From: Curtobacterium sp. UNCCL20 | Lineage (GTDB): Bacteria; Actinomycetota; Actinomycetes; Actinomycetales; Microbacteriaceae | NCBI RefSeq assembly: GCF_900101675.1 | Contig: NZ_FNKG01000004.1 | Span: forward strand, 310,001 to 374,000 | DNA: 64,000 nt | Reading direction: 5' to 3' | In this document: one piece after another, positions 1 through 64,000 of the stretch | Layout: every line of letters starts with the position of its first letter | Position numbering within the stretch: position 1 is the first letter of the stretch | The notes under the pieces: model-generated | What the model saw: the letters and a program-made list of their open reading frames with translations, nothing else | Told to the model about the DNA's origin: nothing | The model's database searches: none | Program-made: the position numbers and the translations under genes

Positions 1-2472
<2,472 letters not shown>

Positions 2473-2488
2473 GGAACTCTCATTCAGT

Positions 2489-2561
2489 CTGGAGGGGTGG
2501 ATCACGTCCGTCGGACGCACTCCGGTCACCAAGGTTACAAGGCCTGGAGGGACGGATCACG
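2489..2561. repeat. Two direct copies of an 18-bp CTGGAGGG-GGATCACG motif in the leuS leader
   Basis: Copies at 2489-2506 and 2544-2561 share 16 of 18 bases (CTGGAGGG, two variable bases, GGATCACG). They lie 55 bp apart between the cydC stop and the leuS start, that is in the leuS upstream region. The motif begins with the same CTGGAGG core as the hairpin family found elsewhere in this window, but here as direct repeats without an inverted partner. Function unknown; it could be a leader or binding-site pair. Confidence 0.5.
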
Positions 2562-2616
2562 CGGGCCGTCCGGCCCACCGCCGACAGGTGGTCGCGCCGC
2601 AGGGCGCGGGGCCGGT

Positions 2617-4305
2617 TCAGGCGGCCAGCAGGCGTCCGTCCCGCATCCGCAGGGTCCGGTCGACGAGGTCCGGGGCGACCGGCACGTGGGACACGATGAC
2701 GACGGTCCGGCCCTGCTGCCGGGCGGCGCCGACGAGGTCCCGCAGCACGGTGTCGCCGAGGTCGGGGTCGATGTCGGCGGTGGGTTCGTCGAGGAGGAGC
2801 ACCGGGAACCGGTGCAGGAGCGCCCGCGCGAGGGCGAGCCGGTGCGCCTGGCCGCCGGAGACCAGGGCGCCGCGCTCCCCCACCGGGGCGCCGAGGCCAC
2901 CGCGGCCCTCGGCCCAGGCGCCGAGCCCGACGCGGTCGAGCACGGCGAGCAGGTCGTCGTCGGTGGCGGAGTCGCGGGCGAAGAGCAGGTTCTGGCGGAT
3001 GGACTGGTCGAACACGAAGGGGTCCTGCTCGATGAGCCCGATCCGTGCGCGGACCGCGTCGGGGTGCATGGCCTTCGCGTCGACGCCGTCGAGCGTGTAG
3101 GACCCCTCGTGGTCGACGAACCGCACCAGGGCGTCCACCAGCGTCGACTTGCCGGCGCCGCTCGGGCCCTCGAGCACGACGACCTCGCCGGGCTGCAGGT
3201 CGAGCGAGACCCCGTCCACCGCCGCGGACGACGACCCGGGCCACCGGACCGTGACGTCCCGCAACGACACGGTCACGGGGCCGTCCACCACGAGCGACGC
3301 GGGGTCGGCCTCGGCGTCGGGTTCGGGCACGATGCCGGCCGGCACCTCGGCCGGGACGACCTGTTCGACCCGGTCGGCCGCGGCCCGCACCCGGCGGAAC
3401 GTGAGGACGGCGAGCGGCACACTGCCGACGACCTCGAAGAGGGCGAGCGGGACGAACACGGCGAGGGCCCAGAGCGGCCCGTCGAGCGCGCCGGACACCA
3501 CCGCGGGCGTGCCGACGGCGAGGATCCCGACGACCGCTCCCCCGCCGACGAGTCCGACGAGCGCGCCGACGAGCGACTCGACCGCGCCGCGCCGCCGGAC
3601 GGCCGCGGTCACCCCGGCGTCGAGCCGGGCGATGTGGGCGAGCCGCTCGTCGAGGGTGCCGTACGCGGCGAAGACGTCGAGCGTCCGGACGGTGTCGAGC
3701 ACGAGGTCGGCGACGTGCCCGCGCTCCCGCGCCGTCGACTCGTCGGAGCGTTTCGCGATGGAGAGGGTCACGACGGACCCGAGCAGGGCGGCGACGCCGA
3801 GGGCGAGGAGGAGCACCAGCGCCGCGGGCACCGACACCAGTGCGACGGCGACGACGGACAGCAGCGCCGCGACGCCGGCGGAGACGAGCGGCCCGACGAC
3901 CCGGATCGGCAGGTCCTGCAGTCGGTCGGTGTCGGTGACCAGCCGGGTGAGGAGGTCCCCGCGGCCCGTCGAGCCGAGGCCCGCCGGTGCGACCGAGGAC
4001 AGCCGTCGGTACATCTCCGTCCGCACGACCGCGAGCTGCCGGAACGAGGCGTCGTGTCCGGCGAGCCGGTCGACGTAGCGCAGCGCCGCACGCCCGAGCG
4101 CGAACGCCCGCACGCCGACCATCACGAGCGTCAGGTAGAGGATCGGCGGGTGCTCCGCGGCCCGCGTGATGAGGTAGCCGCTCGCGGCGAGGAGCGCGAC
4201 CGCGCAGACGGCGCTGAGCGCGCCGGCGACCACCGCCTTGCCCCAACCGGCCCCGCGCGGCATGGCGAGCCGCAGGACGGAGCCGCCACGTGCCTCCAGG
4301 CTCAT
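2617..4305 (-). CDS. cydC: Cytochrome bd assembly ABC exporter subunit CydC
   Basis: Half-transporter that pairs with CydD; in other bacteria CydDC exports glutathione/cysteine or handles heme and is needed to mature cytochrome bd. 562 residues: six-helix type 1 ABC transmembrane domain (about 15-310) then a nucleotide-binding domain. The NBD shows Walker A GPSGAGKS near 378, signature VSGGQAHRLALARAL (a V-for-L variant of LSGGQ), Walker B VLLLDEPTADID and switch His in VIVSHVP. The chosen ATG at 4305 (MSLEARGG) overlaps the cydD stop by four bases (ATGA), so translation is coupled; longer upstream openings run into cydD in another frame. Last gene of cydABDC. Confidence 0.93.
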   Translation of the reverse strand: MSLEARGGSVLRLAMPRGAGWGKAVVAGALSAVCAVALLAASGYLITRAAEHPPILYLTLVMVGVRAFALGRAALRYVDRLAGHDASFRQLAVVRTEMYRRLSSVAPAGLGSTGRGDLLTRLVTDTDRLQDLPIRVVGPLVSAGVAALLSVVAVALVSVPAALVLLLALGVAALLGSVVTLSIAKRSDESTARERGHVADLVLDTVRTLDVFAAYGTLDERLAHIARLDAGVTAAVRRRGAVESLVGALVGLVGGGAVVGILAVGTPAVVSGALDGPLWALAVFVPLALFEVVGSVPLAVLTFRRVRAAADRVEQVVPAEVPAGIVPEPDAEADPASLVVDGPVTVSLRDVTVRWPGSSSAAVDGVSLDLQPGEVVVLEGPSGAGKSTLVDALVRFVDHEGSYTLDGVDAKAMHPDAVRARIGLIEQDPFVFDQSIRQNLLFARDSATDDDLLAVLDRVGLGAWAEGRGGLGAPVGERGALVSGGQAHRLALARALLHRFPVLLLDEPTADIDPDLGDTVLRDLVGAARQQGRTVVIVSHVPVAPDLVDRTLRMRDGRLLAA

Positions 4306-5966
4306 GCTCGTGCTCCGTTCGTCCGGGTGACCCGGACCGCGCCACCCGTGCGGACGTCGACGCGGACGTCGGCGGCGGCGACCACGGCCGGTCGGTGACT
4401 GGCGACGACGACCACGGCGCCGTCGTTGGCGAGGCGACGGATCGCGTCGATGACGCGCGCTTCGGCCTCGGCGTCGAGCGCGGACGTCGGCTCGTCGAGC
4501 AGGACGAGCGGCGTGCCGGCACGGTGCGCGCGGTACAGGGCGCGCGCGACGGCGACGCGTTGTGCCTGGCCGCCGGACATGCCGGTACCGCCGGATCCGA
4601 CCTGGAGGCCCGGGTCGAGTCCCAGCCCCGCGTCGGCCAGGGCGGTCCGCACGTCGGTGTCGTCGGGGGTCGCGCTGAGCGCGACGTTCTCGGCGATCGT
4701 GCCGCGCACGAGACGGGGACGCTGGTCGGACCACGTGGTGCGCGCGGTGCGCGTCGTGCCGGCCGGACCGGGCACGGTGACCGTGCCGTCGTGCGGCAGG
4801 ACACCGCGGATCGCGGCGATCAGGCTCGACTTACCGGAACCGCTCGGACCGGCGAGGACGACCACGGTGCCCGGCGCGGCACGGAGGTCCACCGGGCCGA
4901 TGACGACGTCCGGACGCCGCACGGTGAGGCCGTCGAGGACGAGCGCGTCGGACGCGGGCGCGGCGACCCGGGCGGCGGCCGGGGTGCCGGCGGCACCGGC
5001 CACGTCGTCGTCGAGGACGTCCAGCACGGCAGCCGACGCCTCGACGCCGTCCTGGGCGGCGTGGAAATCGGCTCCGACCTGGCGGATCGGGGCGAACGCC
5101 TCGGGCGCGAGGACCAGCACGAACATCGCGGCACCGAGACCGAGCGAGCCGTCCACCAGGCGGATGCCGATCGTCACCGCCACGAGGGCGACGGACAGGC
5201 TGGCGGCGAGCTCGAGGGCGAAGCCGCTGACGAACGACAGCCGGAGCACGCCGAGCGTGCCGCGACGGTACTCGTCGGTCACCGTCCCGATGCGCCCGAC
5301 CTGGCGACGCGCACGCCCGAACACCTTGAGGGTCGACAGTCCCTCGACCGCCTCGGTGAACGCCCCGCCGAGCTTCGCCAGGGCGTCGGACTGCTTCCGC
5401 TGCAGGGCCTGGGTCGCCAGGCCGATCAGGATCATGAAGACCGGGATCACCGGCAGCGCACAGAGGACGATGATCCCGCTCGTGCGGTCGCCGAGCCCGA
5501 TCGCGACGAGGAGGACCGGCGTCGCGATCGCCGTCAGCGCCAGCTGCGGCAGGTAGCGCCCGAAGTAGGCGTCGAGCGCGTCGAGCCCGGGCCCGAGCGT
5601 CGTGGCGAACCCGGCGCTCGAGCGCTCGGCGAGCCAGGCCGGACCGCGCTCGGCCGCGCGGGCGAGCACCGTCGCCCGGAGCTCGCTCTTCACCGTCGCC
5701 GCGGCACGGGACGCGAGGTCGTCGGTCGCCCACGCGGCGACCGCCCGCAGGACGAACGCCCCACCGAGGAGCGCGAGGGTCGGTGCGGACGCGGCCGGGA
5801 CACTGCCCCCGTGGACCGCGTCCACCCCGAGCGTCACGGCCGCGGCGATCCCCCACGCGATGGCGATGGTGGCGAGCGTGCGGAGGACGCCGGTGCCGGC
5901 GGCCGCGACGATGAAGCCGCGCGCCGTGCGCGACAGGCGCAGGAGTCGCGGGTCGAGCGGCTTCAT
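4302..5966 (-). CDS. cydD: Cytochrome bd assembly ABC exporter subunit CydD
   Basis: Partner of CydC in the inner-membrane heterodimeric exporter required for cytochrome bd assembly. 554 residues with an N-terminal transmembrane domain (hydrophobic stretches from about 18 to 290) and a C-terminal ATPase: Walker A GPSGSGKSSL, signature MSGGQAQRVAVARAL, Walker B LVLLDEPTSALD, switch His in VVASHRP. ATG start at 5966 lies 11 bp after the cydB stop; the end overlaps cydC by 4 bp. The order cydA-cydB-cydD-cydC is the usual actinobacterial one and fixes the assignment of which half is D and which is C. Confidence 0.93.
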   Translation of the reverse strand: MKPLDPRLLRLSRTARGFIVAAAGTGVLRTLATIAIAWGIAAAVTLGVDAVHGGSVPAASAPTLALLGGAFVLRAVAAWATDDLASRAAATVKSELRATVLARAAERGPAWLAERSSAGFATTLGPGLDALDAYFGRYLPQLALTAIATPVLLVAIGLGDRTSGIIVLCALPVIPVFMILIGLATQALQRKQSDALAKLGGAFTEAVEGLSTLKVFGRARRQVGRIGTVTDEYRRGTLGVLRLSFVSGFALELAASLSVALVAVTIGIRLVDGSLGLGAAMFVLVLAPEAFAPIRQVGADFHAAQDGVEASAAVLDVLDDDVAGAAGTPAAARVAAPASDALVLDGLTVRRPDVVIGPVDLRAAPGTVVVLAGPSGSGKSSLIAAIRGVLPHDGTVTVPGPAGTTRTARTTWSDQRPRLVRGTIAENVALSATPDDTDVRTALADAGLGLDPGLQVGSGGTGMSGGQAQRVAVARALYRAHRAGTPLVLLDEPTSALDAEAEARVIDAIRRLANDGAVVVVASHRPAVVAAADVRVDVRTGGAVRVTRTNGARA

Positions 5967-5977
5967 CGTCGTCGCCC

Positions 5978-6982
5978 CTAGTGCGCGGCCTGCAGGACCT
6001 GGGCCCGCGAGACGCGCTTCCGGAACACCCAGTAGGTCCAGGCCTGGTAGGCGAACACGAGCGGCACGAAGATCAGGGCCACCCAGCTCATCACGGTGAG
6101 CGTGTACGACCCGCTCGACGCGTTGTACACGGTGAGGCTGTTCGCTGCGTTCACCGAGTCCGGCATCACGTCCGGGAAGATCGCGGTGAACATCGCCACG
6201 ACGATCGCGGCGATCGTGACGGCCATGAGCGTGAACGCACGGCCCTCCTTGCCCCAGGCGTTGCAGAGCACCGCGAGCACGAGCGCCAGCGCGGCGACGG
6301 CCGACAGCACGAGCGACGCCGGGGTCGCCCGGACGAACGCCATCGACACCAGGAACGCGGCACCGACGACGATCGTCACGATGCCCGCCCGGGTGGCGAG
6401 TCGCTTGGCCCGCTCGCGGATCTCACCCTCGGTCTTGAGCGCGACGAACACCACGCCGTGGGTGAAGAAGACGAGGAGCGTCGCAGCGCCGGTCAGCAGC
6501 GCGAACGGGTTGAGCAGGTCGAACAGCGTGCCCGTGAAGTTGTGCCCCGAGTCCATCGGGATCCCGCGCACGACGTTGCCGAACGCGACACCCCAGAGGA
6601 ACGACGGGACCGCGCTGCCGACGATGATCATCAGGTCGAAGCGGCGCTTCCACTCGAGGTGCTTGTTCTGGTGCCGGTACTCGAACGAGACACCGCGGGC
6701 GATGAGGGCCGCGAGGATGAGCAGCAGCGCCAGGTAGAACCCGGAGAACATCGTGGCGTACCACTCCGGGAACGCCGCGAACAGGCAGGCGCCGGCGACG
6801 ATGACCCACGTCTCGTTGAGGTCCCAGACCGGACCGATGGTGTTGATGAGCACCCGGCGGTCGGTGTCGTCCCTGCCGAGGAAGGGCAGGGACATACCGA
6901 CGCCGAAGTCGAACCCGTCGAGGACGAAGTAGCCGACGAAGAAGACGCCGACGATCGCGAACCAGAGAACCGGGAGATCCAT
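5978..6982 (-). CDS. cydB: Cytochrome bd quinol oxidase subunit II
   Basis: Integral membrane subunit of the bd-type terminal oxidase, which oxidises quinol and reduces oxygen to water. 334 residues, about eight to nine transmembrane helices; the N-terminus has the family hallmark FVLDGFDFGVGM, followed by NETWVIVAGACLFAAFPEWY. The length suits actinobacterial CydB. The start ATG at 6982 sits one base after the cydA stop, so the two subunits are translated together. Nothing unusual was seen. Confidence 0.96.
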   Translation of the reverse strand: MDLPVLWFAIVGVFFVGYFVLDGFDFGVGMSLPFLGRDDTDRRVLINTIGPVWDLNETWVIVAGACLFAAFPEWYATMFSGFYLALLLILAALIARGVSFEYRHQNKHLEWKRRFDLMIIVGSAVPSFLWGVAFGNVVRGIPMDSGHNFTGTLFDLLNPFALLTGAATLLVFFTHGVVFVALKTEGEIRERAKRLATRAGIVTIVVGAAFLVSMAFVRATPASLVLSAVAALALVLAVLCNAWGKEGRAFTLMAVTIAAIVVAMFTAIFPDVMPDSVNAANSLTVYNASSGSYTLTVMSWVALIFVPLVFAYQAWTYWVFRKRVSRAQVLQAAH

Positions 6983-6983
6983 C

Positions 6984-8396
6984 TCAGTACACCGTCACTT
7001 CGTGCTTGACCTCGCCGGTCTCCTCGTCGACCTCGGCCGGGGCGGCCGGGCCCTCCTGGGCGACCTTCTTGATGAGCCGGAACTCGACCACCGCCAGCGA
7101 GCCGTAGATGAGCGTGAACACGACCAGTGAGATGAGGACCTCGAGCCCGGTCACGTTGGGCGAGACGCCGTCCGCCGTCTTGAGCAACCCGAACACGAGC
7201 CACGGCTGGCGCCCCATCTCGGTGAAGATCCAGCCCATGATCATCGCGGCCATCGGGAGCGGAGCCGCCCAGGTGGCGATCCGCCAGACCCACCGCTGCT
7301 GGGGGAACCGACCCTTGCGCGTCAGCCAGAGGCCGACGAGCGAGACCGCGACCGCACCGACGCCGAGGGCGATCATCCAGCGGAACGACCAGTAGGTGAC
7401 CCAGATGATGGGCTTGTAGTCCCCGGGGCCGTAGACCTGCGAGTACTGCGCCTGCAGGTCGTTGATGCCCTCGACGGTGCCGTTGAAGGTGTGCGTCGAC
7501 AGGAACGACAACAGGTAGGGCACCCGGATCGAGAACAACTCGTGCACGCCGTCCGGGGTGCCGAGCGTGAAGATCGAGAACGAGGCGTCCTTGCCGGTGG
7601 CGGTGTTGTACAGCGCCTCGGCCGCGGCCATCTTCATCGGCTGGGTGTCGACCATCGTCAGCCCGAGCTGGTCACCGGTCAGCACCGTGAGGGCGCCGGC
7701 GGCGAGCATCGTCCACATGCCGAACTTCAGGGCCGGCAGCATCGTCTCGAGGTTCTGGTTGCGCGCCAGGTGGTACGCGGCGACCGAGATGATCACCGCG
7801 GCGGCCACCATGAAGCAGGCGAACAGCGTGTGCGGGAACGCGGCCAGCGCCACCTTGTTCGTCAGGACGGCCCAGATGTCGGTGAGCTCCGCCCGGCCCT
7901 TCGCCTCGTTGATGGTGTAACCGACGGGGTGCTGCATGAACGCGTTCGCCGCGAGGATGAAGTAGGCGGACAGCATCGTGCCGACGCTCACGCACCAGAT
8001 CGTCGCGAGGTGGACCTTCTTCGGCAGACGGTCCCAGCCGAAGATCCACAATCCGATGAACGCCGCCTCGAAGAAGAAGGCGAGGATGCCCTCGAGCGCG
8101 AGCGGCGCGCCGAACACGTCACCGACGAAGCGGGAGTAGTTCGACCAGTTCATGCCGAACTGGAACTCCTGCACGATCCCCGTCACGACGCCCATCGCGA
8201 AGTTGATGAGGAAGATGCGCCCGAAGAACCGGGTCAGCTGGAGGTAGTGCGCCCGGCCGGTCCGGACCCAGGCGGTCTGGAACACGGCGACGACGACGGC
8301 CATGCCGATCGTCAGCGGGACGAAGAGGAAGTGGTAGATCGTCGTCAGACCGAACTGCCACCGCGACAGGATGAGCGGATCGAGGATGTCGTTCAT
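6984..8396 (-). CDS. cydA: Cytochrome bd quinol oxidase subunit I
   Basis: Heme-bearing subunit of cytochrome bd oxidase (hemes b558, b595, d) in the cytoplasmic membrane. 470 residues. Visible hallmarks: His22 in TTIYHFLFVPLTIG (heme ligand position), the EFQFGMNWSNYSRFVGDVFG segment, PLALEGILAFFFEAAF, and the GRQPW motif in the second half (EMGRQPWLVFGLLKTADG). The Q-loop between helices 6 and 7 looks short, as in many Gram-positive enzymes. First gene of cydABDC; the ATG at 8396 has only a weak Shine-Dalgarno sequence. A plausible promoter lies 100 bp upstream. Confidence 0.97.
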   Translation of the reverse strand: MNDILDPLILSRWQFGLTTIYHFLFVPLTIGMAVVVAVFQTAWVRTGRAHYLQLTRFFGRIFLINFAMGVVTGIVQEFQFGMNWSNYSRFVGDVFGAPLALEGILAFFFEAAFIGLWIFGWDRLPKKVHLATIWCVSVGTMLSAYFILAANAFMQHPVGYTINEAKGRAELTDIWAVLTNKVALAAFPHTLFACFMVAAAVIISVAAYHLARNQNLETMLPALKFGMWTMLAAGALTVLTGDQLGLTMVDTQPMKMAAAEALYNTATGKDASFSIFTLGTPDGVHELFSIRVPYLLSFLSTHTFNGTVEGINDLQAQYSQVYGPGDYKPIIWVTYWSFRWMIALGVGAVAVSLVGLWLTRKGRFPQQRWVWRIATWAAPLPMAAMIMGWIFTEMGRQPWLVFGLLKTADGVSPNVTGLEVLISLVVFTLIYGSLAVVEFRLIKKVAQEGPAAPAEVDEETGEVKHEVTVY

Positions 8397-8496
8397 GCGG
8401 CGTGTCCATGAGAGGTCGCCGCGCGCTGTTGGTGCACGTCAGTTGCTTCCTGTGGAAGGGGGAACTTCGGGTGTCACAGGCCGTTGGGACACCTCC

Positions 8497-8526
8497 ACGC
8501 TACCGCCCGGACACCTCGCTCGACAA
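8497..8526 (-). promoter_or_regulatory. Putative sigma-70-type promoter of cydABDC
   Basis: Reading leftward, a -35-like TTGTCG (8521-8526) and a -10-like TAGCGT (8497-8502) are separated by 18 bp, about 100 bp before the cydA ATG. Found by eye only; no regulator site is recognised. Confidence 0.4.
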
Positions 8527-8615
8527 GTTGTAGAACCCTCGTCTGCACGAACGTGCAGGGGCAGTGCACGGCACAACCGTGCGGAACACCTGTGCCGGAT
8601 GTCCGCTCCACGAAC

Positions 8616-8653
8616 GACGACAGGTGCCGGGCTGTTGCCCGACACCTGTCGTC
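8616..8653 (-). terminator. Hairpin terminator after the osmoprotectant transporter operon
   Basis: Stem of 11 bp (GACGACAGGTG with its complement), one mismatch, five more GC pairs and a 4-base loop, 26 bp beyond the substrate-binding protein stop. It separates that operon from the cyd promoter. There is no long T tract, which is common in high-GC terminators. Confidence 0.7.
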
Positions 8654-8679
8654 TTACTTCCGAGTTGTGAACGCTGTCG

Positions 8680-9615
8680 CTACAGCAGGTCGTTCTTCTG
8701 CAGGAACGACTTCGCCACCGAGGACGCCGACTTCTGGTCGACCGAGTTCTGACGGTTGAGCTCGATGAGCACGTCGGTCGTGAGGAGCTTGTTCACCTTC
8801 TCGATGGCGTCGGCCGCCTTCGAGGAGAGGTCCTTCGACACGATCGGCGTCACGTTGTTCGCCGGCACGAGGTGCTTCGGGTCCTCGAGCGTGACGAGCT
8901 TCTCGGTCTTGATGGAGGCACTGGCCGAGTAGATGTCCGCGACCTGCGAGTCACCGTCCTGGATCGCCTTGATCGTGAGCGGGCCACCGGAGTCGTTCTG
9001 CTGGTTGACCTCGCCGGTGATGCCGTACTTCTCCTTGAGCCCCTTCGGACCGTAGGCGGCCGTGGCGAACTCCGGGTTGGCGGCGATCGAGATGGTGCCA
9101 CCGATCTTCGACAGGTCGGCGATCGACTTGAGGTCGTACTTGTCGGCCGTCGCCTGGGTCACCGTGTAGGTGTCGGCGTCGGACGCATCGGCCGAGGGGA
9201 GCGCCTTGACGTCGGACGGCAGCGCGCTCTTCAGCGCGGAGTTGATGCCGTCGGTGGTCGTCTCGGTGGTCGTGTCCTTGCCGTCCTCCTGCAGGAGGTA
9301 GTTCAGCAGGTTGCCGTTGTACTCCGGGAACACGGTGATGCTGCCCTTGGCGACCTCGGGCCAGTAGGCCTTCCGCTGACCGATGTTGAGCTGCTTCTTC
9401 ACCGTGAAGCCCTCGTGCTCGAGCTCCTGCGCGTAGAGCTCGGCGATGATCTCGTTCGACGGGTAGGCCTGCGAACCGACCGTGATGGTCTTGGAGTCGC
9501 CGTTGCCGGAGCCGGAGGAGAGCGGGTCGCCCGAGGAGCAGCCCGCCAGGGCGATGGCGGCCGCGGACGCGACGGCGATCGTCGCGGCGAGACGCCGGGT
9601 CGTTGCTGTGATCAC
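8680..9615 (-). CDS. Osmoprotectant-type ABC transporter substrate-binding lipoprotein
   Basis: Extracytoplasmic binding protein of the OpuAC/ProX/OpuBC (quaternary amine) family; substrates in the family are glycine betaine, choline, carnitine and relatives. 311 residues. Lipoprotein signal with lipobox LAGC, Cys26 being the lipidation site, followed by a Ser/Gly linker and the family start TITVGSQAYPSNEIIAELYA. Conserved VFPEYNGN and DLSKIGGTISIAANPEF segments are present. The GTG start at 9615 was chosen because it has an AGGA ribosome site and overlaps the upstream permease stop (GTGA). Last gene of an ATPase-permease-permease-SBP operon. The exact ligand is not readable from the sequence. 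Confidence 0.9.
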   Translation of the reverse strand: MITATTRRLAATIAVASAAAIALAGCSSGDPLSSGSGNGDSKTITVGSQAYPSNEIIAELYAQELEHEGFTVKKQLNIGQRKAYWPEVAKGSITVFPEYNGNLLNYLLQEDGKDTTTETTTDGINSALKSALPSDVKALPSADASDADTYTVTQATADKYDLKSIADLSKIGGTISIAANPEFATAAYGPKGLKEKYGITGEVNQQNDSGGPLTIKAIQDGDSQVADIYSASASIKTEKLVTLEDPKHLVPANNVTPIVSKDLSSKAADAIEKVNKLLTTDVLIELNRQNSVDQKSASSVAKSFLQKNDLL

Positions 9616-10352
9616 GAGTGGGTTCCTTCCACAGGGGTTGATGCTCGGGGTGCTGAGCGAGGGGTGCTCCGCCGGGACTGACGCGCCGACCCCGTGGAGA
9701 CACCCGCGGGGACGGCGAGCCGCTGCAGTGCGGCGAAGACGATCTCGAACGCGATGGCGAGGGCGATCACCAGGATGGAACCGCCGAGCACCTCCACGTA
9801 GTCCGAGTTGGCGAGTCCGGAGAAGGCGTAGCCACCGAGCCCACCGGCGTTGATGTACGCGGCGAGCGTCACGGTGGCGACGACCTGCAGGACCGCTGCA
9901 CGGATGCCGCCGACGATGAGCGGGAGGGCGAGCGGGATCTCGACCTTGCCGAGAACCTGCCACGGGGTCATGCCCTGCGCCCGTGCCGAGTCGATCGTGA
10001 CGCGGTCGATCGCCTCGACTCCGGAGTAGGTGCCGGCGAGGATCGAGGGGATCGCGAGGATCACGAACGAGATGACCGGTGCCTCGAGTCCCAGGCCGAG
10101 CCACAGGGCGAGGAGCGTCAGGAGGCCGAGCGTCGGGAGGGCACGGACCCCGCCCGACAGCCCGACAGCGAGGCTGCGCCCCCGGCCGGTGTGCCCGATG
10201 AGGAGGCCGAGCGGCACGGCGATCACGACGGCGATCGCCACCGTGAGCAAGGTGATGCCGACGTGCTCGCCGAGGCGCACGAGGATCGCGTTGCTGCCGG
10301 TGTTGTTCGCGGGGTCGAAGATCCAGGCGAAGCCCTGGGCAAAGAGGTTCAT
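9612..10352 (-). CDS. Osmoprotectant ABC transporter permease (second)
   Basis: Membrane subunit of the importer, binding-protein-dependent transport (MetI-like) fold. 246 residues, about six helices; the EAA-type cytoplasmic loop is seen as DSARAQGMTPWQVLGKVEIP before PLALPLIVGGIRAAVL. ATG at 10352 overlaps the preceding permease stop (ATGA), and its own stop overlaps the GTG of the substrate-binding gene, so all four genes of this operon are chained by 4-bp overlaps. The C-terminus is hydrophilic and Ser/Arg-rich. It pairs with the neighbouring permease to form the channel. Confidence 0.9.
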   Translation of the reverse strand: MNLFAQGFAWIFDPANNTGSNAILVRLGEHVGITLLTVAIAVVIAVPLGLLIGHTGRGRSLAVGLSGGVRALPTLGLLTLLALWLGLGLEAPVISFVILAIPSILAGTYSGVEAIDRVTIDSARAQGMTPWQVLGKVEIPLALPLIVGGIRAAVLQVVATVTLAAYINAGGLGGYAFSGLANSDYVEVLGGSILVIALAIAFEIVFAALQRLAVPAGVSTGSARQSRRSTPRSAPRASTPVEGTHS

Positions 10353-11071
10353 GCGGAGACCTCCCCGGCGCGGACGTCGGTCGCGGCACGACGGCGCACG
10401 GAGCGGGCGGCGCGGCCGCTCCCCCGGGTCCACGGCATGATCAATCTGCCGATGAGCACGAGCAGCCCGTCGATCACGAGCGCCAGCACGATCGTCAGGA
10501 CGATGCCGGTGAGGATCTCGACGCTGATGCCACGCTTCAGCCCGTCCGTCAGCAGGAAACCGAGGTTCGGGATGCCGAGCAGGGCACCGACCGTGACCAG
10601 GCTCACCGTGGAGACTGCCACCACCCGGATCCCGGCGAGGAGCACGGGCCCGGCCAGGGGCAGCTCCACCCGGAAGAAGCGCTGCGCGGGCGAGTACCCG
10701 AGGGCCTCGGCAGCGTTCACCACGTCGGCGTCGACGGAGTCGATCGCGTCCGCCGCGGACCGGGCCATGAGCGCGATGCCGTAGACGGTGAGCGCGATCA
10801 CCACGTTGACCGGGTCGAGGATGCTCGTCCCGAGGATCGCCGGCAACGCGAGGAAGAACGGGAACGACGGGATCGCGTAGAGCAGGCTCGACACGACGAC
10901 GATGGTCGAGCCGGTCGCACGTGCGGCGCCACGCCGCTTCCGGAGTCGGGACACGAGCAACCCGATCGGCACCGACAGCAGGAAGCTGATGACGATCGGC
11001 GGGATCGACAGCCAGACGTGTGCGATCAGGTTGTCGCTGATCGTGTCCGTGTTGCCGAGGACCCAGTTCAC
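10349..11071 (-). CDS. Osmoprotectant ABC transporter permease (first)
   Basis: MetI-like permease of the same importer. 240 residues with about five to six helices, starting HVWLSIPPIVISFLLSVPIG. The EAA loop is AAEALGYSPAQRFFRVELP followed by LAGPVLLAGIRVVAVSTV. GTG start at 11071 overlaps the ATPase stop (GTGA). Having two different permease genes rather than one long ProW-like protein is the OpuB/OpuC arrangement of Gram-positive bacteria. Confidence 0.9.
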   Translation of the reverse strand: MNWVLGNTDTISDNLIAHVWLSIPPIVISFLLSVPIGLLVSRLRKRRGAARATGSTIVVVSSLLYAIPSFPFFLALPAILGTSILDPVNVVIALTVYGIALMARSAADAIDSVDADVVNAAEALGYSPAQRFFRVELPLAGPVLLAGIRVVAVSTVSLVTVGALLGIPNLGFLLTDGLKRGISVEILTGIVLTIVLALVIDGLLVLIGRLIMPWTRGSGRAARSVRRRAATDVRAGEVSA

Positions 11072-11937
11072 GCGTCGTCCCGTGTCTCCTGCGGCACTGC
11101 CTCAGCGGCGTCGACCACCTGGACCGGCCCGGTCAGCACACCGGCGGCACGTCCTTCACCGTCGACCACGATCGGCCCGGTCGGGGTCTGCTCGACCCGG
11201 AGCGCTCGACGACCACGGCCGGCGCCGATGAAGTTGGCGACGAAGTCGTCGGCCGGCTCGGCGAGGATCTCGGCCGGCGTCCCGAGCTGCGCGATCTCGC
11301 CGCCCTTCTTGAGGATGACGACCTGGTCGCCGAGCTTGAAGGCCTCGTCGATGTCGTGCGTGACGAAGACGACCGTCTTGCCGAGGTCGCGCTGGAGCCG
11401 GATGAGCTCGCCCTGCAGGTCGTTGCGGACCAGCGGGTCGACGGCGCCGAACGGCTCGTCCATCAGGAGGATGTTCGGGTCGACGGCCAGGCCGCGGGCG
11501 ACCCCGACGCGCTGCTGCTGGCCGCCCGAGAGCTGCGACGGGTAGCGGTTCGCGAAGGCCCGGTCGAGCCCGACGGTGTCCATGAGCTCGAGGGCGCGTT
11601 CACGGGCCTCGGCCTTGGGGACCCCGGTCAGGAGCGGCACGGTCGCGATGTTGTCGACGACCTTGCGGTGCGGCAGCAGCCCGGCACTCTGCATGACGTA
11701 CCCGATGCGGCGACGCAGCTGCACGGGGTCGACCCCGGCGACGTCCTCGCCGTCGATCTCGACGGTGCCCGCGCTCGGGTCCACCATCCGGTTGATCATG
11801 CGGAGCAACGTGGTCTTGCCGCAGCCACTCGACCCCACGAAGACCGTGGTGGTCCGGGAGGGGATGACGAGGCTGAAGTCGTCGACCGCGTTGGTGCCGT
11901 CCGGGTACGTCTTGCGCACGGAGCGGAACTCGATCAT
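11068..11937 (-). CDS. Osmoprotectant ABC transporter ATP-binding protein
   Basis: Energises the importer from the cytoplasmic face. 289 residues: Walker A GSSGCGKTTLLRMINRM, Q-loop in GYVMQSAGLLPHRKV, signature LSGGQQQRVGVARGL, Walker B ILLMDEPFGAVDPL, switch His in VFVTHDIDEA. After the ATPase core there is a tail of about 50 residues rather than a full tandem CBS domain, so osmotic gating by CBS is not evident. ATG at 11937 (MIEFRSVRKTYPDG); first gene of the operon. The 235 bp upstream hold the TetR gene's terminator and no convincing promoter by eye. Confidence 0.9.
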   Translation of the reverse strand: MIEFRSVRKTYPDGTNAVDDFSLVIPSRTTTVFVGSSGCGKTTLLRMINRMVDPSAGTVEIDGEDVAGVDPVQLRRRIGYVMQSAGLLPHRKVVDNIATVPLLTGVPKAEARERALELMDTVGLDRAFANRYPSQLSGGQQQRVGVARGLAVDPNILLMDEPFGAVDPLVRNDLQGELIRLQRDLGKTVVFVTHDIDEAFKLGDQVVILKKGGEIAQLGTPAEILAEPADDFVANFIGAGRGRRALRVEQTPTGPIVVDGEGRAAGVLTGPVQVVDAAEAVPQETRDDA

Positions 11938-12088
11938 GGGTGCCCTTCTGTTCGGAGGTAGCCCGACTCCGAGTGAGAGTACCCGTCGGGTCCGACAACG
12001 GTTCGTTGTGACGGTGCGTGACACGACAGGCAGAGTGGTCCGGGGGTCTGGAACGCGGTGTCCGGATGACGCGGGCCGCGCGCACAAA

Positions 12089-12122
12089 GACGCCCGCGCC
12101 TCCAGTTCGGAGGGCGGGCGTC
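12089..12122 (-). terminator. Rho-independent terminator of the TetR gene
   Basis: GACGCCCGC pairs with GCGGGCGTC, then a one-base bulge and CCTCC/GGAGG with a 5-base loop. On the minus strand it is followed by CTTTGTG, a short T run. It lies 50 bp after the regulator stop and upstream of the transporter operon. Confidence 0.7.
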
Positions 12123-12172
12123 GTCGGATTGGTCGGCGGCGGGCCGTCGGCGAGTCGCCGACGGCGTCCGGG

Positions 12173-12820
12173 TCAGGAGGCGGCGATCACCGTCTCGAGG
12201 TGGGTCCGGCTCATCGCGCGGTACTCCTCGACCAGACCCTGGTCGGGGTGGGACGGGTCGCGGTGCGCCCGAGCGAGCACGGCGTGCGACGCCTCGGCGA
12301 GGACCACCCAGGTCCGCTCCATGCGCTCGCCCGTCGGCACGTCGAACCGGTCGTGCATGATCGTGGCGACGGTGCTGCCGAGCGCGGCCATCCGGTCCTC
12401 GGCGTCGCCGGTACCGGTGTCCGCCGCGTCGCCGAAGCGGATCGCACGGAAGCCCGGCTCGGTCCGGTACATCTCGGCGGTGACGTCGATCAGCGCGTCG
12501 CAGGCGTCCTGCCAGGTCGCGGCGTCGCTCGCGTCGAGCGCGGTGACGAAGCGCTCGGCGAGCCGCTGGGTGCTGCGGATCGCCAGGGCTTCGACGACGG
12601 CGATGCGGTCCGGGAAGTAGCGGTAGACCGTGCCGATGGACGCGCCGGCGCGCTCGGCCACCATCGCGGTGGTCAGACGCTCGAACCCGATCTCGTCGAT
12701 GACCGCGGCAGCGGCGTCGAGGAGGCCGGCGAGGCGCGCCGAACTGCGGGCTTGGACCGGCTCGTTCCTGAGCAGTGATGATCCCCCCGGCAGTGCGTTC
12801 GATACCTCGGTGACGAGCAC
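12173..12820 (-). CDS. TetR/AcrR-family transcriptional regulator
   Basis: 215 residues. N-terminal helix-turn-helix at about 30-65 (LTTAMVAERAGASIGTVYRYF), then a helical ligand-binding domain without recognisable specificity. The GTG at 12820 was chosen because GAGGAG lies five bases upstream; longer readings extend into a region with no ribosome site. It is divergent from the App1-family gene at 12966 across 145 bp that contain imperfect dyads around a GCGACTC core, which are possible operators for self-regulation. Target genes are not known; the divergent neighbour is the first candidate. Confidence 0.85.
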   Translation of the reverse strand: MLVTEVSNALPGGSSLLRNEPVQARSSARLAGLLDAAAAVIDEIGFERLTTAMVAERAGASIGTVYRYFPDRIAVVEALAIRSTQRLAERFVTALDASDAATWQDACDALIDVTAEMYRTEPGFRAIRFGDAADTGTGDAEDRMAALGSTVATIMHDRFDVPTGERMERTWVVLAEASHAVLARAHRDPSHPDQGLVEEYRAMSRTHLETVIAAS

Positions 12821-12965
12821 GTGTTCTCCTCTTGCGCCGAAAGCGCGGTCTCGTGGGTGTGCGACGGACCAACTGTCGCAGAGACCGGCTGGAATATCGC
12901 TGCGACTCTCCCAAAGCAGCTGCGAGGTCATAGGTGTGGGAGTCGCACCGTGGAATGATGGGACG

Positions 12966-14030
12966 ATGCCCGACCCGACGCACCACGAGCCGTCGCTGGC
13001 CGAGCCGATCCTCCACCGAGCAGCTCGCATCGAGGACTCCATCCAGGAGTTCCGCGAACAGCGCGCCCGCCGGCGGGGCCTCGTGCCGACCGTGATCCCG
13101 TACACCGGGTACGGCGCGCCCGGGTGGGTGCGGGTCCTCTGCCGGGTCCTCCTCACGCGTCGCGGTCTGGCGTCGGACGCGTCGTTCTACGGCGTGCGCG
13201 GCTGGAAGAGCTTCATGAGCGTGGCGGTCGACGACGCCGAGGTCACGATCACCGCCGGCGGCACGAGCCACGTCGTGCAGTCCGACCGGGGCGGGGTCGT
13301 GGACACCATCGTCCCGATCGACCTCGAGCCGGGCTGGCGCACGATCAAGCTCTCGGCCGGGGGCATGCGCGACGTCGAGGCCGACGTCTTCATCGTCCAC
13401 CCGGACACGCGGTTCGGACTGCTCTCCGACATCGACGACACCGTGATGGTGACGTCGCTCCCCCGCCCGATGCTCGCGGCGTGGAACTCCTTCGTCCTCA
13501 CCGAGCACGCCCGCCGTCCGGTGCCGGGCATGTCGGTGCTCTACGAACGCGTGCTCGCGCAGCACCCGGGCGCGCCGACGGTGTACCTCTCCACCGGCGC
13601 CTGGAACGTCGCGCCGACGCTGCAGCGCTTCCTGAGCCGCAACCTCTACCCCTCCGGCACGCTGCTCCTCACCGACTGGGGCCCCACGCACGACCGGTTC
13701 TTCCGCAGCGGGCAGCTCCACAAGCAGGAGAACCTGCAGCGGCTCGCGAAGGACTTCCCGGACGTGCAGTGGCTCCTCGTGGGCGACGACGGGCAGCACG
13801 ACGAGACGCTGTACGGCGACTTCGCGCGCGAGCACCCCGAGAACGTCGCCGGCGTCGCGATCCGCCAGCTGTCCACGAGCGAGGCCGTCCTCGCCGGTGG
13901 GCGCTCGCGCGCGCAGGAGCGGTCCCGCGAGTCCTCCGCGCCGTGGGTGTACGCCCCGGACGGCGCCGGCATCTGGTCCGAGCTCGCCCGCGTCGGGCTG
14001 GCCGACGCCGACCCGTCCGACCCCAACTGA
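12966..14030 (+). CDS. App1-family (DUF2183) phosphatidate phosphatase-like protein
   Basis: 354 residues. The conserved C-terminal App1 catalytic region holds the HAD-type motif DIDDT in GLLSDIDDTVMVTSLPRP (about residue 155) and later YLSTGAWN and LLVGDDGQHDETLY, the last carrying the metal-binding acidic pair. The yeast relative App1 dephosphorylates phosphatidic acid; bacterial members are uncharacterised, so substrate is inferred only by family. The N-terminal 60-150 region resembles a beta-rich domain (FMSVAVDDAEVTITAGG). The ATG at 12966 has no clear Shine-Dalgarno. Its stop codon lies inside the first unit of a tandem repeat. Confidence 0.85.
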   Translation: MPDPTHHEPSLAEPILHRAARIEDSIQEFREQRARRRGLVPTVIPYTGYGAPGWVRVLCRVLLTRRGLASDASFYGVRGWKSFMSVAVDDAEVTITAGGTSHVVQSDRGGVVDTIVPIDLEPGWRTIKLSAGGMRDVEADVFIVHPDTRFGLLSDIDDTVMVTSLPRPMLAAWNSFVLTEHARRPVPGMSVLYERVLAQHPGAPTVYLSTGAWNVAPTLQRFLSRNLYPSGTLLLTDWGPTHDRFFRSGQLHKQENLQRLAKDFPDVQWLLVGDDGQHDETLYGDFAREHPENVAGVAIRQLSTSEAVLAGGRSRAQERSRESSAPWVYAPDGAGIWSELARVGLADADPSDPN

Positions 14031-14095
14031 CGCCACTCCGCAGCCGCGAGCTGACGCCACCCCGCACCCCGAACTGACGTCACCCCACAGCCGCG
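14025..14095. repeat. Three degenerate 23-24 bp tandem repeats overlapping a stop codon
   Basis: Units at 14025-14048, 14049-14071 and 14072-14095, each built on CTGACG(C/T)CAC followed by a cytosine-rich half ending CCGCG or CCCCG. The first unit contains the AAC TGA end of the App1-family gene. No inverted symmetry was seen. See the related 3'-end repeats at 16.1 and 21.8 kb. Confidence 0.7.
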
Positions 14096-14179
14096 GTCTG
14101 TGCTCTCCCTCATGCCACCGCACCGCGCCGAACCGCGGCGGGCGGCGTCCCGCACGGCGGGCGGTGGTTGGATCGGCCC

Positions 14180-16078
14180 ATGAGCACGCCGAGCACGCCG
14201 ACCCCGCCGAGCAACCGCATCGAGGACCACGCGCTGATCGGTGACACGTACACCGCTGCGCTCGTCGGGCGGGACGGCACCATCGACTGGGCCTGCCTGC
14301 CGCGGTTCGACAGCCCGTCCACCTTCGCGTCCGTCCTCGGCACCGAGGACCACGGGCACTGGACCCTCCGCCCCACCGACCCCGACGCGACCGCCACCCG
14401 CCGGTACGACCACGACACGCTCGTGCTCTCCACGGTGTGGACGACGAGCACCGGCATCGTCGAGGTCACCGAGTTCATGCCGATCGGGGCGCACCGGGCG
14501 ACGATCGTCCGCCGGGTCCGCGGGCTCCGGGGCACGGTGGAGGTCCAGCAGGTCCTCCGCATCCGGTTCGACTACGCCCGGGCGCTCCCCTGGGTCCGGC
14601 AGGTCGGCGGGGACGAGGACCCCGCGCTCCTCGCGACCGCCGGCCCCGGCTCGGTCATCGTGCGCGGGGTGCGCTTCCGCGCTGACGACCACCGCCACGT
14701 CGCGACGAGCGCCGTGCACGACGGCGACGTCGTCGACACCGTCCTCACCTGGTACCCGTCGCACCGCGAGCCGCCGGTACCGCTCGACGTCCACGACGCG
14801 CTCGAGCGGACGAAGGACTGGTGGCGTGCCTGGATGGCCCCGATCCGCACCGAGGGCCGCTACGTCGACGCCACCCGCCAGTCGCTCATGTTCCTCCGCG
14901 CGATGACGCACGCCGAGACCGGCGGGGTCGTCGCCGCCGTGACCACATCGCTGCCGGAGGACCCGGGCGGCGAACGCAACTGGGACTACCGGTACGTCTG
15001 GCTGCGCGACGCCTCACTCGCCCTCGCCTCGCTGATCGCGCACGGCTACCGCGACGAAGCCGCACACTGGCGCGGGTGGCTGCTCCGCGCGATCGCCGGT
15101 GACCCCGCCGATGTGCAGATCATGTACGGGATCGCCGGCGAGCGGGAACTCCCCGAGAGCGAACTCGCGAACCTGCCCGGGTACGCCGGTTCGACACCCG
15201 TCCGGATCGGGAACGGCGCCTACACGCAGTACCAGGGCGACGTCTTCGGCGAGGTGCTCGCCGCCCTGCACGACGCGCGCGAGCTCGGCGTCGAGGAGAA
15301 CGCCGACTCGTGGGCCCTGCAGCGTGCCCTGCTCGGCTACGTCGAGGAGCACTGGCAAGAACCGGACAACGGCATCTGGGAGATGCGCGGGCCCCGTCGT
15401 CACTTCACGCACTCGCGCGCGATGATCTGGGCGGCCTTCGACCGCGGGGTCGCCGCGTGCGAGGAGTTCGGGCTCGAGGGCCCCGTCGAGAAGTGGCGCA
15501 CCCTCCGCGCCGCCGTGCGCGCCGAGATCGAGGAGCACGGCTGGAACGCCGACCGGGGCTCCTACCGCCAGCACTACGACACCGACGAGGTGGACGCCAG
15601 CCTCCTCGTGCTCCCCCAGATCGGCTACGTCAAGGCCGACGACCCGCGGATGACCGGCACCGTCGCCGCCATCGAGGAAGACCTGCGCACCGGCTCGGAC
15701 GGCCTCGTCCTCCGGTACCGCACGTCCTCCGGGTTCGACGGGCTCTCCGGCAGTGAGCACCCGTTCCTGGCGTGCTCGTTCTGGCTCGTCGAGCAGTACG
15801 CCGCCTCCGGCCGTGTCGAGGACGCCGAGCGCCTGATGGACGTGCTCGTCGGGTACGCGAACGACGTCGGCATCCTGTCCGAGGAGATCGACGTCGCGAC
15901 GGGCCACCACATCGGCAACACCCCGCAGGCTCTGTCGCACCTGACGCTCGTGTCGGCGGCCGACGCGATCGCCAGGGCGCGCGGGGCTGCCGCGGGGCAC
16001 CGCACGCGCCTGCCCGTGCACGACGGGGGCACCCGCTCGTGGACCGGCGAGGGCGAGCGCGCCGGCAATCCCGCCTGA
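14180..16078 (+). CDS. Glycoside hydrolase family 15 protein (glucoamylase/trehalase-like)
   Basis: 632 residues, cytoplasmic (no signal peptide). N-terminal beta-sandwich (IEDHALIGDTYTAALVGRDG) and C-terminal (alpha/alpha)6 barrel. Barrel motifs: RNWDYRYVWLRDASLAL near 260, GNGAYTQYQGDVFGEVL, a catalytic-Glu segment DNGIWEMRGPRRHFTHSR, and the second catalytic Glu in LSEEIDVATGHHIGNTPQA. Actinobacterial members of this form include trehalases and glucan 1,4-alpha-glucosidases, so the substrate (trehalose or alpha-glucans) is undecided. The ATG at 14180 was preferred to an in-frame TTG 12 bases upstream. Its neighbour across a terminator, a G6P dehydrogenase, would use the released glucose after phosphorylation. 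Confidence 0.9.
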   Translation: MSTPSTPTPPSNRIEDHALIGDTYTAALVGRDGTIDWACLPRFDSPSTFASVLGTEDHGHWTLRPTDPDATATRRYDHDTLVLSTVWTTSTGIVEVTEFMPIGAHRATIVRRVRGLRGTVEVQQVLRIRFDYARALPWVRQVGGDEDPALLATAGPGSVIVRGVRFRADDHRHVATSAVHDGDVVDTVLTWYPSHREPPVPLDVHDALERTKDWWRAWMAPIRTEGRYVDATRQSLMFLRAMTHAETGGVVAAVTTSLPEDPGGERNWDYRYVWLRDASLALASLIAHGYRDEAAHWRGWLLRAIAGDPADVQIMYGIAGERELPESELANLPGYAGSTPVRIGNGAYTQYQGDVFGEVLAALHDARELGVEENADSWALQRALLGYVEEHWQEPDNGIWEMRGPRRHFTHSRAMIWAAFDRGVAACEEFGLEGPVEKWRTLRAAVRAEIEEHGWNADRGSYRQHYDTDEVDASLLVLPQIGYVKADDPRMTGTVAAIEEDLRTGSDGLVLRYRTSSGFDGLSGSEHPFLACSFWLVEQYAASGRVEDAERLMDVLVGYANDVGILSEEIDVATGHHIGNTPQALSHLTLVSAADAIARARGAAAGHRTRLPVHDGGTRSWTGEGERAGNPA

Positions 16079-16085
16079 GGCCGGA

Positions 16086-16180
16086 GCCGTTCCGCGCGTA
16101 GGGCGCCGTTCCGCGCGTAGGGCGCCGTTCCGCGCGTAGGGCGCCGTTCCGCGCGTAGGGGGCCGTTTCGCGCGTAGGGA
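16086..16180. repeat. Five 19-bp tandem repeats just after the GH15 gene
   Basis: Unit GCCGTTCCGCGCGTAGGGC occurs at 16086, 16105, 16124, 16143 and 16162; the first three are identical and the last two carry one and two changes. A partial sixth unit follows. The array starts 7 bp after the stop codon and ends 73 bp before a perfect palindrome. No coding potential was credited. Confidence 0.9.
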
Positions 16181-16252
16181 GCGGTTCTTTCCTGCCTCCT
16201 CAGCGCGGAACAGCATCCCAGGACACGTGCGATGGGTCGGAACGCACGCCGA

Positions 16253-16300
16253 GACGGACGGGAGGCGCGGTGCCAGCTGGCACCGCGCCTCCCGTCCGTC
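16253..16300. terminator. 48-bp perfect palindrome between convergent GH15 and zwf genes
   Basis: Two 24-bp arms (GACGGACGGGAGGCGCGGTG then CCAG, and the exact complement) meet with no spacer, so an RNA hairpin would close on a few central bases. It serves both convergent genes and is best read as a bidirectional terminator, though a perfect zero-loop palindrome is unusually long for that role. Confidence 0.75.
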
Positions 16301-16323
16301 ACATGGGGGCGTCCGTCAGGAAC

Positions 16324-17697
16324 TCAGGACGAGGACTCCCAGTCCGCCGGGCCACGCGAACCCGCGCGGTACTCCTCGAGCGGGACCTCGTTCGCCTTCC
16401 AGGCCGCGACGACCGGCTCGACGATCTCCCAGCAGCGCTCGGCCACGTCACCGCGGATCGAGAGCAGCGGGTCGTCGTGGAAGATGCCGTTCAGGACCTC
16501 GCCGTACGGCGTGAGCTCGCCGTCCGCGAAGGAGGACGACAGCGTGACCTGGCCCATCTCGAACGGGTTGCCACCGCCGTTCGCCGACACGGTCAGCTCG
16601 ATCTCGTCCGGGTTCAGGACGATGCGGAGCGTGTCCGTCTTCGGGCGACCGGTCAGACCGGAGGGCAGACGCGTCACCGGCTTGAACGTGATGAGCACCT
16701 CCTTGCGGCTGGCGCCGAGCGCCTTGCCGGAGCGGAGGGTGAACGGGACGCCCTTCCAGCGGGCGGTGTCCACCTCGACCGAGATCTCGGCGAGCGTCTC
16801 CGTCTGGCGCGACGGGTCGACGCCGTTCTCCTCCTGGTACGAGGGCAGGTCCTTGCCGTCGATCGTGCCGGCCGTGTACACCGCGCGACGCGACGCGACC
16901 GTGGCGTCGTCGCCCTTCAGGCGGGTCGAACGGAGCACACGGGCCAGCGACGAGCGGAACTCGACCGCGTCGATCGCGGACGGTGCGTCCATCGTGACCA
17001 GGCCGAGGATCTGGAGCAGGTGCGACTGGATCATGTCGACCAACGCGCCGGCCTCGTCGTAGTACTGCGCGCGGTTCTCGAGGCCGAGGGTCTCGTCGTA
17101 GAAGACGTCGACCTTCTCGATGTTGTCCGCGTTCCAGATGGGCTCGAACAGACGGTTCGCGAAGCGCAGACCGATGATGTTGAGGACCGTGGTGCGACCG
17201 AGGAAGTGGTCGGTGCGGTGGACGCGCTCCTCGGGGACGAGCTTGAGGACGGTCTCGTTGAGGGCCTCGGCGCTGGCGACGTCGGTGCCGAACGGCTTCT
17301 CGAACGCGAGCGTCGTGCCCTCGGGGAGCTCGACCTGCTGCAGCGCCTCGCAGATGTCCGAAGCGATCTGCGGCGGGAGGGCGAAGTACAGGACCGGCTC
17401 GAACTCGGCCGCCGCGAACAGCGCCTTGAGGTGCTCCGGGTCGGTCGGGTCACCCTGGATGAACTGGGTCGACGCGAGGGTCTCGTCGACCTCGGACCCC
17501 TTCACGTCCTGCGACGCGAAGGACTTCGTGACGATGTCCTTCCACTGCTCCTCGCTGCGGGCGCTGCGGCCCGTGCCGATGAGCTGGACGGGAACCGCTC
17601 GACCGCTCTGCAGGAACGTGCCGAGGCCCGGCAGCAGCAGGCGGGAGGCGAGGTCGCCCGTCGCGCCGAAGATGATGAGAGTGCGCTTGTCGGTCAC
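16324..17697 (-). CDS. zwf: Glucose-6-phosphate dehydrogenase
   Basis: Oxidises glucose 6-phosphate to 6-phosphogluconolactone with NAD(P)+, the entry step of the oxidative pentose phosphate pathway. 457 residues. Nucleotide-binding motif FGATGDLASRLLLPGL at the N-terminus, substrate-binding EKPFGTD, and the catalytic His in RTDHFLGRTTVLNI (a variant of the usual RIDHYLG). GTG start at 17697 with AGGAG 10 bases upstream. It stands alone rather than in the tkt-tal-zwf-opcA-pgl cluster typical of actinobacteria, and lacks an OpcA neighbour, so it may be a second isoenzyme. 280 bp before the next gene hold a hairpin and no further gene. Confidence 0.9.
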   Translation of the reverse strand: MTDKRTLIIFGATGDLASRLLLPGLGTFLQSGRAVPVQLIGTGRSARSEEQWKDIVTKSFASQDVKGSEVDETLASTQFIQGDPTDPEHLKALFAAAEFEPVLYFALPPQIASDICEALQQVELPEGTTLAFEKPFGTDVASAEALNETVLKLVPEERVHRTDHFLGRTTVLNIIGLRFANRLFEPIWNADNIEKVDVFYDETLGLENRAQYYDEAGALVDMIQSHLLQILGLVTMDAPSAIDAVEFRSSLARVLRSTRLKGDDATVASRRAVYTAGTIDGKDLPSYQEENGVDPSRQTETLAEISVEVDTARWKGVPFTLRSGKALGASRKEVLITFKPVTRLPSGLTGRPKTDTLRIVLNPDEIELTVSANGGGNPFEMGQVTLSSSFADGELTPYGEVLNGIFHDDPLLSIRGDVAERCWEIVEPVVAAWKANEVPLEEYRAGSRGPADWESSS

Positions 17698-17893
17698 CGG
17701 AGGTGACTCCTTTCGCTGTGGTGGAGGAAGTCCGCTTGCGACCGTAGGCCGCGGGCCTGGAGGTCCGTGGGGGCCAAGTCGCTGGCGGACCGGTTTGTTC
17801 CCGGTCTGGCCGAGGAGTTCTGTGAGCGTTCGCTCTGCTCGCGCCGCACTGCCGGAGGCAGTCCCGTGTCTTGCTGAGGATGCTCCGGACGCA

Positions 17894-17925
17894 CTTCGGG
17901 CGGCACCAGGTGGTGCCGCCCGAAG
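17894..17925 (-). terminator. Hairpin terminator after ctaF
   Basis: 15-bp perfect arms (CTTCGGGCGGCACCA and complement) around a 2-base centre, 52 bp beyond the ctaF stop. Between it and the gene lie three short direct copies of a roughly 15-bp GTGCTGC-ACGTC motif (17929-17972). Confidence 0.7.
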
Positions 17926-17977
17926 GTGTCAGGTGTGCTGCAACGTCAGGTGCTGCGACGTCGGGTGCTGCACCTTG

Positions 17978-18394
17978 TCAGTGACCGAAGTTGCCGCGGT
18001 AGTACTCGTAGACCCAGCCGACGAGGGTGACCGCCACGAGGGCGAGACCGATCGGCACGATCCAGAGGCCGGCTGCGACACCGAGGAACACGACTGCGGT
18101 GGAGGCCGCCAGCAGGATCGGCCACCACGACCACGGGCTGAAGTGCCCGAGCTCGGCGTCGCCGTCCTCGATGTTGGCGTCCGGACGGTCCTCGGGGAGG
18201 ACGCCGCCCTGCGAGGACATGACCTTGCCGAGGTAGAACGCGATGAACGCGGACATGATCCCGGTGAGGCCGATGGCGAGGGTGCCGACCCACTCCGGAC
18301 GCCCGTAGTAGATGAGCGACCAGATCGTGTACGCGGCGTCCGCGAGGATGAAGAACCCGAAGAGGATCCAGAACAGGTTGGTGTTGGCGCGCAT
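17978..18394 (-). CDS. ctaF: Cytochrome c oxidase subunit IV (actinobacterial)
   Basis: Small membrane subunit of the aa3 oxidase found in actinobacteria. 138 residues with about four helices: an N-terminal pair (NLFWILFGFFILADAAYTIW; VGTLAIGLTGIMSAFIAFYL) and a C-terminal pair, ending VYEYYRGNFGH, a hallmark tail. The gene begins 4 bp before the ctaD stop region, immediately after it, so it is co-transcribed with ctaC-ctaD. It has no catalytic residues. Confidence 0.93.
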   Translation of the reverse strand: MRANTNLFWILFGFFILADAAYTIWSLIYYGRPEWVGTLAIGLTGIMSAFIAFYLGKVMSSQGGVLPEDRPDANIEDGDAELGHFSPWSWWPILLAASTAVVFLGVAAGLWIVPIGLALVAVTLVGWVYEYYRGNFGH

Positions 18395-18398
18395 CGCC

Positions 18399-20135
18399 TT
18401 ACTTCACCTCGCCCTTCGCGGCGTCGTAGGTCGGGGCATCGGGAGCGTCCTTCGCAGGACCCACACCGATCGGCACACCCGCTTCGGGGTGGTTCAGGTC
18501 GAACGCCGGGGACTCGGAACGGATCCGCGGGATCGACGTGAAGTTGTGCCGGGGCGGCGGGCAGCTGGTCGCCCACTCGAGCGAGCGGCCGTAGCCCCAC
18601 GGGTCGTTCACGGCGACCTTCGGTGCGTTCCGGGCGGTCACGTAGACGTTGAAGATGAACGGCAGGAACGAGATCGCGAGGATCATCGACCCGATCGTCG
18701 ACAGCTGGTTCATCCAGGTGAACCCGTCGTTCGGCAGGTACGTCGCGTAGCGACGCGGCATGCCGATGACGCCCAACCAGTGCTGGATGAGGAACGTCGT
18801 GTGGAAGCCGATGAACAGCAGCCAGAAGTGGATCTTGCCGAGGCGCTCGTTGAGCATCTTGCCGGTCCACTTCGGCCACCAGAAGTAGAAGCCGGAGAAC
18901 ATCGCGAAGACGACGGTTCCGAAGACCACGTAGTGGAAGTGCGCGACGACGAAGTACGAGTCGGACACGTGGAAGTCGAGCGGCGGCGACGCCAGGATCA
19001 CGCCGGTGAGACCACCGAAGGTGAAGGTGATGAGGAAGCCGACGGCCCAGAGCAGCGGCGTCTCGAACGTGACCGAACCGCGCCACATCGTGCCGACCCA
19101 GTTGAAGATCTTCACGCCGGTCGGGACCGCGATGAGCATCGTCATGAGCGAGAACCACGGGAGCAGGACGCCACCGGTGACGTACATGTGGTGCGCCCAC
19201 ACCGTGACCGAGAGGGCCGCGATGGCGATGGTCGCGTAGACGAGGGTCTTGTACCCGAAGATCGGCTTGCGGCTGAAGACCGGGAAGACCTCGGAGACGA
19301 TGCCGAAGAACGGCAGCGCGATGATGTACACCTCGGGGTGCCCGAAGAACCAGAACAGGTGCTGCCAGAGCAGCGCCCCGCCGTTGGCCGGGTTGAAGAT
19401 CTGCGCGTCGAACACGCGGTCGAGCCCGAGGCCGAACAGGGCCGCGGCGAGGACCGGGAAGGCCATCAGCACGAGGAGCGCCGTCACGAGGGTGTTCCAC
19501 GTGAAGATCGACATGCGGAACATCGTCATGCCGGGGGCGCGCATCGTGATGATCGTGGTGATGAAGTTCACCGCGCCGAGGATGGTCGAGAAGCCCGTCA
19601 GACCGAGGCCGAAGACCCAGAGTGTTCCGCCGAGCCCTGGTGTGAACGTCGTGTCACTCAGTGGCGCGTACGCGAACCAGCCGAAGGACGCAGCGCCCTG
19701 CGGGGTGAGGAAGCCTCCGACGGCGATGAGCGCGCCGAAGACGTACAGCCAGAAGGCGAAGCCGTTCAGACGCGGGAAGGCGACGTCCGGCGCACCGATC
19801 TGCAGCGGCATGATCGCGTTGGCGAAGCCCGAGAAGAGCGGCGTCGCGAACAGCAGCAGCATGATCGTGCCGTGCATCGTGAACAGCTGGTTGTACTGCT
19901 CCTTCGTCGCGACCACGTGCAGGCCGGGTTCGAAGAGCTGGGCACGGATCACCAGGGCCATCACACCTGCGAGCAGGAAGAAGATGAACGAGGCGATCAG
20001 GTACATGTACCCGATGGTCTTGTGGTCGGTGGAGGTGATCCACCGGACGATGATGTTGCCCTTCCGACCGACCTTCGACGCCTGGAAGTCCGGCGTCGAG
20101 GGCCTGGTCGGCTGGCCGACGAGTGACGTTGTCAT
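18399..20135 (-). CDS. ctaD: Cytochrome c oxidase subunit I
   Basis: Catalytic subunit of the aa3-type heme-copper oxidase that reduces oxygen and pumps protons in the cytoplasmic membrane. 578 residues, twelve helices. Ligands visible: His in [20 protein letters not shown], the CuB His and cross-linked Tyr in [17 protein letters not shown], the His pair in [11 protein letters not shown], and the heme His residues in [15 protein letters not shown]-channel lysine and the D-channel region ([19 protein letters not shown]) are intact. ATG at 20135 follows ctaC by 11 bp. Confidence 0.97.
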
Positions 20136-20146
20136 CAGACGAGCCC

Positions 20147-21049
20147 CTACTTGTTCTCGCTCGACGCCGTGACGGGCGCCTTGTCGTTCGGTTCGTTCGT
20201 GTTGGTGTTGTACTCGTTGCCGAGCAGACCGACCTTGCCCTGGTCCTTGAGGTCACCGAGGTACTGCTGGTACTCGGCCGGCGTCACGACCTTCACCTGG
20301 AAGAGCATGAGCGAGTGGTACTCACCGCAGAGTTCGGCACACTTGCCCTGGTACGTGCCGAGCTTCTCCGGGATGAAGTACTCGTAGTTCGTCTTGCCCG
20401 GGAGCATGTCCTTCTTGTACAGGAAGTCGATGACCCAGAAGGAGTGGTCGACGTCGCGCGAGGACAGCTCGATCTTGACCTTCTTGCCCTGCGGCAGGTA
20501 GAGGGTCGGGAGCTGCGACTCGTCGATGGCCCCGTTGGCGTTCTCTTCTTCCTGGGCCTGGATGCCCTGGTAGTAGACGCTCTCGTCGGGGTTCTTCTGG
20601 TCGATGTAGTTGAAGTCCCACGCCCAGCGCTTGCCGTAGACGTGGATCGTCGCATCGGGGCTGGTGAAGGGCTTCTCGATCGCGGCCTGGTCCTTGGCGG
20701 TGAAGGCGAAGAAGCCGAGCACCAGGATCAGCGGGACGATCGTGTAGAAGATCTCGAGCGGCATGTTGTACCGCATCTGCACGGGGAGGCCGGTCTGGCC
20801 CTTCCGGCGGCGGTAGACGATGGCGGCCCAGATGATGAGTCCCCACACGATGAGACCGACGGCGAGCAGGACGACCCAGCTGGTGGTCCACAGGCCGACG
20901 ATGCGGCTCGTGTGGTTCGTGACGTCCTTCGTCTGCTCCGTGCCCGGGAGCCATCCGTTCATCTGCTGCTGCGTGCAACCTGCCAGTGCGATGACCAGAC
21001 CGACGGCCACCGGCACGGCCGCCCAACGTATACGGCGATTCGAACGCAC
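20147..21049 (-). CDS. ctaC: Cytochrome c oxidase subunit II lipoprotein
   Basis: Carries the binuclear CuA centre that accepts electrons from cytochrome c. 300 residues. Lipoprotein-type signal with lipobox LAGC (Cys25), two transmembrane helices (about 48-70 and 95-115), then a cupredoxin domain with the CuA ligands in [12 protein letters not shown] and an upstream His in [11 protein letters not shown] start at 21049. First gene of ctaC-ctaD-ctaF. The Asn/Thr-rich tail after the CuA motif is low-complexity. No promoter was convincingly identified in the upstream 250 bp. Confidence 0.95.
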
Positions 21050-21252
21050 TGTTACCTCTCGGAAGACGGGAAAGCGGAACAGCCTGCGACGCGGAGGTCG
21101 CTCATGGCTGGCTTCCAGCTTGGTTGGAACACTCCTAGCTTACTCGCAGCTGGTGACCGCTCGCGCACACCCGACACGCCTTCGGCCGCGATCAGCAGGG
21201 TGCCCCGGAGCGTTTTCCCTGGTCGTGGCGCGTGCCGTGCTCGGGGAAACGA

Positions 21253-21291
21253 ACGAGCGGGGAGCGACCGTGTCGGTCGCTCCCCGCTCGT
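21253..21291 (-). terminator. Strong hairpin terminator after the erpA-like gene
   Basis: 18-bp perfect stem (ACGAGCGGGGAGCGACCG and complement) with a 3-base loop, 17 bp after the stop codon. It insulates the cta operon from its upstream neighbour. Confidence 0.85.
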
Positions 21292-21308
21292 GTGTCCGAT
21301 CGGCGTGC

Positions 21309-21683
21309 TCAGTGGAAGCTGTCGCCACACGCGCAGCTGCCCTGCGCGTTCGGGTTGTCGATGGTGAACCCCTGCTTCTGGATGGTGTCCTCGAAGTCGA
21401 TCGAGGCACCGTCGAGGTACGGGACGCTCATCTTGTCGACGACGACCTCGACGCCGTCACCGAACTCGACGGTGGCGTCACCGTCGAGCAGGCGCTCGTC
21501 GAAGTAGAGCTGGTAGATCAGGCCCGAGCAGCCCCCGGGCTGCACGGCGAGACGCAGGCGGAGGTCGTCGCGGCCCTCCTGTTCGAGGAGGCTCGCCACC
21601 TTCGCCGCTGCCGCGTCGCTGAGCAGGACGCCGTGCGACGGCGCCTCGGTCGTCGGTGCGTTGTCGGTGATGGTGTCGCTCAT
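21309..21683 (-). CDS. erpA: A-type iron-sulfur cluster carrier (IscA/ErpA family)
   Basis: Delivers iron-sulfur clusters to target proteins. 124 residues; the HesB fold carries the three conserved cysteines: one in PGGCSGLIYQLYF (about residue 52) and two in the C-terminal GSCACGDSF. ATG at 21683. The first 18 residues are a polar extension. It sits between the cta operon and an M20 peptidase gene, each separated by non-coding DNA, so it is probably monocistronic. The choice of ErpA over IscA/SufA is by actinobacterial convention, not proof. Confidence 0.9.
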   Translation of the reverse strand: MSDTITDNAPTTEAPSHGVLLSDAAAAKVASLLEQEGRDDLRLRLAVQPGGCSGLIYQLYFDERLLDGDATVEFGDGVEVVVDKMSVPYLDGASIDFEDTIQKQGFTIDNPNAQGSCACGDSFH

Positions 21684-21740
21684 CCGCGCGTCTCCCTCCG
21701 GGCGGTGCAGGTCACCGCGCCTCGGTCGATTGTAAGCACC

Positions 21741-21878
21741 GTCGACCGACAGTCGCGAGACACGGGCCGGATCGTCAGCCGCGAGTCGCGAGCCGCGCGG
21801 GCCGGACCGTCAGCCGCGAGTCGCGAGCCGCGCGGGCCGGATCGTCAGCCGCGAGTCGCGAGCCGCGCGAGCAGGATC
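21741..21878. repeat. Three and a half 35-bp tandem repeats duplicating the 3' end of the M20 peptidase gene
   Basis: Full units at 21774-21808, 21809-21843 and 21844-21878 begin GTCAGCCGCGAGTCGCGAGC; a 33-bp degenerate copy lies at 21741-21773. The third unit contains the stop codon (21845-21847) and last nine codons of the peptidase gene; the other units are extra copies beyond the stop, still encoding ARLATRG-stop in the minus direction. Confidence 0.9.
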
Positions 21879-23293
21879 GTCTCGGAGGCGATGGCGCGGT
21901 GCAGAACGCCGAGGTGCTGCGACTCGTTCGGGCTGTGCGCACGGGTGTCCGGGTCCTCGACACCCGTCACCAAGATCTGCGCCTCCGGGAACTCGGCGGC
22001 GAGGTCCGACACGAACGGGATCGAGCCGCCGATGCCCTGCTCGACGGCCTGGTTGCCCCAGCCCTCGGCCATGGCCGTCCGCGCCTCCTGCACGGCCCAG
22101 CCGGCGGTGTCGACCAGGAACCCGTCGCCGGCGTCCGGCTCGGAGATCTCGAGCTTCGCACCGAACGGCACGTGGGCGCGCAGGTGCCGCTCGACCGCGG
22201 CGTACGCCTCCGTCGCGGGCTGTCCGGGCGCGACGCGGACCGAGACCCGCGCGGAGACCGTCGGCAGGAGCGTGTTCGACGCGTTCGCGACGCTCGGCAC
22301 GTTCATGCCCGTCACGGTGATCGACGGCTGGAACCACATCCGGGACAGCACCGGACCGCGGCCGACCGGTCGCACGCCCTCGAGCAGGGCCGCGTCCTTC
22401 GCGAGCTCGTCGTCGGAGCGGTCCGGGACGTCCGCCTCGTACGAGGTCAGCCCCTCCACCGCGACCGAGCCGTCGTCGTCGTGCAGCGACGAGAGCAGCT
22501 TCACCATCGGGATCATCGCGTCGGGGGCCGCTCCCCCGAACATGCCGCTGTGCGAGGCGTGCTCGAGCGTGGTCAGCGTCAGCTTGAAGGTGACGTTGCC
22601 GCGGAGGGACACCGTGATCGAGGGGACCTCGGTCGACCAGTTGTCACTGTCCGCCACCACGATGACGTCCGCCGCCAGGTGCTCCTTCTGCTCGCGCAGG
22701 AAGGTGCGGAACGACCGGGAGCCGAACTCCTCCTCGCCCTCGACGAAGAGCACGACACCGAGGTCGAGGTCGTCGCCGAACTGGGCGTGGACCGCGCGCA
22801 GCGAGGCGATGTGGGTCATCACGCCGGCCTTGTCGTCGGAGGCACCGCGCCCGTAGAGCCGGTCGCCACGGAGCGTCGGCTCGAACGGCGGCGTCTCCCA
22901 GAGCGCGTCGTCGCCCTGCGGCTGCACGTCGTGGTGGGCGTAGAGCATGACGGTCGGCTTGCCGTTCCGCGCGGGCCGGACGGCGAGCACCGCCGGCTGC
23001 CCGAGCTCGCCGTCCGAGCCGTCGACGACGTCGGCCGTCGCGCCCGACACGGCCGACCGCACGATGCGCACGTCGTCCGCTCCGAACACGCCCGTCGACC
23101 GTGCGAGGTCCGCGACGGCCTCGGCGCTGGCCCGCACGTTCGCGGGGTCGAAGGCCGACCAGGACACCGACGGCAGCCGCACCAGCGCGGACAGATCGGC
23201 GATCGTGGTGGGCAGCGCGCCCTGCACGTGTTCGCGCAGGGCGTCGAGGAGCGCGGGGTCGGTCGCGGGGCTGTGCTGTTCGGTGTCGGTCAT
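21845..23293 (-). CDS. M20-family metallopeptidase (dipeptidase-like)
   Basis: Cytoplasmic zinc dipeptidase/deacylase of the M20A type. 482 residues. Metal and catalytic motifs in order: LYAHHDVQPQG, GRGASDDKAG, the catalytic and metal Glu pair in FVEGEEEFGSRSF, ADSDNWS, and a dimerisation-domain HASHSGMFGG. The ATG at 23293 was chosen over an upstream GTG because a TAGATT -10-like hexamer lies 7 bp before it, suggesting a leaderless message. Divergent from the DUF3043 gene. Its last codons lie in a 35-bp tandem repeat. Natural substrate unknown. Confidence 0.9.
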   Translation of the reverse strand: MTDTEQHSPATDPALLDALREHVQGALPTTIADLSALVRLPSVSWSAFDPANVRASAEAVADLARSTGVFGADDVRIVRSAVSGATADVVDGSDGELGQPAVLAVRPARNGKPTVMLYAHHDVQPQGDDALWETPPFEPTLRGDRLYGRGASDDKAGVMTHIASLRAVHAQFGDDLDLGVVLFVEGEEEFGSRSFRTFLREQKEHLAADVIVVADSDNWSTEVPSITVSLRGNVTFKLTLTTLEHASHSGMFGGAAPDAMIPMVKLLSSLHDDDGSVAVEGLTSYEADVPDRSDDELAKDAALLEGVRPVGRGPVLSRMWFQPSITVTGMNVPSVANASNTLLPTVSARVSVRVAPGQPATEAYAAVERHLRAHVPFGAKLEISEPDAGDGFLVDTAGWAVQEARTAMAEGWGNQAVEQGIGGSIPFVSDLAAEFPEAQILVTGVEDPDTRAHSPNESQHLGVLHRAIASETILLARLATRG

Positions 23294-23300
23294 GCCCGGT

Positions 23301-23340
23301 AATCTAGAGGACGATCCAGCACGCACACCGCCGTTAGGAA
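23301..23340. promoter_or_regulatory. Divergent -10 hexamers directly before two start codons
   Basis: TAGATT (minus, 23301-23306) lies 7 bp before the peptidase ATG; TAGGAA (plus, 23335-23340) lies 6 bp before the DUF3043 GTG. The spacing would place transcription starts at or next to the start codons. No -35 box is obvious. Confidence 0.4.
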
Positions 23341-23346
23341 CGCACC

Positions 23347-23922
23347 GTGGCGAAGGCAGCCCCCAAGACCAACACGACCGTGAACCCCACCGAGGAAGAA
23401 CTCCTCGAGCAGGGCAAGGGCCGTCCGACGCCGACCCGTCGCGAGCGAGAGGCCGCCAACCGTCGTCCCATCGTCGGTGGCTCGACCGAGGACAAGAAGG
23501 CCGCGCGCGCCCGCCTCACGAACGAGCGCGAGAAGGCTCGCGTGGGCATGGCCAACGGTGAGGAGCGCTACCTCCCCGCGAAGGACAAGGGCGAGCAGCG
23601 CAAGTTCGTGCGCGACTGGATCGACGCCCGCTGGAACGTCGGCGAGATCATGATGCCCGTGCTGGTGCTGTTCCTCATCGTCGGGTTCGCGGCCTCGCAG
23701 ACGGTCATCGCCTCGTACGCGCTGCTCCTCGTCTGGGCGTTCGTCGCCCTGTTCGTGATCGACTGCGTCGTCCTCTGGCTGTCGTTCCGCAAGAAGCTGA
23801 CGGCCAAGTTCGGCTCGATGCAGCGCGGCACGTTCCTCTACATCCTCACTCGCGCATGGCAGCTGCGCTTCCTGCGCCTGCCGAAGCCGCAGGTCAAGCG
23901 CGGCCAGTACCCCACGCGCTGA
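23347..23922 (+). CDS. DUF3043-domain membrane protein
   Basis: 191 residues, conserved actinobacterial protein of unknown function. Basic, disordered N-terminus (TPTRREREAANRRP; repeated Lys/Arg/Glu), then two closely spaced transmembrane helices at about 97-140 (IMMPVLVLFLIVGFAA and LLLVWAFVALFVIDCVVLWL), and a basic C-terminal tail. GTG start at 23347. Followed 7 bp later by a UUCG-loop terminator, so it is the last gene of its unit. Family assignment is firm, function open. Confidence 0.85.
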   Translation: MAKAAPKTNTTVNPTEEELLEQGKGRPTPTRREREAANRRPIVGGSTEDKKAARARLTNEREKARVGMANGEERYLPAKDKGEQRKFVRDWIDARWNVGEIMMPVLVLFLIVGFAASQTVIASYALLLVWAFVALFVIDCVVLWLSFRKKLTAKFGSMQRGTFLYILTRAWQLRFLRLPKPQVKRGQYPTR

Positions 23923-23929
23923 CCCTCCT

Positions 23930-23963
23930 CGAAGCGCCGTCCGGTTCGCCGGGCGGCGCTTCG
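23930..23963 (+). terminator. UUCG-tetraloop terminator after the DUF3043 gene
   Basis: CGAAGCGCCG pairs with CGGCGCTTCG, then a T/G wobble, CCGG/CCGG and a TTCG loop, followed by TCGTT. UUCG closed by a GC-rich stem is a very stable fold. Confidence 0.8.
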
Positions 23964-23993
23964 TCGTTCCCGGTCCGGGCGTACGCCGCGCCG

Positions 23994-24470
23994 CGCCGAG
24001 ATCGCAGAAAGTGCCGCTCCGCGGCGTCCGAAGCGGCACAAAATGCGATCTCGGCGAGGCACGCGCGGCGCGTCCTGCGGTCTCGCGTCCGGTGGCGACC
24101 CGCCGACGGCCTGGAGGCGCGGCTCGGACCCGCCACGCGCCTCCAGGCCGTCAGGTCGCACCCCGCGCCGGCGGCGCCCCGCCGCACCGCCCACCGGACC
24201 CCCGAGATCGCAGAAAGTGCCGCTGCGAGGCGCGCGAAGCGGCACAAAGTGCGATCTCGGCGACTCGCGGGCGGCGCGTCCTGCGGTCTCGCGTCCGGTG
24301 CCGACCCGCCGACGGCCTGGAGGCGCGGCTCGGACCCGCCACGCGCCTCCAGGCCGTCAGGTGGCACCCCGCGCCGGGGGCGCCCCGCCGCCCCGCCCAC
24401 CGGACCCCCGAGATCGCAGAAAGTGCCGCTTCGCGGCGTCCGAAGCGGCACAAAATGCGATCTCGGCGAC
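23994..24470. repeat. 206-bp tandem array of two alternating palindromes (A-B-A-B-A)
   Basis: The 628-bp gap between the DUF3043 and pyrD genes holds no credible gene. Palindrome A (57 bp) lies at 23997-24053, 24203-24259 and 24409-24465: outer arms CGAGATCGCA/TGCGATCTCG, a symmetric GAAA/AAAA (AAAG in copy 2) internal loop, inner arms GTGCCGCT/AGCGGCAC and a 13-base loop. Palindrome B (48 bp) lies at 24105-24152 and 24311-24358: 17-bp perfect arms GACGGCCTGGAGGCGCG and complement, 14-base loop. Both recur with a period of exactly 206 bp. Spacer sequence is also conserved between units, so whole units were duplicated. Confidence 0.95.
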
Positions 24471-24550
24471 CCGCGCGCTCCCGGCGCCGCGCGCGGGCCC
24501 GGCGGCCACGGCGCCGCGCACGGCCACGCGGCCCGCGCGGCGCCCCGGCG

Positions 24551-25627
24551 TCAGCGCGCGGCGCGCCGCAACCGCCGGCGCCGCAGCCGGTTGATCCGCG
24601 TCGCCCAGCTCGGCCCCTCGTAGAGGAACGCCGTGTAGCCCTGCACGAGCGTTGCCCCGGCCTCGATCCGGTCCTGCACGTCCTGCTCGGTGGTGACGCC
24701 GCCGACCGCGATGACGCAGAAGTCCTCGGGGACGGCGGCCCGGACCCGGCGCAGCACCTCGAGGGAGCGCGCTGCCACGGGTGCTCCGGAGAGCCCCCCG
24801 GCACCCATCGCCGCGACCTCGGCGGCGGGCGTGGTGAGCCCCTCCCGCGAGATGGTGGTGTTGTTCGCGATGACGCCGTCGAGCCCGAGGTCCACCGCGA
24901 GTCCGGCGATGGCGTCGATCTGCTCGTCGTCGAGGTCCGGCGCGATCTTCACGAGCACCGGGACCTTGCCGGCCGCGTCTCGGACGGCGGAGAGCAGCGG
25001 GCGGAGCTGGTCGAGCTCCTGCAGCCCGCGGAGGCCCGGCGTGTTCGGCGAGCTGACGTTCACGGCGAGGTAGTCCGCGAACGGGGCGAGGCGCCGCGTG
25101 GACTCGAGGTAGTCCTCGACCGCGTCGGCGACGTCGACGACCCGACTCTTGCCGATGTTGACGCCGATGACCGGGCGGCCGGGGTGTCGGCGGGCCCGTT
25201 CGAGCCGGCGTGCGGCGGCGGCGGCTCCGTGGTTGTTGAAGCCCATCCGGTTGATGAGCGCGCGGTCCGGGATGAGCCGGAAGAGCCGCGGTCGTTCGTT
25301 GCCGGGCTGCGCCTTCGCGGTGATGGTGCCGACCTCGACGTGTCCGAACCCGAGGACGCCGAGTCCGGCGATGCCCTTCGCGTCCTTGTCGAAGCCCGCT
25401 GCCAGGCCGAAGCGCGACGGGAAGTGGATGCCCATGGTGGTGACGCCATCGAGGGCGGACGGGCGGGAGTACCGCTCGACGATGCCGCTGACGATCGGCA
25501 CGTGCGGCAGCACCTTGATGACGGCGAAGGCCAGGTGGTGGGCGCGCTCGGGGTCCATGTTCGCGAACACGGAGCGGAAGACGACGGCGTACCCGCCGCG
25601 GACGATGCGTTCCGCGATGCCGCTCAC
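24551..25627 (-). CDS. pyrD: Dihydroorotate dehydrogenase (quinone), class 2
   Basis: Fourth step of pyrimidine synthesis: oxidises dihydroorotate to orotate with a quinone acceptor at the membrane. 358 residues. N-terminal amphipathic segment typical of class 2 ([19 protein letters not shown]), FMN-barrel motifs [19 protein letters not shown], the catalytic-Ser segment [26 protein letters not shown] and [13 protein letters not shown]. The C-terminus ends in a run of arginines ([10 protein letters not shown]). GTG at 25627 overlaps the nrdR stop (GTGA). The gene ends 81 bp from the 206-bp palindrome array, which may terminate it. Confidence 0.95.
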
Positions 25628-26235
25628 GCGCCGGCCCCGGCGGGCGCAGCAGCACCCGCGGCACCAGCAGCGCCCGAACCCCCGGCGGCACCCGCGGCAC
25701 CAGCAGCGCCCGAACCTCCGGCAGCACCCGCGGCACCCGCGGCACCGGAACTCCCGGCGGCACCCGCCGCTGCCGCGCCGCCCGACCCGTGGTGGTCGAT
25801 CCGCAGCTGCGTGATGGCGTCCTCGAAGTCGTCGAGCGAGTCGAACGCCTGGTAGACGCTGGCGAACCGCAGGTAGGCGACCTCGTCGAGTTCGCGGAGC
25901 GGCGCGAGGATCGCGAGCCCGATGTCGTTCGCGTCGATCTGGCTGGAGCCCGAGGCGCGCACGGTCTCCTCCACCCGCTGCGCGAGGACGGCGAGGTCCC
26001 CGTCGGTCACCGGGCGGCCCTGGCACGCCTTGCGCACGCCGGACACGATCTTGTCGCGGCTGAACGGCTCGGTGACGCCGTTGCGCTTCACCACGTTCAG
26101 CGACGCGGTCTCGGTGGTGGAGAAGCGGCGCCCGCAGTTCGGGCACTGGCGACGGCGACGGATGGAGGTTCCGTCGTCGCTGGTCCGTGAGTCGACGACG
26201 CGGGAGTCCGGATGGCGGCAGAAGGGGCAGAACAT
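25624..26235 (-). CDS. nrdR: Transcriptional repressor NrdR with a Gly/Ala repeat tail
   Basis: Repressor of ribonucleotide reductase genes. 203 residues against about 150-160 for the family. Zinc ribbon [17 protein letters not shown]...[12 protein letters not shown] (Cys3, Cys6, Cys31, Cys34), then the ATP-cone domain ([20 protein letters not shown] to about residue 140). After [13 protein letters not shown] comes an unusual tail of about 50 residues built from a 12-residue Gly/Ala/Ser unit. ATG at 26235 with a TAGCCT hexamer 10 bp upstream (26246-26251). Co-directional with hisD upstream (13-bp gap) and coupled to pyrD downstream. Confidence 0.93.
25652..25774. repeat. 36-bp in-frame tandem repeat encoding the NrdR tail
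   Basis: Units at 25652-25687, 25688-25723 and 25724-25759 plus a partial fourth; each encodes 12 residues of the type [12 protein letters not shown]. The period is a multiple of three, so copy-number change would keep the frame. Confidence 0.85.
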
Positions 26236-26245
26236 GGCGGTCCCC

Positions 26246-26251
26246 AGGCTA
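26246..26251 (-). promoter_or_regulatory. -10-like TAGCCT close to the nrdR start
   Basis: TAGCCT on the minus strand ends 10 bp before the nrdR ATG, overlapping the hisD stop region. It could give nrdR-pyrD their own short-leader transcript. Confidence 0.3.
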
Positions 26252-27556
26252 CCGGTTCGTGCGTTCCGTCACGGCGGCGCCGTGCGCGGGCAGCTGTTCC
26301 TCGGTGGCGAGGGCGACGATGTGCGGCGCGACCTCGGCGAGCGCCGACGCCGAGTAGCGGATGACCTGCTGCGGCCGCAGGAACGTTGACGCGGACAGTC
26401 CCGAGCCGAAGCGTGCCTGCCCGCCGGTCGGCAGGACGTGGTTCGACCCGGCCAGGTAGTCGCCGAGGCTGACGGGCGTGCTCGGCCCGACGAACACGGC
26501 GCCCGCGGCGTCGATGTCGGCGAGGACCGCGTCGTCGTCGGCGGTCTGGATCTCGAGGTGCTCCGGCCCGTAGGCGTTGCTGACGGTCGCGGCGTCGGCG
26601 AGTGAGTCCACGAGCACGACGGCCGACTGCGGTCCGTCGAGTGCGGCCTGGAGGCGCGCAGCCGTCCCCAGGGACGCCACCCGCGACGGGATGGCGGCTT
26701 CCACCGCGTCGGCGAACGTCGCCGACGTCGTCACCAGCACGCTGCCGGCCTGCTCGTCGTGCTCGGCCTGGCTGATGAGGTCGGCTGCGACGTACCCGGC
26801 GTCCGCGGTGTCGTCGGCGATCACGAGGATCTCGGTGGCCCCGGCCTCGGAGTCGATGCCGACGGTGCCGCGCACGATGCGCTTCGCCGCGGCGACGTAG
26901 TTGTTGCCCGGACCGGTGACGAGGTCGACCGGCTCGAGACCGATCTCGCTGACCCCGTACGCCAGCGCGCCGATCGCCCCGGCGCCGCCCATCGCGTAGA
27001 CCTCGTCGATGCCGAGGAGTCCGGCGGCGGCGAGGATCGTCGGGTGCACCGCTCCCCCGTGGTCGCGCTGCGGCGGTGAGACGAGGGCGATCGACCCGAC
27101 GCCGGCGACCTGCGCGGGGACGACGTTCATGACGACGCTCGACGGGTACACGGCCTTCCCGCCGGGGACGTACAGCCCGACGCGGCGCATCGGCTGCCAG
27201 CGCTGGTGCACCTCGGCGCCGTCGGCCAGGGTCGTGACGGACCCGGCGGGCACCTGGGCGGCGCTGGCGGCCCGGACGCGGCGGATGGCCTCGTCGAGCG
27301 CCGTGCGGAGCTCCGGCGTCAGCCCGGCCACGGCGGCGGCGATCTCGGCGGCGGGGACCCGGACGTGTGCCGGTGCTCCCCCGTCGAAGCGTTCGGCCTG
27401 CTCGCGGAGCGCATCCGCGCCGTGGTGCCGGACCGCCTCGACGAGCTCGCGGGCCGCGTCGACGGCGTGCGACACGTCGCCGGCCGCGCGCGGCATGAGT
27501 CGGAGGAGGTCAGCACGGGCGGGGAGGCCTCCGCGGAGGTCGATTCGCTGCATCAT
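26249..27556 (-). CDS. hisD: Histidinol dehydrogenase
   Basis: Last two steps of histidine synthesis: NAD-dependent oxidation of L-histidinol to L-histidine, zinc enzyme. 435 residues. Family motifs: [52 protein letters not shown], the metal/catalytic His region [23 protein letters not shown] and [18 protein letters not shown] at 27556, or the adjacent in-frame ATG 3 bp inside. It is the first gene of hisD-nrdR-pyrD; the rest of the his operon is not nearby. A TAGGCT hexamer 9 bp upstream suggests a leaderless or short-leader transcript. Confidence 0.96.
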
Positions 27557-27565
27557 CAGGCCGCA

Positions 27566-27600
27566 AGCCTACCGAGCGGAGCCGTGCACCCCAGTAACGT
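27566..27600. promoter_or_regulatory. Divergent -10 hexamers between hisD and the glycan cluster
   Basis: TAGGCT (minus, 27566-27571) is 9 bp before the hisD ATG and TAACGT (plus, 27595-27600) is 8 bp before the first glycosyltransferase ATG, all within a 52-bp gap. GAGGG just before the latter could also act as a ribosome site. Confidence 0.35.
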
Positions 27601-27608
27601 GAGGGTCG

Positions 27609-28967
27609 ATGAACTTCGAGAAGGCCCGGCGCCTCGTCAGCGACCTCATCCGCGTCAACGAGCGGTACGCGCGCGACGGCCACTACCGGAACGACGTCCG
27701 CGAACGTCTCGGCCGCACGGTGTCCCGCGTGGACGTCGGAGTGGCCCGGCGGGAGCGCGACCGAGCACCACTGGCCGCCCGTCCGTTCGAGGGCCTGGTC
27801 GAGACGAGCCTCGCGATCGCCGGCATCCGCACGGTCGACCGCGAGCCCGAGGTCGTCCTGGTCGTCGACGAGCTCCGCGAGGGTGCCGCCTTCGCAGGCG
27901 TGCAGACCGCCCTCGCCGTGGCGCTCGCGCTCGGGGAACGCCTCGGCCGCCGGGTGCGGGTCGTCATGGTGCGCTGGACGACGCCGGGCAACAGCGCCGC
28001 CGCCGCCGAGGCCCTCGTCGCCGACCGGTTCCCGGAGTCCCGCGTCGACGGCCGTCCCGGTGTCCGGGTGGTGCGGCGCGAGGACGTGCTCGACACCGAG
28101 TTCGGCCGGGACGACGTGTGGATCGCCACGCACTGGAAGACGGCGCACCCGATCGACGTCGCCGTCACCGCCGGGGTCGTCCTCCGCGACCGGGTGGTGT
28201 ACCTGGTGCAGGACTACGAACCCGGCTTCAGTCCGTGGTCGACGGAGTACGCCGTCGCCGCGTCCACCTACCGCGCCGGCTTCCGGATGCTCGTGAACTC
28301 GGAGCCGCTCCGGAAGTACCTGTCCGACGTCGAGGCGCTCGACGTCCCCACGGAGCGGACCTTCGCGCCGCACCTCGATGTCGAGCTGCTCGAGCGCGTC
28401 GCCGGCGCACGGCAGCACGAGACGACCGTCCGGGTCCTCTTCTACGGGCGCCCGAGCAAGCACCGGAACCTCTTCCGGCTCGGCGTCGCGTCGCTGCGGG
28501 TGGCCGTGCAGGAGCTGGCGGCGGACGGCATCCGGGTGGAGTTCCACTCCGCGGGCGAGCAGCACGGCGACGTGGAACTCGACGGTGGCCGCGGCGACGT
28601 GAAGCTCGTGTCGCACGGCACGATGCCGTGGGACGACTACTTCCGGTTCATCGCCTCGACGAACGTCGTGCTGTCCCTGCAGCACAGCCCGCACCCGAGC
28701 CACCCGCCGTTCGACGGTGCGATCTCCGGCGCGCGTGTCGTCACGAACGAGTTCCGTGACACCCGGGCGCACCTGCACCCGAACCTCACCGCGGTCCCCG
28801 CCGACGCACGCTCCCTCGGGCTCGCCGTCGCCGACGCCGTCCGGACGGCCGCCGCCGACGGCCCGACCGGCTACGTCCCGCTCGCGGACGGCGCGCTCGG
28901 CGGCCCGCTCGAGACCGCCGTCGATGCCGTCGCCCGCGCACTCGAAGCAGAGGAGTCCACCCGATGA
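27609..28967 (+). CDS. WsaF-like family 4 glycosyltransferase
   Basis: 452 residues. Central segment RVVYLVQDYEPGFSPWSTEY (near 196) and the preceding WIATHWKTAHPI are typical of the WsaF group, whose founding member is an S-layer rhamnosyltransferase; that rhamnose is used here is only a guess. N-terminal GT-B domain about 75-260 with a polar N-terminal 70 residues, C-terminal GT-B domain with RVLFYGRPSKHRNLFRLGV and a nucleotide-sugar site around SLQHSPHPSHPPFDGAISGA. ATG at 27609; the stop overlaps the next start (ATGA). First gene of the glycan cluster, divergent from hisD. Confidence 0.8.
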   Translation: MNFEKARRLVSDLIRVNERYARDGHYRNDVRERLGRTVSRVDVGVARRERDRAPLAARPFEGLVETSLAIAGIRTVDREPEVVLVVDELREGAAFAGVQTALAVALALGERLGRRVRVVMVRWTTPGNSAAAAEALVADRFPESRVDGRPGVRVVRREDVLDTEFGRDDVWIATHWKTAHPIDVAVTAGVVLRDRVVYLVQDYEPGFSPWSTEYAVAASTYRAGFRMLVNSEPLRKYLSDVEALDVPTERTFAPHLDVELLERVAGARQHETTVRVLFYGRPSKHRNLFRLGVASLRVAVQELAADGIRVEFHSAGEQHGDVELDGGRGDVKLVSHGTMPWDDYFRFIASTNVVLSLQHSPHPSHPPFDGAISGARVVTNEFRDTRAHLHPNLTAVPADARSLGLAVADAVRTAAADGPTGYVPLADGALGGPLETAVDAVARALEAEESTR

Positions 28968-30418
28968 CCCGCTCCACCCTCGTCGTCGTCCCCGTGTACG
29001 GCGACCTCGAGTCCCTGCTCCGCTGCGCCGACGGGCTGCTCGAGCACCTCGACGCCGACCGGCACCGCGCGCTGTTCGTCAACGACTGCGGGCCCGACGC
29101 CGACACGATCGAGCGTGCCCTGCTCGAGCGCATCGGGGACCGTCCCGGCTTCCGGTACGAGCGCAACGAGAGCAACCTCGGGTTCGTCGGCACGTGCAAC
29201 CGCGCCGTGACCGAGCTCGACACCGGCGCCGAGGGCACCGGCGCCGAAGCCGTCCTCCTCCTCAACAGCGACGCCGTCCCCACCGCCGGGTTCCTCGACG
29301 CCATGCTCGCCGTCCTCGACGAGGAGCGCACGGGCGTCGTCACCGCGCGGAGCGACAACGCCACGATCGCGAGCATCCCCTACCGCCTGACGAACCGGGG
29401 CGCAGCCCGCACCGAGGCGCGCACCCGGCAGGTCTGGGGCGAGATCGCGCCGCTGCTGCCGGTGTCGCAGGTCATGCCCGTCGCGATGGGCTTCTGCTTC
29501 CTGACCCGCCGCGAGCTCATCACCGAGCACGGGCTCTTCGACGAGGCCTTCGCCCCCGGCTACGGCGAGGAGAACGACTACTGCCTCCGGATCGCCGCCC
29601 ACGGCTGGCTCGCCAAGATCGCCAACCGCGCGCTGGTCCTGCACGCCGGCGGCAAGAGCTTCTCCGGCAACCGCAACGCCCTGCGCGCCGCGCACCAGCG
29701 CGAGCTCGAGCGCCGCTACCCGTTCCTGCCGGACGCGGTCGCCGCCTACCAGCGGCACGGCATGACGGCGACGGAGCGGTTCGCCGACGTCCTCGTCCCG
29801 GCGGGCCCGGCAGCGCGGCTGGCGGTCGACCTGCGGCACGCACCGGATGCAGACGGCCTGGTCCGCGAGATCGACGCGGCCTTCGGGGACGGATTCGCCC
29901 TGGAGGCGCGGCTCCCCTCCGGCACGTCGGCCCCCGCCGCGTGGACGGTCACCACCGACGATCCCGACCCGGACGACCTCGTCACGGCCACGATCCTGGT
30001 GGACCCGACCCCGGCCGACCTCGTGCTCGCGAACCGCCGCGCCGCCCACTGGGTGATCGTCCGCACCGAACCGACGACGGGCCCCTGGTCGTCGGCCGCG
30101 CACCGCGCCGGCGCCGACCGGGTCGCCGAACTCGCTCGTCCGTTCGCCGAGCAGGTCACGGCCGACGAACTCGAGAGTGCCCGCGAGGTGGTCGAGAACA
30201 GCATGCTCGCCGGCCCGTCGGGCAACGCCGCGGCCCTCGAGCGGCGGTGGGCCGCGATCCTGCCACTCGACCTGGCGGCGGCCGAGGCCGGATCGACGGC
30301 GTCCTCCGGCGAGGTCACCCGGCTCCGACGCGAGCTCGACGACCTCCGCGCCAGCCGCTCCTTCCGCACCGGTCAGGCGATCGCCAAGGTCGCCTCGCGC
30401 CTGCCGGGGCGCCGCTGA
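28964..30418 (+). CDS. GT2-family glycosyltransferase (484 aa, paralogue at 49603)
   Basis: 484 residues. GT-A domain at 5-260: TLVVVPVYGDLESLL, the strand before the metal site VLLLNSDAVPTAGF (the DXD-equivalent is SDA), then GFCFLTRRELITEHGLFDEAFAPGYGEENDYCLRI, the acceptor/ED motif of rhamnosyltransferase-like GT2 enzymes. The rest (260-484) is a helical and Ala-rich region with a terminal coiled-coil-like stretch TRLRRELDDLRASRSF. Coupled to genes on both sides (ATGA and TGATG overlaps). The gene at 49603 has the same length and nearly the same motif sentences, so they are paralogues at opposite ends of the cluster. Confidence 0.85.
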   Translation: MTRSTLVVVPVYGDLESLLRCADGLLEHLDADRHRALFVNDCGPDADTIERALLERIGDRPGFRYERNESNLGFVGTCNRAVTELDTGAEGTGAEAVLLLNSDAVPTAGFLDAMLAVLDEERTGVVTARSDNATIASIPYRLTNRGAARTEARTRQVWGEIAPLLPVSQVMPVAMGFCFLTRRELITEHGLFDEAFAPGYGEENDYCLRIAAHGWLAKIANRALVLHAGGKSFSGNRNALRAAHQRELERRYPFLPDAVAAYQRHGMTATERFADVLVPAGPAARLAVDLRHAPDADGLVREIDAAFGDGFALEARLPSGTSAPAAWTVTTDDPDPDDLVTATILVDPTPADLVLANRRAAHWVIVRTEPTTGPWSSAAHRAGADRVAELARPFAEQVTADELESAREVVENSMLAGPSGNAAALERRWAAILPLDLAAAEAGSTASSGEVTRLRRELDDLRASRSFRTGQAIAKVASRLPGRR

Positions 30419-33009
30419 TGGCCGACCGCACCGGGCTCGGCCGGGTCGCCCGCCGGCTCGCCCGCCAGCTGCGCGGCCCCGAGAAGCCGCTGACCGTCAC
30501 CGACCGGCTCGACCGCTGGGCACGCCGGATCGCCGAGTTCGGGGTGCTCGACCGCGCGTACCTCCAGGCCCAGACCGGCAGGACCTTCGCCACCGACGAC
30601 GAGGCGATCGCGTTCTACGTGCACAACGACGGGCAGCGAGGGCTCTCCCTCAGCCCGCTCATCGAGCACGAGTGGATGCGGGAGCACCAGCCCGTCCCGG
30701 CGATGTCCTGGTACGACGCCCTGCACCAGGAGGGACCGGAGCTCTTCCAGACCGGACCGCTCTTCGATGCCGGCGTGTACGCAGCCTCGGTGCCGTCCGC
30801 CGAGCGGCCGACGTCCACCCTCGACGCGCTGCGCCACTTCCTGCGGAACGCGACGGACGCGACCGCGCTCCCCGTGCCTCCAGGCCGTCGTGGCACTGCA
30901 CCCACCTGGGGCGCCGCGCGCGAGGCGGCCGTGCTGGCGGCCCGCGCCTTCGCCGAGGCGCAGCACCGGACCCGGCGACGCTACCGCCAGACGTGGGACG
31001 GGCCGGAGGCCGCCGAGGCGCTCGCCCGCTACCCGCGCGGGACGGCACGGCGTGACGCCGAGCAGCCGCTCGTCTCGATCGTGATGCCCGTGCACCGTCG
31101 CGCGGACGTCGTCGGGGCGGCCATCGCCTCGGTGCGTGCGCAGCAGCACGCGAACTGGGAGCTCGTCGTCGTCGACGACGGCTCCGGCGACGACACCGTC
31201 GACGTCATCCGTCGCGCCGCCGCCGACGAACCGCGGGTCCGGCTGATCGAGCGCGAGAACGGCGGCGCGGGCGCGGCCCGGAACACCGGGCTCGCCGCGG
31301 TCCGCGGTGACTTCGTCGCGTTCCTCGACGCCGACAACACCTGGCGCCCCGAGCACCTGTCCGCCGCCCTCGCCTCCCTCCTGGAGACCGAAGGACCCGG
31401 CGTGCACACCGGCGTGCGGATGATCGGCGCGAACAACGCCGACGACTCCACCGCACCCGTCGAGACGTACCGCGGCGAGGACGGCACGTTCGACGACCTG
31501 CTCGCCGGCAACTTCATCGACCTCAACGCCCTCGTCGTCCGTCGTGACGTCGCCGCCGGCGTCGGGCCGTTCGACGAGACCCTGCGGCGCTGGATCGACT
31601 GGGAGTGGCTGCTCCGCATCGGCCGACGGTTCGGTGTCCCCGCGTACGTGCCCGTCATCGGCGTTGACTACGACAACGTGCGCGACCCCAGACGACTGTC
31701 CTCCGCGCAGCCCGCGTCGTGGCAGGAGGTCGTCCTCGCCCGCCACCGCATCGACTGGGACGCCCTCGAGGCAGCCGCACCCACGCGTGACAGCGCACTC
31801 GTGTCGGTCGTCGTGCCGGTGTTCCGCGACTGGACGATGACCCGGCGGGCCGTCGACGCCGTCCTCGGCGCAGCGGACCACGACGGCGACCGCGTCGAGG
31901 TCGTGCTCGTCGACAACGGCTCACCGCGCCCGGTGTCCGCGATCCTCGGGGCGTGGTTCCAGGGCGAACCCCGCGTCGTCCTGCAGCGCGAGGACCGGAA
32001 CCGGAACTTCGGGCTCGGCAGCGACCTCGGGCTCGCCCGCTCGACCGGCGGGGTCGTCGTCATGCTCAACAACGACACCGAGGTGACCACCGGATGGCTC
32101 CGGCCCCTCGTCGACGCCCTCTCCGACCGGTCCGTGCTCGGCGCGCAGCCACTCCTGCTCTACCCGGACGGCGTCGTCCAGACCGCCGGCACCGTCTTCG
32201 GCGGGGACAAGGTGCTGCCCTGGCACTTCCTCGGCGACCACCCCCGGCACGACGTGTCACGCGCGTTCGGGTCCGGCTCCACCGCCGCCCTCCGGTTCTC
32301 CGCGATCACCGCCGCCGCAGCAGCCTTCCGCGCGGTCGACCTGATCCGGTGGCGCGGGTTCGACCCCGTCTACGCGAACGGACTCGAGGACGTGGACCTC
32401 TGCCTCCGCGCACTGGAGTCGTCGCCCGCGGGCTCGACGTTCGTCGTCGTGCCCTCGTCCGTCGTCGTGCACCACGAGAGCCGCTCCCCCGGCCGCGACG
32501 ACGCCCGCATCGACAACCGCCGGATCTTCGACGAGCGCTGGCGCGGGCGCTACCCCGCAGCCGATGCCGTCGACCGGTACGACGCCGCGGGCCTGCGGTA
32601 CCTCGGCGTCGAGCCGGGGCTGCCGAAGGGGCACGCCGTGATGGTGCGGTCCTCGCGGCCGATCGTCGTCCGCGACGAAGGGGCCGAAGGGTTCCGAGTC
32701 GCGGTGAAGCACGACGGCTCGCGGGTCACCGACGTCACGGCGCTCGTCGCCGCGCTGGAGGCGGCCGGGCACATCGTGCAGGTCGACGTGCCGACGTCCT
32801 GGTACCGGGGGTCGAGCGGGTTGGACGAGGTGACGGTGCTGGTGGCTGGTGGTGGTGCTGGTGCGTCCGTGGGTTCATCGCCGTTCGTGCCGCAGCCGGG
32901 TGCGCGGAACATCGTGTGGTTGGCGGAGGGGCAATCGGTGGCTTCCGATGACTTCGCGATAGTGGTCGGGGTCGACGGGGGCGCAGAGCAGGTCGTCCGG
33001 GCGCTGTGA
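30418..33009 (+). CDS. Double-GT2 glycosyltransferase
   Basis: 863 residues carrying two GT-A domains. Domain 1, about 216-430: VSIVMPVHRRADVVGAAIAS, VVVDDGSGDDT, FLDADNTWRP, IDWEWLLRI. Domain 2, about 460-700: VSVVVPVFRDWTMTRRAVDA, EVVLVDNGSPRP, VMLNNDTEVTTGWLRPL and GFDPVYANGLEDVDLCLR. The N-terminal 215 residues are helical and lack a known domain; the last 120 look like a small alpha/beta extension. Such two-headed enzymes can add alternating sugars to one chain. ATG at 30418 shares its A with the preceding TGA. It contains a CCTCCAGGCCGTC segment of the repeat family (30877-30889). Confidence 0.85.
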   Translation: MADRTGLGRVARRLARQLRGPEKPLTVTDRLDRWARRIAEFGVLDRAYLQAQTGRTFATDDEAIAFYVHNDGQRGLSLSPLIEHEWMREHQPVPAMSWYDALHQEGPELFQTGPLFDAGVYAASVPSAERPTSTLDALRHFLRNATDATALPVPPGRRGTAPTWGAAREAAVLAARAFAEAQHRTRRRYRQTWDGPEAAEALARYPRGTARRDAEQPLVSIVMPVHRRADVVGAAIASVRAQQHANWELVVVDDGSGDDTVDVIRRAAADEPRVRLIERENGGAGAARNTGLAAVRGDFVAFLDADNTWRPEHLSAALASLLETEGPGVHTGVRMIGANNADDSTAPVETYRGEDGTFDDLLAGNFIDLNALVVRRDVAAGVGPFDETLRRWIDWEWLLRIGRRFGVPAYVPVIGVDYDNVRDPRRLSSAQPASWQEVVLARHRIDWDALEAAAPTRDSALVSVVVPVFRDWTMTRRAVDAVLGAADHDGDRVEVVLVDNGSPRPVSAILGAWFQGEPRVVLQREDRNRNFGLGSDLGLARSTGGVVVMLNNDTEVTTGWLRPLVDALSDRSVLGAQPLLLYPDGVVQTAGTVFGGDKVLPWHFLGDHPRHDVSRAFGSGSTAALRFSAITAAAAAFRAVDLIRWRGFDPVYANGLEDVDLCLRALESSPAGSTFVVVPSSVVVHHESRSPGRDDARIDNRRIFDERWRGRYPAADAVDRYDAAGLRYLGVEPGLPKGHAVMVRSSRPIVVRDEGAEGFRVAVKHDGSRVTDVTALVAALEAAGHIVQVDVPTSWYRGSSGLDEVTVLVAGGGAGASVGSSPFVPQPGARNIVWLAEGQSVASDDFAIVVGVDGGAEQVVRAL

Positions 33010-33156
33010 GCGCTTCTCAGGGCTTTGCGGCCCGTCTGGCTTTTCCCGCCCCGGAGCCGAGCGTCCGTCGTCTCTGAGGCCGATTCTTCGGGCACGTTCA
33101 CCAGGTTCCGAGACAAAGGCGGCTCGCTGTTCACCTTGACGGAGCACGATTCATCC

Positions 33157-33312
33157 ATGTCGCTCCTCTCTGATGCAATGCGGTCGACCTTCACGACCAA
33201 GTGCGCAGTGTGCGGCGCAGTCATCCGGAAGCGCGATGCGCTCGACCACGAGGGACTGGCGTTCTGCTCAGTCCTCCACGAGGCCGAGTACATCGTCGCC
33301 ACGCTCGACTGA
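33157..33312 (+). CDS. Small zinc-finger (TRASH/MYM-like) protein, 51 aa
   Basis: 51 residues if started at ATG 33157 (MSLLSDAMRSTF); a longer in-frame reading from 33025 exists but its first part is basic and poorly protein-like. The pattern C-x2-C-x17-C-x3-H (KCAVCGAVIRKRD ... FCSVLHEAEY) with the FCS turn resembles TRASH/MYM treble-clef zinc fingers. It lies between two glycosyltransferase genes, 22 bp before the next start. Role unknown; metal sensing or protein binding is possible. No ribosome site is well placed, so the start is uncertain. Confidence 0.6.
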   Translation: MSLLSDAMRSTFTTKCAVCGAVIRKRDALDHEGLAFCSVLHEAEYIVATLD

Positions 33313-33322
33313 CGCCACACCG

Positions 33323-33328
33323 TAGGAT
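33323..33328 (+). promoter_or_regulatory. -10-like TAGGAT before the GT4 gene at 33335
   Basis: TAGGAT ends 6 bp before a GTG start that has no Shine-Dalgarno sequence, the arrangement expected for a leaderless transcript. Confidence 0.4.
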
Positions 33329-33334
33329 CGGGCG

Positions 33335-34381
33335 GTGCCCGATCGCTCCCTCGCGGTGTTCCCCGCCTACCGGGACAACCCGTACCTCAACCTGATGCTG
33401 CTGGCGCCCCGGGCCCGCGGCTGGAACGTCCTCGAGAGCCTCCGCCTCGAGCATCTCGAACAGCACCTCGATCGTCTCGGCGCCGGCGATGTGTTCCACA
33501 TGCACTGGACCGCCCCGATCGTGCAGCGAGCGGACGACGACCTCGCATCTGCCCAGGAACGGCTCGATCGATTCCGGACGGCCGTCGACGCAGCACGATC
33601 CCGCGGAGCCCGGCTCGTCTGGACGATCCACAACGTCCTCCCCCACGACGCGCGCCACCTCGAACTCGAGCTCGAGCTGAACCGGTACCTGGCGTCGACC
33701 GCTGACGCCGTGCACGTGATGAACGCCGACACGCGCGCCGCCGTCGCGCCCTACTACGAACTCGACCCCACCCGGGTCGTGCACATCCCGCACCCGAGCT
33801 ACCAGGGCGTCTACCCGTCGACCGTCACCCGGTCCGCCGCGCGGGAGGCACTCGGCCTGGCCCCCACGGACCGGACCGTCCTCGCGTTCGGGCAGATGCG
33901 ACCGTACAAGGGGCTCGACGTCCTCGTCGACGCCGTCCGCCGCGTGCCCGTCGCCGACCGCCCGGTCCTGCTGCTCGCCGGGAGGACGCCCGACGCCGAC
34001 CGCGCCACGATCGACGCGCTCCTCGGCGACGACCTCCGAGCCGTCCGCGAGCACGACCACGTCGAGGACGTCGACGTGCAGCGGTGGTTCCGGGCTGCGG
34101 ACGTCGCGGTCTTCCCCTACCGTCGCGTGCTCAACTCCGGGAGCCTGCACCTCGCCGCGTCGTTCGGGGTGCCGTCCGTGCTGCCGGACGAACCGCACCT
34201 GCGTGCGGAGTTCGGGGCCGAAGGGTGGATCCGGTGGTTCGACACCGATGATGCCGTCGGGTCCCTGGCGGCGCTGCTGTCGGGGCCGGTCGGGGATGCT
34301 TCCGGCGCCGAGGAGTTCAGCCGGCGCTTGGCGCCGTTCGCGCGGTCCCGGGAGTATGCGGAGGTCCTGGACGCGGTCTGA
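33335..34381 (+). CDS. GT4-like glycosyltransferase
   Basis: 348 residues, GT-B fold. N-terminal part: VFPAYRDNPYLNLML, DVFHMHWTAPI, LVWTIHNVLPHDA; the linker ADAVHVMN; C-terminal nucleotide-sugar domain with TVLAFGQMRPYKGLDVLVDAV (the usual GxxxxxKG signature), FRAADVAVFPYRRVLNSGSL and ASFGVPSVLPDEPHL, where the normal E-x7-E motif is replaced by a shorter form. GTG at 33335. The gene faces the reverse-strand GT2 gene at 34414, with 32 bp and no hairpin between their stops. Similar enzymes transfer the first sugars of exopolysaccharides; donor unknown. Confidence 0.8.
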   Translation: MPDRSLAVFPAYRDNPYLNLMLLAPRARGWNVLESLRLEHLEQHLDRLGAGDVFHMHWTAPIVQRADDDLASAQERLDRFRTAVDAARSRGARLVWTIHNVLPHDARHLELELELNRYLASTADAVHVMNADTRAAVAPYYELDPTRVVHIPHPSYQGVYPSTVTRSAAREALGLAPTDRTVLAFGQMRPYKGLDVLVDAVRRVPVADRPVLLLAGRTPDADRATIDALLGDDLRAVREHDHVEDVDVQRWFRAADVAVFPYRRVLNSGSLHLAASFGVPSVLPDEPHLRAEFGAEGWIRWFDTDDAVGSLAALLSGPVGDASGAEEFSRRLAPFARSREYAEVLDAV

Positions 34382-34413
34382 GCTGGCCCGCCTCGGGACC
34401 CCTCCCCCTAGAA

Positions 34414-36102
34414 TCACCGGGCCTTTCGACCGACGCTTCGCAGCACTCCTCTGATCCCTCGACGCCGCAGTGCGCGCCGATTCACGAGGAAGCGCCACCC
34501 GTCTTTCCGGTCGGCGAGCGGCTGCATCGGCAGCTCGTGGCCCACCGGCGGGAGCGGCATCCGCGCAGTGACCACAGGAAAGCTCCCCTCGACTCCGTCG
34601 AACGACACCGAGACCCAGTGCCGTCCGGGGGCGATCGCGTCTTCAGTCAATTCCGCGCGCCACCGGCTCCCGTCGGCAGCCAGCGCGAAGCTCGAAGCAC
34701 CGCCCGGTCCGGTGAGTTCGACGGCACCCGACACATTGAGTCCGCGGACGTCAGCCGGACCGCCGATGACCAGTCCTTGAGTTGACGCATCGACGCGATC
34801 GATCACCAAAGGCACCACATGGCGCAAGGCGGAGACGGTCGGCACGACGGACCGGTCCGGCGACCGGAGTGCGGCGATCATGGCGTCCGGCAACAAGGTG
34901 CCCGTGCTCGCCAGCTCGACGGCATCGATCGCCGGAAGTCGGTCCGCGAACCACTCGGCCGAGATTCCCTCAGCGCCGTTCACGAAGGCCGGCACCAATC
35001 CTTCGACCGCCAGCGCTCTCGCGCCGTTCTCGTCCGACCGGTGGACGAGTGCGACCGCGTCGACCCAGGCGGCCAGTCGATCTATCTCCGAGCCGCCCGA
35101 GGTTCGGAGCACGAACGAGCGAGCCGCCGACCACTCCCCGAGGAGGGCGAGCTGCCACAGCGTCCGTCGCACCGGCGCGACGTGGTCGAGACCATCGAGC
35201 GGGATCACTGCCAGCAACGCTGCCGTTGCTCGTCCGACCGCAGCGATGTTCTCGTCGGTCGGGTTCGTGGAGAGATAGCGGTGCAGGTGTGCCCAGCCAT
35301 CGGCGTCGAGGACGATCTCGCCGTGCTGCGCTCGGAGCACCGGGTGGTCGTGCACGAGGGCGGCGCAGGCTCGTTCCTGCTCGAGGTACCGAACGGTCAC
35401 CGACGCATCTGCGCGCACAGACAACGACGTCGTGTCACCACGGTCTCGGTAGAGGTAGACGCAGTTCGGCACGACGTCGATCGATCGTGCCTCCACGAAC
35501 GCGCGGGTCATCGGTTCGATGTCCTCCACGCTCTGCACCTCTGGGAAGCGCCGCCCAGCAGCGTCCCAGAAGGATCGACGGAACATGCGGTTCCAGCAAG
35601 GCCGCCCAGCGAGCAGCGTCGGGGCCTCGTCGGGACGGAGCCCGCTTCGCGCGGAATCGAACGGGTACCAGCGGTGGGTCGGACTCCAAGTGCGGGTCGC
35701 AGAGAACTTGAGGTGATCGCCGATCACCATGTCCGAGCCACTCGACCGGATCGAGTCGAGCATGGCTCGGTACGCTCCGTCCGGCACGATGTCGTCCGAG
35801 TCCGCGAAGACGAGGTACTCGCCGGTGGCCGACTCCACACCGACGTTCCTCGCCGAGCCGGCCGATCGAGCAGCGGACTTGATCCTCCGCACTCGGTGAT
35901 CGCCAGACATGATCTCGTCGACCACTCCCGCTGTCCCGTCGGTCGAACCGTTGTCGACCACGAGCACCTCGAGGTCCCGGATCTCCTGGTTGAGGATGCT
36001 CTCGAGCGCCTCGCCAATCCACGGGCCACTGTCCCGCGCCGGAACGACGACAGAGAGGAGCGGACGGAGCGGACCGGACGAGCGCCTGGAGTTCGAATTC
36101 AT
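34414..36102 (-). CDS. GT2 glycosyltransferase with long C-terminal domain, opposite strand
   Basis: 562 residues. GT-A domain 14-230: LLSVVVPARDSGPWIGEALE, VLVVDNGSTDGTAG, YLVFADSDDIVPDGAYRAML (the DSDD metal site), CWNRMFRRSFWDAAGRRFPE and the acidic VEDIEPMTRAFVEA. Residues 230-450 are helical; 450-545 look like a beta-sandwich (VIGGPADVRGLNVSGAVEL). The overall plan resembles the N-terminal half of the TagF-like fusions further right but without the phosphotransferase domain. It is the only gene of the 27-41 kb stretch read leftward, divergent from the secreted nuclease gene. Confidence 0.8.
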   Translation of the reverse strand: MNSNSRRSSGPLRPLLSVVVPARDSGPWIGEALESILNQEIRDLEVLVVDNGSTDGTAGVVDEIMSGDHRVRRIKSAARSAGSARNVGVESATGEYLVFADSDDIVPDGAYRAMLDSIRSSGSDMVIGDHLKFSATRTWSPTHRWYPFDSARSGLRPDEAPTLLAGRPCWNRMFRRSFWDAAGRRFPEVQSVEDIEPMTRAFVEARSIDVVPNCVYLYRDRGDTTSLSVRADASVTVRYLEQERACAALVHDHPVLRAQHGEIVLDADGWAHLHRYLSTNPTDENIAAVGRATAALLAVIPLDGLDHVAPVRRTLWQLALLGEWSAARSFVLRTSGGSEIDRLAAWVDAVALVHRSDENGARALAVEGLVPAFVNGAEGISAEWFADRLPAIDAVELASTGTLLPDAMIAALRSPDRSVVPTVSALRHVVPLVIDRVDASTQGLVIGGPADVRGLNVSGAVELTGPGGASSFALAADGSRWRAELTEDAIAPGRHWVSVSFDGVEGSFPVVTARMPLPPVGHELPMQPLADRKDGWRFLVNRRALRRRGIRGVLRSVGRKAR

Positions 36103-36220
36103 GACGTCAGTGACCGTAACAGCAGGGTGTCGCCGCTATGCGCCGGAAGGCCTGCACTCGGTCGGGGGTGTTGGCTTCTCGCGGACGCGCGCATATCCTC
36201 GCCTCGTCAAAGGGGGCATC

Positions 36221-37852
36221 ATGCATTCGACTGCACAGCTGAAGCGACGACTCACGCTCGCGACCGTGATCGCGATGTGCGCGGCACTGATCACGGGCAC
36301 TGCAGCACCCGGAGCGGCCGAGGCCGCGTCGGTCCCGAATCAGGTGACGGGCGTCAAGATGACCGGGCAGACGTGGAACACACGATCGGTGACCGTCCAG
36401 TGGACGAAGGCGAGCGGCGCGACCTCGTACGCCGCGAAGTGGTCGACCCAGTCGAACTTTTCGAGTCCGACCTGGGGGTCCACGTCGGGGACGACACTGA
36501 CGATCGGTTCGTTGACTCCCACTAAGACCTACTACCTCGTCGTGGCGGGAAAGAACGCGGCCGGATCGGGGCGGTACTCGACGACCCTCCAGATCAAGCT
36601 GAAGCCACAGTCCGTCGGTCAGTTCGGCGCGGTCACCGCGACGCCGATCCCGACCGGCGTGCGAGTCACCTTCGCCTCTGTTCCGAATGCCAGCGACTAC
36701 CGCGTCCGATGGTCTGCCGGCCCCAACGAGAACAGGGTGCCCGACCGTTGGTCGGAGCACTACAGCTCGTGGTTCTCGGCGTTCAGCACCAAGGGCACCT
36801 GGACCTACGACGTACCGATGAGTGCCGCCGACCTCACGTCAACAGCCTTCGGCAACCCCATCTACGTCCGGCTCCAGGCGCGGAACACCTTTTACGACAC
36901 GACATACATCCGGAAGTCGCCCCAGGTCCACGCCTGGCCGACGCCGGTCTCCCCTGCCGCCGGCGGCACAGAGCTGCGCGTGGCGAACTACAACGTCATG
37001 TGCGCTGGGTGCGAACCGGCCACCGGGAAGCCTTGGTCCGCACGAGTCGGAACCCTTGCGACGGTCATCGGTTCGGCCGCGCCCGACATCCTGACGGTCG
37101 AGGAGGCGAGTGGTCCATCCGGTTCGACCGCGAATCGGGAGGCCTACCAGGACCTCGACGCTCACCTGGCTAACCTGCAGCTCACCTACAGCGGTGCGGC
37201 GCCGTCCGGCTCGACCGAGGCTGGAACGAGGATCCTCTACAACCCAGCGAAGCTGGACCTGGAGGCTCAGGGGTACCTCGCTGGAGTGAAGGACTACCGG
37301 ACCTACCCGCAGTCGACCGCAAAAGAGACGTCGATTCCCTGGGCTGTGTTCACGGTCCGTGGGCAGTCCGCGACGCGCTTCATGGTCGTCGCTGCGCACT
37401 ACGCGTTGCCGTCCGCCTCCTACGGTGCGCAGAAGAAATCCTTGCTCGGAGCGAACTCGTCCCAGGTCATCGCGTCGTTGGGCGCGCTGACCAACTCAGA
37501 CCCGAAGCTCGCGGGGCTCCCCGTACTCTTCGGGGGAGACCTGAACGACCACCGTTACCCGGAGAACGAGACGAACGGCGCACAGCCCACGCTCGTTCGG
37601 GGCGGATTCTACGATGCATCCGCGTCGCTGCGGAGGGTCGGCACGGACAGACCCACTTACAACGGATTCACCCCGCCTTCCGCGCAGGTTGCCGACCCGA
37701 ATCAAGACGGGCTACGTATTGACTACATCTTGACGCGGGGCATGGCTGGCAGTCTGCAGTTCGAGAACCGATGGAACCCCGGCACCTCGATTCTGCCGTC
37801 CGATCACAACTTGATCAGCGCGACCGTCAGGGTCCCGAGCTCGAGTCAGTGA
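36221..37852 (+). CDS. Secreted protein with FnIII and endonuclease/exonuclease/phosphatase domains
   Basis: 543 residues. Signal peptide about 1-36 (hydrophobic LATVIAMCAALITGTAA, AEAA cleavage region). A fibronectin type III domain at about 38-130 (PNQVTGVKMTGQTWNTRSVT) and a second beta-rich module to about 245. The EEP domain has its motifs in order: LRVANYNVM (252), TVEEA (293), GGDLNDHR (438), RIDYILTRG (498) and SDHNLISA (526); all catalytic Asp/His/Glu positions are present. Such enzymes cleave DNA, phospholipids or phosphodiesters; here it may act on the phosphodiester-linked glycan or on extracellular DNA. ATG 36221 with GGGGG seven bases upstream. Confidence 0.85.
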   Translation: MHSTAQLKRRLTLATVIAMCAALITGTAAPGAAEAASVPNQVTGVKMTGQTWNTRSVTVQWTKASGATSYAAKWSTQSNFSSPTWGSTSGTTLTIGSLTPTKTYYLVVAGKNAAGSGRYSTTLQIKLKPQSVGQFGAVTATPIPTGVRVTFASVPNASDYRVRWSAGPNENRVPDRWSEHYSSWFSAFSTKGTWTYDVPMSAADLTSTAFGNPIYVRLQARNTFYDTTYIRKSPQVHAWPTPVSPAAGGTELRVANYNVMCAGCEPATGKPWSARVGTLATVIGSAAPDILTVEEASGPSGSTANREAYQDLDAHLANLQLTYSGAAPSGSTEAGTRILYNPAKLDLEAQGYLAGVKDYRTYPQSTAKETSIPWAVFTVRGQSATRFMVVAAHYALPSASYGAQKKSLLGANSSQVIASLGALTNSDPKLAGLPVLFGGDLNDHRYPENETNGAQPTLVRGGFYDASASLRRVGTDRPTYNGFTPPSAQVADPNQDGLRIDYILTRGMAGSLQFENRWNPGTSILPSDHNLISATVRVPSSSQ

Positions 37853-37871
37853 TCGATCACCCGACGTCGGC

Positions 37872-38271
37872 CAGCCCCTCATCACCGCCGTCGTGCTGAC
37901 GGACAACGTCGCTCGGTACCTCTCCGACTTCCTTGAACAGGTCTCGACTCAGACGAACTCGCTCGAGAACGCCGAGTTCTTGTTCGTCGTCGACAGCTCG
38001 CCGGGTGACAGCGGACAGATCATCGAACCGTGGTTCGAGGGTTGAGAACTGAACGCGCCGGGGATCTGCGAGCACAACCAGGGACTCGCCGAGGTAGGAA
38101 CACCGTTCTGCGCGTTCGCAGCGGACTTGGGTCTCCTTCCCCGATCCTGACGACGCGTTCGATCCTGGCTACCTCGGCTTCACGAACGCGTGGAACCCCG
38201 CAACAGCGGTGCTGTCATCGGACCACGGCCTCGCTTGGACCACCCTGCGATTGCCGTCGCGCCAACGGTGA
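37872..38271 (+). pseudogene. Chimeric remnant: TagF-like GT2 N-terminus joined to the tail of a nuclease gene
   Basis: The 578-bp gap after the secreted nuclease gene contains no intact gene. 37872-38042 reads QPLITAVVLTDNVARYLSDF and on to a stop at 38043, matching residues 9-65 of the fusion enzyme at 43290. After a non-matching stretch, EHNQGLAE continues in the same frame (from 38070), RNTVLRVRSG in a second frame (38096) and TWVSFPDPDDAFDPGY in a third (38125), all matching consecutive parts of that enzyme. The last frame then runs into NAWNPATAVLSSDHG and stops at 38271, matching the C-terminal end of the EEP protein (RWNPGTSILPSDHN). So one stop and at least two frameshifts, plus a deletion fusion between two genes. 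Confidence 0.8.
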
Positions 38272-38430
38272 TCGCGTACATCGCCCACTTCTCCGTGAAC
38301 ATGGACGAGTCTTGAAGTCGAAGCACGTCTCTTGCACGTGCAAACCGTGCAGGAAGCGATCCTTCTGCGTCTTCACAGTGCGTAAGCTGGGTCGGCGCCA
38401 AACGGCGCCCGCCTACCCGAGGGGATCCTG

Positions 38431-41052
38431 TTGTCCGACGCTGTCGACCGTCCGTACCTAATCAGCGCCGTCATCGCTGTCTACAACGTAGAGCGGTACC
38501 TGCCAGCACTATTCGAATCGTTCGATCGGCAAACGTTCGACATGTCGCAGATCCAACTCGTGTTCGTCGACGACGGATCCACGGACGACAGCCTCGCGCT
38601 ACTTCGTGAGTACCAGCAGCGCCGCGGGGAGCACGTGGTCGTGTTGTCACAGGAAAACCAGTGGGTTGCTGCAGCCCGGAACACTGGACTAGCAGTCGCG
38701 ACTGGGGACTGGGTGACGTTCACGGACCCCGACGATGTGCTGGCGGGCACCTACTTCGAGGAGGTCGCGAAATTCATCCGTATTCACGGCCACCGATCTT
38801 CGCTCAACGTCCTCGCAGCGCATCAGGTGCGGTTGCTCCCCTCGGGTGAGCTCAAGGACAACCACCCCCACCGGTTGAAGTTTGAACGCGGGTCCCGGAT
38901 CGCAGACCTCCGAGTCGAGCCGATCTTCCAGCTGAGCGTGAACTCCGCATTCTTCCGCAGAAGCCTCCTCATGGCGCACAGCATCCAGTTTGACGGCCGA
39001 GTGCGGCCGCACTTTGAGGACGGGCACCTCATTGCTCGATACCTGATTCTCAGTGACTCGCATGAACTCGGGCTGATGGCTTCTGCGAAGTACCACTACC
39101 GAACACGAGAAGATGACTCTTCCCTTCTGGGCTCCAGCTACTTGAGCCGAGGGAAGTACACGAGCATCCTCCGCTACGGCTACCTCGATGTGCTCCGCAC
39201 CGCTCAGTCGCGGGGCGAGATTCCACGGTGGCTGGAAAACACTGTGCTCTACGAACTCTTCTGGTACTTCAAGGAGCAGCTGTCCATTCACTCACTGAGC
39301 GCGTCAGCGCCCGCAGATGCCCTACCCGAGTTCCACGAACTCATGCGCGAGATCCTGCAACTCGTGTCGCACGACGCAATCCGTGGGTTCGACTTCATGC
39401 AAGTCGACTGGTCCATCCGGCTCGTGTTCCAGCACGGTTACGAGGACAGCTACGTGCCGTCCTACGTGCGTTTTGCAGACGTGGACGAAACGAAGCAACT
39501 CGTGCGGTTCGACTACTGGTTCAACGGCGAACTTCCAGCCGAGCAGATCATCGTCAACGGGCTACCGGCGGTTCCTGAGCACGAGACGATTCACGATTTT
39601 GCGTTCTACGGCCGGGTACTGATGCGTCGCCGGATCGTCTGGGTAGCCCGCGGCCGTCGTATGCACTACCTGCTCAACGGACAGCCGAAGTCGATCAACC
39701 GTGGCGAGTCTGCGCCGGGCATCGAAGGTCTTGCGGAGAAGATCATCAGCTCCATGGTGTTGAACAAGCGTCGCGGGGTGCGCGCACGCTTCAACCCCAG
39801 CGACGAAGAATTTACTCGGTACGCTGCCCGGTCCATCCGCGCGTGGTGGCAGGCTCGGAGGTGGACTCGATCAAAGGCGCACGACTGGGCTCTCGCCACG
39901 TCACTGCGCCTTCCGTGGGTTCGCCGGAAGTTCGCGCACGCTTGGGCATTGATGGACAAGAACGACCAGGCGAACGACAACGCTGAGCACCTCTACCGAC
40001 ACCTCGCCCAAGCGCATCCAGAGACGAATCCGTGGTTCATCTTGACGAAGTCGAGCCCCTCGTGGATGCGGCTGAAGGCCGAAGGTTTCAAACTTGTCGA
40101 GTACGGATCGTTGCCATGGAAGCAGTTGCTGCTCAGCGCCGACCACTTCGCATCTTCCCACGCTGACTACTACGTGACGCACCCACTTGATCGACGCCGC
40201 TACGGCAACCCGCGGTACAAGTTCACATTCCTGCAGCACGGAGTAACCCAGGACGACCTTTCCAGGTGGCTGAACACGAAGCCGTTCGATCTGATGATCT
40301 CGGTGACTCGACCGGAGCATGAAGCCTTCGTTGGCCCGGGGCCGTACAAGTTCACGGACAAGGAAGTCATCAAGACCGGATTCCCCCGGCACGACGAGTT
40401 GCTCCGCAAGCGATCAGCAGCTGGCACTCCGGAACTGATCGTCGTGATCCCGACGTGGCGGCAGTACCTGGTGGGCGACCGCGTGGACAACGCGAACGAG
40501 CGCAACCGTGTTTCGAACTTCCACAGCAGCGAATACGCCCAGCGGTACTCACGGCTGATCAATGATGCACGCCTGCACGAGGCAGCCCATCGTCGAGACG
40601 CCCGCGTCGTCTTCATGCCGCACCCGCACATGCGCCCGTACCTCGCGGACTTCAATTTGCCTTCTAGAGTCGAGGTCCTCGATTTCGCCGTCGACGATAT
40701 CCAGGCCGTACTAGCGCGTGCAGCGATGATCGTGACGGACTACTCGTCGATCGCCTTCGAGGCGGCGTTTATCGGGGTGCCGGTTGCCTATTACCAGTTC
40801 GATCGCGCCGAGTTCTGGGGCGGTAAGAACCCGCGCCGCCGCGGCTACTTCGACTACGAACGAGACGGTTTTGGTCCTGTGCTGACGGAACACGACGAAG
40901 TCATCGACGCGGTGCAGCACGCTGCTGCCGCCGGGTTCGAGGTGGGTAGGCTTTACCAAGCACGCGCGGCCAACGCCTTCGAGACGCGGGACCAGGAATC
41001 GAGCGAACGTGTCTATCAAGCGATGCGCGCTCTCACCTCCGGTCGGGAGTAG
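38431..41052 (+). CDS. GT2 - CDP-glycerol glycerophosphotransferase fusion (TagF-like) 1
   Basis: 873 residues. N-terminal GT-A domain 9-240 (LISAVIAVYNVERYLPALF, VFVDDGSTDDS, WVTFTDPDDV); middle region with HETIHDFAFYGRVLMRRR; C-terminal glycerophosphotransferase domain from about 500: AWALMDKNDQANDNAEHLYR, FLQHGVTQDDLSRWLN near 600, KTGFPRHD, VIPTWRQYLVG, FMPHPHMRPYLADF and IVTDYSSIAFEAAF near 768. In wall teichoic acid synthesis this fold transfers polyol phosphate from a CDP-polyol to a growing chain at the inner membrane face. TTG start at 38431 with GAGGGG seven bases before it. Third-position A/T is more common than in neighbouring housekeeping genes. Confidence 0.85.
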   Translation: MSDAVDRPYLISAVIAVYNVERYLPALFESFDRQTFDMSQIQLVFVDDGSTDDSLALLREYQQRRGEHVVVLSQENQWVAAARNTGLAVATGDWVTFTDPDDVLAGTYFEEVAKFIRIHGHRSSLNVLAAHQVRLLPSGELKDNHPHRLKFERGSRIADLRVEPIFQLSVNSAFFRRSLLMAHSIQFDGRVRPHFEDGHLIARYLILSDSHELGLMASAKYHYRTREDDSSLLGSSYLSRGKYTSILRYGYLDVLRTAQSRGEIPRWLENTVLYELFWYFKEQLSIHSLSASAPADALPEFHELMREILQLVSHDAIRGFDFMQVDWSIRLVFQHGYEDSYVPSYVRFADVDETKQLVRFDYWFNGELPAEQIIVNGLPAVPEHETIHDFAFYGRVLMRRRIVWVARGRRMHYLLNGQPKSINRGESAPGIEGLAEKIISSMVLNKRRGVRARFNPSDEEFTRYAARSIRAWWQARRWTRSKAHDWALATSLRLPWVRRKFAHAWALMDKNDQANDNAEHLYRHLAQAHPETNPWFILTKSSPSWMRLKAEGFKLVEYGSLPWKQLLLSADHFASSHADYYVTHPLDRRRYGNPRYKFTFLQHGVTQDDLSRWLNTKPFDLMISVTRPEHEAFVGPGPYKFTDKEVIKTGFPRHDELLRKRSAAGTPELIVVIPTWRQYLVGDRVDNANERNRVSNFHSSEYAQRYSRLINDARLHEAAHRRDARVVFMPHPHMRPYLADFNLPSRVEVLDFAVDDIQAVLARAAMIVTDYSSIAFEAAFIGVPVAYYQFDRAEFWGGKNPRRRGYFDYERDGFGPVLTEHDEVIDAVQHAAAAGFEVGRLYQARAANAFETRDQESSERVYQAMRALTSGRE

Positions 41053-41311
41053 GGCGCACGCTTCCCAAATTTCCGCGGCCCGTGCGTTGTCATGGCCATC
41101 GTCACGGCCGTCTTCCCACGCATCGAGATGGAATCCTGCACCGGTTCTGGCCCGGGCGAACCAGTCTGTTCAGCGGCTCAGGTCGACCGTCGTGCGAAGT
41201 CGGTCAAAAACCGCGGTGCGGTACTCGTGGCTGTCGTGCCGTCCCGCGACGCCGTCAATGCGTGCACTTCCGACACCGGAGTAGCGTTACGCGGTCGGCT
41301 CCGGGCGGTCG

Positions 41312-42994
41312 TCAGCCCTTGTTGAGGACCTCTGACAGGGCGTTCGTGTGTTGCTTGAGGTCGAATTCCCATGAAGAGTGGAACGCCTCGGTCGAGAAGC
41401 CCTTCTTACCGTGCTGGAGGTCTGCTCGGGACCAGAAGTAGTGCAGTTCCTCGGCGAGTGCCGCGCTGTAGAGGAATTCGTTTCGAGCGGTGTAAGAGTC
41501 GTGCGACAGGACTATCACTCGCTTAAGCTTCTCAGCGAACAGCATGTTGAACATGGCGGACCCAGCGAGCCCGGCGACCACTTCGGCATTGCCGAAGAGT
41601 GTTGCCTGCTCCTCAAAAGGGAGCAGTTCGGGATAGACGACTGTGAACTCCGCTTCGCGGAATAGTGCCTCAAGGTCGTCCACGTTCCGGCAGGCACGTT
41701 TGTCGGAGCTCTTATCTGAGCGAGAGACGAAAAGTCGCTTTGGAGTCGCCTTACCGATGTCAACGAGGCCGTTCCGGAGCTGCCGCCATGTCGCGGCGAT
41801 CGCTGGATGAAAGTGGTAGTTCGCAAGGTTCTGCCACAGGTAGGAGCTCCAAGCGTAGCCATCGACGGTCACGTCATCGGATACGAAGACGATGTCGTCG
41901 TCTGAAATGCCGTAAGCCTTGAAGACTGCCCGCTCGAGGGCCGGTTCCCGACCGTTGACGGGAGTCCGGTACAGCACCTTCAGCCCCGGGACCGACTTCT
42001 TCGCTGCTTCCCATCCCCAGAGCTTCGCCACGGTCTCGGTGATGAAGTGGCCGAAGTGCCCGGTTAGGGTGGAGCTGAGGTCGTAGTACTGCCCGGGAAG
42101 GTGCCGAGGGGTGGTGGACGGCGCCTTCACGATTCCGAACTCCTGATTAAGGCTGCGCAGGGCATCATTCTTCACGTCGCGAGCACGCGCGTGTCGGAAG
42201 GACGACGGTAACGCGGTGTTTCCCTTCAAGGCGAGTCCGTCGGCCAGCACTTGGACTGGTCCACGGACGTAACGCACCGAAGACTTATGGTAATCCCAGC
42301 GACTCGAGGGCAGCTTCCTGCCCCCATGTTCGACGATCGCCGTCTTTGCTGCGAATGTGCCGCCGGCCATCTCTGTGATCGTGCGGAAGCTCGAGATGCC
42401 CTCTCGCTGCGGCAGGTATCGGTCGGTGTTCTCCTCTTTCAGCTTGAAGATGTGCGAGACCATTTTGGGCACGGCGACGTACCCTCCGACGAGTGCCACG
42501 GACCCAGCAGACGCGCCAAGCTCCTTCAATTGCGCGGGGCCACGGTGCTGAACGGTCGATGTCGCGGCGGCGAGCCACGCTGCAGTTACCTCTTCACCCT
42601 TGGGCGCAACATACACACCGTAGAGCGCCACATGGAAGAACAACCATTCGAACCAGGCGGAACGCTCCCCCGACGGAGTGGCTCGGACGTCGATGACTGC
42701 TAGCGGTGCACCGATCTCGCTGAGCGCGATCGACGCGTCTTCAGGCGTTGCGGCTGCCGTAGTCCGGAGGCCAGCTCGCTCGGCGGGTTCGGGAAGCAGA
42801 ACCGAAAGCCGAGGGAAGGCAGACGAGAAATGTGACACGGCCGGGTGGTCCACGGAGTCGGCGAGAAGCACGATCGGGCCCGATCGGGCACCGGTTCGTT
42901 CCTTCACGAACGCGGTGAGCTTGGAAAGGGAACGGTGCGAGTCGAGGCGGGCCACTCCGTCATCGTAATCGCGTGCATGCTCGATCGGCTGCAC
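41312..42994 (-). CDS. GT61-family (DUF563) glycosyltransferase
   Basis: 560 residues. The C-terminal half carries the family signature: YYDLSSTLTGHFGHFITETV, RLFVSRSDKSSDKRACRNVD, FTVVYPELLPFEEQATLFGN and VVAGLAGSAMFNMLF. Residues 1-270 have no recognised domain; they may form a second nucleotide-binding fold (IGAPLAVIDVRATPSGERSA). GTG at 42994 has no ribosome site, so the start could be further in. It lies on the minus strand between two plus-strand TagF-like genes. The 259 bp beyond its stop and 295 bp before its start contain nothing recognised; the former may hold decayed sequence. Confidence 0.8.
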   Translation of the reverse strand: MQPIEHARDYDDGVARLDSHRSLSKLTAFVKERTGARSGPIVLLADSVDHPAVSHFSSAFPRLSVLLPEPAERAGLRTTAAATPEDASIALSEIGAPLAVIDVRATPSGERSAWFEWLFFHVALYGVYVAPKGEEVTAAWLAAATSTVQHRGPAQLKELGASAGSVALVGGYVAVPKMVSHIFKLKEENTDRYLPQREGISSFRTITEMAGGTFAAKTAIVEHGGRKLPSSRWDYHKSSVRYVRGPVQVLADGLALKGNTALPSSFRHARARDVKNDALRSLNQEFGIVKAPSTTPRHLPGQYYDLSSTLTGHFGHFITETVAKLWGWEAAKKSVPGLKVLYRTPVNGREPALERAVFKAYGISDDDIVFVSDDVTVDGYAWSSYLWQNLANYHFHPAIAATWRQLRNGLVDIGKATPKRLFVSRSDKSSDKRACRNVDDLEALFREAEFTVVYPELLPFEEQATLFGNAEVVAGLAGSAMFNMLFAEKLKRVIVLSHDSYTARNEFLYSAALAEELHYFWSRADLQHGKKGFSTEAFHSSWEFDLKQHTNALSEVLNKG

Positions 42995-43289
42995 CGACGA
43001 GGGCTACGGCGTCGCGTGCGGGCGACGTCGACAGCGCACCGGGCAAGAGATCTGCACCTTGCATGCCATAGCTCATCGCCACATCTGTGCGTCGACGATC
43101 TCTCGGGAGACTGTCGCCGCGCGGCCAAGGACATGTCGAGACGCGCGAATCGCCAACAGGGAACTTCGAACGCGGCGAGCGGTCACGGGTCGAGGTGGTC
43201 GGGCCGGTCTGCCACCGCTCCCGGTTCAGGCCGTGCCAGCCCGCTCCGAAAACGCCTAAACTAGTCAAGTTAACCGAAGGAAAGCACAG

Positions 43290-45959
43290 ATGTCGCGCGA
43301 ATCCGAGCCCGTTCTCCCCCTGATCACCGCTGTGGTGCCGACCTACAACGTTGCACGGTACCTGCCAGACTTCCTCCGCTCCATCGATGCCCAGACCAAC
43401 GACCTCTCGAGTGTCGAGTTCCTGTTCGTCATCGACGGTTCACCGGATGAAAGCTCAGACATCATCGCGGCCTGGATCGCGGATCGTCAGCTGGGAGCCC
43501 GTTTGATTCATCAGGAGAATCAAGGCTTGGCAGAGGCACGCAACACAGGCCTCCGGGAGGCCCGCGGAACGTGGGTGTCGTTCCCCGACCCCGACGACAT
43601 GTTTGAACCGTCGTACTTCGACGAGGTCGTCAAGTTCATCGGACTCCACGACCGGCCGACCTTGACGCTTCTTGCGGCGCACCTGATGAAGACGGACGAT
43701 GACGGCGTCATCACCGACAATCATCCTTCGAGGAAGCGCTTCGAGAAGGGATCGCGAGTCGTAAACATGCGGCTCGATCCGGTGACGCAGTTCGGCGTAA
43801 ACCACGCTTTCCTTCGGACCGACCTACTCCGCGAGCAGGGTCTGACCTTCGACTCCCGGATCCGCCCGACCTTCGAGGACGCGCATACTGTTGGTCGTTA
43901 CCTGCTTCGGACGAAGACACACCACATCGGGCTGATGGCGTCTGCGAAGTACCTCTACCGCGTTCGATCCGACAACTCCTCTCTCGTGCAGGGCGGGTAC
44001 GACCAGCCCGAGAAGTACACGAACGTCCTGCGTTACGGAGAACTGGACCTCCTCCGGGAGGCGGCGGCGATCGGCCCGGTTCCACGTTGGGTCGAGAACA
44101 CCGTCTTGTACGACTTGGTCTGGTACTTCCGGAACGAGCGCTCTGCCAGATCAGCCACTGCCGCGGCACCGAAGAACATCCTCGGCGAGTTTCACCAACT
44201 TGCGGCCCAGATCCTCGAGTACCTCAGTCCGGACGCCATACGTGAGTTCTCTGCCATCGCGGTGACGGACTCCGTTCGCCAAGCGCTCTTGTTCGGCTAC
44301 TCGGATGAACCTTGGCGGCCGTCCCAGGTGGAACTTGCCACCGTGGACGAACGCCATCAACTGGTGCAGATCGTCTACTGGTTCACCGGCGTCCTCCCGG
44401 AGGAACGATGGACGGTCGACGAGTCGTCCGTCCGCCCGGTTCACGAGACGATCGAAGACGTCGAGTTCTACGGCCGCGTGCTCGCGCGGCGCCGAGTGGT
44501 CTGGCTGACGCGCGGCCAGCTTACGACGGCCGCATTGGACGGTCAGCCCGTCGCGTTCTCGCGCGGCGGCGACCCCGCGCTCTCTTACTCACTGGCCAAG
44601 AGGATGCTCGACCCGCACATCGTCGCCCAGCGCGACCAGGATACGGATCAATGGGCCCTGACGAGTGGACGTCTCGATTTGGTGAAGTCCGAGGCTCGAG
44701 CGCTCCGCGATCGCTTTTTCAGCGCTCGAGCACGGCGAGTCCGACCCGTGATCTGGAGGGCTCGCTCGAAGTCAGCGCGGGAGCGGTTCCGGGACGCCTG
44801 GGTGTTCATGGACCGTGACACCGACGCGAACGACAATGCAGAGCACCAGTACCGCTGGATGAAGGAGAACCACCCGGAGGTCAACTCTTGGTTCGTGCTG
44901 TCCAAGCAGTCAAAGGACTGGGCACGGCTCGAAGCTGAGGGCTTCCGGCTCGTCGACTTCAAGTCAAAGGACTGGTACTCAATGATGTTGCACGCGAAAC
45001 ACCTCGCGTCGTCGCATATCGACAACTACGTCGTTCACCCGCTCCCCCGTGCAGACTTCGGTCGCGAGCGGTTCTCGTTCACGTTCCTGCAGCACGGAGT
45101 GATTCACAACGACTTGTCAAGGTGGCTGAACGAGAAGGACGTCGACGTCTTCGTGACCTCGACGCCGGACGAGAGAGCGGCGATCGCCGGGCCCGGACCC
45201 TACAAGTTCAGTGATCGCGAGGTCGTCCTGACCGGTTTGCCGCGGCACGACGCACTTTTGGCCCGCCGGTCAGCGGTCCCGCAAACCGACCGCGATCTGA
45301 TCGTCGTCATGCCGACGTGGCGTCAATCTCTCGTAGGCCGTGCTGTCAAAGGCTCCAACGAACGCATGAAGCACCCTGCCTTCGCGACGAGCGAGTACTC
45401 GCAGGCGTTCCGGGCGTTGCTGACAGATCCGGCCCTGCACGAGCTTGCGGCTTCTCACCGTAAGCGGGTCGCGTTCATGCCTCACCCCAACATGAAGCCG
45501 TACCTGGGAGACTTTGGCCTGCCGGCCTCGGTTGAAGTACTTTCGTTCGCGACGGACAACGTGCAGGACGTTCTCGCCCGCTCCTGCGCTTTCATCACCG
45601 ACTACACGTCGGTGGCGTTCGATGCGGCCATTTTGAATGTGCCTGTCACCTACTTCCAGTTCGACCGCGAGCAGTTCTTCAACGGTCTTCACGTCGGCAG
45701 GCCCGGATACTTTGACCACCGTGAGGACGGCTTCGGGCCTGTCGTTCAGACCGCTTCAGCAGTGATCGACGCGCTCCGGGCCGACGCTGCGGCCGGTTGG
45801 CAGCCCGCTGAGGTGTACATCGAGCGCGAGCGCCGCGCATTCGTGGCAACTGACGGGCGTAATCGAGAGCGAGTGTTCACGGCGATGTGCTCCGTCGACG
45901 GCGGCCCGCGGGTCGACGAGCCGACCTCGCCGCGCACCCACGCTCGATCGATCGCCTAG
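43290..45959 (+). CDS. GT2 - CDP-glycerol glycerophosphotransferase fusion (TagF-like) 2
   Basis: 889 residues, paralogue of the gene at 38431 along its whole length. GT-A domain 9-240 (LITAVVPTYNVARYLPDFL, FLFVIDGSPDESSD, TWVSFPDPDDMFEPSYFDE); phosphotransferase domain from about 500 (AWVFMDRDTDANDNAEHQYR, FLQHGVIHNDLSRWLN, LTGLPRHDALL, VMPTWRQSLVG, FMPHPNMKPYLGDF, ITDYTSVAFDAAI). The metal-site PDPDD and the phosphotransferase HG and TDY(S/T)S motifs are intact in both copies, so both should be active, perhaps with different CDP-polyol or sugar preference. ATG at 43290 with GAAGGAAAG upstream. The pseudogene at 37872 is closest to this copy. Confidence 0.85.
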   Translation: MSRESEPVLPLITAVVPTYNVARYLPDFLRSIDAQTNDLSSVEFLFVIDGSPDESSDIIAAWIADRQLGARLIHQENQGLAEARNTGLREARGTWVSFPDPDDMFEPSYFDEVVKFIGLHDRPTLTLLAAHLMKTDDDGVITDNHPSRKRFEKGSRVVNMRLDPVTQFGVNHAFLRTDLLREQGLTFDSRIRPTFEDAHTVGRYLLRTKTHHIGLMASAKYLYRVRSDNSSLVQGGYDQPEKYTNVLRYGELDLLREAAAIGPVPRWVENTVLYDLVWYFRNERSARSATAAAPKNILGEFHQLAAQILEYLSPDAIREFSAIAVTDSVRQALLFGYSDEPWRPSQVELATVDERHQLVQIVYWFTGVLPEERWTVDESSVRPVHETIEDVEFYGRVLARRRVVWLTRGQLTTAALDGQPVAFSRGGDPALSYSLAKRMLDPHIVAQRDQDTDQWALTSGRLDLVKSEARALRDRFFSARARRVRPVIWRARSKSARERFRDAWVFMDRDTDANDNAEHQYRWMKENHPEVNSWFVLSKQSKDWARLEAEGFRLVDFKSKDWYSMMLHAKHLASSHIDNYVVHPLPRADFGRERFSFTFLQHGVIHNDLSRWLNEKDVDVFVTSTPDERAAIAGPGPYKFSDREVVLTGLPRHDALLARRSAVPQTDRDLIVVMPTWRQSLVGRAVKGSNERMKHPAFATSEYSQAFRALLTDPALHELAASHRKRVAFMPHPNMKPYLGDFGLPASVEVLSFATDNVQDVLARSCAFITDYTSVAFDAAILNVPVTYFQFDREQFFNGLHVGRPGYFDHREDGFGPVVQTASAVIDALRADAAAGWQPAEVYIERERRAFVATDGRNRERVFTAMCSVDGGPRVDEPTSPRTHARSIA

Positions 45960-45985
45960 CTGCACGGCCCAGGGACGTTGGTTGA

Positions 45986-46356
45986 TGTGCGATGGCCATC
46001 TGGCGACGCCAATTAGTCGGCACGGTCGTCCACTCGGACCGTGGAGCGCAATTCACGTCCTGACTGCTCGGCAGTCGGCTCCGCGAGGCGGAGTTCCTGG
46101 GATCGATGGGGCAAGTCGCATCCGCGTACGACAACGCGCTGATGGAGTCGTTCCTTGGCTCAATGCAGATCGAGCTCCTCGACCGCTGCGACTTGCCACC
46201 ACGCGACGAGCTGGCGTCCGCGATGTTCGAGTGGATCGGAGCGTTCTACAACCCACCCGACGCCACTCCGGGCTGGCGTACTACTCGCCCATTGCATTCG
46301 AAGACCTCTACAACGCCGCCGAAACCGCGGCATTATCCATACAGAGAACGTGCTGA
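45986..46356 (+). pseudogene. Remnant of an IS3-type transposase (integrase core, OrfB)
   Basis: From 45992 the reading is MAIWRRQLVGTVVHSDRGAQ, the second DDE-core motif of IS3-family OrfB, broken by a TGA at 46061. It resumes in the same frame as VASAYDNALMESFLGSMQIE, with the catalytic Glu of the ESF motif, to FEWIGAFYNP; a frameshift near 46252 then restores PTRRHSGLAYYSPIAFED to a stop at 46356. The first half of the transposase and both terminal repeats are missing. It lies in a 561-bp gap with no intact gene; 46357-46520 shows nothing further. A scar of past transposition at the cluster's export genes. Confidence 0.85.
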
Positions 46357-46520
46357 TGAAGCCGGGACAGGTCGGCCGCGCAGGAGACACTGCTGGTCTG
46401 CTGAGCCGCGCCGACGGTGCTGCCCGTCGACCGTCAGCTGCGATCTTGGAGGCAGATGCTGCGGCCTTCAGCGCTTGCCCTAAGCCCAAGCACGCGGTCA
46501 GAAGAGGCTGGTTGTCGACC

Positions 46521-47249
46521 TCAGACCGTCTCGTTATAGGCCCTGACGACGTCGTTCGTCTTGCCGATCATCTTCAGCTCGCCCTCGTTGAGCCAGGCCA
46601 CGTCGTCGCACATGTCCTTGACGGTGCTCATCGAGTGGGAGACGAGGATGACCGTGCGGCCCTCTTCCTTCATCTCCTTGAACTTCGTCCGGCACCGGTT
46701 CTGGAAGGTGGCGTCACCGACGGCCAGGACCTCGTCGACGACGAGGATGTCCGGAGTGACTGCGACCGCGACGGAGAAGCCGAGGCGCACGTACATGCCC
46801 GACGAGTAGTTCTTCACGGGCTGGTCGATGAAGTGGCCGACGCCGGAGAACGACACGATCTCGTCGAACTTCCGGGTCACCTCCTTGCGGCTCATGCCGA
46901 GGATCGAGCCGTTCAGGAAGACGTTCTCGCGGCCGGAGAGCTCGGGGTGGAACCCGGAGCCGACCTCGAGCAGGGACGCCTGCTTGCCGCGGGCGGTGAT
47001 CGAACCCTCTTCCGGCCAGAGGATCTTGGCGAGGCACTTCAGGAGCGTCGACTTGCCCGACCCGTTCTTGCCGATCAGGCCGAACGTGGTGCCGTGCGGC
47101 ACCTCGAACGAGACGTCCTTGAGGGCCCAGAAGTCCTCGTGCACGGACTTCTTCCCGCGCATGACCATGCTCTTCAGCGAGTCGTTCCGCTCCTTGTACA
47201 TGCGGAAACGCTTCGACACGTGGTCGACGGTGACGGCGGCATCGGTCAC
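46521..47249 (-). CDS. Polysaccharide/teichoic acid ABC exporter ATPase (TagH/RfbB-like)
   Basis: 242 residues. Walker A GLIGKNGSGKSTLLKCLAKI, a Q-loop region in GSGFHPELSGRENVFLNG (the ELSGREN segment is typical of polysaccharide exporters), signature YSSGMYVRLGFSVAV in place of LSGGQ, Walker B ILVVDEVLAVGD, switch His in VSHSMSTV. No C-terminal carbohydrate-binding extension: the protein ends soon after the core, so it should export undecorated or short glycans as in TagGH. GTG at 47249 overlaps the permease stop (GTGA). Confidence 0.9.
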   Translation of the reverse strand: MTDAAVTVDHVSKRFRMYKERNDSLKSMVMRGKKSVHEDFWALKDVSFEVPHGTTFGLIGKNGSGKSTLLKCLAKILWPEEGSITARGKQASLLEVGSGFHPELSGRENVFLNGSILGMSRKEVTRKFDEIVSFSGVGHFIDQPVKNYSSGMYVRLGFSVAVAVTPDILVVDEVLAVGDATFQNRCRTKFKEMKEEGRTVILVSHSMSTVKDMCDDVAWLNEGELKMIGKTNDVVRAYNETV

Positions 47250-48067
47250 AGCAGTTCTGCCAGCTTCTTCTCGTTGCGGGAGAACACGAAGTAGCCGAGT
47301 GCGAGCGAGGCGAAGCCCGCTATGGCGCACGCGACCAGGTCGCTCCAGTTCGGGAGACGGTTGTCGTACATGAGGTTCCGGAAGACCTCGGAGAACCGCT
47401 CGATGGGATTGAGCTTGTAGACGTGGATGATCCACGGGTGTCCGGCCTTGTTCGCAGCGTTCTCCACGAGCGTCAGGGGGTAGACGATCGGGGACAGGTA
47501 CATCCACATCTGCAGAGCGATGCCCACCAGGTGCTGCATGTCGCGGAAGTGCACGTTGATGATCGACAGCATCAGCCCGAGTCCGGCGGCGAACATCGCG
47601 AGGAAGACCATGGTCAATGCGATCAGCGGCAGGAAGACCCAGAAGTTGGAGCCCGCGATTGCGAGCACGATGAGCAGCACACCCATCTCGACGAGCCACG
47701 TGAAGCCGAACGACCCGACGGCGGCCAGCGGCAGCGTCATGCGTGGGAAGTAGACCTTCTTGATGAGCGATCCGTTGGCGACGATCGACGTCATACCGGA
47801 GTTGATGACGTTCCGGGCGAAGATCCACGGCAGCAGGCCGCACATCAGCCAGAGCGGGTAGATGTTCAGCCCGCTCGGATCGCCGACCTCGAGCCGTGCC
47901 CGGAAGATGAACGAGTACACGACCGTGTAGATCAGCATCGTCGCGAGCGGGTTGATCAGTGACCACAGCTGCCCGAAGACCGTGCGGCGGTACTTGCCCT
48001 TGACTTCGCGTGCTGTCAGGTTCGCCAGCAGCTCTCGCGAGGTCATGAGCTCGTTCAGGTACGTCAT
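47246..48067 (-). CDS. Polysaccharide/teichoic acid ABC-2 exporter permease (TagG/RfbA-like)
   Basis: 273 residues, ABC-2 membrane domain with six helices. Early cytoplasmic segment REVKGKYRRTVFGQLWSLI, then NPLATMLIYTVVYSFIFRAR, LPWIFARNVINSGM, KVYFPRMTLPLAAV and the conserved YLSPIVYPLTLVE and LNPIERFSEVFRN near the end. It forms the channel with the ATPase gene. The ATG at 48067 was chosen; a GTG 45 bp further up is in frame, but neither start has a well-spaced ribosome site. Divergent from the GT4 gene at 48236 over 168 bp. Exports the lipid-linked glycopolymer made by the surrounding enzymes (inference from context). Confidence 0.9.
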   Translation of the reverse strand: MTYLNELMTSRELLANLTAREVKGKYRRTVFGQLWSLINPLATMLIYTVVYSFIFRARLEVGDPSGLNIYPLWLMCGLLPWIFARNVINSGMTSIVANGSLIKKVYFPRMTLPLAAVGSFGFTWLVEMGVLLIVLAIAGSNFWVFLPLIALTMVFLAMFAAGLGLMLSIINVHFRDMQHLVGIALQMWMYLSPIVYPLTLVENAANKAGHPWIIHVYKLNPIERFSEVFRNLMYDNRLPNWSDLVACAIAGFASLALGYFVFSRNEKKLAELL

Positions 48068-48223
48068 GCTTCGGGTGCTGGCTCCTCCGGGGCGCAACGA
48101 GGCGCTCCTCACAGGGATTCGGGGACGAGACATTCTCGCACACGCGCCGCACGATCCTTGTCCGGCGCGGTGACGACTGTCCACAGGGGGTGACGACATG
48201 ACGAACACTCGCCGAAACCTTTG

Positions 48224-48229
48224 TAGGCT
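48224..48229 (+). promoter_or_regulatory. -10-like TAGGCT before the GT4 gene at 48236
   Basis: TAGGCT lies 6 bp before a GTG start lacking a ribosome site, as for a leaderless transcript. Confidence 0.4.
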
Positions 48230-48235
48230 GACACG

Positions 48236-49606
48236 GTGATCGTCAGCTTCGCCAACCACTCCACCGCGCCGGTGAACCTCGGTGGGGCTGAGCGGTCTCT
48301 CCTCCGTTTCGTGGAGGACTGGCAGGCACAGGACCCCACGATGACCCCGACCTTCATCACGAAGGCTCCACGCGGCAAGTTCATCGAGGCCCTCGACGAG
48401 CGCGGCTGGTCGTACGACGCCCTGCGCTTCCGCGGGTGGGCGCTCCCGAGTCCGCAGCCCGCTCCGGCCGCCGAACGCGCCGCCTTCGCGACCGTCGACT
48501 ACGCCGCCGTGAACGCGATCATCCGGAAGTACGAGCGCGAGCGACCGGACCTCGTCGTGACGAACACGCTCGTCGCACCCTGGGCGTCGTTCGCCGCAGC
48601 GGTGCTCGGCATCCCCCAGGCCTGGTTCGTCCGTGAGTACGGCGACCTCGACCACGGTCTGCAGTTCCAAACGGGTCGTGCCGGCGTCCTCGGTGACATC
48701 GGTCTCATGTCCGGTGCGGTGATCACGAACTCCGAGGCGATGCGGGCCCACCTGGCGCAGTACATCCCCGCCGAGAAGCTCTCGGTCGCGTACCCGACGG
48801 TCGACACCGAGCGCCTCCTCGCGACGAGGGATGAATCGCCGGCCGTCGCGCCCTTCCCGCAGGCCGAGCCGGGCCTCCGCATCACCGTCGTCGGCCGTGT
48901 CGAGGAGTCCAAGGGCCAGCACCGTGTGATCGACGCCCTGGGCGCACTCCACCAGCGCGGCACCACGGCGAGCGTCTGCTTCGTGGGCAGCTGGAAGCAC
49001 CCGGGTGAGGACCAGCGTCTCGCCGCCCGCGCCCGCGCCCTCGGCGTCGCGGACCACGTGGTCTTCGCCGGCGAACAGCACGCGCCCGCCCCGTTCATCG
49101 AGGCCGCCGACGTCTGCATCACCCCCTCCACCATCGAGGCGTTCGGTCGCACCACCGCCGAGTACATGACGCTCGGCAAGGCCGTCGTCGCGACACGCCA
49201 GGGCGGCAGCGCGGAACTGATCGAGCCCGGCGTCACCGGCGCGCTGGTCGACGCCGACGACACGGCGGCTCTCGCAGACGCCCTCGCCGCGTACGCGGCA
49301 GACCCGGACACGGCCAGGAGGCACGGTGCGGCTGCCCCGGAACGTCTCGCCTCCGTCACGGGTGCGGGCCACGACAACCAGGCCGCGATCGCACGGCTCG
49401 TCGCGTTGGTCGGCACGGAGGGCTACCGACTCCCCCAGGCGGCGCGCTACTGGTTCGAACTGCCCGGTGCGTACGCGTCGCTCGGCGCGACGAGCGCCCG
49501 TGCCGCGGTGGGTCTGCTGGCGAACCGCGTGCGCTCGCGCTCCGGCGCCGTCGGCCGGCTCCTCGCCCGGCCGGGTGTCGTCGTCCGGAAGCTGGCCCGC
49601 CGGTGA
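48236..49606 (+). CDS. GT4-family glycosyltransferase
   Basis: 456 residues, GT-B. N-terminal domain opens with FANHSTAPVNLGGAERSLLR (the GGAE motif near the donor cleft) and PDLVVTNTLVAPW. C-terminal domain has ITVVGRVEESKGQHRVIDAL, VCFVGSW, and the donor-binding E-x7-E form TIEAFGRTTAEYMTLGKAVVA. A 60-residue C-terminal extension follows (LPQAARYWFELPGAY). GTG start at 48236; the stop overlaps the next start (GTGA). First gene of a three-gene run with a GT2 and a GT-C enzyme. Sugar specificity is not readable. Confidence 0.88.
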   Translation: MIVSFANHSTAPVNLGGAERSLLRFVEDWQAQDPTMTPTFITKAPRGKFIEALDERGWSYDALRFRGWALPSPQPAPAAERAAFATVDYAAVNAIIRKYERERPDLVVTNTLVAPWASFAAAVLGIPQAWFVREYGDLDHGLQFQTGRAGVLGDIGLMSGAVITNSEAMRAHLAQYIPAEKLSVAYPTVDTERLLATRDESPAVAPFPQAEPGLRITVVGRVEESKGQHRVIDALGALHQRGTTASVCFVGSWKHPGEDQRLAARARALGVADHVVFAGEQHAPAPFIEAADVCITPSTIEAFGRTTAEYMTLGKAVVATRQGGSAELIEPGVTGALVDADDTAALADALAAYAADPDTARRHGAAAPERLASVTGAGHDNQAAIARLVALVGTEGYRLPQAARYWFELPGAYASLGATSARAAVGLLANRVRSRSGAVGRLLARPGVVVRKLARR

Positions 49607-51057
49607 CCCGCGACCGCCGGCCGGTCACGATCGTCGTCCCGATCTACGACGACCTGCCCGGACTCGAACGCTGCATCGAGGCGCTGCTCGAGACGGTCGA
49701 CTTCTCGGTCGACCGGGTCCTGCTCGCGAACGACGTCGGTCCGCGCGTCGACGCGATCGAGGCCCGCGTGCTCGAACTCGTCGGCGACCACGAGGGGTTC
49801 GAGTACACGCGCAACCCGCGGAACCTCGGCTTCGTCGGCAACTGCAACCGTGCCGTCCTCGAGCTCGACCAGACCGGCAACGACGTGCTGCTCCTCAACA
49901 GCGACACCGTCCCGATGCCGGGCTTCCTCGACGAGATGACGGCCGTCCTCGAGTCCGACGACGTGATCGGTGTCGTCTGCGCGCGGAGCGACAACGCCAC
50001 GATCGCCTCGTTCCCGTACGCCCGACGGAACCCGCGCGCCACCCTCGCGCCGCGTCGCACCCGGGAGCTCCACGGCCGGACGAAGTACCTGCTCCCCCGG
50101 CACACCGTCTCCCCCGTGGCGATGGGCTTCTGCTTCCTCATCCGCCGCGAGATGGTCGATCGGTTCGGACTCTTCGACCAGGTCTTCTCCCCCGGCTACG
50201 GCGAGGAGAACGACTTCTGCCTCCGCATCAACGAGCACGGCTTCACATCCGTGCTGGCGAACCGCGCTCTGGTCCTGCACACCGGGTCGACGAGCTTCAG
50301 CGGTGACCGGGGTCCGTCGCTCCGCCTGGAGCACGAGCGCATCCTGCTCGAGCGGTACCCCTTCTACGCCGGCGCCGTCGCCCTCTTCCTGGCGCGCTAC
50401 CGCGATGCCGTCGACGTCTTCGCGGACGCGTTCCTGCCCGACGACGACGTCGTGCGCGTCGCCCTGCACGTCCCCGCCGAGCTGACGAACGAGGTGGTCG
50501 CGCGGGTCCTCAGCACCCTCGAGGCCGCCCCGGACGACGTCGTCGTGACGATCATCGTCGCGAAGTCGCAGATCCGCGTGGCACGCCAGGCGTTCCCGGG
50601 CGCTGCGATCGCCGTCGGGGGCCGTCCCCGGCAGATCTTCGACGTCGCGGTCGCCCTCGGCGCACTGACGACGTTCGCGCAGCTGTCCGCGCTGAACGCC
50701 AACGCCCCGCGCTGGATCCTCGTCGACCCCGTGTCGCACGACGTCCGCTGGTCCCAGGCGGTTGCGAACCACCGCGCCTCGGCCATCGACCGCATCCTGC
50801 GCCGCTTCGAGAACCAGAGCACCGCGTGGCATGACGGGGACGACCTGGTCCGGCTGATCCGGATGGCCGCGACGAGCGAGATCGACCCGGCTGCCCTCCG
50901 CGCTCGCTGGCACGCCGTCTCGGACATTGCCGAGGCGACCGGGCTGCTCGTGCACCGCGCGACCGTGTCGCTGCGTCGCCTCACCGCGCTCACCTTCGGC
51001 GCCCGGAACCCGCGCGTCGTCGCGCGCATCCGCGCGATCACCGGCCGCGGGGCCTGA
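49603..51057 (+). CDS. GT2-family glycosyltransferase (484 aa, paralogue at 28964)
   Basis: 484 residues, same length as the paralogue. GT-A domain 8-260: VTIVVPIYDDLPGLERCIEA, VLLLNSDTVPMPGFLDEM, CARSDNATIASFPY and GFCFLIRREMVDRFGLFDQV followed by FSPGYGEENDFCLRI. The central and C-terminal part has diverged from the paralogue. GTG at 49603 is coupled to the preceding gene; six bases separate its stop from the next start. It likely extends the same glycan backbone; donor unknown. Confidence 0.85.
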   Translation: MTRDRRPVTIVVPIYDDLPGLERCIEALLETVDFSVDRVLLANDVGPRVDAIEARVLELVGDHEGFEYTRNPRNLGFVGNCNRAVLELDQTGNDVLLLNSDTVPMPGFLDEMTAVLESDDVIGVVCARSDNATIASFPYARRNPRATLAPRRTRELHGRTKYLLPRHTVSPVAMGFCFLIRREMVDRFGLFDQVFSPGYGEENDFCLRINEHGFTSVLANRALVLHTGSTSFSGDRGPSLRLEHERILLERYPFYAGAVALFLARYRDAVDVFADAFLPDDDVVRVALHVPAELTNEVVARVLSTLEAAPDDVVVTIIVAKSQIRVARQAFPGAAIAVGGRPRQIFDVAVALGALTTFAQLSALNANAPRWILVDPVSHDVRWSQAVANHRASAIDRILRRFENQSTAWHDGDDLVRLIRMAATSEIDPAALRARWHAVSDIAEATGLLVHRATVSLRRLTALTFGARNPRVVARIRAITGRGA

Positions 51058-51063
51058 CCAGCC

Positions 51064-52503
51064 GTGCGGAACGGACTCGGGCGCCTGTCCGACGCACCGG
51101 CGCTGCGGCTGGGCGCCCTCGTCGTCGTGGCGGTGTGGGCGCTGTACCAGTGCTTCTGGAACCTGCTCGGGCACAACGTCCACGGCGACGAGTCCATCTA
51201 CGTCCGCGCCGGCTGGTCGTACCTGCACGGTGACTTCTCCGCCAACCGGGAGCACCCACCGACCGCCAAGTACCTGTTCGGTGCGGCGCAGTTCGTCTTC
51301 GGCCAGGGCGTCCTCGGGCCACGCATCGTGGTCGGTGTCCTGGTGCTCGCCGTCGGGGTCACCCTGTTCTGGTGGTTCCGACGTGAGCTCGGGTACTGGT
51401 CCGGACTGCTGGTCGCCGCCGTGTGGCTGCTCACGCCTCGCGCCTTCCTCGGCACCCGCGTCGACCGGTACGCGCTGCTCGACCCAGTCATGATCGCGTT
51501 CGCGGTCTTCGCCCTCGCGGTGGCCTGGGCGTGGATCCGGAGCGACCGCGTGTGGCTCGCTCCCCTGTCCGGCGTGCTGTTCGCGGTGTCCGTGACCTCG
51601 AAGGTCTCGACCATCGTCCTGTTGCCGGCGTTCCTGCTCCTCCCCCTGCTCTTCCGGCAGCCGTGGCGCATCCTGGTCGGCGGATCCGCGTGGCTGATCG
51701 CCTTCGTCCTCGCCACGGTCGCGCTCTACGCACCGATGGGGATGCGCTCAGCGATCGTGTACATGGTCCAGTTCCAGTACGGCCAGAACGAGCACGGGCA
51801 CCCGCTGTCCATCGCGGGGTCGGTCCACACCTTCGCGCCGTGGTGGGCGAACGCGTGGTTCCTCTGGTCCGGTGTCGGCGCGGTCACGACCACCGTGCTC
51901 GTGATCGGGCTGCTCGCGGCCCTGGTGCTGCGACCGGACCGACTGGTGGCGTACCTCGCCGTGGCCCTCGGCCTGCTCGTCGTCTTCTACACGGTGGTCG
52001 CACACATCGCGCTCGCCAACTACTACGCCGCCTGGATGCCGCTCCTCATCGCGCTGGCGGCGATCGGCATCACCCGCCTGGCGACCCGCACTCCACGCCC
52101 GATCGGCGGCGTCGTGACCGCGGTGCTCGTCGTCGCGCTCGTCGTGCCGTCGGCAGCGGAGAGCATCACGATCGCACGCACGCACCCGGACGGCATCGCA
52201 CGGGTCGACGCGTGGCTCGACAGGCACGGACGGGCGACTGGTGGCGTGCTGTTCGCCGCCGCCACGCCCACGCTCACCGACCCGTACTTCGCCGGCCGCG
52301 GCTCCATGGAGCCGGACGACGGTCCGTTCGTCGCGATCGTCGTCGGCGACGACCGGCGCTTCCCCCCGAGCGGCGAAGTGTCGACCTTCCTCGACGAGCA
52401 CGCCGACGAGCTCAGCCGCACGACGGTGGACGATTTCACCGTGTGGACGCCGCGGTCCGGCGTCGTCGAAGAGCGCGACGGCCGTCTGACCGTCGTCCGC
52501 TGA
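51064..52503 (+). CDS. GT-C membrane glycosyltransferase (PMT/ArnT-like)
   Basis: 479 residues, about eleven to twelve hydrophobic helices. The first extracytoplasmic loop carries the acidic HGDESIYVRAGW and REHPPTAKYLFG motifs typical of GT-C enzymes that use polyprenyl-phosphate sugars. C-terminal soluble segment about 385-479. It would decorate the exported glycan or a protein outside the membrane, consistent with its place after two cytoplasmic transferases. GTG start at 51064. Followed by a hairpin, so the last gene of the run and the right border of the glycan island. Confidence 0.85.
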   Translation: MRNGLGRLSDAPALRLGALVVVAVWALYQCFWNLLGHNVHGDESIYVRAGWSYLHGDFSANREHPPTAKYLFGAAQFVFGQGVLGPRIVVGVLVLAVGVTLFWWFRRELGYWSGLLVAAVWLLTPRAFLGTRVDRYALLDPVMIAFAVFALAVAWAWIRSDRVWLAPLSGVLFAVSVTSKVSTIVLLPAFLLLPLLFRQPWRILVGGSAWLIAFVLATVALYAPMGMRSAIVYMVQFQYGQNEHGHPLSIAGSVHTFAPWWANAWFLWSGVGAVTTTVLVIGLLAALVLRPDRLVAYLAVALGLLVVFYTVVAHIALANYYAAWMPLLIALAAIGITRLATRTPRPIGGVVTAVLVVALVVPSAAESITIARTHPDGIARVDAWLDRHGRATGGVLFAAATPTLTDPYFAGRGSMEPDDGPFVAIVVGDDRRFPPSGEVSTFLDEHADELSRTTVDDFTVWTPRSGVVEERDGRLTVVR

Positions 52504-52544
52504 CCCGCAGAGCGTCCCGACGGCCGTGGGGCCGGCCACGCACC

Positions 52545-52586
52545 GGCCTGGAGGCCCGTGGCGGCCCCGCCCCGCGCCTCCAGGCC
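52545..52586. terminator. CTGGAGGC-family hairpin between convergent genes
   Basis: 11-bp perfect arms GGCCTGGAGGC / GCCTCCAGGCC around a 20-base loop, between the GT-C gene and the phosphotransferase-like gene, whose 3' ends face each other. Same arm core as palindrome B at 24.1 and 24.3 kb; probably a bidirectional terminator. Confidence 0.65.
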
Positions 52587-52603
52587 GTCAGACCAGCGAG
52601 CCG

Positions 52604-53395
52604 TCAGACCAGCGCGTCGATGACGGGACGGTGACGGTCCGCCCCGTCCGCGTCCCACGCGTCCAACAGGACCAGCGTCGCGATGCGGAACGCGAGCGCG
52701 CGCACCAGCAGCTGCTCCCACTCGGCGACGCCGTCACCGAGTGCGCTCAGACGGTCGACGGGGAGGCCGTGCCAGCAGACCGCGTCCACCGCGGCGACGG
52801 CGGCGCCGAGCCCCACGGGGCGCCAGTACGGCGGCCAGTCGATGACGGCCGGCGGCTGCCCCGGGGCGAAGAGCACGTTGCCGAGCAGGTCCCCGTGCAC
52901 GAGCTGGGACGGCGAGGTGACCGGGCGGAACGCGGCGGCGAGCCGGTCGAGCGACGGGTCCCGCGGCAGCGGTGCCTCGTCCCAGGCCATGCGGTCGGCG
53001 CGGCTCCAGGCGTCGTCCGCGGCGTCGAGGAACGCCGGGCGCGCGAGGTCGGCGATCGCACGGTGGAAGGCGTCCCCGGCATGGATGACCTCGGCGACGC
53101 GGGTCTCGTCGGCGGTGGCGGGAAGCCACTCCCACGCCTCCCAGCCGCCGGCGTGCCAGCCGCCGTCCCGGGTGGCGACGGGCCGAGGGGTCCGGAACGC
53201 AGCGGTGTGCTCGAGCGTCGCGAGGAGGTCGGATCGCCAGGCGGCCTCGATCGGCTCGCCGTGCGGCCGGAGGACGATCGCTCCGGCTCGCCAGGTCAGC
53301 CCGCGGCCGCCGGTCAGGCGCTCCGGGGCCGACTCCCCTGCACCGAACGCGTGCAGCACGTCCGGGGCGGGCGCTGCGTCACCGGCACCACTCAC
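52604..53395 (-). CDS. Aminoglycoside-phosphotransferase-fold protein (TIGR02569-like)
   Basis: 263 residues. Shows the catalytic-loop motif LVHGDLLGNVLF (HGDxxxxN) and, as the metal-binding aspartate, VIDWPPYWRP in place of DFG. The N-terminal lobe is short with RLTGGRGLTWRAGAIVL. Matches by eye the conserved actinobacterial family TIGR02569; substrate unknown, no resistance role is implied. GTG at 53395 overlaps the stop of the 34-residue gene before it (GTGA). Lies downstream of dnaE in the same direction, so the three form a unit. Confidence 0.75.
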   Translation of the reverse strand: MSGAGDAAPAPDVLHAFGAGESAPERLTGGRGLTWRAGAIVLRPHGEPIEAAWRSDLLATLEHTAAFRTPRPVATRDGGWHAGGWEAWEWLPATADETRVAEVIHAGDAFHRAIADLARPAFLDAADDAWSRADRMAWDEAPLPRDPSLDRLAAAFRPVTSPSQLVHGDLLGNVLFAPGQPPAVIDWPPYWRPVGLGAAVAAVDAVCWHGLPVDRLSALGDGVAEWEQLLVRALAFRIATLVLLDAWDADGADRHRPVIDALV

Positions 53396-53496
53396 GGGGT
53401 GCGGAGCACCTTCGCCATCGGCCGGCCCTTCGCGACCTCGTCGACGAGCTTGTCGAGGTACCGGATCCGCGTCCCGGGGATGCGGTGACCGGGCAT
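53392..53496 (-). CDS. Small conserved-looking protein of 34 residues between dnaE and the phosphotransferase gene
   Basis: ATG at 53496 to TGA at 53392; begins MPGHRIPGTRIRYLDKL and ends VLRTP, basic with a short amphipathic helix. Support: a strong AGGAAGGGA ribosome site seven bases before the ATG, start 13 bp after the dnaE stop, and a GTGA overlap with the next gene. No family is recognised. It may be a coupling leader peptide or a real small protein. Confidence 0.6.
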   Translation of the reverse strand: MPGHRIPGTRIRYLDKLVDEVAKGRPMAKVLRTP

Positions 53497-53509
53497 GTCC
53501 GTTCCCTTC

Positions 53510-57043
<3,534 letters not shown>

Positions 57044-57513
57044 GGAACCTCCGGTTCGAGGAGCTGCTGCGGGGCGTGAACAGCCTAACCGCGACCGCCC
57101 ACATTCCCGGGCGCGTCGAGCGCGTTCCCGATGCGGTGGGCGCGCCGCGGGTCGGGCGCGGTCCGGCCGAGGATGCGCTCGCCGGCTGCCCGAACGGGCG
57201 CCTTCGGCCGGGTGTGCGCGCGGCCGAGGGTGCACGACACGCCGCGCGCCGATCGCCGAGCGGGCAGAAGGCGTCGCATCCCAGCGCCGAACGGGCCACA
57301 TCGTGCCCGTTCGCCCCACGCAGCCACTCCGACGCGCAGCAGCTCGACGGGCCGTTCGGCACCACGCGGCGCCAGTGGCACCGCCGACCCCGCAGTCGGT
57401 CGGTGCCGGTGCCCCGGCGGCATCGGGTCGCGCTGTCGGGTGACCAGGGACCGTCGGACCACGCGCGGCGGCCAGACGGTCCGGCTCAGCCGATCCGTCG
57501 GCTCGACCCCGGA

Positions 57514-57557
57514 CGGACTGGAGGCGCGTGGCGGCGCCGACCCATGCCTCCAGTCCG
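57514..57557. repeat. CTGGAGGC-family hairpin upstream of dnaE
   Basis: 12-bp perfect arms CGGACTGGAGGC (57514-57525) and GCCTCCAGTCCG (57546-57557), 20-base loop. Confidence 0.75.
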
Positions 57558-57608
57558 GAGGTACCAGGCCCGCGCACGGTGACGGACGAGAGCAGACGGC
57601 ACGCAGCC

Positions 57609-57850
57609 CGCCGAGCGGGCAGGACACGCCGCGCGTCGCCCGTCGAGCGGGCGGAAAACGCCGCGCCGCGGCCGCGAGCGTGACGGATGTTGCCCGCTCG
57701 GCGAAGCCGGCCACCGGCCTCGCCTCCGCGGGGCCGTCGAACGGCCGCCGCGTCGAGCGGGCAGGACACGCCGCGCGTCGCCCGTCGAGCGGGCGGAAAA
57801 CGCCGCGCCGCGGCGGCGAGCGTGACGGATGTTGCCCGCTCGGCGAAGCC
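57609..57850. repeat. Pair of 97-bp direct repeats (period 142 bp), each able to fold
   Basis: Copies at 57612-57708 and 57754-57850 differ at about one base. Each begins CGAGCGGGCAGGACACG, repeats CGAGCGGGC once inside, and ends with TGCCCGCTCGGCGAAGCC, so the start and end pair (13 bp in copy 1: 57609-57621 with 57691-57703). They lie between the rluD-like gene's 3' end and dnaE. Confidence 0.85.
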
Positions 57851-57901
57851 AGCCCCGACCCCGACCCCGCCGGCCCCGACCCCGACCCCGGCCGGCCGCG
57901 C

Positions 57902-58825
57902 CTACGCGGCGCGGATGCGCTCGAGCGCCCGCTGCAGGTCGTCGGGGTAGGACGCCTCGTACTGCACCCACTGCCCGGTGCGCGGGTGCTCGAAGCCGAG
58001 TCGCACCGCGTCGAGCCACTGCCGCGTCAGCCCGAGCTCCTCGGCGAGCACCGGGTCGGCGCCGTACATCGTGTCGCCGACGAGCGGGTGCCGTGTCGCC
58101 GCCATGTGCACCCGGATCTGGTGGGTGCGCCCGGTCTCGAGGTGCACCTCGAGCAGGGTCGCGGAGCGGAACGCCTCGAGCGTCGCGTAGTGCGTGACGC
58201 TTGGCTTGCCGTCGGCCGTGACCGCGAACTTCCAGTCGCTCGAGGGGTGTCGGCCGATCGGCGCGTCGATCGTGCCGGACGTCGGGTCCGGGTGCCCCTG
58301 CGCGAGCGCGTGGTAGACCTTGTCGACCGTCCGCTCCTTGAAGGCACGCTTGAGGTGCGTGTACGCGAGCTCGGTCTTCGCGACGACCATCAGGCCGGAG
58401 GTCCCGACGTCGAGCCGGTGCACGATACCCGCGCGCTCGGCGGCACCGGAGGTCGCGATGGTGAACCCGGCCGCGGCGAGTCCGCCGGGGACGGTCGGGC
58501 CGTCCCAGCCCGGTGACGGGTGCGCGGCCACGCCGATCGGCTTGTCGACGACGACGATGTCCTCGTCGTCGTGCACGACCGTCATGCCGGGGACCTCGAC
58601 CGGGATGATCCGCGGCGCTTCCTTCGGGGTCCACTCGACCTCGAGCCACGAGTCGGCGTGCAGCCGGTCGGACTTGTCGACGACGACGCCATCGACGCGC
58701 ACACCACCGGCCGCCACCACGTCGGCCGCGAACGAGCGGCTGAACCCGAGGAGCTTCGCGATGGCGGCGTCGACGCGCTCACCGGCGAGCCCGTCGGGGA
58801 CGGGCAGGGAACGGCTCTCGCTCAC
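57902..58825 (-). CDS. rluD: RluA/RluD-family 23S rRNA pseudouridine synthase
   Basis: Isomerises uridine to pseudouridine in large-subunit rRNA. 307 residues. N-terminal S4-like RNA-binding domain ([21 protein letters not shown]), catalytic domain with the Asp in [17 protein letters not shown], then [10 protein letters not shown]-type signature in [24 protein letters not shown] at 58825 overlaps the lspA stop (GTGA). RluD rather than RluC is by convention for the gene next to lspA; target positions cannot be read from sequence. Confidence 0.93.
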
Positions 58826-59505
58826 GTCGCGTCGTGCCCGAGCGAGTCGGAGCCGAGGGCGTCACGTCCGTCACGCGGTGCGCGCTGGTCGTCGGCCACC
58901 GTCCGGGAGGCGCCGTGGTCGTCCGTCGTGGAGGCCGCGGTACCGTCGCGGGTCGCCGCAGCGTCCGCAGCGCGCTGCCGCTTCGCCGACAGGGCACGGG
59001 AGCCGTCGAGGTTCACGCCGAAGATGACGAGCAGGACGAAGATCACCATGCTGACGCAGATGAACGAGTCGGCGATGTTGTAGATCGCCGGCATCATCCA
59101 CGGCGTCGAGATGAAGTCGACCACGTGCCCGCGGCCGAAGCCGGGCTCACGGAAGAGCCGGTCGAGCAGGTTGCCGAGCGCCCCGCCGAGGAGCATGCCG
59201 AGCACGAGTGCCCACCACATCGAGCGGATGCGTCGGGCGAACACGATGATCGCCACGACCACCGCGGTCGAGACGATCGAGAAGATCCACGTCATGTTGA
59301 CCGCGAACGAGAACGCCGCCCCGGGGTTCCGCACGTAGAGGAACTGCAGGGCGTTCCCGAGGACGGGGACGACGGTGCCGTACGGCAGGTTGGCGACGAC
59401 GAGCGCCTTCACGCCCTGGTCGAGCGCCACCACGACGACAGCGGCGAAGGCCAGTGCCGCGATTGCGCGGACACTGACCTTCGCTCGTGATGCTGGTCGC
59501 GACAA
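58822..59505 (-). CDS. lspA: Lipoprotein signal peptidase
   Basis: Aspartic membrane protease that cleaves prolipoproteins at the lipobox. 227 residues: four helices; catalytic aspartates in GNLLDRLF and [15 protein letters not shown]. After about residue 170 there is an unusual hydrophilic Asp/Arg/Ala tail of about 55 residues, absent from most members. TTG start at 59505, two bases after the wag31 stop, is the only plausible start. The two lipoproteins in this window (ctaC, the osmoprotectant-binding protein) are natural substrates. Confidence 0.93.
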
Positions 59506-59507
59506 CG

Positions 59508-60191
59508 TCAGTTGCCGAAGCCCTGCGCCGATGCCGGCGCCGGGGTGAGACCGGACTGCTCGGTGCCCGAGCCGTCCAGCTCAGCGAGCTGCCCCTGGAT
59601 GTAGCTCTTGAGCTGCGCACGGTAGTCGCGCTCGAAGGTGCGGAGCTCGTCGATCTTGCCCTCGAGCTGACGCTGCTCCTGCTCGAGCACCGCGACACGC
59701 TGACGGTTCGTGTTCTCGGTGTCGGCGATGATCTGGCGCTGCTTGGCCTCGGCCTCGGAGACGAGGCGGGCGGCCTGGGCGGTGCCTTCGGCGATGAGCG
59801 CGTCGCGCTTCTCGACACCCTCGCGCACGTGCTCCTCGTGGAGACGGCGGGCGAGCGTGAGGAGGTTCGTCGTGCCCTCGGTGTCCTCGTCGGCCGGGAC
59901 CGTGCTGGCCGGCGCTGCGGCTGCGACCGGAGCGGGCTCCGGGGCGGCGGCCACGGGGGCGGGCTCCGGCTCGGGCTCGGGGGTCGGAGCGGGCTGCTCG
60001 TCCTGCGCCGGTTTGGGCGCCGACTCGGCTGCCTGCAGGCGCTGACGGAGCTCGTCGTTCTCGGCCGTCAGGCGGCGCAGCTCGACCACGACCTCGTCGA
60101 GGAAGTCGTCGACCTCGTCCTGGTCGTAGCCCTCGCGGAACTTCGTCGGCTGGAACCGCTTGTTGACTACGTCTTCCGGCGTCAAAGCCAT
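59508..60191 (-). CDS. wag31: Polar-growth protein Wag31/DivIVA
   Basis: Membrane-curvature-sensing coiled-coil protein that directs polar wall growth in actinobacteria. 227 residues: N-terminal DivIVA lipid-binding domain (MALTPEDVVNKRFQPTKF, then GYDQDEVDDFLDEVV), a Pro/Ala/Glu-rich linker at about 65-105, and a long coiled coil to the end (RLVSEAEAKQRQIIAD). ATG at 60191 with GAGG nine bases before. 184 bp upstream probably hold its own promoter; a TACATT hexamer there is only a weak -10 candidate. Sits in the conserved division cluster. Confidence 0.95.
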   Translation of the reverse strand: MALTPEDVVNKRFQPTKFREGYDQDEVDDFLDEVVVELRRLTAENDELRQRLQAAESAPKPAQDEQPAPTPEPEPEPAPVAAAPEPAPVAAAAPASTVPADEDTEGTTNLLTLARRLHEEHVREGVEKRDALIAEGTAQAARLVSEAEAKQRQIIADTENTNRQRVAVLEQEQRQLEGKIDELRTFERDYRAQLKSYIQGQLAELDGSGTEQSGLTPAPASAQGFGN

Positions 60192-60375
60192 TGCCGTCAC
60201 CTCAATAGAACTGCTGAACGTGTGGAACCGTCTCGGTGCGACCGAATGTACCAGTCGCGCCGTGCGGTGCGGATGCTGCGCCGGAGCGAGCATCGATCCC
60301 GACCACCGTACACCGACGGTGCCCGTGAACCGTGACCATGCCGTGGGCGTGGCGCGTGTCGCGGAGGGAATCGAG

Positions 60376-60672
60376 TCAGAAGGAACGCGCGAGCGCGTTG
60401 ACGATCACCCGGAGGATGATCACCACGAGCATGACGATCGTCCACCCGAAGTCGAGCGCCACCGGCCCCATCCGCATCGGCGGGAGGAGCCGGCGGACGA
60501 AGCGGATGGGCGGGTCGGTGACGGTGTAGACGATGTCAGCGACGACGAGCATCGCGCCGCGAGGACGCCACGAGCGGTTGTACGCCTGCACGATGTCGAA
60601 CACGAACCGCCCCCACATCACGAAGAAGTAGAGGAGGAGTGCGAAGGACAGGATCCCGAGGATCAGTGACAC
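60376..60672 (-). CDS. YggT-family membrane protein
   Basis: 98 residues with two transmembrane helices (LILGILSFALLLYFFVMWG and GWTIVMLVVIILRVIVNAL) separated by a cytoplasmic loop with the family motif VTDPPIRFVRRLLPPM. Located between sepF and wag31 as in most Gram-positive genomes; thought to affect division or osmotic response, but no activity is known. GTG at 60672 without a clear ribosome site. Confidence 0.9.
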   Translation of the reverse strand: MSLILGILSFALLLYFFVMWGRFVFDIVQAYNRSWRPRGAMLVVADIVYTVTDPPIRFVRRLLPPMRMGPVALDFGWTIVMLVVIILRVIVNALARSF

Positions 60673-60744
60673 TGTGGGGGCTCGCTCGACTCGGGCGTGG
60701 GCGTCCGGGGACGCTCACACAGGGCGGGTGAACCGGGGGCCGGC

Positions 60745-61320
60745 TCAGGACTGGGCGAAGAAGGACGCCTCGATGTCGGACTCTACCTCAGGCGCCTCAC
60801 CGCTCACCGCGACGTGGGCGGGCGAGAGCAGGAAGACCTTGTTCGTGACGCGCTCGATCTTGCCGTAGAGGCCGAGCGACAACCCGGAGGCGAAGTCGAT
60901 CATGCGGCGGGCGTCGGCCTCGGTCATCTGCGAGAGGTTGATGATGACGGGGATGCCGTCGCGGAAGCTCTCGGCGATGGACTGGGCGTCCTTGTACTCG
61001 CGCGGGTGGACGGTGAGGATCTCGTTCATTTCCTGGACCGGTGCTGCCTTCTGTGCGGTCGTGTGCGAGCGGCGGAGCGGGGTGACCTGGGCGCCGCGCT
61101 GGTGGGTGTGCGTCTTGGGCTCGGGAGCCACGGGCGCGACCGGGGCCGCGGCCGGAGCCGGGGCTTCCTGGACGACCGGAGCGGGAGCGGCAGCTGCCGG
61201 AGCGGCCTGCTGTCGGGAGGACTGCTGGCGCGCGGGTTCCTGCGGCTGCTCGTCCTCGTACTCGAGTTCCTCGTCGGCGAGGCCGAGGTAGACCATCGTC
61301 TTCTTCAGCGGGTTGGCCAT
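60745..61320 (-). CDS. sepF: Cell division protein SepF
   Basis: Membrane-tethered FtsZ partner, the main Z-ring anchor in actinobacteria that lack FtsA. 191 residues: N-terminal amphipathic membrane-binding helix ([14 protein letters not shown]), an Ala/Pro/Gln-rich linker at about 25-95, and the SepF core ([19 protein letters not shown] to VFLLSP). ATG at 61320. Located just after yggS, in the standard order. Confidence 0.95.
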
Positions 61321-61363
61321 GGTTCCTCCGGGGTTCGTGCTCGTGGATGCCCTGGTAACGAGG

Positions 61364-62089
61364 CTAGGGCGCGACCGGGCGTTTTCCCGTGATTGCGGTC
61401 CCGATCCGGAGGTGTGTCGCGCCCTCGAGCACGGCGTCGGCGTAGTCGCCGCTCATGCCCGCCGAGATGTCCGTCGCGGCCGGCTCGATCGACCGGACCC
61501 GCTCCGAGATCCCCCGGAGTCGGGCGAACGCGGGACGCGGCTCCTCGTCGAGGGGCGCCACCGCCATCACGCCGCGCAGCCGGATCGTGCCGGTCGCCAG
61601 GACCCGCTCGACCATGGCGTCGACGTCGTCCGGCTGCACTCCGCCGCGGCCGGGGTCGTCGGTGAGGTTGACCTGCACGAAGCCGTCGATCACCGGCGGC
61701 TCCGGTTCGGACTCGGTCGGCGCGAAGGCGTCCACCACGGAGTCGCGGTCGAGCGACTGGACGACGTGCGCGTAGCGGCGCACTTGCCGGGCCTTCTTCG
61801 ACTGGAGCTGCCCGACGAAGTGCCAGGTGAGCGCCAGGTCGGCGAGCTCGGCGGCCTTCGCCTGCGCCTCCTGGTGGCGGTTCTCCCCCACGTCCGTGAC
61901 GCCGAGCGCAGCGAGTTCCCGCACCAGCGACGCCGGGTGGAACTTCGTGACGACCACCAGTGTCAGCTCGTCGGCCGAGCGCCCTGCGGCTCGCGCCGCG
62001 TCGGAGATGCCGGACCTGACGGACGCGAGACGCGCCTCCAGTCCGCCGTCTGGTGACGGGTCTGACTGGAGGCGCGGATCGCTTGCCAC
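61364..62089 (-). CDS. yggS: YggS/PLPBP pyridoxal phosphate homeostasis protein
   Basis: PLP-binding protein that balances vitamin B6 and amino acid pools. 241 residues. PLP lysine in [42 protein letters not shown] and the phosphate-binding [23 protein letters not shown] at 62089, seven bases after the ftsZ stop. The first ~20 codons are formed largely by a CTGGAGGC-family hairpin, giving an extra [11 protein letters not shown] segment before the usual start of homology ([12 protein letters not shown]). Confidence 0.93.
62031..62076. repeat. CTGGAGGC-family hairpin inside the yggS 5' coding region
   Basis: 12-bp perfect arms CGCGCCTCCAGT (62031-62042) and ACTGGAGGCGCG (62065-62076), 22-base loop; arms are in the reverse order to palindrome B. 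It encodes residues 5-20 of YggS. Confidence 0.8.
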
Positions 62090-62096
62090 GGCCGAC

Positions 62097-63266
62097 TTAC
62101 TTCAGGAAGTCGGGGACGTCGAGCTCGTCGTCATCGTCGTCGAAGGCGGGGTCGGCGGCGCGCTGCGCCGGAGCGGCGTGCTCCTGCGACGCCCACGACG
62201 GAGTCGACGACGTCGAGTCCTCGATCGCACCGGTGCCGCCGGCGGACGCCACCGGGACGGTCGCGCCGGCCTCGGGGTCGACGTAGCTCGAGCGGCGTTC
62301 CTTCTGCTGCTGCTGCGGCTCGCCACCGTCGAAGCCCGCGGCGATGACGGTCACGCGGACCTCGTCGCCGAGGGTGTCGTCGATGACCGCACCGAAGATG
62401 ATGTTCGCCTCGGGGTGGACGGCCTCCTGCACCAGGCGGGCGGCGTCGTTGATCTCGAAGATGCCGAGGTTCGAGCCACCCTGGATCGAGAGCAGCACGC
62501 CGTGCGCACCGTCGATCGAGGCCTCGAGGAGCGGCGACGCGACGGCCAACTCGGCCGCCTTGATCGCGCGGTCGGCCCCGCGGGAGGACCCGATGCCCAT
62601 GAGCGCCGAGCCGGCACCCTGCATGACGCTCTTCACGTCGGCGAAGTCGAGGTTGATGAGACCCGGGGTGGTGATGAGGTCGGTGATGCCCTGGACACCG
62701 GCGAGGAGCACCTGGTCGGCGGTCGCGAAGGCCTCGACCATCGAGATGCCGCGGTCGCTGATCTCGAGGAGACGGTCGTTCGGCACGACGATGAGCGTGT
62801 CGACCTCGTCCTTGAGCCCGGCGACACCGTTCTCGGCCTGGGACTGGCGACGCTTGCCCTCGAAGCTGAACGGCTTCGTGACGACGCCGATGGTGAGCGC
62901 ACCGATCGACTTCGCGATGCGGGCGACGACGGGTGCACCACCCGTACCGGTCCCACCGCCTTCACCGGCGGTGACGAAGACCATGTCGGCGCCGGCGAGG
63001 GCTTCCTCGATCTCCTCGGCGTGGTCCTCGGCGGCACGACGGCCGACCTCGGGGTCGGCACCGGCACCGAGGCCGCGGGTGATCTCGCGGCCCACGTCGA
63101 GCTTGACGTCGGCGTCGCTCAGCAGCAGCGCCTGTGCGTCGGTGTTGATGGCGATGAACTCGACGCCGCGGAGGCCGAGCTCGATCATGCGGTTCACGGC
63201 GTTCACGCCGCCGCCGCCGACACCGACGACCTTGATGACGGCGAGGTAGTTGTGGTTCGTGGTCAC
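62097..63266 (-). CDS. ftsZ: Cell division GTPase FtsZ
   Basis: Tubulin-like GTPase that builds the division ring. 389 residues. N-terminal [15 protein letters not shown], tubulin signature [16 protein letters not shown]7-loop region [20 protein letters not shown], and the conserved C-terminal tail [10 protein letters not shown] that binds SepF. The linker between (about 325-375) is Ala/Ser/Asp rich. GTG at 63266 is chosen because GGAGG lies 10 bases upstream and the family always begins right before [10 protein letters not shown]; a 34-residue longer frame is not supported. 159 bp upstream separate it from ftsQ. Confidence 0.97.
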
Positions 63267-63425
63267 GTCAGTCGGGCCTCCGGTCGAACCCTCAACCTCT
63301 ACTTGAAGTTCAGGGGCAATGCTGGTAGATGTGGTGCTCGTAGGCGACGCTACGGGTGCCGTCCGCACGCTGTCGCCCCGCCACGCCGCGTGTCGTGGAT
63401 CGCGTCCGGCAATTCGGTGCGAGCG

Positions 63426-64000
63426 CTACTTCGTCGGGCGGACGATGCCGTTGTCGGGCGCGCTGACGTCGTACTCGACGACGACGCCGGGGTTCCGGGC
63501 CGTGTGGTCCTTCACGAGGGCCGCGAGCAGAGCCGCCTTCGCGTCGGAGTCGTCCGGGTTCCCCCAGACCACCGTCGACTTGTCCTTGAGGGTCAGCGTC
63601 ACGTCGTCCGCCGTCGACGCCTTCACGCTCGTCACCTGCGCGCGCACGGTCGACGGCAGCGCCAGGACCACCTCGGTCATCGTCCGGAACACCGGGGACC
63701 CGAGCTTCGCGCTGCCGATGTCGGCGACGGGCATGTTCGCGGGCTGCTTCGGCGACGACTGCACGACGATGCCCGCGGGGTCCACCAGGTCGAACGACTT
63801 CCCGGACTGCACGGCGACGACCGGGGTGCGCTCGGTGACCGTCACCACGAGGGTGTGCGGCGGCGCCTCTTCGGTGACGTAGCTCTCGATGAGCGGGAAG
63901 CCCGCGATGTCCCGCTTGATGGCGTCGAAGTCGAGCCGGGCCAGCGGTGTGCCGAGCTGGTCGGAGAGCGCCTGGCGGAGCTGGGTCTCGTCGACGCGGT
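63426..64000 (-). CDS. ftsQ: Cell division protein FtsQ, 5' end beyond the window
   Basis: Bitopic membrane protein linking early and late divisome parts. 191 codons are visible up to the right edge, reading VDETQLRQALSDQLGTPLAR, the POTRA domain, followed by FPLIESYVTEEAPPHTLVVT and the beta domain VTERTPVVAVQSGKSFDLVD to VVEYDVSAPDNG and a TAG stop. The N-terminal cytoplasmic tail and transmembrane helix are off the edge. Directly upstream of ftsZ, as in all actinobacteria. Confidence 0.9.
   Translation of the reverse strand, partial: RVDETQLRQALSDQLGTPLARLDFDAIKRDIAGFPLIESYVTEEAPPHTLVVTVTERTPVVAVQSGKSFDLVDPAGIVVQSSPKQPANMPVADIGSAKLGSPVFRTMTEVVLALPSTVRAQVTSVKASTADDVTLTLKDKSTVVWGNPDDSDAKAALLAALVKDHTARNPGVVVEYDVSAPDNGIVRPTK

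Follow-up and report, generated by a model that had tools for sequence, protein, structure and literature searches.

A tandem palindrome array in Curtobacterium as a member of a dispersed, largely inherited repeat family with possible roles in binding protein on double-stranded DNA

Dispersed palindromes in bacterial genomes are usually explained by RAYT transposases or as transcription terminators. The BIME/REP elements of enterobacteria consist of dispersed inverted palindrome pairs that form mosaics, are amplified in tandem and occur preferentially at the 3' ends of genes. BIMEs bind gyrase, IHF or DNA polymerase I, and in E. coli they have been proposed to act on chromosome topology or on transcription run-on. 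In REP and REPIN-RAYT systems, the substrate is the single-stranded top strand of a hairpin. DNA uptake sequences occur in species dialects, often as inverted pairs at gene ends, while the attC sites of integrons carry R boxes ending in AAC or GTT. REP and REPIN-RAYT elements are characterised by a tetranucleotide tag, GTAG or CGTC, at one of their ends (PMC3733652), and REPs have co-evolved with their TnpA (PMC8266576).

The window, i.e., the whole stretch of 64,000 nucleotides that was analysed, contains a 206-bp tandem array (23996–24478, plus strand, 2.3 copies) built of two kinds of palindrome, A and B. Two copies of the unit, 94% identical, are followed by the first 71 bp of a third. The A copies begin at 23996, 24202 and 24408, each 206 bp from the next; the repeat and palindrome coordinates thus bear out the A-B-A-B-A order and exact 206-bp period of the original prediction. 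Read on the minus strand, the first element (23995–24087; covariance model score 82.9 bits, E 1.2e-10) comprises a unit D at 24065–24084 and a 55-bp palindrome, U-U', at 23998–24052, and the second (24201–24293; 82.5 bits, E 1.4e-10) has D at 24271–24290 and U-U' at 24204–24258. The third, on the same strand, is a U-U' palindrome alone (24410–24464; 54.7 bits over 24407–24503), with a D score of 7/15 as against 12/15 in copies 1 and 2. Unit D, GAGACCGCAGGACGCGCCGC on the minus strand and 32 bp from A copies 1 and 2, is a further copy of the motif that had previously been overlooked. The B palindromes, to which no strand was assigned, are terminator-like and identical to each other (24105–24152 and 24311–24358), each 48 bp long, with 17-bp arms and a 14-nt loop. 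Folding was compared with shuffled sequence, giving z scores of -7.6, -6.2 and -7.3 for A and of -5.8 and -6.3 for B, and for each of the five palindromes none of 200 shuffles folded as well. Contiguous inner pairing spans 11 bases in A copy 3 and 8 in copies 1 and 2, which confirms the three additional pairs noticed before. The internal GAAA/AAAA loop is not strictly kept, as had been claimed, since copy 2 has GAAA opposite AAAG and the loop positions vary genus-wide.

Two convergent genes enclose the array. On the left, a gene for a DUF3043 protein (PF11241; 23347–23922, plus strand) is followed by a terminator-like hairpin (23930–23963, plus strand) that is separate from the array; on the right lies the dihydroorotate dehydrogenase gene pyrD (PF01180; 24551–25627, minus strand). 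The gene at 25624–26235, presumably NrdR-like, overlaps the called start of pyrD by a few bases with its end, and a 36/72-bp tandem repeat in its 3' part (25649–25785) encodes an Ala/Gly-rich tail. Other tandem repeats in the window include a 19-bp repeat at 16086–16187 (5.4 copies, 93% matches) and a 35-bp repeat at 21763–21881 (3.4 copies, 95% matches), the latter overlapping the 3' end of a gene called at 21845–23293.

An A element is composed of two inverted 20-bp units 15 bp apart, which amounts to 55 bp in total and 35 bp from centre to centre. On the strand on which D comes first, minus in the window array, U follows D at 31 or 32 bp, and the inverted U' follows U at 35 bp. The 20-bp unit is itself bipartite: a gap of some 6 bp separates its 8-bp word, GAGNNNNC, from the YGCCGC that comes after it. 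In the consensus, the ends of an element read GAG...CTC, in most cases with C and G next to them. When total lengths of 44–70 bp were allowed, 144 of 209 elements from 248 Curtobacterium loci measured exactly 55 bp, and a shuffled control, drawn from a slightly larger locus set including 25 non-Curtobacterium loci, was flat, with 52 hits and 2 at 55 bp. The distance between U and U' (28–59 bp accepted) was 35 bp in 98 of 119 distinct pairs and 36 bp in 12, and the length of the 15-bp spacer is nearly fixed. A direct copy of the word lies 31 or 32 bp to one side in 114 of 156 Curtobacterium elements of 54–56 bp, and within 10–69 bp no other offset occurs more than 4 times. Two additional pairings were considered and rejected: 120 spacers had no excess self-complementarity that would extend the palindrome inwards, and in a hairpin proposed for the D linker (CGACACG..CGTGTCG) four of the seven pairs were Watson-Crick in under half of 60 sequences. 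D-type units standing alone, head to tail with a 31-bp period (GCGGTCGCGCGACTTGCCGC...), were seen at two loci, L034 (about 1700–1860) and L035 (about 1100–1250), which suggests that unit D can expand alone.

The original prediction had proposed searching for both palindromes throughout the genome and in relatives, and had held that absence of A elsewhere would reduce the array to a local duplication of terminators. A covariance model for A was built from 60 elements; its base pairs reward pairing, and it therefore cannot itself serve as evidence for structure. In the source genome, among the best 150 of 14688 candidates scored, it gave at least 34 matches, corresponding to at least 27 elements at no fewer than 18 places once matches on both strands were merged. 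Within Curtobacterium, a bacterium of soil and leaf, 65 of 66 genomes have matches at E<=0.01; G059 is the one genome without any, and those in G068 are 2 weak ones. When a single mismatch was tolerated, the unit GAGATCGCANNNNGTGCCGC was present in 42 of the 66 genomes, as against 2 hits of the reversed-pattern control over all 66. The exact D-type 20-mer was found in 93 stretches, and the 80 listed comprise 56 from Curtobacterium, 5 from a Microbacteriaceae bacterium and 19 single stretches from other organisms; these last are probably chance occurrences in GC-rich DNA. The B palindrome, too, recurs at 39 or more further places in the source genome (best 40 of 640 candidates scored). Because A is present elsewhere, the array is more than a local duplication of terminators. 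A local event of that kind, devoid of wider meaning, would agree with the tandem 206-bp unit and its high identity, yet the dispersal of both palindromes makes it very improbable. Clustering near the terminus was set aside as a feature of the family: among the matches listed, those in G018 and G030 seem, by eye, to be scattered along the chromosome, and many in G075 lie near its middle.

Outside the genus, weak model hits were obtained in 25 genomes from other genera of the family and, within an order-wide sample of 297, in 8 genomes from other families. At 46 family loci examined, 37 of 48 GAG/CTC palindromes are 54–56 bp long, compared with 7 hits and none at 54–56 bp in the shuffled control. 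Their words include GAGACTGC, GAGTTGCC, GAGAGCGC and GAGGGGTC, and some arms are perfect 20/20 palindromes that extend into the spacer. Of 7 loci from other families, 6 have palindromes of 54–56 bp, 5 with GAG ends, and L327 is without one. A direct word copy is generally absent outside Curtobacterium, with no offset met three times at the family loci; a direct copy at 31 bp in G341 means that D is not confined to the genus. As the model favours the 55-bp geometry, this wider spread is suggestive and not proven. Plasmid and phage records contained no match to the family, and no description of these repeats was found in the literature, as judged from titles and the starts of abstracts, with most subscription papers outside reach.

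Between elements the words differ (GAGGTCGC, GAGATCGC, GAGCGGGC, GAGTGGTC, GAGGTTCC, TTGGTCGC and others), while within an element they are matched. Several words can coexist in one genome, as illustrated by the 24 kb array and a second locus of the window at 57 kb. This locus has three plus-strand elements with the word GAGCGGGC: one at 57223–57315 (66.4 bits), in which D has GAGGGTGC, a D-U-U' element at 57610–57702 (63.7 bits) and its tandem copy at 57752–57844 (65.5 bits). A B-like palindrome is visible by eye at about 57515–57556, so that A and B stand together within 57223–57844 too. Word agreement was assessed over 1.32 Mb of loci, mostly from Curtobacterium, with elements picked by their geometry, their inner halves and the constant part of D, whether or not the words agreed. 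In sets of 121, 73 and 50 non-redundant elements, in which the reversed-sequence control gave 36, 4 and 0 hits, respectively, agreement between D and U, U and U', and D and U' each exceeded all 1000 shuffles. Agreement at the gap positions is weak, with 1, 67 and 83 shuffles per 1000 as high for U-U' and 4, 40 and 25 for D-U.

In 13 of 19 candidate orthologous elements, from 11 genome pairs of related species (5 others had an alignment gap inside the element and 1 had low identity), changes affected 8 of 208 word positions (4%), 11 of 156 in YGCCGC and 36 of 156 in the gap, where the choice of candidates as exact 55-bp palindromes in one partner favours arm agreement in that partner. The spacer had changed at 47 of 195 positions (24%) and the 40-bp flanks at 185 of 947 (20%). 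Word and spacer thus differ in divergence with p 1e-9, whereas the spacer changes much as the flanks do (p 0.17). Conservation of half-sites at near-constant spacing, with drift in the DNA between them, is typical of sites at which a protein binds double-stranded DNA.

The gap between the DUF3043 gene and pyrD, followed through 30 species, holds D-bearing elements in 17 of them and, by a looser scan, a 54–56 bp palindrome in 18, with differing words. G033 has a similar A/B alternation of about 200 bp, and G001, G008 and G017 have, by eye, only other palindromes. In the DUF3043-pyrD gap of G071 and G072 (L108 and L109), B-like hairpins and a long palindrome of unrelated sequence are seen by eye to alternate three times, which makes a similar array of independent origin. 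Copy number, which the original prediction had suggested comparing between strains, varies among relatives by a single tandem element. One locus holds two elements in G074 and three in G075, and beside the DUF3043 gene those of the GAGATCGC type number two in G062 and three in G076. Orthologous occupancy, together with these one-element differences, indicates that positions are often inherited and that arrays grow and shrink locally.

The palindromes could instead form hairpins at transcript 3' ends, as a structured RNA or a bidirectional terminator, and their stable predicted folds and location between 3' ends agree with such a role. Selection on an RNA hairpin should leave more G-U than A-C among the mismatched arm positions, as read on the transcribed strand. 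In 151 non-redundant elements, the G-T to A-C ratio in the A arms was 49:49 for the word, 62:72 for the inner part and 71:67 for the gap. The terminator-like hairpin beside the DUF3043 gene, scored alike without favouring G-U, gave 16 G-T to 2 A-C over 19 distinct hairpins (p 0.0013, a value that overstates independence, as a single inherited pair accounts for many of the 16). A therefore lacks the tolerance of G-U that marks an intrinsic terminator hairpin. U-U' mismatch types are strand-symmetric; between D and U' the ratios were 47:58 in the word and 58:128 in the inner part, the asymmetry of the latter being put down to bases of D that hardly vary. In 10 of 15 pairs both sides had changed, a result equalled by 0 of 500 shuffles, in an alignment partly selected for such changes; two sites for the same protein would also yield them. 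Moreover, D matches U about as well as U' does, yet D and U are direct copies that cannot pair, so that pairing between them does not explain their matching; an alternative-pairing switch, in which D or U pairs with U', could still do so.

Rho-independent terminators, like A and B, are GC-rich palindromes downstream of stop codons, and the comparison fits B. A differs from them in having no G-U signature and in sitting beyond a hairpin that the DUF3043 gene already possesses. In the window, no Rfam model matched at its gathering score. The absence of G-U bias in A, unlike in the adjacent terminator, speaks against a structured RNA and for a protein on double-stranded DNA; the RNA or terminator role is accordingly held to be decidedly unlikely, and the earlier suggestion of a structured RNA locus is not supported. 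The related proposal of selection on structure holds for two short parts of the unit and, seemingly, for their spacing, but not evidently for a hairpin.

B behaves like a genus-specific terminator hairpin and constitutes a separate family. Each of the 20 B sites examined has a gene 3' end no more than about 140 bp away, and 14 are between convergent genes, 6 between tandem genes and 0 between divergent genes; further B matches, six within genes and another at the edge of a locus, are probably partial. The D-bearing loci, at 27 distinct places, are distributed as 17 convergent, 9 tandem, 0 divergent and 1 inside a gene call that is probably over-long. A looser definition by U-U' gave 63 locus occurrences, with 43 convergent, 9 tandem, 1 divergent, 4 inside genes and 6 at a locus edge. 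For the window itself, the numbers of convergent, tandem and divergent gaps are 4, 28 and 4, and 3, 12 and 1 for gaps of at least 150 bp. Gene calls for these counts came from a purpose-built codon model. When 176 flanking proteins were clustered, the 25 largest clusters revealed no gene that recurs beside elements at different loci; they looked like orthologous single loci, and a recurrent trans-acting neighbour gene was rejected on this basis. A gene judged DUF559-like by eye, between two elements of G065 (L090), was likewise dismissed, as the given frame had no Pfam match. PF04480 is absent from G000 and G065 and occurs once each in three other genomes.

Among described systems, the closest are the enterobacterial BIME/REP (PU) elements. 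The A family is, like BIMEs, a regular mosaic of inverted intergenic palindromic units in many copies, dispersed, amplified in tandem and located preferentially at gene 3' ends. Unlike them, it is made of bipartite 20-bp units with a variable word and nearly fixed spacings of 35 bp and 31/32 bp; the GTAG/CGTC end tag is absent from A, whose consensus ends are GAG...CTC, and a RAYT gene was not found. The BIME/REP-like mosaic of the original prediction thus stands as regards a dispersed, intergenic palindrome in mosaic with a second one, but not as regards the REP tag or its transposase. DNA uptake sequences share dialect words and inverted pairs between convergent genes with the A family, which differs in having tens and not thousands of copies and in its 20-bp bipartite units. 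An integron attC site was rejected by eye on the conserved GAG and CTC ends.

REPINs with their RAYT (TnpA-REP) resemble the A family in that a variable spacer is enclosed by two short repeats in inverted orientation and that the sequence has lineage-specific variants. The main rival to a protein-binding role is built on this likeness: the elements would be old, non-autonomous mobile palindromes, copied as single-stranded hairpins by a transposase that is unrecognised or lost, and their age would make positions look conserved. It agrees with the number of copies, with the sharply delimited 55-bp unit and its GAG/CTC ends, with words that differ between lineages and with perfect arms in other genera, and also with the co-evolution of REPs and their TnpA (PMC8266576). 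However, the RAYT-type Y1 transposase PF01797 was detected in none of the 66 genus genomes and none of 20 others, with positive controls found in 5 of 14 genomes, and RAYT-driven mobility was therefore rejected. The U-U' mismatches have no strand bias of the kind that recognition of one strand might give, spacer length is nearly fixed, spacers at different loci share no sequence by eye, and orthologous loci often stay occupied, as in 17 (D-bearing) or 18 (looser scan) of the 30 DUF3043-pyrD gaps. REPIN-like mobility hence retains a real, though minor, share of probability.

A second mobile origin would make the elements MITE-like, i.e., inverted ends left behind by a DNA transposon, now extinct, whose terminal repeats were 20 bp long. 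The near-fixed length and the terminal GAG/CTC across genera could be read in this manner. Conservation of the word positions in orthologues and an extra D site at fixed spacing are not what such remnants would have, and neither interior conservation nor target duplication is apparent by eye; this origin is regarded as improbable.

The reading tentatively preferred, with confidence a little short of even, takes the array to be one member, amplified in tandem, of a dispersed and largely inherited family of double-stranded DNA binding platforms. Judged from the sequence patterns, a sequence-specific dimeric or oligomeric DNA-binding protein would occupy two or three sites per element. By analogy with E. 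coli BIMEs, and less firmly, such a protein placed between convergent genes might influence chromosome topology or transcription run-on, while B may supply transcription termination beside the A platforms. The presence of several words in one genome means that one protein must tolerate them or that several proteins exist. Perfect 20/20 arms reaching into the spacer in other genera are not needed by a pure two-site model and count against it.

A broader version of the binding-platform reading, considered unlikely on present evidence, envisages a DNA-binding system throughout the Micrococcales, with paired 20-bp sites at 35-bp spacing and a switchable word of 4–5 bp whose copies within an element change together. 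The binding proteins, of which one genome might have several, would co-evolve with these dialects and organise the chromosome between convergent genes.

The two customary accounts of dispersed bacterial palindromes, RAYT transposases and terminators, were both tested here, and neither fits the A family well. Its conservation pattern points to binding on double-stranded DNA, with a fixed geometry and changeable words. The U-U' duplex offers a concrete bait for isolating the putative binding protein, and in Curtobacterium the switching of words is open to comparison among 66 species of one genus.
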